Part shown: positions 1 to 33,830 of the stretch, in pieces
Layout: every line of letters starts with the position of its first letter
Numbering within the stretch: the stretch's first letter is position 1
From: Spirochaetaceae bacterium
Lineage (GTDB): Bacteria > Spirochaetota > Spirochaetia > Treponematales > Rectinemataceae
Direction: 5' to 3'
NCBI GenBank assembly: GCA_025356015.1
Contig: JANXYO010000025.1
Span: 1 to 33,830, forward strand
Length of the DNA stretch: 33,830 nt
Position numbers and translations under genes: made by a program
The notes under the pieces: model-generated
Told to the model about the DNA's origin: nothing
Database searches by the model: none
Seen by the model: only the letters and a program-made list of their open reading frames with translations

Positions 1-360
1 CGCCGGGCCAGCCGCAGGCTCGTCAAGGGGCTCGGCCAGGGGCTCCGCGCTCTCATCCGGGATGAACTGTGCTCCCCCCTCGGCCGCGCTCAGGGAAAGC
101 TCCACGGAGTCTTCAGCCTCCTCCTTGGCCTCGGTGGCAGCGGCCGGAAGCAGGGGGTTGGGGGATCCCTCGGGCGGAACAAAGTAGGCGAAGAAGGTCT
201 CGTTCGAATGGGTCGCCTTGATCCGGTAAAGTGGCCTCGGTAGGTCGCGCGCCGATGCGGGACGGCCCCTCTCGCTCCCCGATTCGGCGACATGATCGTC
301 CTCGAGGTGCCGAAGGTCCTCTTCGCTCTGGCTTATATGGTCATCGCGGTAATTGGTCAT
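1..360 (-). CDS. Unknown acidic protein, last gene of the M23/bactofilin operon (C-terminus beyond window)
   Basis: An open frame runs from an ATG at 358-360 to the left edge with no stop, giving the first 120 residues. A strong Shine-Dalgarno sequence (GGAGG, about 5 nt before the ATG) supports the start, and the gene begins 10 nt after the YaaR-like gene ends, so it is very likely co-transcribed. The N-terminus (MTNYRDDHIS) is polar and acidic with no signal peptide or membrane helix. A short block around residues 45-65 (LYRIKATHSNETFFAYFVPP) looks folded, and the rest is rich in Glu, Ala and Pro and probably disordered. I do not recognise a family. Its place behind a peptidase, a bactofilin and a YaaR-like protein suggests a role at the cell envelope, but that is context only. 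Confidence 0.7.
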   Translation of the reverse strand, partial: MTNYRDDHISQSEEDLRHLEDDHVAESGSERGRPASARDLPRPLYRIKATHSNETFFAYFVPPEGSPNPLLPAAATEAKEEAEDSVELSLSAAEGGAQFIPDESAEPLAEPLDEPAAGPA

Positions 361-370
361 GCATTCCTCC

Positions 371-874
371 CTAGCGAAAGAGGTCGACGATCATGCCGTT
401 GATCTCGTCGACCCGCCTCAGTATCTCGAGCTTGTCGCGCTGGTTCCGGAGTATCTCGGCCGCGAGTTTCTCCAGCGCTTCATCAATCACGGCCACGCGG
501 AAATAGGTGTTCCTCTTCAGGATGTTCCGCCCCGACTCCTTCTTTTCTATTTCGTACGAGCGCTCGACGACATGGTGGATGAAGTCCCGCACCGCCTTCT
601 TGTAGGCCTGGACCAGGTCGACGCTGGGGTTCTCCTTGAGGGCGTCCCCAGCCTCGTGCACACCGTCCAGCAGCTTTTCCAGATCGGCGCTGGAAAAAGG
701 CTGGCCGGCGAGGGAGGACGAGCCTGAGTCTGCCTCGGTCTTCTCCACGGCCTTGCCGAGCACCGAGCCGAAAAGGCCCTTGCCCTTGCGTACCTTCCTC
801 TCCTCCTCCTTCTGCCTCGGGAGCAGGGGAGGTGTGAAGGGATTGATCCCCTCGGGAAAGTCGATCTTGGCCAT
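371..874 (-). CDS. YaaR-like (DUF327) protein
   Basis: 167-residue soluble protein resembling the YaaR/DUF327 family, which is common in Firmicutes and spirochaetes and has no settled biochemical role. The second half (about residues 65-165) carries the recognisable pattern: an alpha-helical region with DLVQAYKKAVRDFIHHVV, then YEIEKKES and the C-terminal IDEALEKLA...ILRRVDEINGMIVDLFR. The first 60 residues are basic and probably flexible. The frame stays open upstream to 982, but that part overlaps the bactofilin gene. The ATG at 872-874 lies 10 nt after the bactofilin stop with an AAGG about 8 nt upstream, so I chose it. It sits between the bactofilin gene and an unknown acidic protein in one operon, so a link to envelope or cytoskeletal work is likely but unproven. 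Confidence 0.8.
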   Translation of the reverse strand: MAKIDFPEGINPFTPPLLPRQKEEERKVRKGKGLFGSVLGKAVEKTEADSGSSSLAGQPFSSADLEKLLDGVHEAGDALKENPSVDLVQAYKKAVRDFIHHVVERSYEIEKKESGRNILKRNTYFRVAVIDEALEKLAAEILRNQRDKLEILRRVDEINGMIVDLFR

Positions 875-884
875 CTTGAGGCCT

Positions 885-1397
885 TCAGGACCCCGGCCTG
901 CGCTCGGGCCCGCCCGCGGCGGGGTCCCTGCCGTTTCCGCTGCCTGCAGTCTCGAGGCCGAGGGGAGCGGCGAAGCAGGCACCCCGGAAGGCGCCGAGGA
1001 AGCGGACCGAGTCCCCGTGGCCCTCGACGAAGCCAGCGAGCTCGGCTTCGGCGCTGTCCAGAGCGCCAGTCACCGAAACGTCTCCATGGACCACCGTCCC
1101 GTCCTCGGCCTCGAGCCGGGGTGCGAAGACATTGCCGATCACGACACCGCCCGACAGGATCCGCAGCCGGTCGGACACGTAGACATCGCCCTTGACCACA
1201 CCGCCTATGATCGCCGAGCGGGCGCGGACCGAGGCCTCGATGCGGCCCGTGGCCCCGATGACGACCTTGCCCGTGGCCCGGATCGAGCCGCGGACGTCGC
1301 CGTCTATCCGCAGAAGGCCGTCGACGTCGATGTCACCGTCGACGGCCGATCCGGCCCCGATTATCGAATTGACGAGTGAGTCTCTTGGATCTGGCAT
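885..1397 (-). CDS. Bactofilin (polymer-forming cytoskeletal protein)
   Basis: 170-residue protein with the bactofilin (DUF583) pattern. A short polar N-terminus leads into repeated beta-helix rungs at about residues 15-120, rich in Gly, Val and Ile with regularly spaced turns (VDGDIDVDGLLRIDGDVRGSI, IGGVVKGDVYVSDRLRI, VVHGDVSVTG). The C-terminal 50 residues are Gly/Pro/Arg-rich and probably disordered. Bactofilins polymerise without nucleotide into filaments that recruit cell-wall enzymes to particular sites. The ATG at 1395-1397 has a GGAG six nt upstream. The M23 peptidase gene ends 11 nt before it on the same strand. This bactofilin-plus-M23 pairing is seen in several bacteria where it controls cell shape or curvature, so the two products probably act together. 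Confidence 0.9.
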   Translation of the reverse strand: MPDPRDSLVNSIIGAGSAVDGDIDVDGLLRIDGDVRGSIRATGKVVIGATGRIEASVRARSAIIGGVVKGDVYVSDRLRILSGGVVIGNVFAPRLEAEDGTVVHGDVSVTGALDSAEAELAGFVEGHGDSVRFLGAFRGACFAAPLGLETAGSGNGRDPAAGGPERRPGS

Positions 1398-1408
1398 GAT
1401 TGCTCCGG

Positions 1409-2452
1409 CTATTCGTTTTGGCCCGTCGTCATCGCAGTCGCGCTCGCCCGAATATTCAGGAACTTGAGTGGATCTATGACGCCCGTGCCCAGATGCACCT
1501 CGTAGTGGAGGTGGGGGCCGGTAGACAGACCGGTGTTGCCAAGGTATCCGATGACCTGGCCCTGCTGGACCTTCTGCCCCTTCTGCACCCTGAAAGACTG
1601 GAGATGGGCGTAGCGGGTGAAGAATCCGTGGTTGTGCTGGAGGATGATGTAGTTGCCGAAACCCTGGTCAAAGCCGACGGCGACGACCTTTCCATCGGCC
1701 GTGGCGATGATCTGGTCGCCTGTCCTAAAAGTCGAGACGTCGATACCCTTGTGGATGTACCACTGGCCGGTGAAGGGATTCTCGTTCTGGCCGTAGTACA
1801 TGCTGATGTGGCCGATCCCGCCCTTGATCGGCCAGATGTTCGGGATCTCGGTGAGGACCTTGCTCTGGTTCTGCAGGAGGGATCCGAGCTCGTTCAATGG
1901 CCCCACCGATTTTGCGAGGTAGTCTGTGATGCGCTGGAGCTCGCCTATCTCGCGCAGGCCCCCTGCTCCCGTCTCCTCTGTCTCGAAGAAGGATGCGAGG
2001 TCCCCCTTCTGGACCTGGGAATCGGAGGCCGAGGGCTGGGCTCCGATCCGCGCGAGTGTCCCCGAAAGCGAGGTCTCGAAACGCTTGGCGGCCGTCACGA
2101 GCCTGCTCGTCTCGTCGCGTATCGAATCCAGGTCGGCCTGCGTGGACTTCAGGTCCTCGCTGCGGTTCTGGAGCCGGTGCGCGGTATCGGAGAAGCGAGC
2201 CGCCGAGAAAACGAAGACAAAGAGGATGATCGCCAGGGCGGCTGCCAGGCCGGCCATGGCGAAAAAGCTGAGCTGGAGGTTAATGATCTTCTTCTCGGTG
2301 TGGGGAATGAGCATTATGGTGAGCTTTTGCCGCCCGGCCACGCCGACTCGGGCGAGAAAGGCCTTGAAGCGGCCCGTTCTGGCTCTGAGGCGGGCGGAGA
2401 CGCGCGAATAGAACGCGTTTTCCAATTTTTTGTATTTCTTCAAACTGGGCAC
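1409..2452 (-). CDS. M23-family metallopeptidase, membrane-anchored
   Basis: About 347 residues. A basic cytoplasmic N-terminus of about 58 residues precedes one transmembrane helix (about 60-84, LSFFAMAGLAAALAIILFVF). A predicted coiled coil follows (about 90-135), then a linker, then an M23/LytM domain (about 210-335). The zinc ligands are visible: HKGID (first His and Asp, about 235-239) and HLH (about 315-317). The family cleaves peptidoglycan cross-links, and this one should act in the periplasm. The start is ambiguous: TTG at 2453-2455 and GTG at 2450-2452 are adjacent, and the AAGGAG is 3 nt from the TTG but 6 nt from the GTG, so I prefer the GTG. It is the first gene of an operon with bactofilin, YaaR-like and unknown genes. 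The metal ligands are intact, so it is probably active. Confidence 0.92.
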   Translation of the reverse strand: MPSLKKYKKLENAFYSRVSARLRARTGRFKAFLARVGVAGRQKLTIMLIPHTEKKIINLQLSFFAMAGLAAALAIILFVFVFSAARFSDTAHRLQNRSEDLKSTQADLDSIRDETSRLVTAAKRFETSLSGTLARIGAQPSASDSQVQKGDLASFFETEETGAGGLREIGELQRITDYLAKSVGPLNELGSLLQNQSKVLTEIPNIWPIKGGIGHISMYYGQNENPFTGQWYIHKGIDVSTFRTGDQIIATADGKVVAVGFDQGFGNYIILQHNHGFFTRYAHLQSFRVQKGQKVQQGQVIGYLGNTGLSTGPHLHYEVHLGTGVIDPLKFLNIRASATAMTTGQNE

Positions 2453-2501
2453 CAAGTTCTCCTTGCCCGAGATATGCAGAAATGACTCCGCCTTCGATCA
2501 T

Positions 2502-2531
2502 ACTCTAGCATTCCAAGTATCGGCCTGTCAA
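2502..2531 (-). promoter_or_regulatory. Sigma70-type promoter of the M23/bactofilin operon
   Basis: Read on the minus strand, a perfect TTGACA (2526-2531) is followed after 18 nt by TAGAGT (2502-2507, 4 of 6 matches). Transcription would start near 2495, about 40 nt before the M23 start codon. No other good candidate lies in this gap. Confidence 0.55.
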
Positions 2532-2555
2532 AGGGCAGAGGCCGGGCGGCGCATG

Positions 2556-2573
2556 AGGTCCGATTGCGGACCT
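2556..2573. promoter_or_regulatory. Perfect inverted repeat between two divergent promoters
   Basis: AGGTCCG-ATTG-CGGACCT is a 7-bp perfect inverted repeat with a 4-nt centre. It lies between the leftward promoter (2502-2531) and the rightward promoter (2588-2615). It has no useful T-run on either strand, so an operator or DNA hairpin is more likely than a terminator. The binding protein is unknown. Confidence 0.4.
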
Positions 2574-2587
2574 TTCGGTATCGCTAT

Positions 2588-2615
2588 TTGAATCGGCAAA
2601 TTTGGACGATATAAT
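2588..2615 (+). promoter_or_regulatory. Promoter of the metallo-hydrolase gene, probably leaderless
   Basis: TTGAAT (2588-2593), a 16-nt spacer and a perfect TATAAT (2610-2615). The start codon ATG is at 2623, only 7 nt after the -10 box, so transcription should begin at or next to the ATG. Confidence 0.6.
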
Positions 2616-2622
2616 TGGGAGA

Positions 2623-3480
2623 ATGAGCAAAACGCAGGCCAAGACCGATGGAAGAGAAGCCATACCCTTGGCAAATGACGGAGAACTTGCCCTGACCTTC
2701 ATCGGTGCTGGTAGCGCTTTCTCCCGGAGGTTCTACCAGAACAACCTCCTCCTGGTCAAAGGTCCTTCCCACCTCCTGGTCGACTGCGGGACGAGGACAC
2801 CCGAAGCCCTTTCGAACCTCGGTCTCTCTGTCGGAAAGATCCGAAATTACCTCATCACGCATAGCCACGCCGACCACATCGGCGGACTCGAAGAGGTGAT
2901 GCTCGTCAACCGCTATGGCCTGCGCCAGAAGACGACGATGGTCGTCACCGAGAAGCTCAGGAAGATCCTGTGGACCATGTGCCTCAGGGGCGGGGCCTCC
3001 TGGAACGAGGTCCACGAGGGCAAGCCCCTGGAATTCGAGGATTTCTGGGACGTCATCAGCCCGGTCAAGCTGGCCAAGGGGCAAAGGGAGCTCTGCGAGG
3101 CCAGCGTCGGCGCGATCAAGATAAGGCTCTTCAGGACCATGCACATCCCCGACTCGGCCGCGGACTGGCGCGACTCCTTCCCCAGCTACGGCCTGATCAT
3201 CGACGACAGGATCCTGTACACGGCGGACACGCGTTACGATCCGGCCATGGTCGCCGATCTGGACGGCGAATTCCATTTCGAGACCATCTTCCACGACTGC
3301 CAGTTCTTCACCGGAGGGGTTCACGCCTCCCTCGAGGAACTCGCCGGACTCCCTGTGGGGATACGGGAGAGGACCCTCCTCATGCACTACGGAGACAACG
3401 CCGAGGCCTTTGGCGGGCGCATCCGCGAGCTCGGGTTCCGTGGCCTCGTCGAGCAGTGGAAGACCTACTCTTTCCCCTAG
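2623..3480 (+). CDS. Metallo-beta-lactamase-fold hydrolase
   Basis: 285-residue cytoplasmic protein of the metallo-beta-lactamase fold, nearest in style to the RNase Z/cyclic-nucleotide-phosphodiesterase branch. Near the N-terminus is TFIGAGSAF. The metal motif HSHADHIGG is at about 80-88 (two His, Asp, His), ADTRYDP supplies the bridging Asp region at about 203, and HDCQFF and LLMHYGD supply the remaining ligands. The substrate cannot be read from the sequence. An upstream TTG at 2602 overlaps the promoter, so I chose the ATG at 2623. It has no proper Shine-Dalgarno sequence, and with the -10 box 7 nt away the mRNA is probably leaderless. It is followed by htpG 102 nt downstream, which has its own likely promoter. 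Confidence 0.85.
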   Translation: MSKTQAKTDGREAIPLANDGELALTFIGAGSAFSRRFYQNNLLLVKGPSHLLVDCGTRTPEALSNLGLSVGKIRNYLITHSHADHIGGLEEVMLVNRYGLRQKTTMVVTEKLRKILWTMCLRGGASWNEVHEGKPLEFEDFWDVISPVKLAKGQRELCEASVGAIKIRLFRTMHIPDSAADWRDSFPSYGLIIDDRILYTADTRYDPAMVADLDGEFHFETIFHDCQFFTGGVHASLEELAGLPVGIRERTLLMHYGDNAEAFGGRIRELGFRGLVEQWKTYSFP

Positions 3481-3508
3481 GGGGGATGGCCGAGAGTCCC
3501 TTCCGGTC

Positions 3509-3537
3509 TTGCCCGCCCAGCGGGGAATCGGTATCTT
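3509..3537 (+). promoter_or_regulatory. htpG: Possible htpG promoter
   Basis: TTGCCC (3509-3514), 17-nt spacer, TATCTT (3532-3537), giving a leader of about 38 nt before the htpG ATG. The match is moderate. I saw no CIRCE-like inverted repeat here. Confidence 0.35.
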
Positions 3538-3582
3538 ACTCACCGCACTACACAGACACCACACATTCCATGGAGAGTCCGC

Positions 3583-5439
3583 ATGGCACAGCACCATTTC
3601 AAGACCGAGGTAGCACGCCTCCTTGACCTCATCGTCCACTCCCTGTACTCGCACAAGGAGATCTTCATCAGGGAACTCGTCTCCAATTCCTCCGACGCCC
3701 TGGACAAGCTCCGCTATCTCACTCTCTCCGACGAGGCCTTCCGGGGTTTCGCCTTCGAGCCTGGGATCCGTGTAGTCCTCGACGAGGGAGACAAGACCCT
3801 CGTGGTCGGGGACAACGGCGTGGGCATGGACGAGAAGGAGCTCGAGGACAACCTCGGGACCATCGCGCGCTCCGGGACCAAACGCTTCCTCGAGAAGCTG
3901 CCCGATGAGGCCAAAAAGGACTCGAACCTCATAGGCCAATTCGGCGTCGGCTTCTATTCCGTCTTCATGGTCGCCGACAAGGTCGAGGTGACCAGCAAGC
4001 GGGCCGGCAAAGAATTGGCTTTCCGCTGGACGAGCGACGGCAAGGGCGAGTACTCGATCGAGCCGGCCGAGCGCGTGGGGCAGGGAACCGAGGTGAGGGT
4101 CCACCTCAACGCGGAAGGCATCGAGTACCTCAAGCGGTGGACAACCGAGCCGGTCATCAAGAAATACTCGAACCACATCGCCTACCCCATCTCCCTCGTC
4201 TCCGAGGAGCCTGACTTCGACGAGAAGGGCGAGAAAAAGGGCACGAAGCGCGTGGACGCTGTCGTCAACGCCGCCACAGCGCTCTGGAGGCGTCCCAAGG
4301 CCGAGATCAAGGACGAGGAATACATCGAGTTCTACAAGTCCTTCGCCGCCGAGGACGAGGCCCCCCTGCACTGGATCCATACCCACGCCGAGGGCACGAT
4401 CGAGTACGCCACCCTCTTCTACTTCCCCGCGAAGGCGCCTTTCGACCTGTACCGCGCCGACTACAAGAGCGGGGTCAAGCTCTACGTGAAGCGCGTCTTC
4501 ATCACCGACGACGAGAAGGAGCTGCTCCCGGTCTACCTGCGCTTCGTCCGGGGCGTCATAGACTCCGAGGACCTTCCGCTCAACGTCTCGAGGGAGATCC
4601 TCCAGCAGAACAGGGTCATGACCAACATCCGCTCGGGCAGCGTGAAAAAGATCCTCGGGGAGCTCGCCGACATGGCAAGGCTCAATCCCGAGAAGTACGC
4701 GAGCTTCATCGCGCAGTTCAATCGCCCCCTCAAGGAAGGCCTGTACTCGGATTACCCCAACCGCGACATCCTCCTTGGACTCGTCCGCTTCAAGAGCAGC
4801 TCGGTGGAGGGCTGGACCGGCTTCGCAGACTACAAGGCGCGCATGAAGGAGGGGCAGAAGGCGATCTATTACATCGCAGGCGGCCCCGAGGACCGCCTGC
4901 GCAAGTCCCCGCTGCTCGAGATGTACCGCAAGGAGGGCATCGAGATCCTCATCTGCGACGACGAGATCGACGAGCTCGTGCTCTCCGGTCTCGGCCCCTA
5001 CGAGAAGATCGAGATCAAGAGCGTGAACCGCTCCGGGAGCGAATCCGAGCTCGGCACGAAAAAGGACGAGGAAGCCGTGGGAGGCGATGTCACGGCGGCG
5101 GTCGAGAAGGCCAAGAAGGCCCTGGGAGAAGCGGTCAAGGACGTGAGACTGTCACGGCGCCTCGACGAGAGTCCCGCCTGCGTTGTCGTGGATTCCGACG
5201 ATCCCTCCCTCCAGTTCCGCGAGCTCATGAAGCAGCTTGGTGGGGGCGAACTCCCCGATGTGAAGCCCATCCTCGAGCTCAACGCCGCCCACCCCCTGGT
5301 CAAGCGTCTGGCTGCCGCGGCTGAGGCCGAGGCCGAGGATCTCTCAAGGGTCCTGCTCGGCCAGGCCCTGCTGGTCGAAGGGGCTCCACTCGCCGACCCC
5401 GCCGATTTCGCGGCGCGGCTGACGAGGCTCCTCGCTTAG
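3583..5439 (+). CDS. htpG: Molecular chaperone HtpG (Hsp90)
   Basis: 618 residues, the normal size for bacterial Hsp90. It is an ATP-dependent cytoplasmic chaperone that works as a dimer on partly folded clients. The N-terminal GHKL ATPase signatures are all present: RELVSNSSDALDKLRY (catalytic Glu31, Asn35, Asp38), VGDNGVGMD, and GQFGVGFYSVFMVADKV. The middle domain follows (about 215-480), including LPLNVSREILQQN with the conserved catalytic-loop Arg and Gln. The C-terminal dimerisation domain reaches the end. The ATG has a GGAG about 8 nt upstream. Its stop codon overlaps that of the convergent nucleotidyltransferase gene by four bases, so there is no room for a terminator between them. 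Confidence 0.98.
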   Translation: MAQHHFKTEVARLLDLIVHSLYSHKEIFIRELVSNSSDALDKLRYLTLSDEAFRGFAFEPGIRVVLDEGDKTLVVGDNGVGMDEKELEDNLGTIARSGTKRFLEKLPDEAKKDSNLIGQFGVGFYSVFMVADKVEVTSKRAGKELAFRWTSDGKGEYSIEPAERVGQGTEVRVHLNAEGIEYLKRWTTEPVIKKYSNHIAYPISLVSEEPDFDEKGEKKGTKRVDAVVNAATALWRRPKAEIKDEEYIEFYKSFAAEDEAPLHWIHTHAEGTIEYATLFYFPAKAPFDLYRADYKSGVKLYVKRVFITDDEKELLPVYLRFVRGVIDSEDLPLNVSREILQQNRVMTNIRSGSVKKILGELADMARLNPEKYASFIAQFNRPLKEGLYSDYPNRDILLGLVRFKSSSVEGWTGFADYKARMKEGQKAIYYIAGGPEDRLRKSPLLEMYRKEGIEILICDDEIDELVLSGLGPYEKIEIKSVNRSGSESELGTKKDEEAVGGDVTAAVEKAKKALGEAVKDVRLSRRLDESPACVVVDSDDPSLQFRELMKQLGGGELPDVKPILELNAAHPLVKRLAAAAEAEAEDLSRVLLGQALLVEGAPLADPADFAARLTRLLA

Positions 5440-6401
5440 GAGGAGCCCCCTCCGACCCCGGTCTGGGAAAAGCCCTTCCAGAGCGGGCTGGGATAGGCCC
5501 CGGAACTGGTCAGTCCGGCGATGCGCGCGGCGCAGTCGGGCGCATCGGCCCTATAAGTGAGGCCGAACCACCGTTCCGGGGTTGGCAGCACCGTGACGGC
5601 GGCCTCTCCGCGCGCGATGAGCGCATCCACCAGGTCAGGCAAGCCGAATTCGGCCGATACCGACCCCGCCCCCTCCAGGAGGAAGCCTTCGAGGATGGGG
5701 CGGGCGAGCCGGAATATCGGCGGCGTGAAGCCCCAGAGGTTCATGGAGACAAGCTCCTCGCCAGAAAAGCGGTTTCCCGTCCCGCCGTCCTCGGTGGGAA
5801 CCCAGGCCCCCGCGGTGGCGGGATCGCCCACGATCGACCTGAACTCGGTCACACCAAGGAGCCGCCCTCCCGGACCCAGGCTGCAGATCCCCCGGGACAC
5901 CGGGCCGTTGGGGCTCAAGGCCTTCCCGAGGGCGAAGCCCGCCATGCACCAGGAGGATCCTTTCGGATCCGCGGCTTCCAGGAAATCGTGTACCAGAGCG
6001 AAGGACTGGCATCCGTAATAATCGTCGGCGTTCACCGAGGCGAAGGGCATGCCGAGCTCAGAGGCGGCGCAGAGAAGGGCGTGGCCCGTGCCCCAGGGCT
6101 TGGTCCTCCCGGCGAGCCTCGCCGCCCTGGCGGCATCCTCGCCGAGGAGACTGCCAAGCTCCTGGAAGGCGAGGCGGGGTCGCAGCGAGGGCGGAAGCCG
6201 CGCGAGCACGCGCTCCCTGAACTCAGGCTCAATCGAGCGGCTGACGAGGAAGACGATCTCGTCGAAACCCGAGGCCAGGGCATCGTAGACGGAGAACTCG
6301 AGGAGGGTCTCGCCAGATGGGCCCACGCTCGCAGCCTGCTTCGGTCCCCCGAACCTCGATCCCATGCCGGCCGCTAGCACGAGGAGGGCGGTCTTTCCCA
6401 T
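5436..6401 (-). CDS. Sugar-phosphate nucleotidyltransferase
   Basis: 321 residues with a Rossmann-like nucleotidyltransferase fold. The signature is at the extreme N-terminus: LVLAAGMGSRFGGPKQ (glycine-rich loop, Arg and Lys). SVNADDYYG at about 125 supplies the metal-binding Asp. This family transfers NMP from NTP to a sugar phosphate (or related acceptor) and releases pyrophosphate. The specific sugar and nucleotide are not evident. No acyltransferase beta-helix is attached, but a separate left-handed beta-helix protein starts 65 bp away on the other strand, followed by a HAD phosphatase, so the three may serve one sugar-phosphate pathway. The ATG at 6399-6401 has AAGGA very close upstream. 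The gene converges on htpG with overlapping stop codons. Confidence 0.88.
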   Translation of the reverse strand: MGKTALLVLAAGMGSRFGGPKQAASVGPSGETLLEFSVYDALASGFDEIVFLVSRSIEPEFRERVLARLPPSLRPRLAFQELGSLLGEDAARAARLAGRTKPWGTGHALLCAASELGMPFASVNADDYYGCQSFALVHDFLEAADPKGSSWCMAGFALGKALSPNGPVSRGICSLGPGGRLLGVTEFRSIVGDPATAGAWVPTEDGGTGNRFSGEELVSMNLWGFTPPIFRLARPILEGFLLEGAGSVSAEFGLPDLVDALIARGEAAVTVLPTPERWFGLTYRADAPDCAARIAGLTSSGAYPSPLWKGFSQTGVGGGSS

Positions 6402-6430
6402 TGTCCTTCGATCGTAGCAGAAGCCCTTGT

Positions 6431-6458
6431 TTGACGCATAGCGCCTCGAGGCTATATG
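6431..6458 (+). promoter_or_regulatory. Promoter of the beta-helix/HAD pair, probably leaderless
   Basis: TTGACG (6431-6436), 16-nt spacer, TATATG (6453-6458); the overlapping TATGCT (6455-6460) with an 18-nt spacer is equally possible. The ATG at 6467 is only 6-8 nt downstream of the -10 box and there is no Shine-Dalgarno sequence. Confidence 0.5.
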
Positions 6459-6466
6459 CTTGGCCG

Positions 6467-7156
6467 ATGGACAACAGGGGCTTGGGACCCGCGGACTTCC
6501 TCGATCTCGACAGGAGCATCGCCGCGGGCATCTTCCGTGGACTCTCCTACCCGTGGGAAGCGCTTCCGCTCATCGCGTCGTTTGTCGCGGGCATCCTTTC
6601 CGACCCGCCGGAGGGATACAGGCTCCTGGCGCCGGGAGTGCTCGTGGCCGAGGGAGTGAGCATCTCGCCGCGCGCCGAGATCCTGGGGCCTGCCATAATC
6701 GGCCCTGGGAGCGAGGTCAGGGCCGGTGCCCTGATCCGCGAGAACGTCATCGTCGGGAGTCTCTGCCTTGTTGGCAACAGCTCTGAACTGAAGAACTGCG
6801 TGCTCTTCGACGGAGCCCTGGCTCCCCACTTCAACTACGTCGGTGATTCCATCCTCGGCTCCGGCTCCCACCTGGGCGCGGGGGCGATCCTCTCGAACTT
6901 CAAGTCCGACCATGGCGAGGTCTGCCTCCGCCTCGAGGACGGAACGTCAATACGCACGGGGCTTGTCAAATTCGGGGCCATTGTCGGGGACGGCTGCGAG
7001 ATCGGCTGCAACTCCGTCTGCTTCCCCGGTACCCTTGTGGGAAAGGGCACGACGGTCTATCCCCTCTGCCCCGTCCGCGGTCTCGTGCCCGCTGGGGCGA
7101 TCCTCAAGGCCGAGGGCGTCTTGGCCAAGAAGCGCGAAGGCGGGAAAGGCGAATGA
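6467..7156 (+). CDS. Left-handed beta-helix (hexapeptide-repeat) protein, acyltransferase-like
   Basis: 229-residue protein. After an N-terminal helical part (about 1-60) it shows hexapeptide-type coils from about 68 to 215: PGVLVAEGVSISPRAEI, GPAIIGPGSEVRAGALI, SILGSGSHLGAGAILSN, and AIVGDGCEIGCNSVC. This resembles the C-terminal acyltransferase half of GlmU-like proteins without the nucleotidyltransferase half. The FNYVGDSILGSGSHLGAGA block matches the region around the acetyl-CoA/active-site coils in such enzymes. The exact substrate is unknown. The frame is open further upstream, but that stretch is antisense to the nucleotidyltransferase. The ATG at 6467 fits the promoter, with a leaderless or nearly leaderless mRNA. 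The stop overlaps the next ATG (ATGA), so it is translationally coupled to the HAD gene. Confidence 0.82.
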   Translation: MDNRGLGPADFLDLDRSIAAGIFRGLSYPWEALPLIASFVAGILSDPPEGYRLLAPGVLVAEGVSISPRAEILGPAIIGPGSEVRAGALIRENVIVGSLCLVGNSSELKNCVLFDGALAPHFNYVGDSILGSGSHLGAGAILSNFKSDHGEVCLRLEDGTSIRTGLVKFGAIVGDGCEIGCNSVCFPGTLVGKGTTVYPLCPVRGLVPAGAILKAEGVLAKKREGGKGE

Positions 7157-7758
7157 TAAAGGGAGTGGTTTTCGACTTCGGTAACGTCCTCAGCATCCTC
7201 GACCGGGACGCTGCCAACCTCGCCATGGCCGCGCACACAGACATCGATGCGGGCGAGGTCGGCCGCCTCGTGTGGGATGGGTCGATAGAGACTGACTCCG
7301 AGACCGGCCTCATCGACTCGCGCGAGCACTTTGCGCGAATCAAGAGGGCGATCGGCGCGGAATCCTCCTGGTCGTATGGGGAGTTCATCGAGGATTTCGG
7401 CAAGGCCATCCTGCCCTTCCCCGAGGGAGAAGCGGCGGTCGAGGGAGTCGCGAAGCTCGGCCTTCGGTCGTTCATCCTTTCGAACACCAACTGGATCCAC
7501 TCGAGAAAGATCTTCGAAAGGGAGATCCTGGGGACGATTCCGGAACTCCACGCCCTGTCCTTCAGGATCGGAGCCATGAAGCCCGATCCCCGGATCTGGA
7601 ACTGGCTGCTCGAGCACTGCGGCCTCAGGGCCCAGGAGTTAGTCTACATCGACGACAAGGAAGCCTACTGCGAGGCGGCGCGCAAGCTGGGATTCACCGC
7701 CCATCGGTATCATTATGAGGACGGAAACCTTTTGCGGGAAATCGAAGAGCTGTTATAA
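7153..7758 (+). CDS. HAD-superfamily hydrolase (YihX-like phosphatase)
   Basis: 201 residues with the four HAD motifs. Motif I is VVFDFGNVL, with the nucleophile Asp8; the residue two positions later is Gly, as in YihX-type members, rather than the usual second Asp. Motif II is ILSNTN, motif III is the Lys in GAMKPDP, and motif IV is YIDDKEAY. A helical cap lies between motifs I and II. YihX of E. coli is a glucose-1-phosphatase, so a sugar-phosphate substrate is reasonable here, given the neighbouring nucleotidyltransferase and beta-helix protein. It starts inside the stop of the preceding gene (ATGA overlap). The promoter for the next operon overlaps its stop codon. Confidence 0.88.
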   Translation: MIKGVVFDFGNVLSILDRDAANLAMAAHTDIDAGEVGRLVWDGSIETDSETGLIDSREHFARIKRAIGAESSWSYGEFIEDFGKAILPFPEGEAAVEGVAKLGLRSFILSNTNWIHSRKIFEREILGTIPELHALSFRIGAMKPDPRIWNWLLEHCGLRAQELVYIDDKEAYCEAARKLGFTAHRYHYEDGNLLREIEELL

Positions 7759-7759
7759 T
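7732..7759 (+). promoter_or_regulatory. Promoter of the Fe/phosphonate-type ABC operon
   Basis: TTGCGG (7732-7737), 16-nt spacer, perfect TATAAT (7754-7759) preceded by TG (TGT-TATAAT). The -10 box includes the TAA stop codon of the HAD gene. The leader of about 52 nt contains the palindrome CCGGCGCCGG (7778-7787) and a good Shine-Dalgarno sequence. Confidence 0.55.
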
Positions 7760-7818
7760 CGAGGCTTAGGTCCGGCACCGGCGCCGGGAGTTCCATCAAA
7801 ACTATACGGAGGTTTCCG

Positions 7819-8793
7819 ATGAAGCGACTCGTCATCGCGGCGATGTGCGTGATCCTCTCGCTCTCTGCCTACGCGGCCCCGAACAAGGTGGTCGTCTACA
7901 CAGCCCACGAGGAAGCGATCCTCAACCTGCTCGCTCCCCTCTTCCAGAAGGAGACGGGCATCACCCTCGAGTACGTCAAGCTCGCCTCGGGCGACGTGAT
8001 CAAGAGGGCGAAGGCCGAGTCCTCGAATCCCCAGGCCGACGTGATCTGGAGCATCGGCGGAGAGCAGCTCGAGGCGAACAGCGACATCCTCGCGGCCTAC
8101 ACGCCCAAGGAATGGTCCAAGATCAACCCGCTCTTCAAGGTGGGCACCAACTGGCTGCCCTACACCGGCATCATGAACGTCTTCATCATAAACACCAAGC
8201 TTGTCACCGCAGACAAGGCGCCCAAGAAGTGGACCGACCTCGCCGATCCCCGCTTCGCCAAAATGATCTCCTCGGCCAGGGCCGACAAGTCCGGCTCCTC
8301 ATACATGCAGCTCTGCAACGTGATCGCCGTGTACAAGGACAAGGGCTGGGACATCTACAAGGGCCTGCTCAAGAACTTCGCCATCTCCGGCAGTTCGGGC
8401 GCCGTGCCCAAGTTCGTCAACGACGGCGAGGCCATGGTCGGCATCACCCTTGAGGACAACGCCTACCGCTTCGTGAAGGGAGGCGGCCCGGTCCAGATCG
8501 TCTACCCCGAGGACGGAACGGTCGCGGCCCCCGATGGTCTGGCCCTCCTCAAGGGCGCCCCAAACGCAGAGGCCGGAAAGGCCTTCATCGACTGGTGCCT
8601 CTCAAAGTCCACCCAGGAGATCCTCGTCGACCAGATGTTCCGCCGCTCCGTGCGCACCGACTGCAAGGATCCGCCCGGCCTGCCCGCGATCGGGAAGATC
8701 AAGACAGTCGCCTACGATTTCGCCTGGGCCGCGAAGAACCAGGGCGATTTCACCAAGCGCTTCCAGGACCTCGCTATGGACCTCGGGCTCTAG
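7819..8793 (+). CDS. ABC transporter substrate-binding protein (Fe(III)/2-aminoethylphosphonate family)
   Basis: 324 residues. Residues 1-20 are a Sec signal peptide ending AYA|APNK, so the mature protein is periplasmic and is not a lipoprotein. The fold is the type-2 periplasmic binding protein of the AfuA/FbpA/2-AEP group: VVVYTAHEEAILNLLAPLF at the start, ADVIWSIGG, PKKWTDLADPRFAKMI, GEAMVGITLEDNAY, and EAGKAFIDWCLS. The adjacent-tyrosine pair that binds iron in FbpA is not present, so ferric iron as substrate is not supported. Phosphonates, thiamine or another small solute remain possible. GGAGG lies six nt before the ATG. It is the first gene of a three-gene importer, and a long inverted repeat separates it from the ATPase gene. 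Confidence 0.88.
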   Translation: MKRLVIAAMCVILSLSAYAAPNKVVVYTAHEEAILNLLAPLFQKETGITLEYVKLASGDVIKRAKAESSNPQADVIWSIGGEQLEANSDILAAYTPKEWSKINPLFKVGTNWLPYTGIMNVFIINTKLVTADKAPKKWTDLADPRFAKMISSARADKSGSSYMQLCNVIAVYKDKGWDIYKGLLKNFAISGSSGAVPKFVNDGEAMVGITLEDNAYRFVKGGGPVQIVYPEDGTVAAPDGLALLKGAPNAEAGKAFIDWCLSKSTQEILVDQMFRRSVRTDCKDPPGLPAIGKIKTVAYDFAWAAKNQGDFTKRFQDLAMDLGL

Positions 8794-8821
8794 GGCCTGG
8801 TCAGTCCGGAAAAAATGCAAG

Positions 8822-8910
8822 CACGGAGGCAGGGAGATCACGGAACAAGTCCACAGGGAATGTAGCTTCATGCATTCTCCGATTCACTCCGTGTCCTCCC
8901 TATCTCCGTG
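8822..8910. repeat. Long imperfect inverted repeat (CACGGAG type) inside the ABC operon
   Basis: Two 23-nt arms, 8822-8844 and 8888-8910, are reverse complements at 19 of 23 positions (mismatches in two 2-nt blocks), with a 43-nt loop. The loop itself holds a second 7-bp stem, GGGAATG (8856-8862) with CATTCTC (8873-8879), including one G-U pair. The arms contain CACGGAG/CTCCGTG. It occupies most of the 153-nt gap between the binding-protein and ATPase genes and has no T-run, so it may protect the upstream message or reduce downstream expression. Confidence 0.75.
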
Positions 8911-8946
8911 GTGAATCTTCCAGCCACCTTTCCTACGAGGACCACC

Positions 8947-10056
8947 ATGACATCGATCAGAATCGCCGAAGTCGAGAAGCGATTCGGCACTGTCCGCGCA
9001 CTCAAGGGCGTCAGCCTCGCGATCGAACCTGGGGAGCTCTTTACCCTTCTCGGCCCGTCGGGCTGCGGCAAGACCACCCTGTTGCGGACGGTGGCCGGCT
9101 TCAACCGCCAGGATTCCGGCGACATCTTCCTCGGCGACGAGCTGGTGAACGACGAGCCCGCCTACAGACGCGAAACGGGCATGGTGTTCCAGAACTACGC
9201 CGTCTTCCCCCACATGAGTGTCTTCGAGAACGTTGCCTATGGGCTTCGGGTCCGCAGGCTCGGGCGAAAGGACATCACGCAGAGGGTCGAGGCCGCGCTC
9301 AGGCGGGTCCGGCTCGAAGGCTACGGCGAGAGGACCCCCGACAAGCTCTCCGGAGGCCAGCAGCAGCGGGTGGGCCTCGCCCGGGCAATGGCCATCGAGC
9401 CCCGGGTCCTCCTCCTCGACGAGCCCCTGTCGAACCTTGACGCGAAGCTCAGGGTCGAGATGCGCACCGAGATCCGCGACATCCAGAAGCAGCTTGGCAT
9501 CACCGCCATCTACGTGACCCACGACCAGGAAGAGGCCCTGGTCATCTCGGACCGCATCGCTGTCATGGACGGAGGCGTGATCCAGCAGGTTGGCCCACCC
9601 TGGGCGATCTACAAGGACCCCGCGAATCTCTTCGTCGCCGCCTTCGTGGGATCGATGAACCTCATCGATGCCGAGATACTCGGCGAGGGCCCCTCGGGCT
9701 TCCTCCGCGCAAATGCGGCCGGCTGCGAGCTCCTCGTGCCGGCCCCGGCCGGCCATTATGACCTGCGCAGGATCCGCATCGCCTTCAGGCCCGAGGACGC
9801 CACCGGGACAGGGGCTGCTCCCGGCCTGGCCAACGAGCTCAGGGCCACGGTGAAGACCGCCTCCTTCCTGGGCTCAGCGGTCTCGCTCGACCTCGAGCTC
9901 GGCGGCCGCAGCATCCTCGTGGAGCGCGCCCGCCCGGGAGCCGGCGACATCCTGGAGCCGGGAAGCACCGCCTCATTCGCCGTCCCCCCCACCTCTATCC
10001 TCCTCTTCCACCCCGAGACGGGAGAACGGGTGACGGCCGTAGGGGAAGAAGCGTGA
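8947..10056 (+). CDS. ABC transporter ATP-binding protein (Fe/phosphonate/polyamine importer type)
   Basis: 369 residues. Walker A is GPSGCGKTT (about 36-44), the Q-loop is in MVFQNYAVFPH, the signature is LSGGQQQR (about 134-141), Walker B is VLLLDEP (about 154-160) and the switch is VTHDQEEA. The C-terminal 130 residues form a TOBE-type regulatory domain, which places it with the MalK/FbpC/PotA group of importers. It acts on the inner face of the cytoplasmic membrane and drives the permease encoded next. The frame is open from 8908, but the ATG at 8947 has a GAGG six nt upstream. Its stop overlaps the GTG of the permease (GTGA). All catalytic residues seem intact. Confidence 0.95.
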   Translation: MTSIRIAEVEKRFGTVRALKGVSLAIEPGELFTLLGPSGCGKTTLLRTVAGFNRQDSGDIFLGDELVNDEPAYRRETGMVFQNYAVFPHMSVFENVAYGLRVRRLGRKDITQRVEAALRRVRLEGYGERTPDKLSGGQQQRVGLARAMAIEPRVLLLDEPLSNLDAKLRVEMRTEIRDIQKQLGITAIYVTHDQEEALVISDRIAVMDGGVIQQVGPPWAIYKDPANLFVAAFVGSMNLIDAEILGEGPSGFLRANAAGCELLVPAPAGHYDLRRIRIAFRPEDATGTGAAPGLANELRATVKTASFLGSAVSLDLELGGRSILVERARPGAGDILEPGSTASFAVPPTSILLFHPETGERVTAVGEEA

Positions 10057-11711
10057 GCCGCCGCAGCCCCCTCGACGTCTGGTCGGCGGTCACCCTCGCG
10101 GGATTCGCCTGCGTCCTCATGTTCCTCATCTATCCGCTCTTCGACGTCTTCCGCTACAGCTTCATTGACAAGACGACAGGGGCGCTCTCGCTCTCCAACT
10201 ACACCCAGTTTTTCGGGCGGAAATACTACATCAACGCCTTCATCCACAGCATGTTCATCGCTGTCGCCACCACGGCCTTCTCCATCCTCCTCGGAGTCCC
10301 CCTTGCCTTCCTGACCACCCGCTACCGCATCAGGGGCTCGGCGATGCTGAACACCCTCGCGGTGCTCGCCCTCCTCTCCCCGCCCTTCATCGGAGCCTAT
10401 TCCTGGGTCACCATGCTCGGCCGCTCCGGCTTCCTCCGCCAGGCCCTGTCTTCGATCGGCCTCATCCTCCCGCCCATCTACGGACCTCTCGGCATAATCC
10501 TCGCCGACACACTGCAGTACTACCCCTTCGTGACCCTGATGACGGCAGGCGCCCTCATGACAACAGACCGCTCCCTCGAGGAAGCCTCGCAGAACCTCGG
10601 CGCCCGGGGCATCCGCACCTTCCTCACCGTCACCCTTCCCCTGGTCCTCCCCTCGCTGACCGGCGGTGCCCTCATTGTGTTCATGATGTCGCTCTCGAAC
10701 TTCGGGACGCCCATGATCATCGGTGGCAACTACCTCGTCCTCCCCACCCTCGCCTACAACCTCTACACCAGCGAGGTCGCGGAGAGCCCGGGCATGGCGA
10801 GCACGGTGAGCATACTCCTCATGGTCTGCGCCTCGGGTGTCATCGCTCTCCAGCAGTGGGCATCCACGCGCAGGAAGTACGCGAGCATGCTCGTCAACCG
10901 GCCCGTGCAGAAGCGCCTTGGCCCGGTCTGGGCGGGGCCGGCACATGTGCTGTGCTACCTCATCGTGGCCCTGAGCACCCTGCCCCTCGCCGTGGTCGTC
11001 TACTATTCCTTCCGCAACACATCGGGCCCCGTGTTCAAGACAGGCTACGGGCTCGCGAGCTACCGGTCGATATTCTTCGAGGTGCCCAAGACCGTGACGA
11101 ACTCCTTCGTCTATGCCCTTGTCGCCGTCGTCCTCATCGCCTCGGTGGGCACCCTTCTGGGCTTTGTCATAGCGCGGCGCAGGAGGCTCTCGGTCCGGGT
11201 GCTCGATCCCCTCCTCATGGTGCCCTACATGGTCCCGGGCACGGTTCTGGGCATCGGCTTCATCGTGGCCTTCAACCGCAAGCCCATCTACCTTGCGGGA
11301 ACTGGGGTGATCATCATCCTCACCTACTTCATAAGGCGGCTGCCCTACTCGGTTAGGTCGGCTGCCTCGATCCTCAAGCAGATCGACCCCGCCCTCGAGG
11401 AGGCGGGGATAAACCTTGGCTCGCCCCCGGGCCGGACCTTCAGGACGATCGCCCTCCCCCTCATGAAGGCGGGGATCATCTCGGGCGCGATCATGAGCTG
11501 GGTCACCTCGATGAACGAGCTCTCGGCCTCGATCCTGCTGTACGTGGGCAAGACGATGACAATGCCCATCAAGATCTACCTGTCCGTCCTGGACGGATAT
11601 TTCGGCACAGCCTCGGCCATGTCGACGATCCTGCTCGTCGTGACGGGGCTGGCCCTCTACCTCGTGAACCGCTGGACCGGGAAGGCCGGGGCGACGATCG
11701 TGGGCCTCTAA
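10053..11711 (+). CDS. ABC transporter permease, two fused halves (AfuB/FbpB type)
   Basis: 552 residues with about twelve hydrophobic segments in two homologous halves. This is the usual form for iron(III)- and phosphonate-type permeases, where one chain makes the whole channel. Two EAA loops that contact the ATPase are visible: LEEASQNLGARGIRTFLTV at about 175 and LEEAGINLGSPPGRTFRTI at about 448. The start is GTG at 10053, overlapping the TGA of the ATPase gene, with a purine-rich GGGGAAG upstream. It completes the three-gene importer. A group of hairpins begins at the base directly after its TAA stop codon. Confidence 0.93.
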   Translation: MSRRSPLDVWSAVTLAGFACVLMFLIYPLFDVFRYSFIDKTTGALSLSNYTQFFGRKYYINAFIHSMFIAVATTAFSILLGVPLAFLTTRYRIRGSAMLNTLAVLALLSPPFIGAYSWVTMLGRSGFLRQALSSIGLILPPIYGPLGIILADTLQYYPFVTLMTAGALMTTDRSLEEASQNLGARGIRTFLTVTLPLVLPSLTGGALIVFMMSLSNFGTPMIIGGNYLVLPTLAYNLYTSEVAESPGMASTVSILLMVCASGVIALQQWASTRRKYASMLVNRPVQKRLGPVWAGPAHVLCYLIVALSTLPLAVVVYYSFRNTSGPVFKTGYGLASYRSIFFEVPKTVTNSFVYALVAVVLIASVGTLLGFVIARRRRLSVRVLDPLLMVPYMVPGTVLGIGFIVAFNRKPIYLAGTGVIIILTYFIRRLPYSVRSAASILKQIDPALEEAGINLGSPPGRTFRTIALPLMKAGIISGAIMSWVTSMNELSASILLYVGKTMTMPIKIYLSVLDGYFGTASAMSTILLVVTGLALYLVNRWTGKAGATIVGL

Positions 11712-11748
11712 CAGGCCGTTGAAATACTCGAAGCATTTCAACGGCCTG
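11712..11748. repeat. 14-bp perfect hairpin directly after the permease stop
   Basis: CAGGCCGTTGAAAT (11712-11725) and its exact reverse complement (11735-11748) enclose a 9-nt loop. The stem begins at the first base after the stop codon. No T-run follows, so it may mark a processed 3' end rather than act as a classical terminator. Confidence 0.75.
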
Positions 11749-11752
11749 CTAC

Positions 11753-11790
11753 GCAATTGCTCGAAAAGCTCCGCTTTTCTGCGCAATTGC
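11753..11790. repeat. Compound inverted repeat with GCAATTGC ends
   Basis: GCAATTGC, itself a palindrome, occurs at 11753-11760 and 11783-11790. Between them AAAAGC (11764-11769) pairs with GCTTTT (11773-11778). It is the second of three consecutive stem structures in this 130-bp gap. Confidence 0.6.
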
Positions 11791-11801
11791 AGAAATCAAG
11801 G

Positions 11802-11842
11802 GAGTGTTGAAAAAGGCTCCATGCCTTTTTCAACACTCTTTT
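11802..11842. terminator. Strong bidirectional terminator between convergent operons
   Basis: A 16-bp perfect stem, GAGTGTTGAAAAAGGC (11802-11817) with its reverse complement at 11823-11838, has a 5-nt loop and is followed by TTTT (11839-11842) on the plus strand. It lies between the plus-strand ABC operon and the minus-strand phosphatase gene that ends at 11843. The T-run is good for the plus strand and weak for the minus strand. Confidence 0.8.
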
Positions 11843-14014
11843 CTAGGCCCTCCGCTTGATCAGGACGGCGGTGATGTCGTCCACGGCGAGGTGCGAATCC
11901 ATGTGGAAGCGCCACTCGTCGATGATGTAGGAGAGCATGTCCTCGGCGGGCCCGTCCGGGGCTCGCGCGAGGGCGGTGATGAGGCTGCCCGAGTCGAAGA
12001 GATGGCCCTGCTGGTTCCTCGACTCGATCAGCCCGTCGGTGCACATGAGCAGGGAGTCGCCGGGCGCCATGCGGAACTTTATGGCCCGGTAGGGCGCCTC
12101 TATGAACTCCCGCCCGATGGGCGGACCCTTGTAGTCGTCGACCCGCCTCGGTACCAGCAGGTTCGCACCCGCCTTCCCCGCACGCCTGAACATGATTTCC
12201 GGGTGGCCCGCGTTCGCGTATTCGACTTGGCCGTCTTCAAGCCTGAGGAAGACACAGGTGAGGTAGTTCTCGACGCTCGAGAGCTCCTTGATCAGCTCGG
12301 AGTTGACCTGCTCAAGGACCCGGCCGAGGGACTTGTCCGGCAAGGTGCGGAAGTTGCGCCAGAACACCGAGCGCGCGAGGATCGTCACCAGGCCTGAGGC
12401 GATGCCGTGGCCCGAGACATCGCCGACGACGAGTCCCTTGAGCCTGTCCCCATCGGTGTAGAAGTCGAAGAAATCCCCCGAGACGCCCGAGACGGGGTGG
12501 AGGGCGAAGGCGACGTCCCAGTCCCTCGTCGATGGCGGCTTGCTCGGGAATATCCCCTGCTGGACCTGGATCGCGATCCTCATGTCCTTGGCAGCGATGT
12601 CGATGGCGTTCTGGAGCTTGAGGTTTGAGGCGTAGAGCCTGGAATTGAGGGCAGCCTGCTCGCGCATGGCCATCTCGACCTCGGTGGTCCGCGAGGCGAC
12701 CTTGTGCTCCAGGTTGGCTGCCATGGCCTCGACCTGGTCGTGGGCGTGGTGGTGCTCCTCCGCCAGGACAGCGGCGATCCCGAAGATAAGGAGGAGGAGG
12801 CCGAACTTCGAAGCCTGCAGCTTCCCACCGAGACTCATGTGGGCGATGTCGAAGACGAGGGTCCCGAGCACGATGGTGGCACCGAGGGAAATGACGAGAA
12901 GCTTGCTCCCGAAGAGCATGCGTCCCGCTGCCATGGAAAGACGGTGCCTCGCGCCTGTCTCTATATCCGCAAGTGCAGAGCGCAGCTGGTCCACGAGTGG
13001 CCTGCCAATGCCAAAGACCAGGAAGTTGAGGATCGGCAGGACAGCGCTCAGCTGCCAGATCCTGAGGAAGCCCTCCTGGAAGGCGAATGGCGCGACAAGC
13101 GCCATCGCGGCCGAGGGAAGGCCGAATAGGACGGTGAAGCGCGAGAGCCTGTTCCTCTGGCTGAGGTCGAGGAATGCCCCGAAGGTCGGGAGGAGCAGGA
13201 AGAGACAGAAGAGCTCAAGACCGCCGACGAGCCTCGAGTCGGCGACGAGGTCATAGGCCGCATGGGTCTGGGAGAACAGGAATCCGGCCACCAGGAGGGT
13301 ACCCATGCCATAGAACAGGTAGGGCCTGTTCCTGGGCCGCAGGCCATACAGAAGTATGTGATAGAGGGCGAAGAAGACATATACCCCGATGAGCATGAGG
13401 TCGAAGTTCTCGGCCTTGGCCGAGAGGAGGGACTCAAAGGAGTCCAGGCGGTAGGGGCCGGAGGAAGCCAGCCCGGTCGATCCCGATCCAGGATCACCGA
13501 CTATTCTAAAGGCCAGGATATTCCTGCCGGGCTTTATGAGGCGGTCGTCGAGGTGGATCAGCTCCCCCGAGACCGAACGGTACCGGAGGATCGAGCCTCC
13601 GGCTCCGAGATGCAGCTCGCTCCGCACCAGGCTGCCATTGAGATATACCTCCCAGTTCTGGCCGATGCGCTCGAGATAGAGGCCAAGCCCTTGCGTGCTC
13701 CCCGCGAGGGCTGGATCGGCGGTGAACGCTGTCAGGAAACAGTATTCCTCTATCTTGCCCGGGGCGAAACCCAGGAAGGCCGGAGCAGCCCTGGACAGGA
13801 CCGGAAGGTCCCTGACCAGGAGGGGCGGGCCCGCCCCCGGCGGCAGCCTGGTCCACGCCGGATCGGCTTGGCCCGGCTCCAGGGCTAGCCATGATGGATC
13901 GAATCCCGGACGGACAAGGAACTCCAGGGACCCGAGATCGAGGGCCGCGAGGAGGGACGGCGCAGCGAGGAGGAAGGTGAGGGCGATCGCAGGAAGGCCC
14001 CTGGTTTTTTTCAT
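11843..14014 (-). CDS. 7TMR-DISM receptor with SpoIIE-type PP2C phosphatase domain
   Basis: 723 residues in four parts. A signal peptide (1-24) and a periplasmic beta-rich sensor domain (about 25-195, including the jelly-roll-like LGLYLERIGQNWEVYLNG) come first. A block of seven membrane helices of the 7TMR-DISM type follows (about 205-405), then a coiled coil (about 415-470), then a cytoplasmic SpoIIE/RsbU-type Ser/Thr phosphatase (about 480-723). Metal-binding motifs are present: VSGDFFDFY, VVGDVSGHGIASG, and CTDGLIESRN, with a final DDITAVLI. Such proteins read an extracellular ligand and dephosphorylate an anti-sigma-factor antagonist or similar partner; none is encoded in the window. The start ATG (14012-14014) has GAGGG about 9 nt upstream. 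Its stop lies at the edge of the 11802-11842 terminator. Confidence 0.92.
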   Translation of the reverse strand: MKKTRGLPAIALTFLLAAPSLLAALDLGSLEFLVRPGFDPSWLALEPGQADPAWTRLPPGAGPPLLVRDLPVLSRAAPAFLGFAPGKIEEYCFLTAFTADPALAGSTQGLGLYLERIGQNWEVYLNGSLVRSELHLGAGGSILRYRSVSGELIHLDDRLIKPGRNILAFRIVGDPGSGSTGLASSGPYRLDSFESLLSAKAENFDLMLIGVYVFFALYHILLYGLRPRNRPYLFYGMGTLLVAGFLFSQTHAAYDLVADSRLVGGLELFCLFLLLPTFGAFLDLSQRNRLSRFTVLFGLPSAAMALVAPFAFQEGFLRIWQLSAVLPILNFLVFGIGRPLVDQLRSALADIETGARHRLSMAAGRMLFGSKLLVISLGATIVLGTLVFDIAHMSLGGKLQASKFGLLLLIFGIAAVLAEEHHHAHDQVEAMAANLEHKVASRTTEVEMAMREQAALNSRLYASNLKLQNAIDIAAKDMRIAIQVQQGIFPSKPPSTRDWDVAFALHPVSGVSGDFFDFYTDGDRLKGLVVGDVSGHGIASGLVTILARSVFWRNFRTLPDKSLGRVLEQVNSELIKELSSVENYLTCVFLRLEDGQVEYANAGHPEIMFRRAGKAGANLLVPRRVDDYKGPPIGREFIEAPYRAIKFRMAPGDSLLMCTDGLIESRNQQGHLFDSGSLITALARAPDGPAEDMLSYIIDEWRFHMDSHLAVDDITAVLIKRRA

Positions 14015-14086
14015 TCTTTTCCCTCGGACTGAAGAAAGATACTTTTGATCATTCTATAGCATAGCCGTTGCGCGAAATAGCCAGCC

Positions 14087-14683
14087 TTACAGGCCTCCCT
14101 CGAGTTCCCGTATCCTGTCCCTGAGGATCGCGGCGCGCTCATAGTCCTCCTCTGATATCGCCTCCTCGAGCTCAGTCTTGAGCCTGGCGAGCTCGTCCCC
14201 TGGCTGCAGCACGAGGGGTGGGGCGGAGGCCTGCACCGAGGCCTGGCCCTCGGCCAGCTGCTCCCCGGTGACCAGGTTGACCGAGATGCCGGCCTCCTCG
14301 ACGACGGATTCGGCTATGAAGACCGGACAGCCAGCCCGCACCGCGATCCCGATGGCGTCCGATGGCCTCGAATCGACGATCATGTCCCGGTCGCCTGCCT
14401 TGAGCACCATGCGCGCGAAGAAGGTCCCCTCTCGCAGGTCGTTGATCTCGATACGGGAAATCTCGGCGCCGAAGGCACGGATGAGGGAGATGGCGAGGTC
14501 GTGGGTGAGGGGACGCGGCACATCGACCTTGCCCATGCCAATGAGGATGGACTGGGTCTCAAGCTGGCCTATGAAGATGGGAACCGCGAGGTCGGAGCCC
14601 TTGGGCCTGACCAAGACGACGTTTCCCTGGTCGGTCTGGGCGACCGTCCAGATGTCTGCCTCGACGAATGTCTGCGACGCCAT
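14087..14683 (-). CDS. Bifunctional-nuclease-family (DUF151) protein with UVR motif
   Basis: 198 residues. Residues 1-140 match the DUF151/bifunctional nuclease family: VPIFIGQLETQSI, RPLTHDLAISLIRAFGAEI, FFARMVL, and VDSRPSDAIGIAVRAGCPVF, the last being the most conserved block. Residues about 163-198 form a UVR motif (DELARLKTELEEAISEEDYERAA...RDRIRELEG), the UvrB/UvrC-type interaction helix hairpin. Plant and archaeal relatives have nuclease activity, but in bacteria the role is uncertain. The frame stays open to 15364, overlapping the polyprenyl synthase on another frame. The ATG at 14681-14683 with GGGAGGG 4 nt upstream is clearly the true start. It lies 40 nt downstream of the polyprenyl synthase gene and is probably in the same transcript. 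Confidence 0.9.
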   Translation of the reverse strand: MASQTFVEADIWTVAQTDQGNVVLVRPKGSDLAVPIFIGQLETQSILIGMGKVDVPRPLTHDLAISLIRAFGAEISRIEINDLREGTFFARMVLKAGDRDMIVDSRPSDAIGIAVRAGCPVFIAESVVEEAGISVNLVTGEQLAEGQASVQASAPPLVLQPGDELARLKTELEEAISEEDYERAAILRDRIRELEGGL

Positions 14684-14723
14684 CGACCCTCCCGTACTTA
14701 GTATAGCGGCGGGGCCCCCGAAA

Positions 14724-15767
14724 TCAAAGTTCTGCTCCCGCGAGGGCTCCCACGAGGCCCATGAGGGGCTCGGCCCAGGGCCCGGCGGGGACGGTGGCGG
14801 ATAGCGAGGCAGAGGCCCTGGCGAGCATGCCCATGGCGATCGCCTCGGCCATGTCGATGGCCCCCTCGCCTGCGATGAGGGAGATCGCCTCCTCCACAGC
14901 AGGAGAGGCAGGGCCGCCGGCCCTGGCCGCATGGAAGAGAAGGGCCAGCTCGGGCAGCATTCCTGGCCTTTGCTCACAGGCCAGGATGACGGGCAGGCTC
15001 TTCTTCCCTTCGACGATGTCGTCACCCCGCTTCTTGCCTGGATTGCCCTTGCGTAGGTTCGCCACGTCGTCAAGGACCTGGAAGGCCACCCCGGCATGCT
15101 CGAAGGCAGAGCCGAGCGCCTTGACTGCCGCTTCGGGCGCCAGGGCGGAGATGGCGCCGAACTCCGCCGCCGCTCGGGCGAGGACGCCCGTCTTGAGCGC
15201 GCACATTGCGAGATAGCTGGCCCGGTCGGGGATGGAGCCGTGCTCGCGGTGCCAGGTGATATCCATCGCCTGCCCCAGGTGGAGACGCCGCATATGGAGA
15301 GCGTAGCGCGTGTGCAAGGCCAGCCTTGTCTCGTTTGAGGCGCGCAGCTCGTCGAAGAGGGCAAGTGGGAGGAAGTACATGAGGTTCCCGGCGTTCACCG
15401 AGGCGTCAAGGCCGTGGAGCAGATGGATTGCCGGCCCCCCACGCCTCGTGTCGGAGCCATCCTCGATATCGTCCACGATGAGGGTCCCATTGTGCGCGAT
15501 CTCCACCACTGGCGAAATGCCTAGGGCCCCGTCTTCCCTCCCAAAGGCCTTGGCCGCGAGGACGAGGAGGAGGGGGCGCCAGCGCTTTCCACCGCGCCTG
15601 ATGAGCTCGAGGGCGGGGGCGTTGAGTGACTTCCTGATCTCGGAGCGCGGGCTTCCGGGGAGCTCACCGAAAAAACGGGCGAACCAGACATCATCTGGCT
15701 CCTCGGGGAGAAGGTCGAGGACCTCCCTTTCAATCAGACCGAGGATTTCCGTATACTCGCTGCGCAT
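14724..15767 (-). CDS. Polyprenyl diphosphate synthase
   Basis: 347-residue all-helical isoprenyl synthase. It condenses isopentenyl diphosphate onto allylic diphosphates, making carrier lipids or quinone side chains in the cytoplasm. Motifs in order: GGKRWRP (59-65), the first Asp-rich motif DDIED (99-103) followed by RRG, GQAMDI (165-170), KTG (192-194) and the second Asp-rich region DDVAN (233-237), followed by KKRGDD (245-250). The fifth residue of the second motif is Asn rather than Asp, as in some family members. Chain length cannot be predicted safely. The ATG at 15765-15767 was chosen over upstream starts that run into the leader of rlmE. It is divergent from rlmE, with 35 bp between the two start codons. 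Confidence 0.9.
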   Translation of the reverse strand: MRSEYTEILGLIEREVLDLLPEEPDDVWFARFFGELPGSPRSEIRKSLNAPALELIRRGGKRWRPLLLVLAAKAFGREDGALGISPVVEIAHNGTLIVDDIEDGSDTRRGGPAIHLLHGLDASVNAGNLMYFLPLALFDELRASNETRLALHTRYALHMRRLHLGQAMDITWHREHGSIPDRASYLAMCALKTGVLARAAAEFGAISALAPEAAVKALGSAFEHAGVAFQVLDDVANLRKGNPGKKRGDDIVEGKKSLPVILACEQRPGMLPELALLFHAARAGGPASPAVEEAISLIAGEGAIDMAEAIAMGMLARASASLSATVPAGPWAEPLMGLVGALAGAEL

Positions 15768-15802
15768 GGGCCCACCATAGCGCGGCCCGGGGGGATTAGT
15801 CC

Positions 15803-16402
15803 ATGTCGAACTCAAGCTACGAAAAGCCCGATCACTGGTCGATCAAGGCCAAGAAAGAGGGCTATCCGGCCCGCTCGGTCTACAAGCTCCAGGAGATCGA
15901 CAGGAAGTTCGGCCTGCTCAGGAAGGGCATTCGTGTGCTCGACATCGGGGCCGCCCCTGGCTCCTGGAGCCTCTGGGTCCTGAAGCGGCTCGAGGGCACG
16001 GGCTACCTCATGGCCGTCGACCTCCAGGCCCTCGCGATCGCCTCGGCCGGCGCCAACTTCCGCTTCATCCGCGGCGATCTGTACGACCAGGACCTGAGGT
16101 CCGAGCTCCTCGCAGCCGGGCCCTACGGCCTCGTCCTCTCAGACGCTGCGCCGGCGACGACAGGCAACCGTGTGGTGGACCAGGGCCAGTCCGAGGCTAT
16201 CGTGGAGGCGGTGATCGACTATGCCGAGGCCTGCCTTGGCCAGGGGGGCTCCCTTGTCGCGAAGATCTTCCAGGGTGGGGCCGAGGCTGGCCTGATCAAG
16301 CGCCTGCGCACGAGATTCACGGCGGCCAGGGGCTTCAAGCCCGAGGCCTGCAGGCCAGGTTCATTCGAGACCTACCTCGTCGCCACCGGCTTCAGGCCCT
16401 AG
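15803..16402 (+). CDS. rlmE: 23S rRNA 2'-O-ribose methyltransferase RlmE (FtsJ/RrmJ)
   Basis: 199 residues, close to the usual size. The enzyme methylates the 2'-OH of U2552 (E. coli numbering) of 23S rRNA late in ribosome assembly, using S-adenosylmethionine. The SAM-binding loop is VLDIGAAPGSWS (about 45-56). The catalytic tetrad K-D-K-E is intact: Lys28 in SVYKLQEID, Asp114 in LSDAAP, Lys154 in LVAKIFQG and Glu189 in SFETYLVA. The start ATG is preceded by a G-run (GGGGGGATTAGTCC). The stop overlaps the stop of the convergent PTS gene (bases 16399-16402), so the two transcripts must overlap. Confidence 0.95.
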   Translation: MSNSSYEKPDHWSIKAKKEGYPARSVYKLQEIDRKFGLLRKGIRVLDIGAAPGSWSLWVLKRLEGTGYLMAVDLQALAIASAGANFRFIRGDLYDQDLRSELLAAGPYGLVLSDAAPATTGNRVVDQGQSEAIVEAVIDYAEACLGQGGSLVAKIFQGGAEAGLIKRLRTRFTAARGFKPEACRPGSFETYLVATGFRP

Positions 16403-16890
16403 CGCTCACCGGCCGTCTCCCAGGAGGCCTCGAGGCGCGAGATGAAGGAGGTGAGCTCCTCCCTCGAGGGTCGTGCCGCGAGGAGGTCCTGGAAATCGCG
16501 GCGCTGGCAGAGGTGGGAGATTGCCGAGAGGACGGAAAGGTGGGTCCTCGCGTCGGCCGAGAGGATGAGGAAGAGGACCGACACCGGCCTGCGGTCGAGG
16601 GCATTGTAGGAGATGGGCGTCTTGAGGAAGAGCACGGCGACCCGCTGCAGGCGGGCATCGGAGACGATCGGGCTCCTCGGGTGGGGGATCGCGACACCAT
16701 GGCCGATAGCCGTAGGCATGAGGGCCTCTCGCTCGAGCACGGCGGTCAGCAGTTGCTCGGCGTCGATCTCCTTCGGCAGGACGAGGCCCCTGACACCCTC
16801 CTTCAGCGCGTCCTGTGGCGTCGCGCCTCCGACGTTGTAATAGACCCCGCCCCTCTCCACCAGTTCAGCGAGCGATACTGCGCTTGGCAT
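16399..16890 (-). CDS. PTS EIIA domain protein (fructose/nitrogen type)
   Basis: 163-residue single-domain EIIA protein of the PtsN/fructose family. The phospho-accepting His is His70 in GHGVAIPHPR, in the expected context. No EIIB or EIIC is attached or adjacent, so a regulatory role, as for PtsN, is more likely than sugar transport. The frame is open to 16998, but the ATG at 16888-16890 with GGAGGAGG about 10 nt upstream is the better start. It is divergent from the TonB-like gene and converges on rlmE with overlapping stops. Confidence 0.88.
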   Translation of the reverse strand: MPSAVSLAELVERGGVYYNVGGATPQDALKEGVRGLVLPKEIDAEQLLTAVLEREALMPTAIGHGVAIPHPRSPIVSDARLQRVAVLFLKTPISYNALDRRPVSVLFLILSADARTHLSVLSAISHLCQRRDFQDLLAARPSREELTSFISRLEASWETAGER

Positions 16891-16910
16891 CTGCTTCGGC
16901 CTCCTCCACA

Positions 16911-16939
16911 AGTATGGCCGGCAGGACAGACCCGGGCAA
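16911..16939 (-). promoter_or_regulatory. Possible promoter of the PTS EIIA gene
   Basis: On the minus strand TTGCCC (16934-16939), 17-nt spacer, CATACT (16911-16916, 4 of 6). The start would be near 16905, about 15 nt before the ATG. The inverted repeat GGCGCA-CA-TGCGCC lies just upstream. Confidence 0.35.
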
Positions 16940-17002
16940 GGGCGGCGCACATGCGCCACGGCCAGGCGGCCGCAGCCGCTTACACCGAGGGGATCCAAAC
17001 GC

Positions 17003-17008
17003 TATACT
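17003..17008 (+). promoter_or_regulatory. Possible -10 box of the TonB-like gene
   Basis: TATACT (5 of 6 matches) lies 17 nt before the ATG at 17026, giving a leader of only about 10 nt. No clear -35 box is seen. Confidence 0.3.
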
Positions 17009-17025
17009 TTCGCTCGAGACAATCC

Positions 17026-17865
17026 ATGAGCCGGAAACACAAACGCGGGGCTAGTGGGGCCGGCCGCACCGTGCTCGCTTGCGCGATCTCCATCGCCATC
17101 CACATCGCATTCTTCGCGATAGTGGCCTCACCCTTCCTCAAGACCCAGCATCCCCAGACCGTGGAGATCTTCTTCGACAAGGGGAGCCTGCTGGACGGCG
17201 AAGCGGCCGCGGCGGATCTTAAGGGGAGGGCCGAGCCGGGGCGCCCACAAATGGCAGGACTTCCTACTGCCTCGGTCCCCGAGCTCGGTGAAGGCGCGAG
17301 GGGAGGGAGGGACGCGGCCCCAGACAGGGCCCTCCATCCCGAGGCCCAGGCCAATCCCAAGCCAGTTCCCGACCTGGCGGCTGATCATGAGGTCCTTGGC
17401 CTGGCCCCAACCCGGGCCGGGAGCTCGGCTCAGACAAGCCTTGGGTCGCCGCCCTCGGCCGATATCGAGGGGGCAGATGGGGCAAGTCCAGGAGATCCCA
17501 TCCCGGCCGGGCCTTCCTTCGCGGCGCGTATCCTGCCGGAGCGCATCCTCGCGGCGCGTATCCTCGCGGCGCGTATCCTCGCGGCGCGTATCCTCGCGGC
17601 GCGTATCCTCGCGGAGGTCGAGGCGAGGAAGAGCTATCCGGAATCCGCAAGGCGAAGGGGCACCGAGGGCACGGCAAGGGTGAGGCTGCGGATCGCAGCC
17701 AATGGAAACCTCGAGGCCGCGAGCATCGCCGCGAGTTCGGGCTCCCCGCTGCTCGACACTTCGGCCCTCAGCCTCGCGAGCTCCATCTTCCCCATGGACA
17801 ACCCCGCGATGCTCGAGCTCGACCTCGTCATAGCGGTTCGCTACGCCCTCAGGAAACAGCCCTAG
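17026..17865 (+). CDS. TonB-like energy transducer with a tandem-repeat linker
   Basis: 279 residues with the TonB layout. A basic cytoplasmic N-terminus is followed by one membrane helix (about 16-38, including a His as in TonB helices: ACAISIAIHIAFFAIVA). A long periplasmic linker rich in Pro, Ala and Gly comes next (about 45-170), and then a C-terminal domain (about 195-279) with YPESARRRGTEGTARVRLRI and SGSPLLDTSAL, typical of TonB_C. It should connect proton-motive force to outer-membrane receptors, and the BtuB-like receptor gene ends 3 bp away on the other strand. The linker holds a fivefold ARILA-type repeat just before the C-terminal domain. No ExbB/ExbD is encoded nearby. No Shine-Dalgarno sequence is seen before the ATG. 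Confidence 0.85.
   Translation: MSRKHKRGASGAGRTVLACAISIAIHIAFFAIVASPFLKTQHPQTVEIFFDKGSLLDGEAAAADLKGRAEPGRPQMAGLPTASVPELGEGARGGRDAAPDRALHPEAQANPKPVPDLAADHEVLGLAPTRAGSSAQTSLGSPPSADIEGADGASPGDPIPAGPSFAARILPERILAARILAARILAARILAARILAEVEARKSYPESARRRGTEGTARVRLRIAANGNLEAASIAASSGSPLLDTSALSLASSIFPMDNPAMLELDLVIAVRYALRKQP
17521..17610 (+). repeat. 15-bp in-frame tandem repeat in the TonB-like gene
   Basis: Six consecutive 15-bp units with consensus GCGGCGCGTATCCTC. Units 3-6 (17551-17610) are identical and units 1 and 2 are diverged (ending CTG, and CCGGAGCGCATCCTC). Each unit encodes Ala-Ala-Arg-Ile-Leu. Because the unit is a multiple of three, copy-number change would keep the reading frame. Confidence 0.95.
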
Positions 17866-17867
17866 GC

Positions 17868-19778
17868 CTAGAGCTTAAGGCTCAAGGCCGTCTTGATGCT
17901 CAGGCCCGGCATGGGATAGCCGTCGACGACCATGTAGCGGGAGTCCAGGATGTTCGCCACCACCAGGCTGAGACTTGTCCTTTCGTCGAGCCTCAGGCCG
18001 AGCCTCGCGTCGATGACCAGGACCCCAGGCAGGGCGGCCGAGCTCACCGAGTCCACGCGCTCGCTCCAGTACCTCGAGTCGAGACCCGCGTCGAAGCGGC
18101 CCAGCTCGAGGCTCGCGGAGGCCTTGGCCGTGTCCTGGGAAATGTCCTTCAGCCTCTGGTTGTCCGCGATGGCCTTCCCGCCGGAGAGATCGAGGGGATA
18201 GATGAAGTCGTAGCTCGCGTCGAGGCTGAGCCTGCCCACGAGGGCGTGCAGCTTGAGCTCGGCCCCCGGCATGAGCGCCGCTCCGATGTTGGTCATGCTG
18301 CCGGCCGCGAGCCCGTTGTAGGCTATCAGGTCCCTGACATAGCGGGTGAAAACCGAGGCCGACCAAGAAAGCAGTTTCGATCTGGAGTCCAGGCCAAGCT
18401 CGCCCGACCAGGCGCTCTCGGGCTTGAGATCCGGGTTCCCCCGGTAGGATGTGCCATCTCCGAAATCCGTGAAGGGTACGAACAGGTCGAGGAAGGTTGG
18501 CGCCCTGTACGACCGTCCCCCCGAGAAGCGCAGGTCGAGCGTCTCTGAGGCCTTCCATACTGCCGACAGCATCGCGGTGATCCCTGCGGTGTAGCTGTCG
18601 TTCCAGTCATAGCGGACCGCTGGCACGAGCTTGAGCCTGTCGCCGAGGAGCATGGTGGGCTCGACGTAGGCTCCGATCGACAGCCTCGTGGGCTGGCCCT
18701 CGGGACGGGAGTCGAAGGACGTGCTGTCCGCCGCCTCGAAAGACAGCGAAAGACCTGAACCCAGGGCCAGCCAGTCCGACAGGCTCAGGCTGTCCCTGAG
18801 CTCGATCCCCGTGGTCGATTGCGCGTAGCGGTTTGGGCTCAAGGGATCGATAGCATAGAGGCGCTTCCAGCTCCCGTGGGCAAGCAGCTCGAGGCTGAGC
18901 GATCCGCCTGCGAGGGCGTCGTTTGACCAGCCAAGGCTCGCTCCGAGGCTGCTGTTCCGCTGGCGGTTCTCGAGCGATGGCCAGCCCAGTGAGCCCGGTG
19001 TGCCAGTGTCGCGGTACGAGGCATCGAACGAGGCGGTGGCCCTTCCCCCGGCCAGGGGGCCATTGGCTGACAGCCGCCCCGAGCCCCCGAAGAAATCGGC
19101 GTTCTCCCTGAGCTCGGAGGGACCATAGGGATACTTCGCCGTGGCCCGCTCGGCGCTTGCCCCGACCGAGATCCCTCCCTGCCCGATGGCCAAGCCCGCG
19201 TCGAAGGAGAGGCTCTGTCCGTCGGCCAGGGAAGAGGCCCCCCCCCTTGAGAGTGCGGTGGGATAGCTCGTGTTCTCGGCGCGCAGCACGAGGGAGCCGG
19301 GCCTGGCCCGTTTCGTCGTAATTATGATGACCCCGGCCACGGCATCGGCCCCGTAGACCGCCCCCGCTCCTCCAGAGAGGACCTCGATCCTCTCGATCGC
19401 CGAGGCCGGCATGAGGGAAAGGTCAAAGCCGCCCGTCTGGGAATCATTGGCGCGGACCCCGTCGATGACCACGAGCACCTGGCTCCCCTTGGAACCGCGG
19501 AGGCTGGGCGCCGCCTGGGCGCTTTCGGGGCCGTTGCGGATGGAGAGCCCGCCCGGGAGAAGCTCCACGAGATCCGACGCATTCGCGGCACCCGAGGCCT
19601 CCACCTGGGCCGCATCGATGGTCGATACGCTTCCGGCTGGAGCGAGGGCCAGGGGACTCCAGGCCTCGGCCTGGATCTCCACCTCTCCCGCCTCGATGGG
19701 GCCGGAACCGATCTGGGCTCCGAGTCCAAGCACCGAGAAAATGAGCAGCGACGCGCATGTGCAGGCAAATTTTCGCAT
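17868..19778 (-). CDS. btuB: TonB-dependent outer-membrane receptor, BtuB-like (cobalamin)
   Basis: 636 residues. A signal peptide (1-21) ends at LGLGA|Q. A TonB-box-like VEIQAEA (about 33-39) is followed by a plug domain (about 48-155) with LVELLPGGLSIRN, SLRGSKGSQVLVVIDGVR, IERIEVLSGGAGAVYGADAV and GVIIITTK. The remainder is a 22-strand-type beta-barrel ending in a C-terminal KL after aromatic-rich strands. It imports a substrate across the outer membrane using TonB. The cobalamin riboswitch directly upstream makes vitamin B12 or a corrinoid the likely substrate. The ATG at 19776-19778 has GGGAGA about 6 nt upstream. A TonB-like gene converges on it with 2 bp between stops. Confidence 0.93.
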   Translation of the reverse strand: MRKFACTCASLLIFSVLGLGAQIGSGPIEAGEVEIQAEAWSPLALAPAGSVSTIDAAQVEASGAANASDLVELLPGGLSIRNGPESAQAAPSLRGSKGSQVLVVIDGVRANDSQTGGFDLSLMPASAIERIEVLSGGAGAVYGADAVAGVIIITTKRARPGSLVLRAENTSYPTALSRGGASSLADGQSLSFDAGLAIGQGGISVGASAERATAKYPYGPSELRENADFFGGSGRLSANGPLAGGRATASFDASYRDTGTPGSLGWPSLENRQRNSSLGASLGWSNDALAGGSLSLELLAHGSWKRLYAIDPLSPNRYAQSTTGIELRDSLSLSDWLALGSGLSLSFEAADSTSFDSRPEGQPTRLSIGAYVEPTMLLGDRLKLVPAVRYDWNDSYTAGITAMLSAVWKASETLDLRFSGGRSYRAPTFLDLFVPFTDFGDGTSYRGNPDLKPESAWSGELGLDSRSKLLSWSASVFTRYVRDLIAYNGLAAGSMTNIGAALMPGAELKLHALVGRLSLDASYDFIYPLDLSGGKAIADNQRLKDISQDTAKASASLELGRFDAGLDSRYWSERVDSVSSAALPGVLVIDARLGLRLDERTSLSLVVANILDSRYMVVDGYPMPGLSIKTALSLKL

Positions 19779-19804
19779 GAGGATCTCCCTTCCACGAAGT
19801 TTAT

Positions 19805-19842
19805 GCCTCTGCCAGGTCCTGAGGGATGGACCTTCTCGAGGC
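19805..19842 (-). promoter_or_regulatory. Expression-platform hairpin between the B12 riboswitch and btuB
   Basis: On the minus strand GCCTC-gaga-AGGTCC pairs with GGACCT-ggca-GAGGC around an 8-nt loop. It starts 3 nt after the riboswitch P1 stem and ends about 15 nt before the Shine-Dalgarno sequence. No U-run follows, so control of translation or a conditional refolding with P1 is more likely than simple termination. Confidence 0.5.
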
Positions 19843-19845
19843 ATG

Positions 19846-20032
19846 GCCTGTGGGGCGGTATCCTGGCTTCCGGATCGTCTGCATTAGTCCTTCGACGCCT
19901 TCTCGCAGTCATGTCATGACCGCAATGGCCGGCATGCCTTCCAATCGAAGGCCATGCCGATGTCGAGCTCATCCCCGGTTACAGTGGCGGGACCGCTGCG
20001 GATTCTCACCGCATTCCGCGATCCCCAGAGGC
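19846..20032 (-). ncRNA. Cobalamin riboswitch
   Basis: Read on the minus strand, the leader has the conserved cobalamin-aptamer blocks in order: GGAATGCGGTGAGAATCCGC, then GCGGTCCCGCCACTGTAACC, and near the 3' end the B12 box GAAGCCAGGATACC (19857-19870). The two ends pair as P1: GCCTCTGGGG (20023-20032) with CCCCACAGGC (19846-19855), 9 of 10 pairs. Adenosylcobalamin or a related corrinoid bound here normally lowers expression of the downstream gene, which is the BtuB-like receptor. Confidence 0.95.
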
Positions 20033-20046
20033 TTGCTTTGAATAGA

Positions 20047-20076
20047 CTTCTACCCCGGGATCCGGTCCACAGTCAA
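20047..20076 (-). promoter_or_regulatory. Probable promoter of the riboswitch-btuB transcript
   Basis: On the minus strand TTGACT (20071-20076), 18-nt spacer, TAGAAG (20047-20052). The predicted start near 20040 lies a few bases before riboswitch P1, which fits well. Confidence 0.45.
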
Positions 20077-20209
20077 TCCGGCGGCCAGCTCCCCGCCTCG
20101 CACAGGGCCGGGCTGGGAAAAGTAAGAATAAGGTAATGTCAGCCCTTCCTGGACATGGTAGATTCTAATTGATGGTTATGACGCGCATCGCATTGATGGA
20201 AGTGCCAAT

Positions 20210-20233
20210 GCGGCCCCACATCCTCGGGGCCGC
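20210..20233 (+). promoter_or_regulatory. Hairpin covering the ribosome-binding region of the histidine kinase gene
   Basis: GCGGCCCC (20210-20217) and GGGGCCGC (20226-20233) form an 8-bp perfect stem with an 8-nt loop that ends 3 nt before the ATG. The only G-rich candidate ribosome-binding bases lie in its 3' arm, so it may restrict translation. Confidence 0.5.
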
Positions 20234-20236
20234 GGG

Positions 20237-21748
20237 ATGAGGACCGAGAAGCAGCGCTCCATTCGAAGGACGGTGCTCGCCCTCTTCGCCGCCTCGATAG
20301 CCGTTTCCGTGTTCCTGCTCTCGGCCTTTGAATCGGCCATATCCAGCTACTACCGCGGCGAATCGAGCGTCCTCACCCGGATCTTCAAGCCTGCCCTTCC
20401 GGCCGTCGGCAGCGCAAAGACCATGGTCCACGTCATGAGGCGTTTCAACGCAGCCCTGCTCACCAGTCCCGACGCCCCCATCCAGAGGCCCTTCCTGACA
20501 GATCTTGCAAGAAGGGCAGCTCCCCTTGTGATCGTGATGAGGATCGGTGAGGTGATCGATTTTTCCTCGATCCCGTCAAGCTACAAGGGCGACGTCCACC
20601 TGCCCCCCTTTCTGGCGCCAAGCGAGGCAGAGCCCTTCAGCGACGAGGAGACGGAGCTTCACGCGATAGTCCAGTTCGACTTCAAGACAAGCTCGGCCCA
20701 GAACGCATCTTTTTTCATCATGCGCCTGCCGGGAGATGATCCCCACAGGCTCCCCTTCTCGCGCCAGCTTGCCCTTGGCATAGCCATCCTCCTTCTTGCG
20801 GCCGACGGTGCCGCAGGCGTCTATTTCATCCTCAGGCTGACCACCCCCTTAAGACGCATCGAGGCAGCCGCCCTGGCGATGAGCCGCGGCGACCTTGCCA
20901 CTCCGGTAGAGGGCGGGGACCAGATACTCGAGCTCGCCCGGGTATTCTCGGCCATGGAAACCATGCGCTCGAAGATCGTCGAGCTTCTCGCTCTCGAGAG
21001 GGAGCGCGAGGGCGAACGCCGCGAGCTCATCGCAAACCTCTCGCATGATCTCCGGACCCCCCTCTCTGCGATCCGCGGCTACGTCGATGGCCTCCACGAA
21101 GGCATAGCCAACACTCCCCAGAAGGTCGACCGCTATCTCACCGTGCTTCGCACAAAGATCCAGGACCTGGATCACATGATCGGCCAGATATTCCTGTTGT
21201 CCACCCTCGAGGCCCGCGAAACCCCGCCAGACCTCAGGAAGATAGACTTCAGGGCCTTCCTCCGAGACTGCGTCGAGGAGCTCGAGCTTTCCCTTCCCAC
21301 CGAGGACCTGCGCATCGTGGAGGAAGGCTTCGAGGGCGAGCCTTGCATGATCAGAGCCGATCCCCTCCAGCTAAGGCGGGTCCTCGAGAATCTCGTGGAG
21401 AACGCCGTCAAGCATTCTGGAAAGAAACCGGTGACTGTCCGCATCGGCCTGGGCCAGGCCGAGGGCTGGGCGAGCCTTCGTGTCGAGGACGACGGCAGGG
21501 GGATCGGCCGGGCCGAGGCAGAGCGGGTATTCGACCGTTTCTACCGCAGCGATCCCTCCCGCTCGGGCGGGGGCGTGGGCCTGGGCCTGGCCATCGCAAA
21601 ACAGATCGCCGAGGCGAACGGGGGCCGGCTCAGGATCCTCGGCCCGGCCGAGGCCGAGGACCAGGACCAGGGGGCGACCGGATCGCCGCGCCACAATACC
21701 GGTGCCTGCTTTGTGTTCGAACTCCCCCTCGCGAGGGAGGATGCATGA
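20237..21748 (+). CDS. Two-component sensor histidine kinase
   Basis: 503 residues. TM1 at about 12-31, a periplasmic sensor region of about 145 residues, TM2 at about 178-199, then HAMP (about 200-250). The HisKA dimerisation domain follows with the phospho-accepting His270 in NLSHDLRTPLSAIRG. The ATPase domain (about 375-500) has an N box (LRRVLENLVENAVKHS), a G1 box (VEDDGRGIG), an F box (VFDRFYRSD) and a G2 box (GGVGLGLAIAKQI). All key residues are present. The sensed signal is unknown. The stop overlaps the start of the response-regulator gene (ATGA), so the pair is translationally coupled. A stable hairpin sits directly before the start codon. No regulated target is obvious in the window. 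Confidence 0.95.
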   Translation: MRTEKQRSIRRTVLALFAASIAVSVFLLSAFESAISSYYRGESSVLTRIFKPALPAVGSAKTMVHVMRRFNAALLTSPDAPIQRPFLTDLARRAAPLVIVMRIGEVIDFSSIPSSYKGDVHLPPFLAPSEAEPFSDEETELHAIVQFDFKTSSAQNASFFIMRLPGDDPHRLPFSRQLALGIAILLLAADGAAGVYFILRLTTPLRRIEAAALAMSRGDLATPVEGGDQILELARVFSAMETMRSKIVELLALEREREGERRELIANLSHDLRTPLSAIRGYVDGLHEGIANTPQKVDRYLTVLRTKIQDLDHMIGQIFLLSTLEARETPPDLRKIDFRAFLRDCVEELELSLPTEDLRIVEEGFEGEPCMIRADPLQLRRVLENLVENAVKHSGKKPVTVRIGLGQAEGWASLRVEDDGRGIGRAEAERVFDRFYRSDPSRSGGGVGLGLAIAKQIAEANGGRLRILGPAEAEDQDQGATGSPRHNTGACFVFELPLAREDA

Positions 21749-22476
21749 CAGGCCAGGATCACGGAAGTCAGGGCTCCTCGCACCGGCGCATCCTCCTTAT
21801 CGAAGACGACCTATCGATCGCAGAGCTTGAGCGGGACTACCTGGAGGCCGCCGGCTTTTCGGTGGATATCGAATACGAGGGCTCCGCTGGCCTGAACCGC
21901 GCTCTCGACTCCGATGGCGCCAAGGCCTTCGACCTCTTTGTCGTGGACCTGATGCTGCCAGGCATCGATGGCTTCGCGGTCTGCCGCGAGCTCCGCGCCA
22001 AGACCGAAAAGCCCATCCTCGTCGTCTCGGCCCGCTCCGGCGATTCCGACAAGGTGCGCGCCCTGGGCCTTGGGGCCGACGACTTCATCACAAAGCCCTT
22101 CAGCCCGGCCGAGCTCGTCGCGCGCACCCGGGCCCACCTTGAGCGCTACGACCGCCTACGCGGAGGCGGCGAAGACACAGTCATCATCTCGGGCGACCTC
22201 GTCATCGACACCGGGAAGAAGGCCGTCACCGCTGCCGGCCGCCTCGCCCCCCTCACCGCGACCGAATACTCGATCCTCGTCCTCCTGGCCAAGTATCCCG
22301 GCCGCATCTACTCCAGGGAGGAGATCTTCGAGAAGATCAGGGGCGAGGGAGTCTACGGCGAGGTCTCGACGGTGACCGTCCACGTGAGGCGGCTGCGCGA
22401 GAAGGTCGAGGCCGACCCATCGAACCCCCTGCACATCGAGACCGTCTGGGGGATGGGCTACCGTTTCGTGGACTGA
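21745..22476 (+). CDS. OmpR/PhoB-family response regulator
   Basis: 243 residues. A receiver domain (about 14-130) carries the acidic pair Asp21/Asp22, the phospho-acceptor Asp68 in VVDLMLPGIDG, the switch Ser95 in VVSARSGD and Lys117 in FITKPFSPAEL. A winged-helix DNA-binding domain follows (about 145-243: LTATEYSILVLLAKYPGRI, TVTVHVRRLREKVE, VWGMGYRFVD). It should be phosphorylated by the kinase encoded just upstream and act as a transcription factor. The frame is open to 21343, but the ATG at 21745 with GGGAGG upstream gives the correct family N-terminus. Confidence 0.96.
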   Translation: MTGQDHGSQGSSHRRILLIEDDLSIAELERDYLEAAGFSVDIEYEGSAGLNRALDSDGAKAFDLFVVDLMLPGIDGFAVCRELRAKTEKPILVVSARSGDSDKVRALGLGADDFITKPFSPAELVARTRAHLERYDRLRGGGEDTVIISGDLVIDTGKKAVTAAGRLAPLTATEYSILVLLAKYPGRIYSREEIFEKIRGEGVYGEVSTVTVHVRRLREKVEADPSNPLHIETVWGMGYRFVD

Positions 22477-22488
22477 AGCCTTATGCCC

Positions 22489-23022
22489 TCATTCCACCCT
22501 CAGGTAGGTCTCTTGCCGTTCTCCGTTCACCACGAAGTGGGCCACGAGGTCGAAGGGCTTCTTGATCGGCTTGTCCCCTATAAGGACGATGTAGTAGCTG
22601 TGGCTGCCGGCGCGCATGGTGAAGGGGCCGGAGGGGAAGTAGCTTAGGCCTATCCGGGACTGCTTCGAGCGATCTTCTGCCTCGTCCGAACGCCTCCGCA
22701 TCCACCAATCCTTGATATCATCGGCGCTGAGATATTTGGGGCCACTATCCAGGGCATTGATCCCGTTCAGCTGAACTCGAGCGTCGCTCGGCATCGTGGC
22801 CTCGACCATGAGCACGACAAATTCCTCTGTCGGTACCAGGAACATTCCCCTCTGGAGGATGTAGGGGTTCGACAGATCGGGGCCATACCGCATGATCTCC
22901 TTTTCGCTCGCGGCCCTCAGGGTCAGGGAGAAATCCCCCCCAGAAGAGCCCCGGGGCGTGGTGGAGCAGGAGAGGCAGAGAGCGATGGCTAGGGCGGCAA
23001 GGGGCAGGTTATGGGCTTTCAT
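22489..23022 (-). CDS. Hypothetical lipoprotein
   Basis: 177 residues. The N-terminus has a lipoprotein signal (MKAHNLPLAALAIALCLSC) with Cys19 as the probable lipidated residue, so the protein is likely membrane-anchored on the periplasmic side. The rest is a soluble domain with beta-strand-like segments (FSLTLRAASEKEIMRYG, EFVVLMVEATMPSDARVQLNG, FDLVAHFVVNGERQETYLRVE). I do not recognise a family. The ATG at 23020-23022 has AAGGAG 4 nt upstream. It lies downstream of the outer-membrane barrel gene on the same strand, but a terminator separates them, and it converges on the response regulator with 12 bp between. Confidence 0.75.
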   Translation of the reverse strand: MKAHNLPLAALAIALCLSCSTTPRGSSGGDFSLTLRAASEKEIMRYGPDLSNPYILQRGMFLVPTEEFVVLMVEATMPSDARVQLNGINALDSGPKYLSADDIKDWWMRRRSDEAEDRSKQSRIGLSYFPSGPFTMRAGSHSYYIVLIGDKPIKKPFDLVAHFVVNGERQETYLRVE

Positions 23023-23034
23023 GGAACTCCTTGT

Positions 23035-23065
23035 GCAAAAGAAAGGCCGGCCTTGCGGCCGGCCT
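23035..23065 (-). terminator. Intrinsic terminator of the outer-membrane barrel gene
   Basis: A 9-bp perfect stem AGGCCGGCC/GGCCGGCCT (23044-23052 and 23057-23065) with a 4-nt loop is followed on the minus strand by TTCTTTTG. It ends just before the Shine-Dalgarno sequence of the lipoprotein gene, which may depend on read-through. Confidence 0.8.
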
Positions 23066-23088
23066 CTCAGAAAGACTGTGTCGTTCGC

Positions 23089-24051
23089 TTAGAAGGAAAC
23101 CTTCACGAACATGGGGACGACGGCCTTGGTGACATCACCGTAGCTGAGTCCGACGTTGAACTCGGCCTTCTTGGCGAAGGGAACAGAGAGCTCGACGCCG
23201 AAGTTGGTCTTGTCGGTGATGTAGACGAGGTCCTTGTCGTAGACGAAGTCGGCGCGGACGGCGTAGCCCTCGCCAGTGTACTCGACGTTGCCTTCAAAGT
23301 ACATGGTCTTGGCTTCGGTCTCGTACTCAAAGGCGGCGTTGATGAAGATCGCGCCCATCGTGTACTCGTCGAGGGTGTAGATCTTGGTGTACTTGCCAAG
23401 GGCGACGTTGCTCATCTTCACGCCGACGACGGCGGAGAGGTTGTCCATGCCAACGTACTGAACCGACGCGTGGCCGGCGAGCTTGGAGTCGGCGAGGAGG
23501 GTCCAGCCGGTGCGCACGTTGATGAGCTTCTCGACAGCATAAGCGGCGCCGAAGGCGAGCTCGCCACTGTTGGCCTTGTCAAAGAGCTTGGTCGTGGGCT
23601 GGGGCTTGTAGAAGATACCAACGCTGAAGCCGGCGACCGGGTAGAGCTGGAGGCACATGGCGTCGGTCTCGTACTCAAAGCCGGCGTTGACGTTGCCGCT
23701 GACAAGGTAGACCTTGTTCAGGCTGTTGTCGAACTGATAGTCGGTGTTGTCCAGGTAGCCCATGCTGACCTTGCCCATGCCGCCGGCGAACTTCGCCCAG
23801 CCATAGAAGTAGTCAGTGCCCTTGGGCTGAACGCCATTGAGGGGCGCGCTACCCTGGAAACGGCCGCTGAAGCCATACATGCCGTCGGGATCCTTGGCAT
23901 CGAGGTTGAGGCGGATGCGCTCGGCGGGCATGGCGATCTTGGTGTCGGACGAGTAGGTCGCGGTGGCGCGCACATAGCCGCCGACCGTCAGCTGCGCGAA
24001 AGCGCTGCTGGCGACGGCGAGCACGAGAAGCAGAACAATAAGCTTCTTCAT
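23089..24051 (-). CDS. Outer-membrane beta-barrel protein (porin-like)
   Basis: 320 residues. A Sec signal peptide (1-19) ends SSAFA|Q. The mature part alternates polar and hydrophobic residues in many short amphipathic strands (VGGYVRATATY, AAFEYETEAKTMYFEGNV, YAVRADFVYDKD) and ends in the aromatic residue Phe (VKVSF), as outer-membrane barrels do. I cannot assign a named family; a small porin is the simplest reading. The Shine-Dalgarno sequence AAGGAGG is ideal, the promoter is close to consensus with an adjacent A-tract, the leader has a stable hairpin, and the gene ends at a strong terminator. Together these suggest an abundant protein transcribed alone. Confidence 0.82.
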   Translation of the reverse strand: MKKLIVLLLVLAVASSAFAQLTVGGYVRATATYSSDTKIAMPAERIRLNLDAKDPDGMYGFSGRFQGSAPLNGVQPKGTDYFYGWAKFAGGMGKVSMGYLDNTDYQFDNSLNKVYLVSGNVNAGFEYETDAMCLQLYPVAGFSVGIFYKPQPTTKLFDKANSGELAFGAAYAVEKLINVRTGWTLLADSKLAGHASVQYVGMDNLSAVVGVKMSNVALGKYTKIYTLDEYTMGAIFINAAFEYETEAKTMYFEGNVEYTGEGYAVRADFVYDKDLVYITDKTNFGVELSVPFAKKAEFNVGLSYGDVTKAVVPMFVKVSF

Positions 24052-24072
24052 TAAGTCCTCCTTAGCATACGT

Positions 24073-24105
24073 AAGGGGGTTAAACCGACGGTTTAGTGAT
24101 CCCCT
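24073..24105 (-). promoter_or_regulatory. Hairpin/palindrome in the leader of the barrel gene
   Basis: TAAACCG-A-CGGTTTA (24081-24095) is a 7-bp perfect inverted repeat, extended by AAGGGG pairing with CCCCTT on the outside. It lies about 20-40 nt into the predicted transcript. It may stabilise the 5' end of the mRNA or act as an operator. Confidence 0.55.
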
Positions 24106-24122
24106 TTCCTAGGTTCTCGGGC

Positions 24123-24151
24123 AGTATAGCCAGCACAATTTGGGGTGTCAA
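24123..24151 (-). promoter_or_regulatory. Near-consensus promoter of the outer-membrane barrel gene
   Basis: On the minus strand a perfect TTGACA (24146-24151), 17-nt spacer and TATACT (24123-24128), with an A9 tract directly upstream of the -35 box (24152-24160) that could act as an UP element. Start predicted near 24116. It is the best promoter in the window. Confidence 0.85.
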
Positions 24152-24160
24152 GTTTTTTTT

Positions 24161-24429
24161 TGGAAAAGGAGCATTTACTAGCGTTAGACGGCACATCGGC
24201 TTATATCTTGGTCGAATATCGACTTAAAGCGGCATTTGTGAACGATTGAAACGGTCTTTTATTATACAAAATACGAGATTATGTCAAACTCAAGCCCGTC
24301 CTCGACCCGCGAGGGAGCTTGGAAGGGCTAGATGGATTGTGCGAAAGCGCTCTCTTCATGGCCCGTGGGTGACGGGATGCACGGAATAATGAGGCATTCG
24401 TGGATCGATTTCCTTGACCGGAATCGCCA
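24161..24429. other. Non-coding, AT-richer spacer
   Basis: No gene is supported here. The part to about 24290 is clearly more AT-rich than the surrounding DNA. It contains the inverted repeat GTCGA-ATA-TCGAC (24211-24223) and, on the minus strand, a possible second promoter. The part from 24290 to 24429 shows nothing recognisable, neither tRNA nor a conserved structured RNA. Confidence 0.6.
24261..24287 (-). promoter_or_regulatory. Possible second upstream promoter reading towards the barrel gene
   Basis: On the minus strand TTGACA (24282-24287) and TATAAT (24261-24266) both match perfectly, but the spacer is only 15 nt. The flanking sequence is AT-rich. It would make a leader of about 200 nt or a separate small RNA. 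Confidence 0.4.
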
Positions 24430-24432
24430 GGG

Positions 24433-24477
24433 AAAAAGACAGGCGGCCCGCCGTCTCATCTGACGAGCGGGCCGCCT
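24433..24477 (-). terminator. Intrinsic terminator of the H1-like gene
   Basis: An 11-bp perfect stem (24441-24451 with 24467-24477, AGGCGGCCCGC and its reverse complement) has a 15-nt loop and is followed on the minus strand by GTCTTTTT. It lies about 30 nt after the stop codon. Confidence 0.85.
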
Positions 24478-24505
24478 AAGGGTTGCGCATTCGTGCGCTA
24501 TGCGA

Positions 24506-25486
24506 TCAGAGCGTCGGATCGGGCTTCTTGTCTTCCATTGGCATGGGGGACGGAGTCTTCACGACGGCGACCGGCTTCTTCACGACGGGAGCCTTCTTGA
24601 CGGCCGATTTCTTGGCCGCAGGCTTCTTCGCCACCGGCTTCTTTGCTGCCGGCTTCTTGGCCACTGCCTTCTTGGCGACAGCCTTCTTGGCCACCGGCTT
24701 CTTCGCCACGGCCTTCTTGGCCACGGGCTTCTTCGCCACGGTCTTCTTGACCGCAGGCTTCTTCGCGACGGCTGCCTTCTTGACTGCCGGCTTCTTCGCG
24801 GCTGTCTTGGCGGCGACCTTTGTCGCGGGTTTCTTCGCAACGGCCTTGGCCTTGGTGGAGGCGGCGGTCTTTTTAGCGGCCGTCGTCTTCGGCGCGCTAG
24901 CCTTCTTGGCCGGCGCCGGCTTCTTCTCGGACGTCATCAGAGCCTCCTTCTTCGCCGGCGCGGCTTTCTTAGCCTTCACTTCGGCGACCTTTGGTTTCGC
25001 GGATTTATTCTCGCCCGCAACGGCCTCGCCTTTCGACGCGGCCGCGGCTTTCTTCTTCAATGCGGCTTCGGCCCTGGCGGCCTCGGTCGCGGCGACACGC
25101 TTGAGGGCCTCGGTGGCCTCCAGCGGGTCATAGTCCTTGCGGTCCCAGCCGCGCAGCCTGAGCTCGTCGTAAGCCCGCATCGCGACTTCCTCCATTGGCA
25201 ATCCGGGGACGGCCGAGCGTTCGGCGCAGATGTGGCCGAGGCCACAGCGGAGGAACATCGAAAGCCTGTCGTTCGGGACCGAGCGCACGGACTGTCCCGC
25301 GAGCCACGCAAGGAGAGAGTCGAGCGCCACGTTGACGACTTCCTGTGTTATCGGCCGCTCGGCCTTTTCGAGAATCCGCTCGACGCGCTCGTGAACCTTC
25401 GCGTAGTCCTGAAAGAAGGAATCATCGATGCGCTTGTCCTCGACGAGCCGGATATCGACGAGCTGAGCCGCGCTTCTTCCTGGCAT
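24506..25486 (-). CDS. Histone-H1-like Lys/Ala-rich protein with a unique N-terminal domain
   Basis: 326 residues in two parts. Residues 1-135 form an acidic-to-neutral helical domain (DDSFFQDYAKVHERVERILEK, QEVVNVALDSLLAWLAG, EEVAMRAYDELRLRG) that I do not recognise. Residues about 138-310 are a low-complexity tail of Lys, Ala, Pro and Val with at least sixteen [AV]KK units in the last 100 residues (AKKPVAKKAVAKK), like the C-terminal tails of eukaryotic H1 and bacterial H1-like proteins. Such tails bind DNA without sequence preference. A nucleoid-associated role is therefore likely for the tail, while the N-terminal domain may bind a partner. The ATG at 25484-25486 has only a distant GGGGG. 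It is a single-gene unit with a good terminator. Confidence 0.82.
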   Translation of the reverse strand: MPGRSAAQLVDIRLVEDKRIDDSFFQDYAKVHERVERILEKAERPITQEVVNVALDSLLAWLAGQSVRSVPNDRLSMFLRCGLGHICAERSAVPGLPMEEVAMRAYDELRLRGWDRKDYDPLEATEALKRVAATEAARAEAALKKKAAAASKGEAVAGENKSAKPKVAEVKAKKAAPAKKEALMTSEKKPAPAKKASAPKTTAAKKTAASTKAKAVAKKPATKVAAKTAAKKPAVKKAAVAKKPAVKKTVAKKPVAKKAVAKKPVAKKAVAKKAVAKKPAAKKPVAKKPAAKKSAVKKAPVVKKPVAVVKTPSPMPMEDKKPDPTL

Positions 25487-25715
25487 CTAGGGCGTCCCCC
25501 TTATCGACCTGCTTTCTTCTACCCACCATGATGATGCAAGTCGCGCCGCCACGCAAGCTTAATGCGCTTCACCGCGTGAACATCAACATGTTTACGCTAT
25601 GTTTTTCGGCATGTCGAGGGCAAATCGTTACCTTTCCTTTTCGGCATCTCGCAATTGAGTCATCTATGGGGGAAAAGCGGCCCCGCATCGCTCGCGGTCA
25701 TGGTCGCGGCGGCGC

Positions 25716-25721
25716 TATACT
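25716..25721 (+). promoter_or_regulatory. -10 box of the YihY-cNMP gene, probably leaderless
   Basis: TATACT lies 7 nt before the ATG at 25729, so transcription would start at the ATG. The -35 region is poor. Confidence 0.4.
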
Positions 25722-25728
25722 CACAGGC

Positions 25729-27048
25729 ATGCAGAGAATTCCGAAAGGCGCCTTGTCGGTCGCGCGACGCCTCATCTTCGCCGCCGAGCGCTTCGGAGAA
25801 CACGAGATGGCGAACCACGCGGCCGCGGGTGCCTATGCCTTCCTCCTTTCGGCCACGCCGGCCGTCCTCCTTGTCCTCGGGATCGCGTCGGCTCTCTTGA
25901 GCTCGTCTCCGGCCGCGATCGCGGGCGCGGAGCGCATCCTGGCGGCCTCACTCGGGGCCCTGGATGTCGGCGATGTCGTACGCGGCTTCTTCGCGAGACC
26001 CCTCGCCGGCTTCGCGGCGATCATCGGCATGGTGAGCCTGGTCTGGGCAGTCCGCCTCCTGGTGGTGACCGTCCAGCGCTCCTTCAAGGTGATCTGGAGC
26101 GAGCAGATCCAGAAGAAGAGCCTCGCCGGAGGAGCCTTGAGCCTGGCCCTCGAGCTTGCGGCGATAATCCTGGTCGTGGCCCTCCTCGCCGCGGCCGAGG
26201 CGATGCGCGTCTTCGTAGGCGGTCTCGAGAGCTCACTGGGGCCCGCTTTCGGCCACCTCATCGGCTACTCGGCCGGCATCGCCCCCTCCCTCATCCTCTT
26301 CACCATCGTCGCCCTGAGCTACTGGCTCATTCCAGGCCGACGTCCGCGACGCAAGGTCGCCGTCTGGGCCGCCGCGCTCTGCGTGATCATGTACGCCGTA
26401 TTCTCCTCGCTCTTCCGCGCTTTCATCGCCATCGAGCGCTACGACCTCCTGTACGGGGTAATCGGCAACCTGATCCTCCTCCTGGTCAACGTCTATACCT
26501 TCTTCAGCCTCTACCTCTACTTCGCCGAGCTCGCCTACGTCGAGGAGCATCTCGACGCCCTCCTTTTCGGCCGCTTCGGCAGGCTATCGCTCGCCGCGGC
26601 GACCTCGAGGCTTGAAGGCGCGCTCTTCATGGAGCCAGACCGCCTGTTCCGCAACTTCGGCAGGGAAGCCTCCCTGGGGACGAGCGTGTTCGAGGCCGGC
26701 GATACGGGTGAAAGCGCCTATTTCGTCCATCGCGGGAGGATCGGCATCTTCCTTTCGACGGCCGACGGCGAGGCCAAGGTCGCCGAGTGCGGCCGGGGCG
26801 AGATATTCGGCGAGATGGCCTACATCCTGGGCGAGGCGAGGAACGCCACGGCGCGGGCGGTCGAGGACTCAGTCCTCCTCGAGCTCCCGCCAGAGGTATT
26901 CGAGACCTACATAAGGTCGAGCGCCGAGGCATCCCGCAAGCTCATCTCAACGCTTTCCGAGAGGCTCAAGGGCACGAACTCAAGGCTCGCCGACGCATCG
27001 GGACCGAGGCGGGAACCCCGCTCAGAGGCTCCGCCCGAGGCCGAATGA
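25729..27048 (+). CDS. YihY/BrkB-family membrane protein fused to a cyclic-nucleotide-binding domain
   Basis: 439 residues. Residues 10-280 show the YihY/UPF0761 pattern: HEMANHAAAGAYAFLLSATPA near the start, then about six hydrophobic helices (about 35-58, 92-115, 138-158, 180-201, 211-230, 241-268), with ERYDLLYGVIGNLILLLV late. Residues about 305-405 form a cNMP-binding domain: SVFEAGDTGESAYFVHRGRIG, then a phosphate-binding cassette at 357-377 with Glu362 and Arg371, the two residues that hold the ribose and phosphate of cAMP or cGMP. YihY proteins have no agreed function. Here a cyclic nucleotide probably controls the membrane part. The frame is open upstream, and ATG 25666 is an alternative start, but neither has a good Shine-Dalgarno sequence. 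I prefer 25729 because of the -10 box. Confidence 0.85.
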   Translation: MQRIPKGALSVARRLIFAAERFGEHEMANHAAAGAYAFLLSATPAVLLVLGIASALLSSSPAAIAGAERILAASLGALDVGDVVRGFFARPLAGFAAIIGMVSLVWAVRLLVVTVQRSFKVIWSEQIQKKSLAGGALSLALELAAIILVVALLAAAEAMRVFVGGLESSLGPAFGHLIGYSAGIAPSLILFTIVALSYWLIPGRRPRRKVAVWAAALCVIMYAVFSSLFRAFIAIERYDLLYGVIGNLILLLVNVYTFFSLYLYFAELAYVEEHLDALLFGRFGRLSLAAATSRLEGALFMEPDRLFRNFGREASLGTSVFEAGDTGESAYFVHRGRIGIFLSTADGEAKVAECGRGEIFGEMAYILGEARNATARAVEDSVLLELPPEVFETYIRSSAEASRKLISTLSERLKGTNSRLADASGPRREPRSEAPPEAE

Positions 27049-27130
27049 ATCGCAACATGGGAGATGCGGTGCTTCGCCTGAGAATCCCCTCCGATTCGCG
27101 CGAAAGAACAGAGCGAAACGCCTGCCGGGC

Positions 27131-27160
27131 TTGGAAGGGCGAGAGCGGGCGGCGTATACT
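27131..27160 (+). promoter_or_regulatory. Promoter of the MotA-like/FliG-like pair
   Basis: TTGGAA (27131-27136), 18-nt spacer, TATACT (27155-27160), followed by a leader of about 20 nt that contains GGGAGG seven nt before the ATG. Confidence 0.5.
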
Positions 27161-27186
27161 GTAGACGACTCGAGGGAGGTCCATAC

Positions 27187-27654
27187 ATGATCCAGTGGAA
27201 CGCCGAGCTCGCGCGCAGGCTCGCCTGCCGCGAAGAGGAGAAGCGGGGCATCGCACCGCTCATTCGGCGTTTCATGGAACTCGACCGGCGCACCCGCAGC
27301 GAAGGCTTCCAGGCCCTCGAATCCGAGATACCGGCCGCCGACGATCCCCTGCTTGCCGTGGGCCTCAGGCTCGTGATGGAAGGACTCTCGGGCGAGATCC
27401 TCGAGGACATACTGGCGACCTATCTTCTGGCCGAGGAGCGCACCGGCTGGCCCTTCCTCCGCGCCTGCGTGATAGTCGAGGGCCTCATGTCACTGGCCGA
27501 GGCCGACGATCCAGCCATCATGGCGCGCAAGCTGGTAGCCTACTATGGTGCCGACCGGGCCCTGGGAGTCCTCGAGGAGCTCGAGAAGGAAGCCCCCATG
27601 GCCAGGGCAGCCACCACGGCGAAGGAAAGCGTCCGGGCCCAGGAGGAGGCGTGA
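27187..27654 (+). CDS. Soluble protein resembling the cytoplasmic parts of MotA
   Basis: 155 residues with no membrane helix or signal peptide. Residues 30-85 read like the cytoplasmic loop of MotA between TM2 and TM3 (RTRSEGFQALESEI, DDPLLAVGLRLVMEG, LEDILATYLLAEERTG). In Bacillus MotA the same region reads ARREGLLALE, then DPF..., then an EERH end. Residues 88-120 read like the segment after TM4 of MotA (LRACVIVEGLMSLAEADDPAIMARKL, compare the family pattern EG.LSIQ.G.NPRIIEEKL). TM3 and TM4, which form the ion channel, are missing. These matches are from memory of the family, so this needs a profile search. GGGAGG supports the ATG. Its stop overlaps the start of the next gene (GTGA), so the two products are probably made together. 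Confidence 0.7.
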   Translation: MIQWNAELARRLACREEEKRGIAPLIRRFMELDRRTRSEGFQALESEIPAADDPLLAVGLRLVMEGLSGEILEDILATYLLAEERTGWPFLRACVIVEGLMSLAEADDPAIMARKLVAYYGADRALGVLEELEKEAPMARAATTAKESVRAQEEA

Positions 27655-28751
27655 TCTCCTCTCTCGCATCCCTGCCCCTCGCGCGATGGACTTCCATAAA
27701 GGTGTCCCGCCAGAAGAAGGACGCACTGTTCGAGATCGCTGCACGCATCGAGTCAGTGGCCGAGAGGGCGCGAAGTGAATCGGGCCGGGCCCTTTCCCTT
27801 GCCTCGAAGGCCGAGCGCAGGAAGCCGCTTCGGCGAGGACTCGAACTTCTCGCGGGCGGAGCGGACGCCGAAGGCCTCGAGCGCGGCCTCTCCGAGATGC
27901 GGCTGGCGGCCGAGAGCGACCCGGGAGCCATCCTTGAGCTGCGCCTCACCCTCGCCGGTCTGGGAGGGATCCTCGCTGGCGAGCATCCCTATGTCCTCAT
28001 GCGCAGGATGACAGCCCACCTCGGGGCTGAGTACTTCGAGAAGACGAGCAAGTACCTCCTGTCACGGCTCAAGCGCCGGCGGCCCCACACCGATACCCTG
28101 GTCGTGCCGGGGGACATGCCAGACCTCATCCGCTCCCTCGCCCTCGACCCCCGCAACCTCGAACGCGCTGTCCACGCCGCCGGCAGGGATATCTCGGCGG
28201 CCATCCTCGCTGGCTGCCCTCAGGAGAGCCTCAACCTTGTGAAGCCCCTCTATGGAAAGATCGGGGGGGCCTCGCTCGAGGACGACGCTTCGCAACTGAG
28301 GGGAAGGCTCTCGGGCGACGAGATATCCCAGGCCCAGGCGGCCTTTGGGGACCTCGTGAGGAGCCTCGAGGAGAGGGGTGAGATCGTGCTAGGCAGCGAG
28401 GACGACCTCGCCACAGATCCCGCCTTCATAGCGGAGTTCACGCGGATCGTCCTTGCCCTCGACGAGAGGACGATCAAGGAAGCCTTCCGGCAGACATCGG
28501 GGGGCGTGATCGCCGTGGCAATGCAGGGCATGCAGCCTGTCGCCCACGAGCGCATCCTCGGCGTCCTGTCCAAGCGCGACGAGAGGAGGATACTCGACGC
28601 GATCGACGACTCCAATCCTCTGCAACGCACGGCCATCAGGGCCGCGGGAAGCGAGCTCGCCGTCCAGCTCCTCGCGGCGGCGAGCAGGTCGGGAACGAGC
28701 TCGAAGGAGACGATAGCCCGTCTCGAGCGCCTGAGGGACTGGGAAGACTGA
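27651..28751 (+). CDS. MotA-cytoplasmic-like domain fused to FliG-like repeats
   Basis: 366 residues, soluble. Residues 55-130 resemble the previous protein and the cytoplasmic parts of MotA (KPLRRGLELLAGG, ILELRLTLAGLGGILAGEHP). Residues about 162-248 resemble a FliG middle/C-terminal unit: LALDPRNLERAVHAAGRDISAAI, then LSGDEISQAQAAFGDLV and SLEERGEIVLG, which closely follows the FliG ending EEAQ...I...L.EEGEI. Residues about 268-345 are a second, shorter copy starting LALDERTIKEAFRQTSGGVIAVA. The frame is open upstream, but the GTG at 27651 has AGGAGG and overlaps the upstream stop, so I chose it. It is not the normal flagellar switch FliG, which is about 335-350 residues and has a different N-terminus. 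The function is unknown; interaction with the flagellar rotor or C-ring is an inference. Confidence 0.72.
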   Translation: MISSLASLPLARWTSIKVSRQKKDALFEIAARIESVAERARSESGRALSLASKAERRKPLRRGLELLAGGADAEGLERGLSEMRLAAESDPGAILELRLTLAGLGGILAGEHPYVLMRRMTAHLGAEYFEKTSKYLLSRLKRRRPHTDTLVVPGDMPDLIRSLALDPRNLERAVHAAGRDISAAILAGCPQESLNLVKPLYGKIGGASLEDDASQLRGRLSGDEISQAQAAFGDLVRSLEERGEIVLGSEDDLATDPAFIAEFTRIVLALDERTIKEAFRQTSGGVIAVAMQGMQPVAHERILGVLSKRDERRILDAIDDSNPLQRTAIRAAGSELAVQLLAAASRSGTSSKETIARLERLRDWED

Positions 28752-28773
28752 CTAATTTGCCCATCTATTGGGT

Positions 28774-28802
28774 TTGCGCCGATTCAAAGCCCATGCTATC
28801 CT
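28774..28802 (+). promoter_or_regulatory. Probable promoter of the nucleoside ABC operon
   Basis: TTGCGC (28774-28779), 17-nt spacer, TATCCT (28797-28802), giving a leader of about 80 nt before the BMP gene. Confidence 0.4.
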
Positions 28803-28887
28803 TCATTCCACGCCTCTCCGGCCGAGCCGCCGGCATTCCGAGGCCCACGGGCGGGGCAGGCGAATAGGCACAAAGCAGGAGAAGTCG

Positions 28888-29883
28888 ATGAAGAAAGCCA
28901 TACTCGTACTCGCGGCCCTCATTCTCGTGATCGCAGGCGCGACCGCGGCTCCCAAGGCGAAGGTCAAGATCGCCCTGATCGTCGAATCGACGGTCGACGA
29001 CAAGGGCTGGGCCCAGGCCATGCACGATGCCATTGTCGCCGTCCAGGCCAAGTACGGCAAAACCCTGGTCGAGTACAACTACAGCGAGAAGATGAAGCCC
29101 GTGGACGCCGGCTCCGCGGCCCGCCAGTACGCCTCCCAAGGATACGACATCGTCATCTGCCATGGTGCCCAGTTCAAGAACCTCGTGCTCGAGATGGCCG
29201 ACGAGTTCCCGAAGACCAGCTTTGCCTTCGGAACAAGCGCCGACATCGGCCCGAAGAATGTCTTCACTTATATGCCCATGAGCGAGGAGACCGGCTACAT
29301 CAATGGCATCATCGCCGGCATGGTGACAAAGGCCAACGTCATAGGCCTTGTCGGGCCGGTGGACGGCGGTGACGCAGCCCGCTACGACCGCGGCTTTGTG
29401 CTCGGCGTGAAGGCCTCCAACCCCAAAGCCGAGGTAAAGGTCGCGCACACCGGTTCCTTCAGCGACTTCGTAAAAGCCGCCGAGCTCGCCCAGACTCAGG
29501 TCAAGGCCGGGGCTGACGTCCTCACCGGTTCCTCCCAGCAGGCCCTCGGCGCCCTCCGCGCCGTCGCCGAGTACAAGGACCAGCAGATCTGGTGGCTCGG
29601 CCAGGACATCGCCCAGCTAGCCATCCCCGAGGGCTACAAGGCCATCGCGGCAGCGAGCTACGACTACTCGGCCGTCATCGAGGCCCTGATCAACAAGCGC
29701 CAGGCCGGAGTGCTCGGCGGGGAAAGCATCCCCATGAGCTTCACCAACGGCGGCTTTGTCTACAAGTTCAACGACAAGGTTGGGCCTGTCCTCACCAAGG
29801 CCGTCCGCGCCGCGGCCGAGAAGGCCAAGGCCGACATCACCTCCGGCAAGCTCTCCATCGCCTGGAAGGACGTGAAGTTCTAG
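28888..29883 (+). CDS. BMP-family (PnrA-like) nucleoside-binding protein
   Basis: 331 residues. A Sec signal peptide (1-21) ends AGATAAP without a lipobox Cys, so the protein appears to be free in the periplasm, unlike the lipoprotein PnrA/TmpC of Treponema pallidum. The BMP/Med family pattern is clear: VKIALIVESTVDDKGWAQAM at the start, YDIVICHGAQF, FAFGTS, NVFTYMPMSEETGYINGIIAG, VIGLVGPVDGGD, and GADVLTGSSQQALGALRA. The family binds purine nucleosides or similar. AGGAG lies 7 nt before the ATG; the frame is open upstream to 28768. It heads a four-gene transporter operon, and a strong hairpin after its stop probably sets it at a higher level than the membrane parts. Confidence 0.93.
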   Translation: MKKAILVLAALILVIAGATAAPKAKVKIALIVESTVDDKGWAQAMHDAIVAVQAKYGKTLVEYNYSEKMKPVDAGSAARQYASQGYDIVICHGAQFKNLVLEMADEFPKTSFAFGTSADIGPKNVFTYMPMSEETGYINGIIAGMVTKANVIGLVGPVDGGDAARYDRGFVLGVKASNPKAEVKVAHTGSFSDFVKAAELAQTQVKAGADVLTGSSQQALGALRAVAEYKDQQIWWLGQDIAQLAIPEGYKAIAAASYDYSAVIEALINKRQAGVLGGESIPMSFTNGGFVYKFNDKVGPVLTKAVRAAAEKAKADITSGKLSIAWKDVKF

Positions 29884-29892
29884 ACCCGACAG

Positions 29893-29917
29893 GCGGGCGG
29901 CGCATCGCGCCGCCCGC
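29893..29917 (+). repeat. 11-bp hairpin between the binding-protein and ATPase genes
   Basis: GCGGGCGGCGC (29893-29903) and its exact reverse complement (29907-29917) with a 3-nt loop. Only a short T-poor tail follows, so it probably stabilises the upstream message or causes partial termination. Confidence 0.75.
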
Positions 29918-29936
29918 TCTCCTTGACGGAGGATCA

Positions 29937-31463
29937 ATGCCTTCGACGAAGCGTATCGAAAGCCTTAGGCTCGAAGGCATCACCAAGCGGTTCCCGGGGG
30001 TCCTCGCCTGCGACGACATCTCCCTCGAGGTGGGAGCAGGCGAGGTTCTCGCCCTCGTCGGCGAGAACGGCGCGGGCAAGACGACCCTCATGAACATCCT
30101 CATGGGCCTCTACCAGCCCGATTACGGCAGGATCGTCATCAATGGGGAGGAAGCCCGCTTCCGGGGCCCCAGCGACGCCTTTGCCGCGGGCATCGGCATG
30201 GTCCATCAGCACTTCATGCTCGTGCCAAACATGACCGTGACCGAGAACGTCGCCCTTGGCCTCAAGGAACTGCATCACCCCTTCCACCTCGACCTCGCCT
30301 CAGCCCGCAGACGCATCGCCGAGGTCTCCGAGCGTCACCAGCTCGCGGTCAACCCCGAGGCCTATGTCTGGCAGCTTTCGGTAGGTGAACAGCAGCGCGT
30401 CGAGCTCGTGAAGACCCTCTGCTTCGGAGCCAGATTCCTCATCCTTGACGAGCCGACCTCGGCCCTGACCCCCCAGGAGACCGACGAGCTCATCGAGCGG
30501 CTCAAGCGGATGACGGCGGAGCTTTCCGTAATTTTCATCAGCCACAAGCTCGGAGAGGTGAAGGCCCTCTGCGACCGGGTCACCATCCTCAGACAGGGAA
30601 GGGTGGCCTTCAACGGCAGGACTCAAGACCACACAAGCGGGGATCTCGCCGCGCTGATGACGGGCCACGAGGTGAACCTGCCGCGCAATGCCTGCGTCGA
30701 GGCCTGTGGCGAGCAGCGGCTCAAGGTGAGCGCGCTCATGGTGCGTGGCGACCGGGGGAACCTGGCCCTGAACGGCCTGGACCTGGAGCTGCGCTCGGGC
30801 GAGATCCTGGGCATAGCCGGCGTCTCGGGCAACGGGCAGAGGGAGCTCGCCGATGCCCTCGCCGGTCTCCGCAAGGTCGAGTCGGGCTCGATCGGGCTCT
30901 GCGGCGAGGAGATAGCCAACCGCCGCCCCCGCGCCATCATCGATGCCGGCATGGGCTACATCCCCGAGGACAGGCACACCGAGGGCATAGTCCCCTCCTT
31001 CTCGATCAAGGAGAACCTCGTCCTCAAGGACTTCGCCTCTCAGAGGTTCTCGACAGCATCCTTCCTCAGGCTCGAACGTATCGACGAGAACGCCGAGGAG
31101 CTGCGCGAGCGCTTCGACATCAGGGCCTCTTCGACGGCGACCTCGGCTGGGTCCCTCTCCGGTGGCAATATCCAGAAGGTGATCCTCGCGCGGGAGCTCG
31201 CGCGGGGACCGAAGGTCCTTGTGGCGGTCTATCCGACACGGGGCCTCGACATGGGGGCCGAGGAGTTCATCCACGCCCAGCTCCTCGAGCGCCGGGCCGA
31301 GGGAGTCGCGATCCTCCTCATCTCGGAGGAGCTCGAGGAGCTCATGAACCTCTCGGACAGGATCGCCGTGATCTACAAGGGACGCATATCGAAGGTCCTC
31401 GAGGCCCCCGAGGCGACGAGGCGGAGGCTGGGAATGCTGATGGCTGGGCTTGCAGATGAATAA
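29937..31463 (+). CDS. Nucleoside ABC transporter ATPase, two fused nucleotide-binding domains
   Basis: 508 residues with two ABC domains. The first (about 8-245) has Walker A GENGAGKTT, signature LSVGEQQR and Walker B LILDEPTSALTP, with a switch ISHKL. The second (about 262-505) has a degenerate Walker A (GVSGNGQREL in place of GKT), signature LSGGNIQK and Walker B LVAVYPTRGLD, with an altered catalytic residue. This asymmetry is normal for the BMP-type and sugar-type dual ATPases. It energises the two permeases encoded next. GGAGG lies 5 nt before the ATG; the frame is open further upstream but without a good start. It overlaps the first permease gene by 8 nt. Confidence 0.95.
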   Translation: MPSTKRIESLRLEGITKRFPGVLACDDISLEVGAGEVLALVGENGAGKTTLMNILMGLYQPDYGRIVINGEEARFRGPSDAFAAGIGMVHQHFMLVPNMTVTENVALGLKELHHPFHLDLASARRRIAEVSERHQLAVNPEAYVWQLSVGEQQRVELVKTLCFGARFLILDEPTSALTPQETDELIERLKRMTAELSVIFISHKLGEVKALCDRVTILRQGRVAFNGRTQDHTSGDLAALMTGHEVNLPRNACVEACGEQRLKVSALMVRGDRGNLALNGLDLELRSGEILGIAGVSGNGQRELADALAGLRKVESGSIGLCGEEIANRRPRAIIDAGMGYIPEDRHTEGIVPSFSIKENLVLKDFASQRFSTASFLRLERIDENAEELRERFDIRASSTATSAGSLSGGNIQKVILARELARGPKVLVAVYPTRGLDMGAEEFIHAQLLERRAEGVAILLISEELEELMNLSDRIAVIYKGRISKVLEAPEATRRRLGMLMAGLADE

Positions 31464-32589
31464 GGGATTCAATGCCCTCTACGGCACGATCGTGATAGCC
31501 GCCTCGGCCCTCGCGGCGATAGCGATGGCCGCCGTCATCCTCATCGCGGTCGGGGCCGACGCCCTGGGGACCTTCCGCGTCATCCTCACCGATCCCTTGA
31601 AGGACACCTTCGGCCTCACCGAGATCCTCGTGCGGGCTGTCCCCCTCATCCTCATAGCCCTTGGGATCGCCGTGGCCTTCCGCTCGGGCATCCTGAACAT
31701 CGGGGCCGAGGGCCAGATGCAGGCCGGAATCATCGCGGCGACGGCCGCCGCCCTCTACCTCCCCGGCCTCCCAAAGGCCGTCCTCCTGCCCCTCGTCCTC
31801 GCGGCAGGAGCCCTTGGGGGAGGAATATGGGCATGGATCGCCGGAGCCCTGAAGGCGAGGCTCGGAGTCAACGAAATTCTCTCGACGGTGATGCTCAACT
31901 ACATAGCCGCCCAGTTCTACACCTTCTTCCTGCGCGGTCCCATGATCGACCCGAACGAGCTGCAGACAGGCTCGGGCACCCCCCAGTCGCCGCGCCTCCC
32001 CAAGGAAGCCTGGCTCGACCGTCTCATCCCCGGCACCCGTCTCCACACGGGCCTGATCATCGCCATCGTCCTCGCCGTCCTTGTATTCCTCTTCCTCTGG
32101 AGGACCACCTCGGGATTCCGCATGCGCGCCGCGGGAGCAGAGGAGAAGGCCGCGCGCTACGCCGGCATCGATGTCGAGAAGTACATCATCGCCGCGATGG
32201 TGGTGAGCGGAGCCTTCGCGGGTCTCGCCGGAGCCGTCGAACTCACGGGCGTCCACCGCCGTGCGATCGAGGGCATCACCTCGGGCTACGGTTTCTCAGG
32301 CATCGTCGTCGCCCTCTTCGGCGGCCTCCATCCCGCGGGCATCGTCCCCGCCGCCGTCTTCTTCGGCCTCCTCATCCTCGGAGCCGACATGACCCAGCGA
32401 TCGATGGGCGTGCCCGCCAACATGGTCCTCGTCCTCCAGGGGGCAGTGATCCTCGCCATCGTCTCAGCCCAGATGTTCCTGGGCAATCCCTACGCGCGCG
32501 ACAGGCTCGCGAGAAGGCTCAGGCTCCCGAGAAGGCCGGGGCCCAAGACGCTGGAAGACGCCGCGGCGGAAGGCGGGCTCAAGCAGTGA
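31456..32589 (+). CDS. Nucleoside ABC transporter permease 1
   Basis: 377 residues, with eight or more hydrophobic segments of the BPD_transp_2 family: AVPLILIALGIAVAFRSGILN, NIGAEGQMQAGIIAA, LGVNEILSTVMLNYIA, and SGAFAGLAGAVELTGVHRR are typical. A polar C-terminal tail (about 340-377) is cytoplasmic. It forms half of the channel with the following permease. The ATG at 31456 overlaps the ATPase stop by 8 nt (a TTG at 31450 is also in frame). The next permease begins at GTG 32586, overlapping the TGA. Confidence 0.93.
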   Translation: MNKGFNALYGTIVIAASALAAIAMAAVILIAVGADALGTFRVILTDPLKDTFGLTEILVRAVPLILIALGIAVAFRSGILNIGAEGQMQAGIIAATAAALYLPGLPKAVLLPLVLAAGALGGGIWAWIAGALKARLGVNEILSTVMLNYIAAQFYTFFLRGPMIDPNELQTGSGTPQSPRLPKEAWLDRLIPGTRLHTGLIIAIVLAVLVFLFLWRTTSGFRMRAAGAEEKAARYAGIDVEKYIIAAMVVSGAFAGLAGAVELTGVHRRAIEGITSGYGFSGIVVALFGGLHPAGIVPAAVFFGLLILGADMTQRSMGVPANMVLVLQGAVILAIVSAQMFLGNPYARDRLARRLRLPRRPGPKTLEDAAAEGGLKQ

Positions 32590-33536
32590 GCATCCTCGAC
32601 ATCATCATGAACATCCTGGCAATCGGCGTACCCTTTTCGGTCGCCCTCCTCCTCGCGGCCTTGGGCGAGATGTTCAACCAGCGCGCGGGGGTCTTCAACC
32701 TCGGCTGCGAGGGCATCATGAGCATGGGCGCCTTCCTCGCATTCCTGCCTCCCTTCTTCCTCAAGACGGGGGCACTCGCGCCATGGGCCAACCTCCTCGG
32801 CTTCGCCGGAGCGGCGGCGGCCGGCGCCGTCCTTGGACTCCTGTTCGCCCTCGTGACGGTCAGCTTCCGCGCTCCCCAGGGCATCGCAGGCATAGGACTC
32901 CAGATGCTCGGCTGGGGTGCCGCGGGAACCCTCTTCAGGCACTACGTGGGCGGCGTCACAGGGATAGGCGGAGTGCCTCCCCTGCCCATCCCTTTTCTAT
33001 CGCAGATTCCCTTCTTCGGTCCTGTCCTCTTCAACCACAACATTGTCGCCTACCTCGCCTTCCTCGCGGTGCCCGCCAGCTGGTATGTGCTTTTCAAGAC
33101 GCCCTGGGGCCTGAAGGTCAGGGCCGCCGGCACCCATCCCCGCGCGGCCGACACCATGGGCATCAAGGTGACGAGGGTCCGCTACCAGGCCCTCGCCCTC
33201 GGAGGTGCCATGGCAGGACTCGCCGGGGCCTACCTGTCGCTCTGCCAGGCGAAGATGTTCGCCGACGACATTGTCGCGGGGCGCGGCTCCATCGCCGTGG
33301 CCCTTGTCTACTTCGGAAGGTGGCATCCGGCCTGGATCCTCTCGGGAGCCCTCCTGTTCAGCCTGGCCCAGGCACTGCAGCTGTCGATCCAGGTGCTGGG
33401 GATCAAGTTCCCCTACGAGTTCGCCGTGATGCTTCCCTACGCGCTTGTCATCGCTGTCCTTGCCTTCTCTCGCCGTTCAAGGCTCCGCGGTCCCGCCGAG
33501 CTTGGAAAACCCTACGATCGGGAGACCCGCATCTAA
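32586..33536 (+). CDS. Nucleoside ABC transporter permease 2
   Basis: 316 residues, also of the BPD_transp_2 family. Typical blocks are LLLAALGEMFNQRAGVFNLG and GCEGIMSMGAFLAFL near the N-terminus, APQGIAGIGLQMLGWG in the middle and AGTHPRAADTMGIKV with LGGAMAGLAGAYLSL towards the end. It pairs with permease 1. The start is GTG overlapping the upstream stop (GTGA), a coupling style also used at 10053 and 27651. It is the last gene of the transporter; no convincing terminator follows before the molybdenum-hydroxylase gene 28 nt later, so that gene may be in the same transcript. Confidence 0.93.
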   Translation: MSILDIIMNILAIGVPFSVALLLAALGEMFNQRAGVFNLGCEGIMSMGAFLAFLPPFFLKTGALAPWANLLGFAGAAAAGAVLGLLFALVTVSFRAPQGIAGIGLQMLGWGAAGTLFRHYVGGVTGIGGVPPLPIPFLSQIPFFGPVLFNHNIVAYLAFLAVPASWYVLFKTPWGLKVRAAGTHPRAADTMGIKVTRVRYQALALGGAMAGLAGAYLSLCQAKMFADDIVAGRGSIAVALVYFGRWHPAWILSGALLFSLAQALQLSIQVLGIKFPYEFAVMLPYALVIAVLAFSRRSRLRGPAELGKPYDRETRI

Positions 33537-33564
33537 GCGCGGCGCTCCGCAAAGGCCCACTAGC

Positions 33565-33830
33565 ATGGTTCGTTTTACCCTTAATGGTTCGCCCGCGGCC
33601 TCGGCGGGCGGACAGAGTCTCCTTGATTACCTCAGGAAGGATGCGCGCATCACGAGCGCGAAGAACGCCTGTGGCGAGGGCGCCTGCGGCGCCTGCTCGG
33701 TGATCGTGGACGGTGCCCTCCTCGCCTCCTGCGTCATGCCGGTCGAGCGCATCGCGGGCAAGACCGTCCTCACGGTCGAGGGAATCCCGAGCGAGGAGAT
33801 GGACATCTACGCGCGCGCCTTCGCCGAGGC
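33565..33830 (+). CDS. [2Fe-2S] subunit of a molybdenum hydroxylase (xanthine dehydrogenase type), partial
   Basis: The frame is open from the ATG at 33565 to the right edge (88 codons). The N-terminus is a plant-type ferredoxin domain with the spacing C-x4-C-x2-C-x11-C (Cys36, 41, 44, 56: NACGEGACGACSVI...LLASC), which is characteristic of the small iron-sulphur subunit of xanthine dehydrogenase and related enzymes. A second [2Fe-2S] helical domain should follow outside the window. It passes electrons from the molybdenum subunit. AAGG lies about 9 nt before the ATG. Its position behind a nucleoside importer fits purine catabolism, though other substrates (CO, aldehydes, nicotinate) use the same subunit. 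Confidence 0.88.
   Translation, partial: MVRFTLNGSPAASAGGQSLLDYLRKDARITSAKNACGEGACGACSVIVDGALLASCVMPVERIAGKTVLTVEGIPSEEMDIYARAFAE

Follow-up and report, generated by a model that had tools for sequence, protein, structure and literature searches.

The window analysed here, a stretch of 33,830 nucleotides (contig JANXYO010000025.1, positions 1 to 33,830, assembly GCA_025356015.1) from a Spirochaetaceae bacterium of the Rectinemataceae, carries two coupled genes, which we call A and B (Table 1). Both genes, including the GTGA motif through which they overlap, lie exactly where the original prediction had placed them. Among the 28 complete copies from this family, A and B overlap or abut in 27: the A stop and the B start overlap by 4 nt in 17 copies and by 11 nt in nine, abut in one and are separated by a gap of 5 nt in the last. 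The coupled reading frames are intact throughout. Such an arrangement is typical for co-assembling partners, and we thus counted it in favor of A-B pairing. In the 28 upstream sequences, a TATACT, TATAGT or TATAAT box is found 5' of A in most relatives, both in flagellated members and in those lacking flagella, and no convincing match to a Sigma28/flagellar promoter was detected. The site seen in the window is of sigma70-type, and a promoter box of this housekeeping type precedes A in most members of both clades.

Table 1 Features of the A/B locus in the window.
Feature	Position	Strand	Remark
Sigma70-type promoter-like site TTGGAA-N18-TATACT	27131..27160	+	1 found vs 0.1 expected
Gene A	27187..27654	+	membrane-less MotA-like protein, 155 aa
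A residues 22-81, MotA TM2-TM3 cytoplasmic loop block	27250..27429	+	includes R37 and E45
A residues 95-120, MotA post-TM4 cytoplasmic tail block	27469..27546	+	domain E 0.001-0.006, collinear; fold
GTGA start/stop overlap joining A and B	27651..27654	+	
Gene B	27651..28751	+	MotA-like domain and two FliG_C-like units, 366 aa, GTG start
B residues 17-136, second, divergent MotA-cytoplasmic-like domain	27699..28058	+	hhalign, model
B residues 153-250, FliG_C-like unit 1	28107..28400	+	includes D211/D212
B residues 262-351, FliG_C-like unit 2	28434..28703	+	includes R309

Upstream of the pair, the window encodes a BrkB/YihY-type membrane protein fused to a cyclic-nucleotide-binding domain (25345-27045) and, on the minus strand, a lysine/alanine-rich protein matching the histone H1-like HC2 (24509-25486); several flagellated relatives likewise have HC2-related genes close to the pair. 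These neighbors, together with PnrA-type ABC genes, differ from those of the flagella-less clade, where lysC, dapB, dapD, proC, NIF3, lspA, serA and serC form a conserved surrounding and the pair sits on the opposite strand. No flagellar or chemotaxis genes were found beside the pair, neither in the window nor at the lysC-dapB-dapD-proC / NIF3-lspA loci. As neither set of neighbors points to a function, we rejected an assignment from gene neighborhood.

Domain architecture of A and B

Protein A gave no match in Pfam, PF01618 included. In NCBIfam it matched three models, i.e., MotA PRK08124 (E 1.3e-10), MotP (3.1e-9) and PRK09109 (2.6e-8), all of them on the TM2-TM3 loop. An HMM built from 28 A proteins aligned to true spirochaete MotA with a whole-sequence E of about 5e-14 in two ordered, collinear blocks. 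The first places A22-81 on MotA76-135 (domain E 3e-10) and the second A95-120 on MotA222-247 (domain E about 1e-3 to 6e-3), while ~14 residues take the place of the TM3-TM4 hairpin. This agrees with the original prediction that the two cytoplasmic blocks of MotA are directly joined. When the profiles of A and MotA were compared with each other, block 1 was the sole match, and block 2 derives from the HMM domain and from fold alignments; its signal is weak when taken alone (domain E at least 0.001), but order and predicted fold agree with the assignment. The AlphaFold2 model of A (pLDDT 85) matched ten MotA/PomA entries with Z-scores of 9.9-16.0 over 93-112 residues, with the next, unrelated entry at 5.9. 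The maximum 19-residue hydropathy means are 1.28 for A and 1.39 for B, compared to 2.0-2.6 in MotA. By this measure a membrane helix is absent from both window proteins, as had been proposed. Judging from profiles and model, A is a MotA reduced to its cytoplasmic part, without the membrane helices. Two cysteines of A, Cys14 (27226-27228) and Cys94 (27466-27468), are invariant in 28 aligned copies and might have a cofactor or structural role.

Protein B begins with a related domain. Its first 120 residues repeat A in diverged form (hhalign probability 96% over 123 columns), and residues 17-136 of the B model superpose on MotA (8ucs_G) with a Z-score of 14.8 and 1.9 A over 112 residues. Pfam assigned FliG_C (PF01706) to B at 4.1e-14, spread over two stretches. 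The FliG_C fold matches reach Z-scores of 11-12, with residues 262-351 superposing on FliG_C (3ajc) at Z 12.1 and 1.8 A over 89 residues. Neither FliG_N nor FliG_M gave a significant Pfam match, and both the FliF-binding N domain and the N-M-C order of FliG are absent. Of the predicted units resembling the FliG middle and C-terminal domains, the number of two thus stands and the middle-domain label does not; the sequence of unit 1, too, matches FliG_C, and the two are hence better named FliG_C-type units. The profile and structure comparisons proposed at the outset hence returned significant matches to MotA for A, and to MotA and FliG_C for B. In B, His112 (27984-27986), Cys189 (28215-28217) and His299 (28545-28547) are invariant in 28 aligned copies, with a possible cofactor or structural role. 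Furthermore, a helix of the first FliG-like unit, at about residue 199, is hydrophobic (1.6-2.1) in the Rectinema-type clade (L020, L022-L029), which suggests a membrane contact there.

Retention and divergence in flagella-less Rectinemataceae

We examined 30 Rectinemataceae genomes; most genomes of the comparison are MAGs. The pair is present in 29 of them and complete in all 11 flagellated and in 17 of the 19 flagella-less genomes. B is retained in 18 of these 19: one further genome (G011) has B and an A cut by the contig end, and the last (G005) shows no match to the pair. In the 19 genomes, no FliG over cut-off, FlhA, FliM/FliN or flagellin was detected and no MotA-type PF01618 protein was evident; almost all of them contain a mostly single PF01618 protein of about 220-240 aa, which is ExbB/TolQ-like. 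Published descriptions of Rectinema and a related strain give rod-shaped, non-motile cells without flagella (PMC6052044). The NCBI genome of R. subterraneum (L099), one of the relatives of the window genome, has been reported as contaminated (PMC12236494); despite this, its A/B locus lies in the conserved neighborhood of its relatives.

In an rpoB tree with flagellated outgroups, the 19 flagella-less genomes group together in a single clade (support 100/100), so that a single flagellar loss suffices. The A+B tree splits into flagellated and flagella-less members in the same way and is therefore consistent with vertical inheritance from before this loss. Pairwise dN/dS values within the flagella-less clade range from 0.055 to 0.135 for A and from 0.05 to 0.13 for B, while flagellated pairs gave 0.23-0.28 for B. 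Both genes are under purifying selection in the flagella-less clade, and their maintenance in this lineage argues for a job other than swimming. Whether homologues occur only in flagellated spirochaetes had been raised beforehand, with widespread occurrence in non-flagellated bacteria named as evidence against a motor function; the flagella-less clade does retain them. The predicted clutch, brake, assembly factor or switch modulator consequently fails as a general explanation, and we rejected a motor-only role in this sense, while contact with a motor may exist in flagellated members.

Outside the family, a full B profile found strong matches in Rectinemataceae only among 393 sampled Spirochaetota genomes, a sample that left out Leptospira genomes above the LIC10244 cut-off. 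A non-exhaustive scan of genome collections with one short pattern gave matches only in spirochaete bins or bins without a name. B did not match plasmids, and neither A nor B matched the PADLOC anti-phage defence models, including Zorya, at E 0.1.

We then compared the charged residues of the stator-rotor contact. The E. coli contact pairs R90 of MotA with D288/D289 of FliG, and E98 with R281 (PMC12505986, PMC6079164, PMC7564593); stator docking and torque are determined by these residues in E. coli and Salmonella (PMC6079164, PMC7564593). Their equivalents are R37 (R90) and E45 (E98) in A, and D211/D212 (D288/D289) and R309 (R281) in B, with the R281-like and D288/D289-like residues sitting on different FliG_C-like units. 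In flagellated members, R37 is kept in 10/11 and E45 in 11/11, D211 in 11/11, D212 in 10/11 (plus one E), and R309 is R or K in 11/11. The flagella-less members have R37 in 6/17, E45 in 0/17, D211 in 2/17, D212 in 1/17 and R309 in 0/17. The full set is thus confined to flagellated members, where a motor contact may accordingly exist. On the sequence level, the pattern fits a release from motor-type contact after flagellar loss and may indicate that the pair was originally tied to the motor; the ancestral role of the pair could have been motor regulation. As it reflects one phylogenetic split, it may also be plain divergence. Moreover, the FliG similarity of B falls below detection in flagella-less members, and we infer the B-A interface there from family membership only.

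Related soluble proteins in other Spirochaetota

Single-chain soluble proteins in which a MotA-like domain stands ahead of FliG_C occur sporadically across Spirochaetota (G216, G237, G150, G224, G263, G262, G124, G209, G133), next to neighbors that are unrelated to each other. One single chain (L114) is matched by both the MotP (4e-21) and the FliG (3e-31) model. These hybrids keep the MotA R/E pair, several have the FliG R281-type residue, and their genomes mostly also encode a FliG. Further arrangements include three overlapping genes for soluble MotA/FliG-like proteins in another Spirochaetota family (L231:3830-6234, minus strand, in G133) and the reverse order, FliG_C followed by a MotA-like domain (L045, L046). 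An 805-aa protein (L043:8772-11189, minus strand) consists of FliG_C, a leucine-rich repeat region and two MotA-like domains; near it lie two 1027-aa proteins of one cluster, of which the one scanned contains DUF4116. In G016 (L047:7122-16791), a stand-alone MotA-like soluble protein is followed by a FliN-FliG fusion, a PAS-LuxR regulator, a chemoreceptor and a PAS histidine kinase, possibly a second switch-like module.

The related proteins also include the Leptospira family LIC10244 (NCBIfam NF047717), listed as a cytoplasmic hypothetical protein (PMC8638967). At its N-terminus it has a domain of this MotA-like type, which matches L114 at E 4e-12 and A of G013 at E 9e-6. LIC10244 is, however, a single gene, and the Rectinemataceae proteins lie far below its cut-off, with window A scoring 16.9 bits against 475 bits.

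Possible functions of the pair

Judged by the defining features tested, the pair belongs neither with the stator subunits nor with the rotor proteins. A shares with MotA/PomA the cytoplasmic loop and tail blocks and their fold, and in the flagellated clade also R90/E98. Unlike MotA/PomA, it lacks the four membrane helices that form the ion path with MotB, has no MotB partner gene and is kept without flagella. B shares with FliG the torque-domain fold and sequence, in two copies, but these stand behind a MotA-like domain, no FliG_N match is significant, the R281 and D288/D289 equivalents are split over the two units, and its retention in the flagella-less clade is not tied to a flagellum. YcgR has a PilZ fold. 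YcgR and EpsE are likewise soluble and act at MotA/FliG as brake or clutch, EpsE resembling a glycosyltransferase; their folds are unrelated to those of A and B, and they bind the motor without imitating both sides of the contact (PMC10140304, PMC3000366). The Borrelia paralogues FliG1 and FliG2 resemble B as a spirochaete duplication of FliG, but FliG1 reportedly functions within the motor via stator units, and no MotA-like domain is described for the paralogues (PMC7225975). The parts are thus of known descent and the system they form is undescribed in the open-access literature searched, in which, in line with the original prediction, we found no counterpart of A/B-type proteins.

We consider it probable, if far from certain, that A and B form a motor-derived soluble complex whose main role is independent of the flagellum. 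The two would be co-translated as a soluble cytoplasmic pair built from the parts of the stator-rotor contact, with A supplying the loop and tail of MotA minus its membrane helices and B the torque domains of FliG, lacking the N domain that binds FliF. Mutual binding of A and B is most likely, a MotA-like domain sitting on a FliG_C-like unit, so that the complex would form through the inherited MotA-FliG contact and could serve as a scaffold or switch that stands on its own. The pair would predate flagellar loss in the Rectinemataceae and have been retained afterwards. Where a motor exists, it may additionally contact it, and such a second role in flagellated members would explain the charges retained there. 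The broader reading, to which we give an even chance, is that a motor contact surface was released from the membrane into a self-contained cytosolic complex, took on a new role and was kept by a whole lineage after flagellar loss, with the stator/rotor hybrids of Spirochaetota forming an unnamed class.

Alternatively, the pair could be a motor regulator in flagellated members that imitates both sides of the contact and was re-used later by the flagella-less lineage, with A competing with MotA for FliG, or the FliG-like units of B for MotA, as a clutch, brake or control of stator number. The primary charges, kept in flagellated members and largely gone in flagella-less ones, speak for it, as do the residues conserved in the single-chain hybrids and the FliG in most of their genomes. 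Nevertheless, we regard it as rather unlikely: it leaves the retention of the pair without flagella unexplained, linkage to flagellar or chemotaxis genes is missing, the charge pattern amounts to one split and the same charges could serve A-B binding, and the critical residues of B are distributed over different units.

It appears very improbable that the pair serves a non-flagellar membrane motor of the ExbB/TolQ type as chaperone or assembly scaffold, its MotA-like domain recognizing the MotA relatives that nearly all members retain. The single ExbB/TolQ-like PF01618 protein in almost all flagella-less members and the hydrophobic B helix in Rectinema would suit this reading; yet the cytoplasmic domain of ExbB-type proteins is condensed and differs from that of MotA (PMC12505986), genetic linkage is absent, and the FliG-like units would have no known partner there. 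Decaying, function-less paralogues or a chance resemblance, suggested by fast evolution and by the lost FliG similarity of B, are scarcely credible in view of the low dN/dS in the flagella-less clade (about 0.05-0.13), the intact coupled frames and the independent sequence and fold evidence for MotA/FliG parentage.

Both sides of the MotA-FliG contact thus exist as soluble coupled proteins that are under selection in motor-less bacteria. Either this contact has a second cellular use, or it can become a regulator, and both options are testable as orthologues occur in flagellated and flagella-less relatives. In genome surveys, a match to a FliG_C or MotA profile is no proof of a flagellum.
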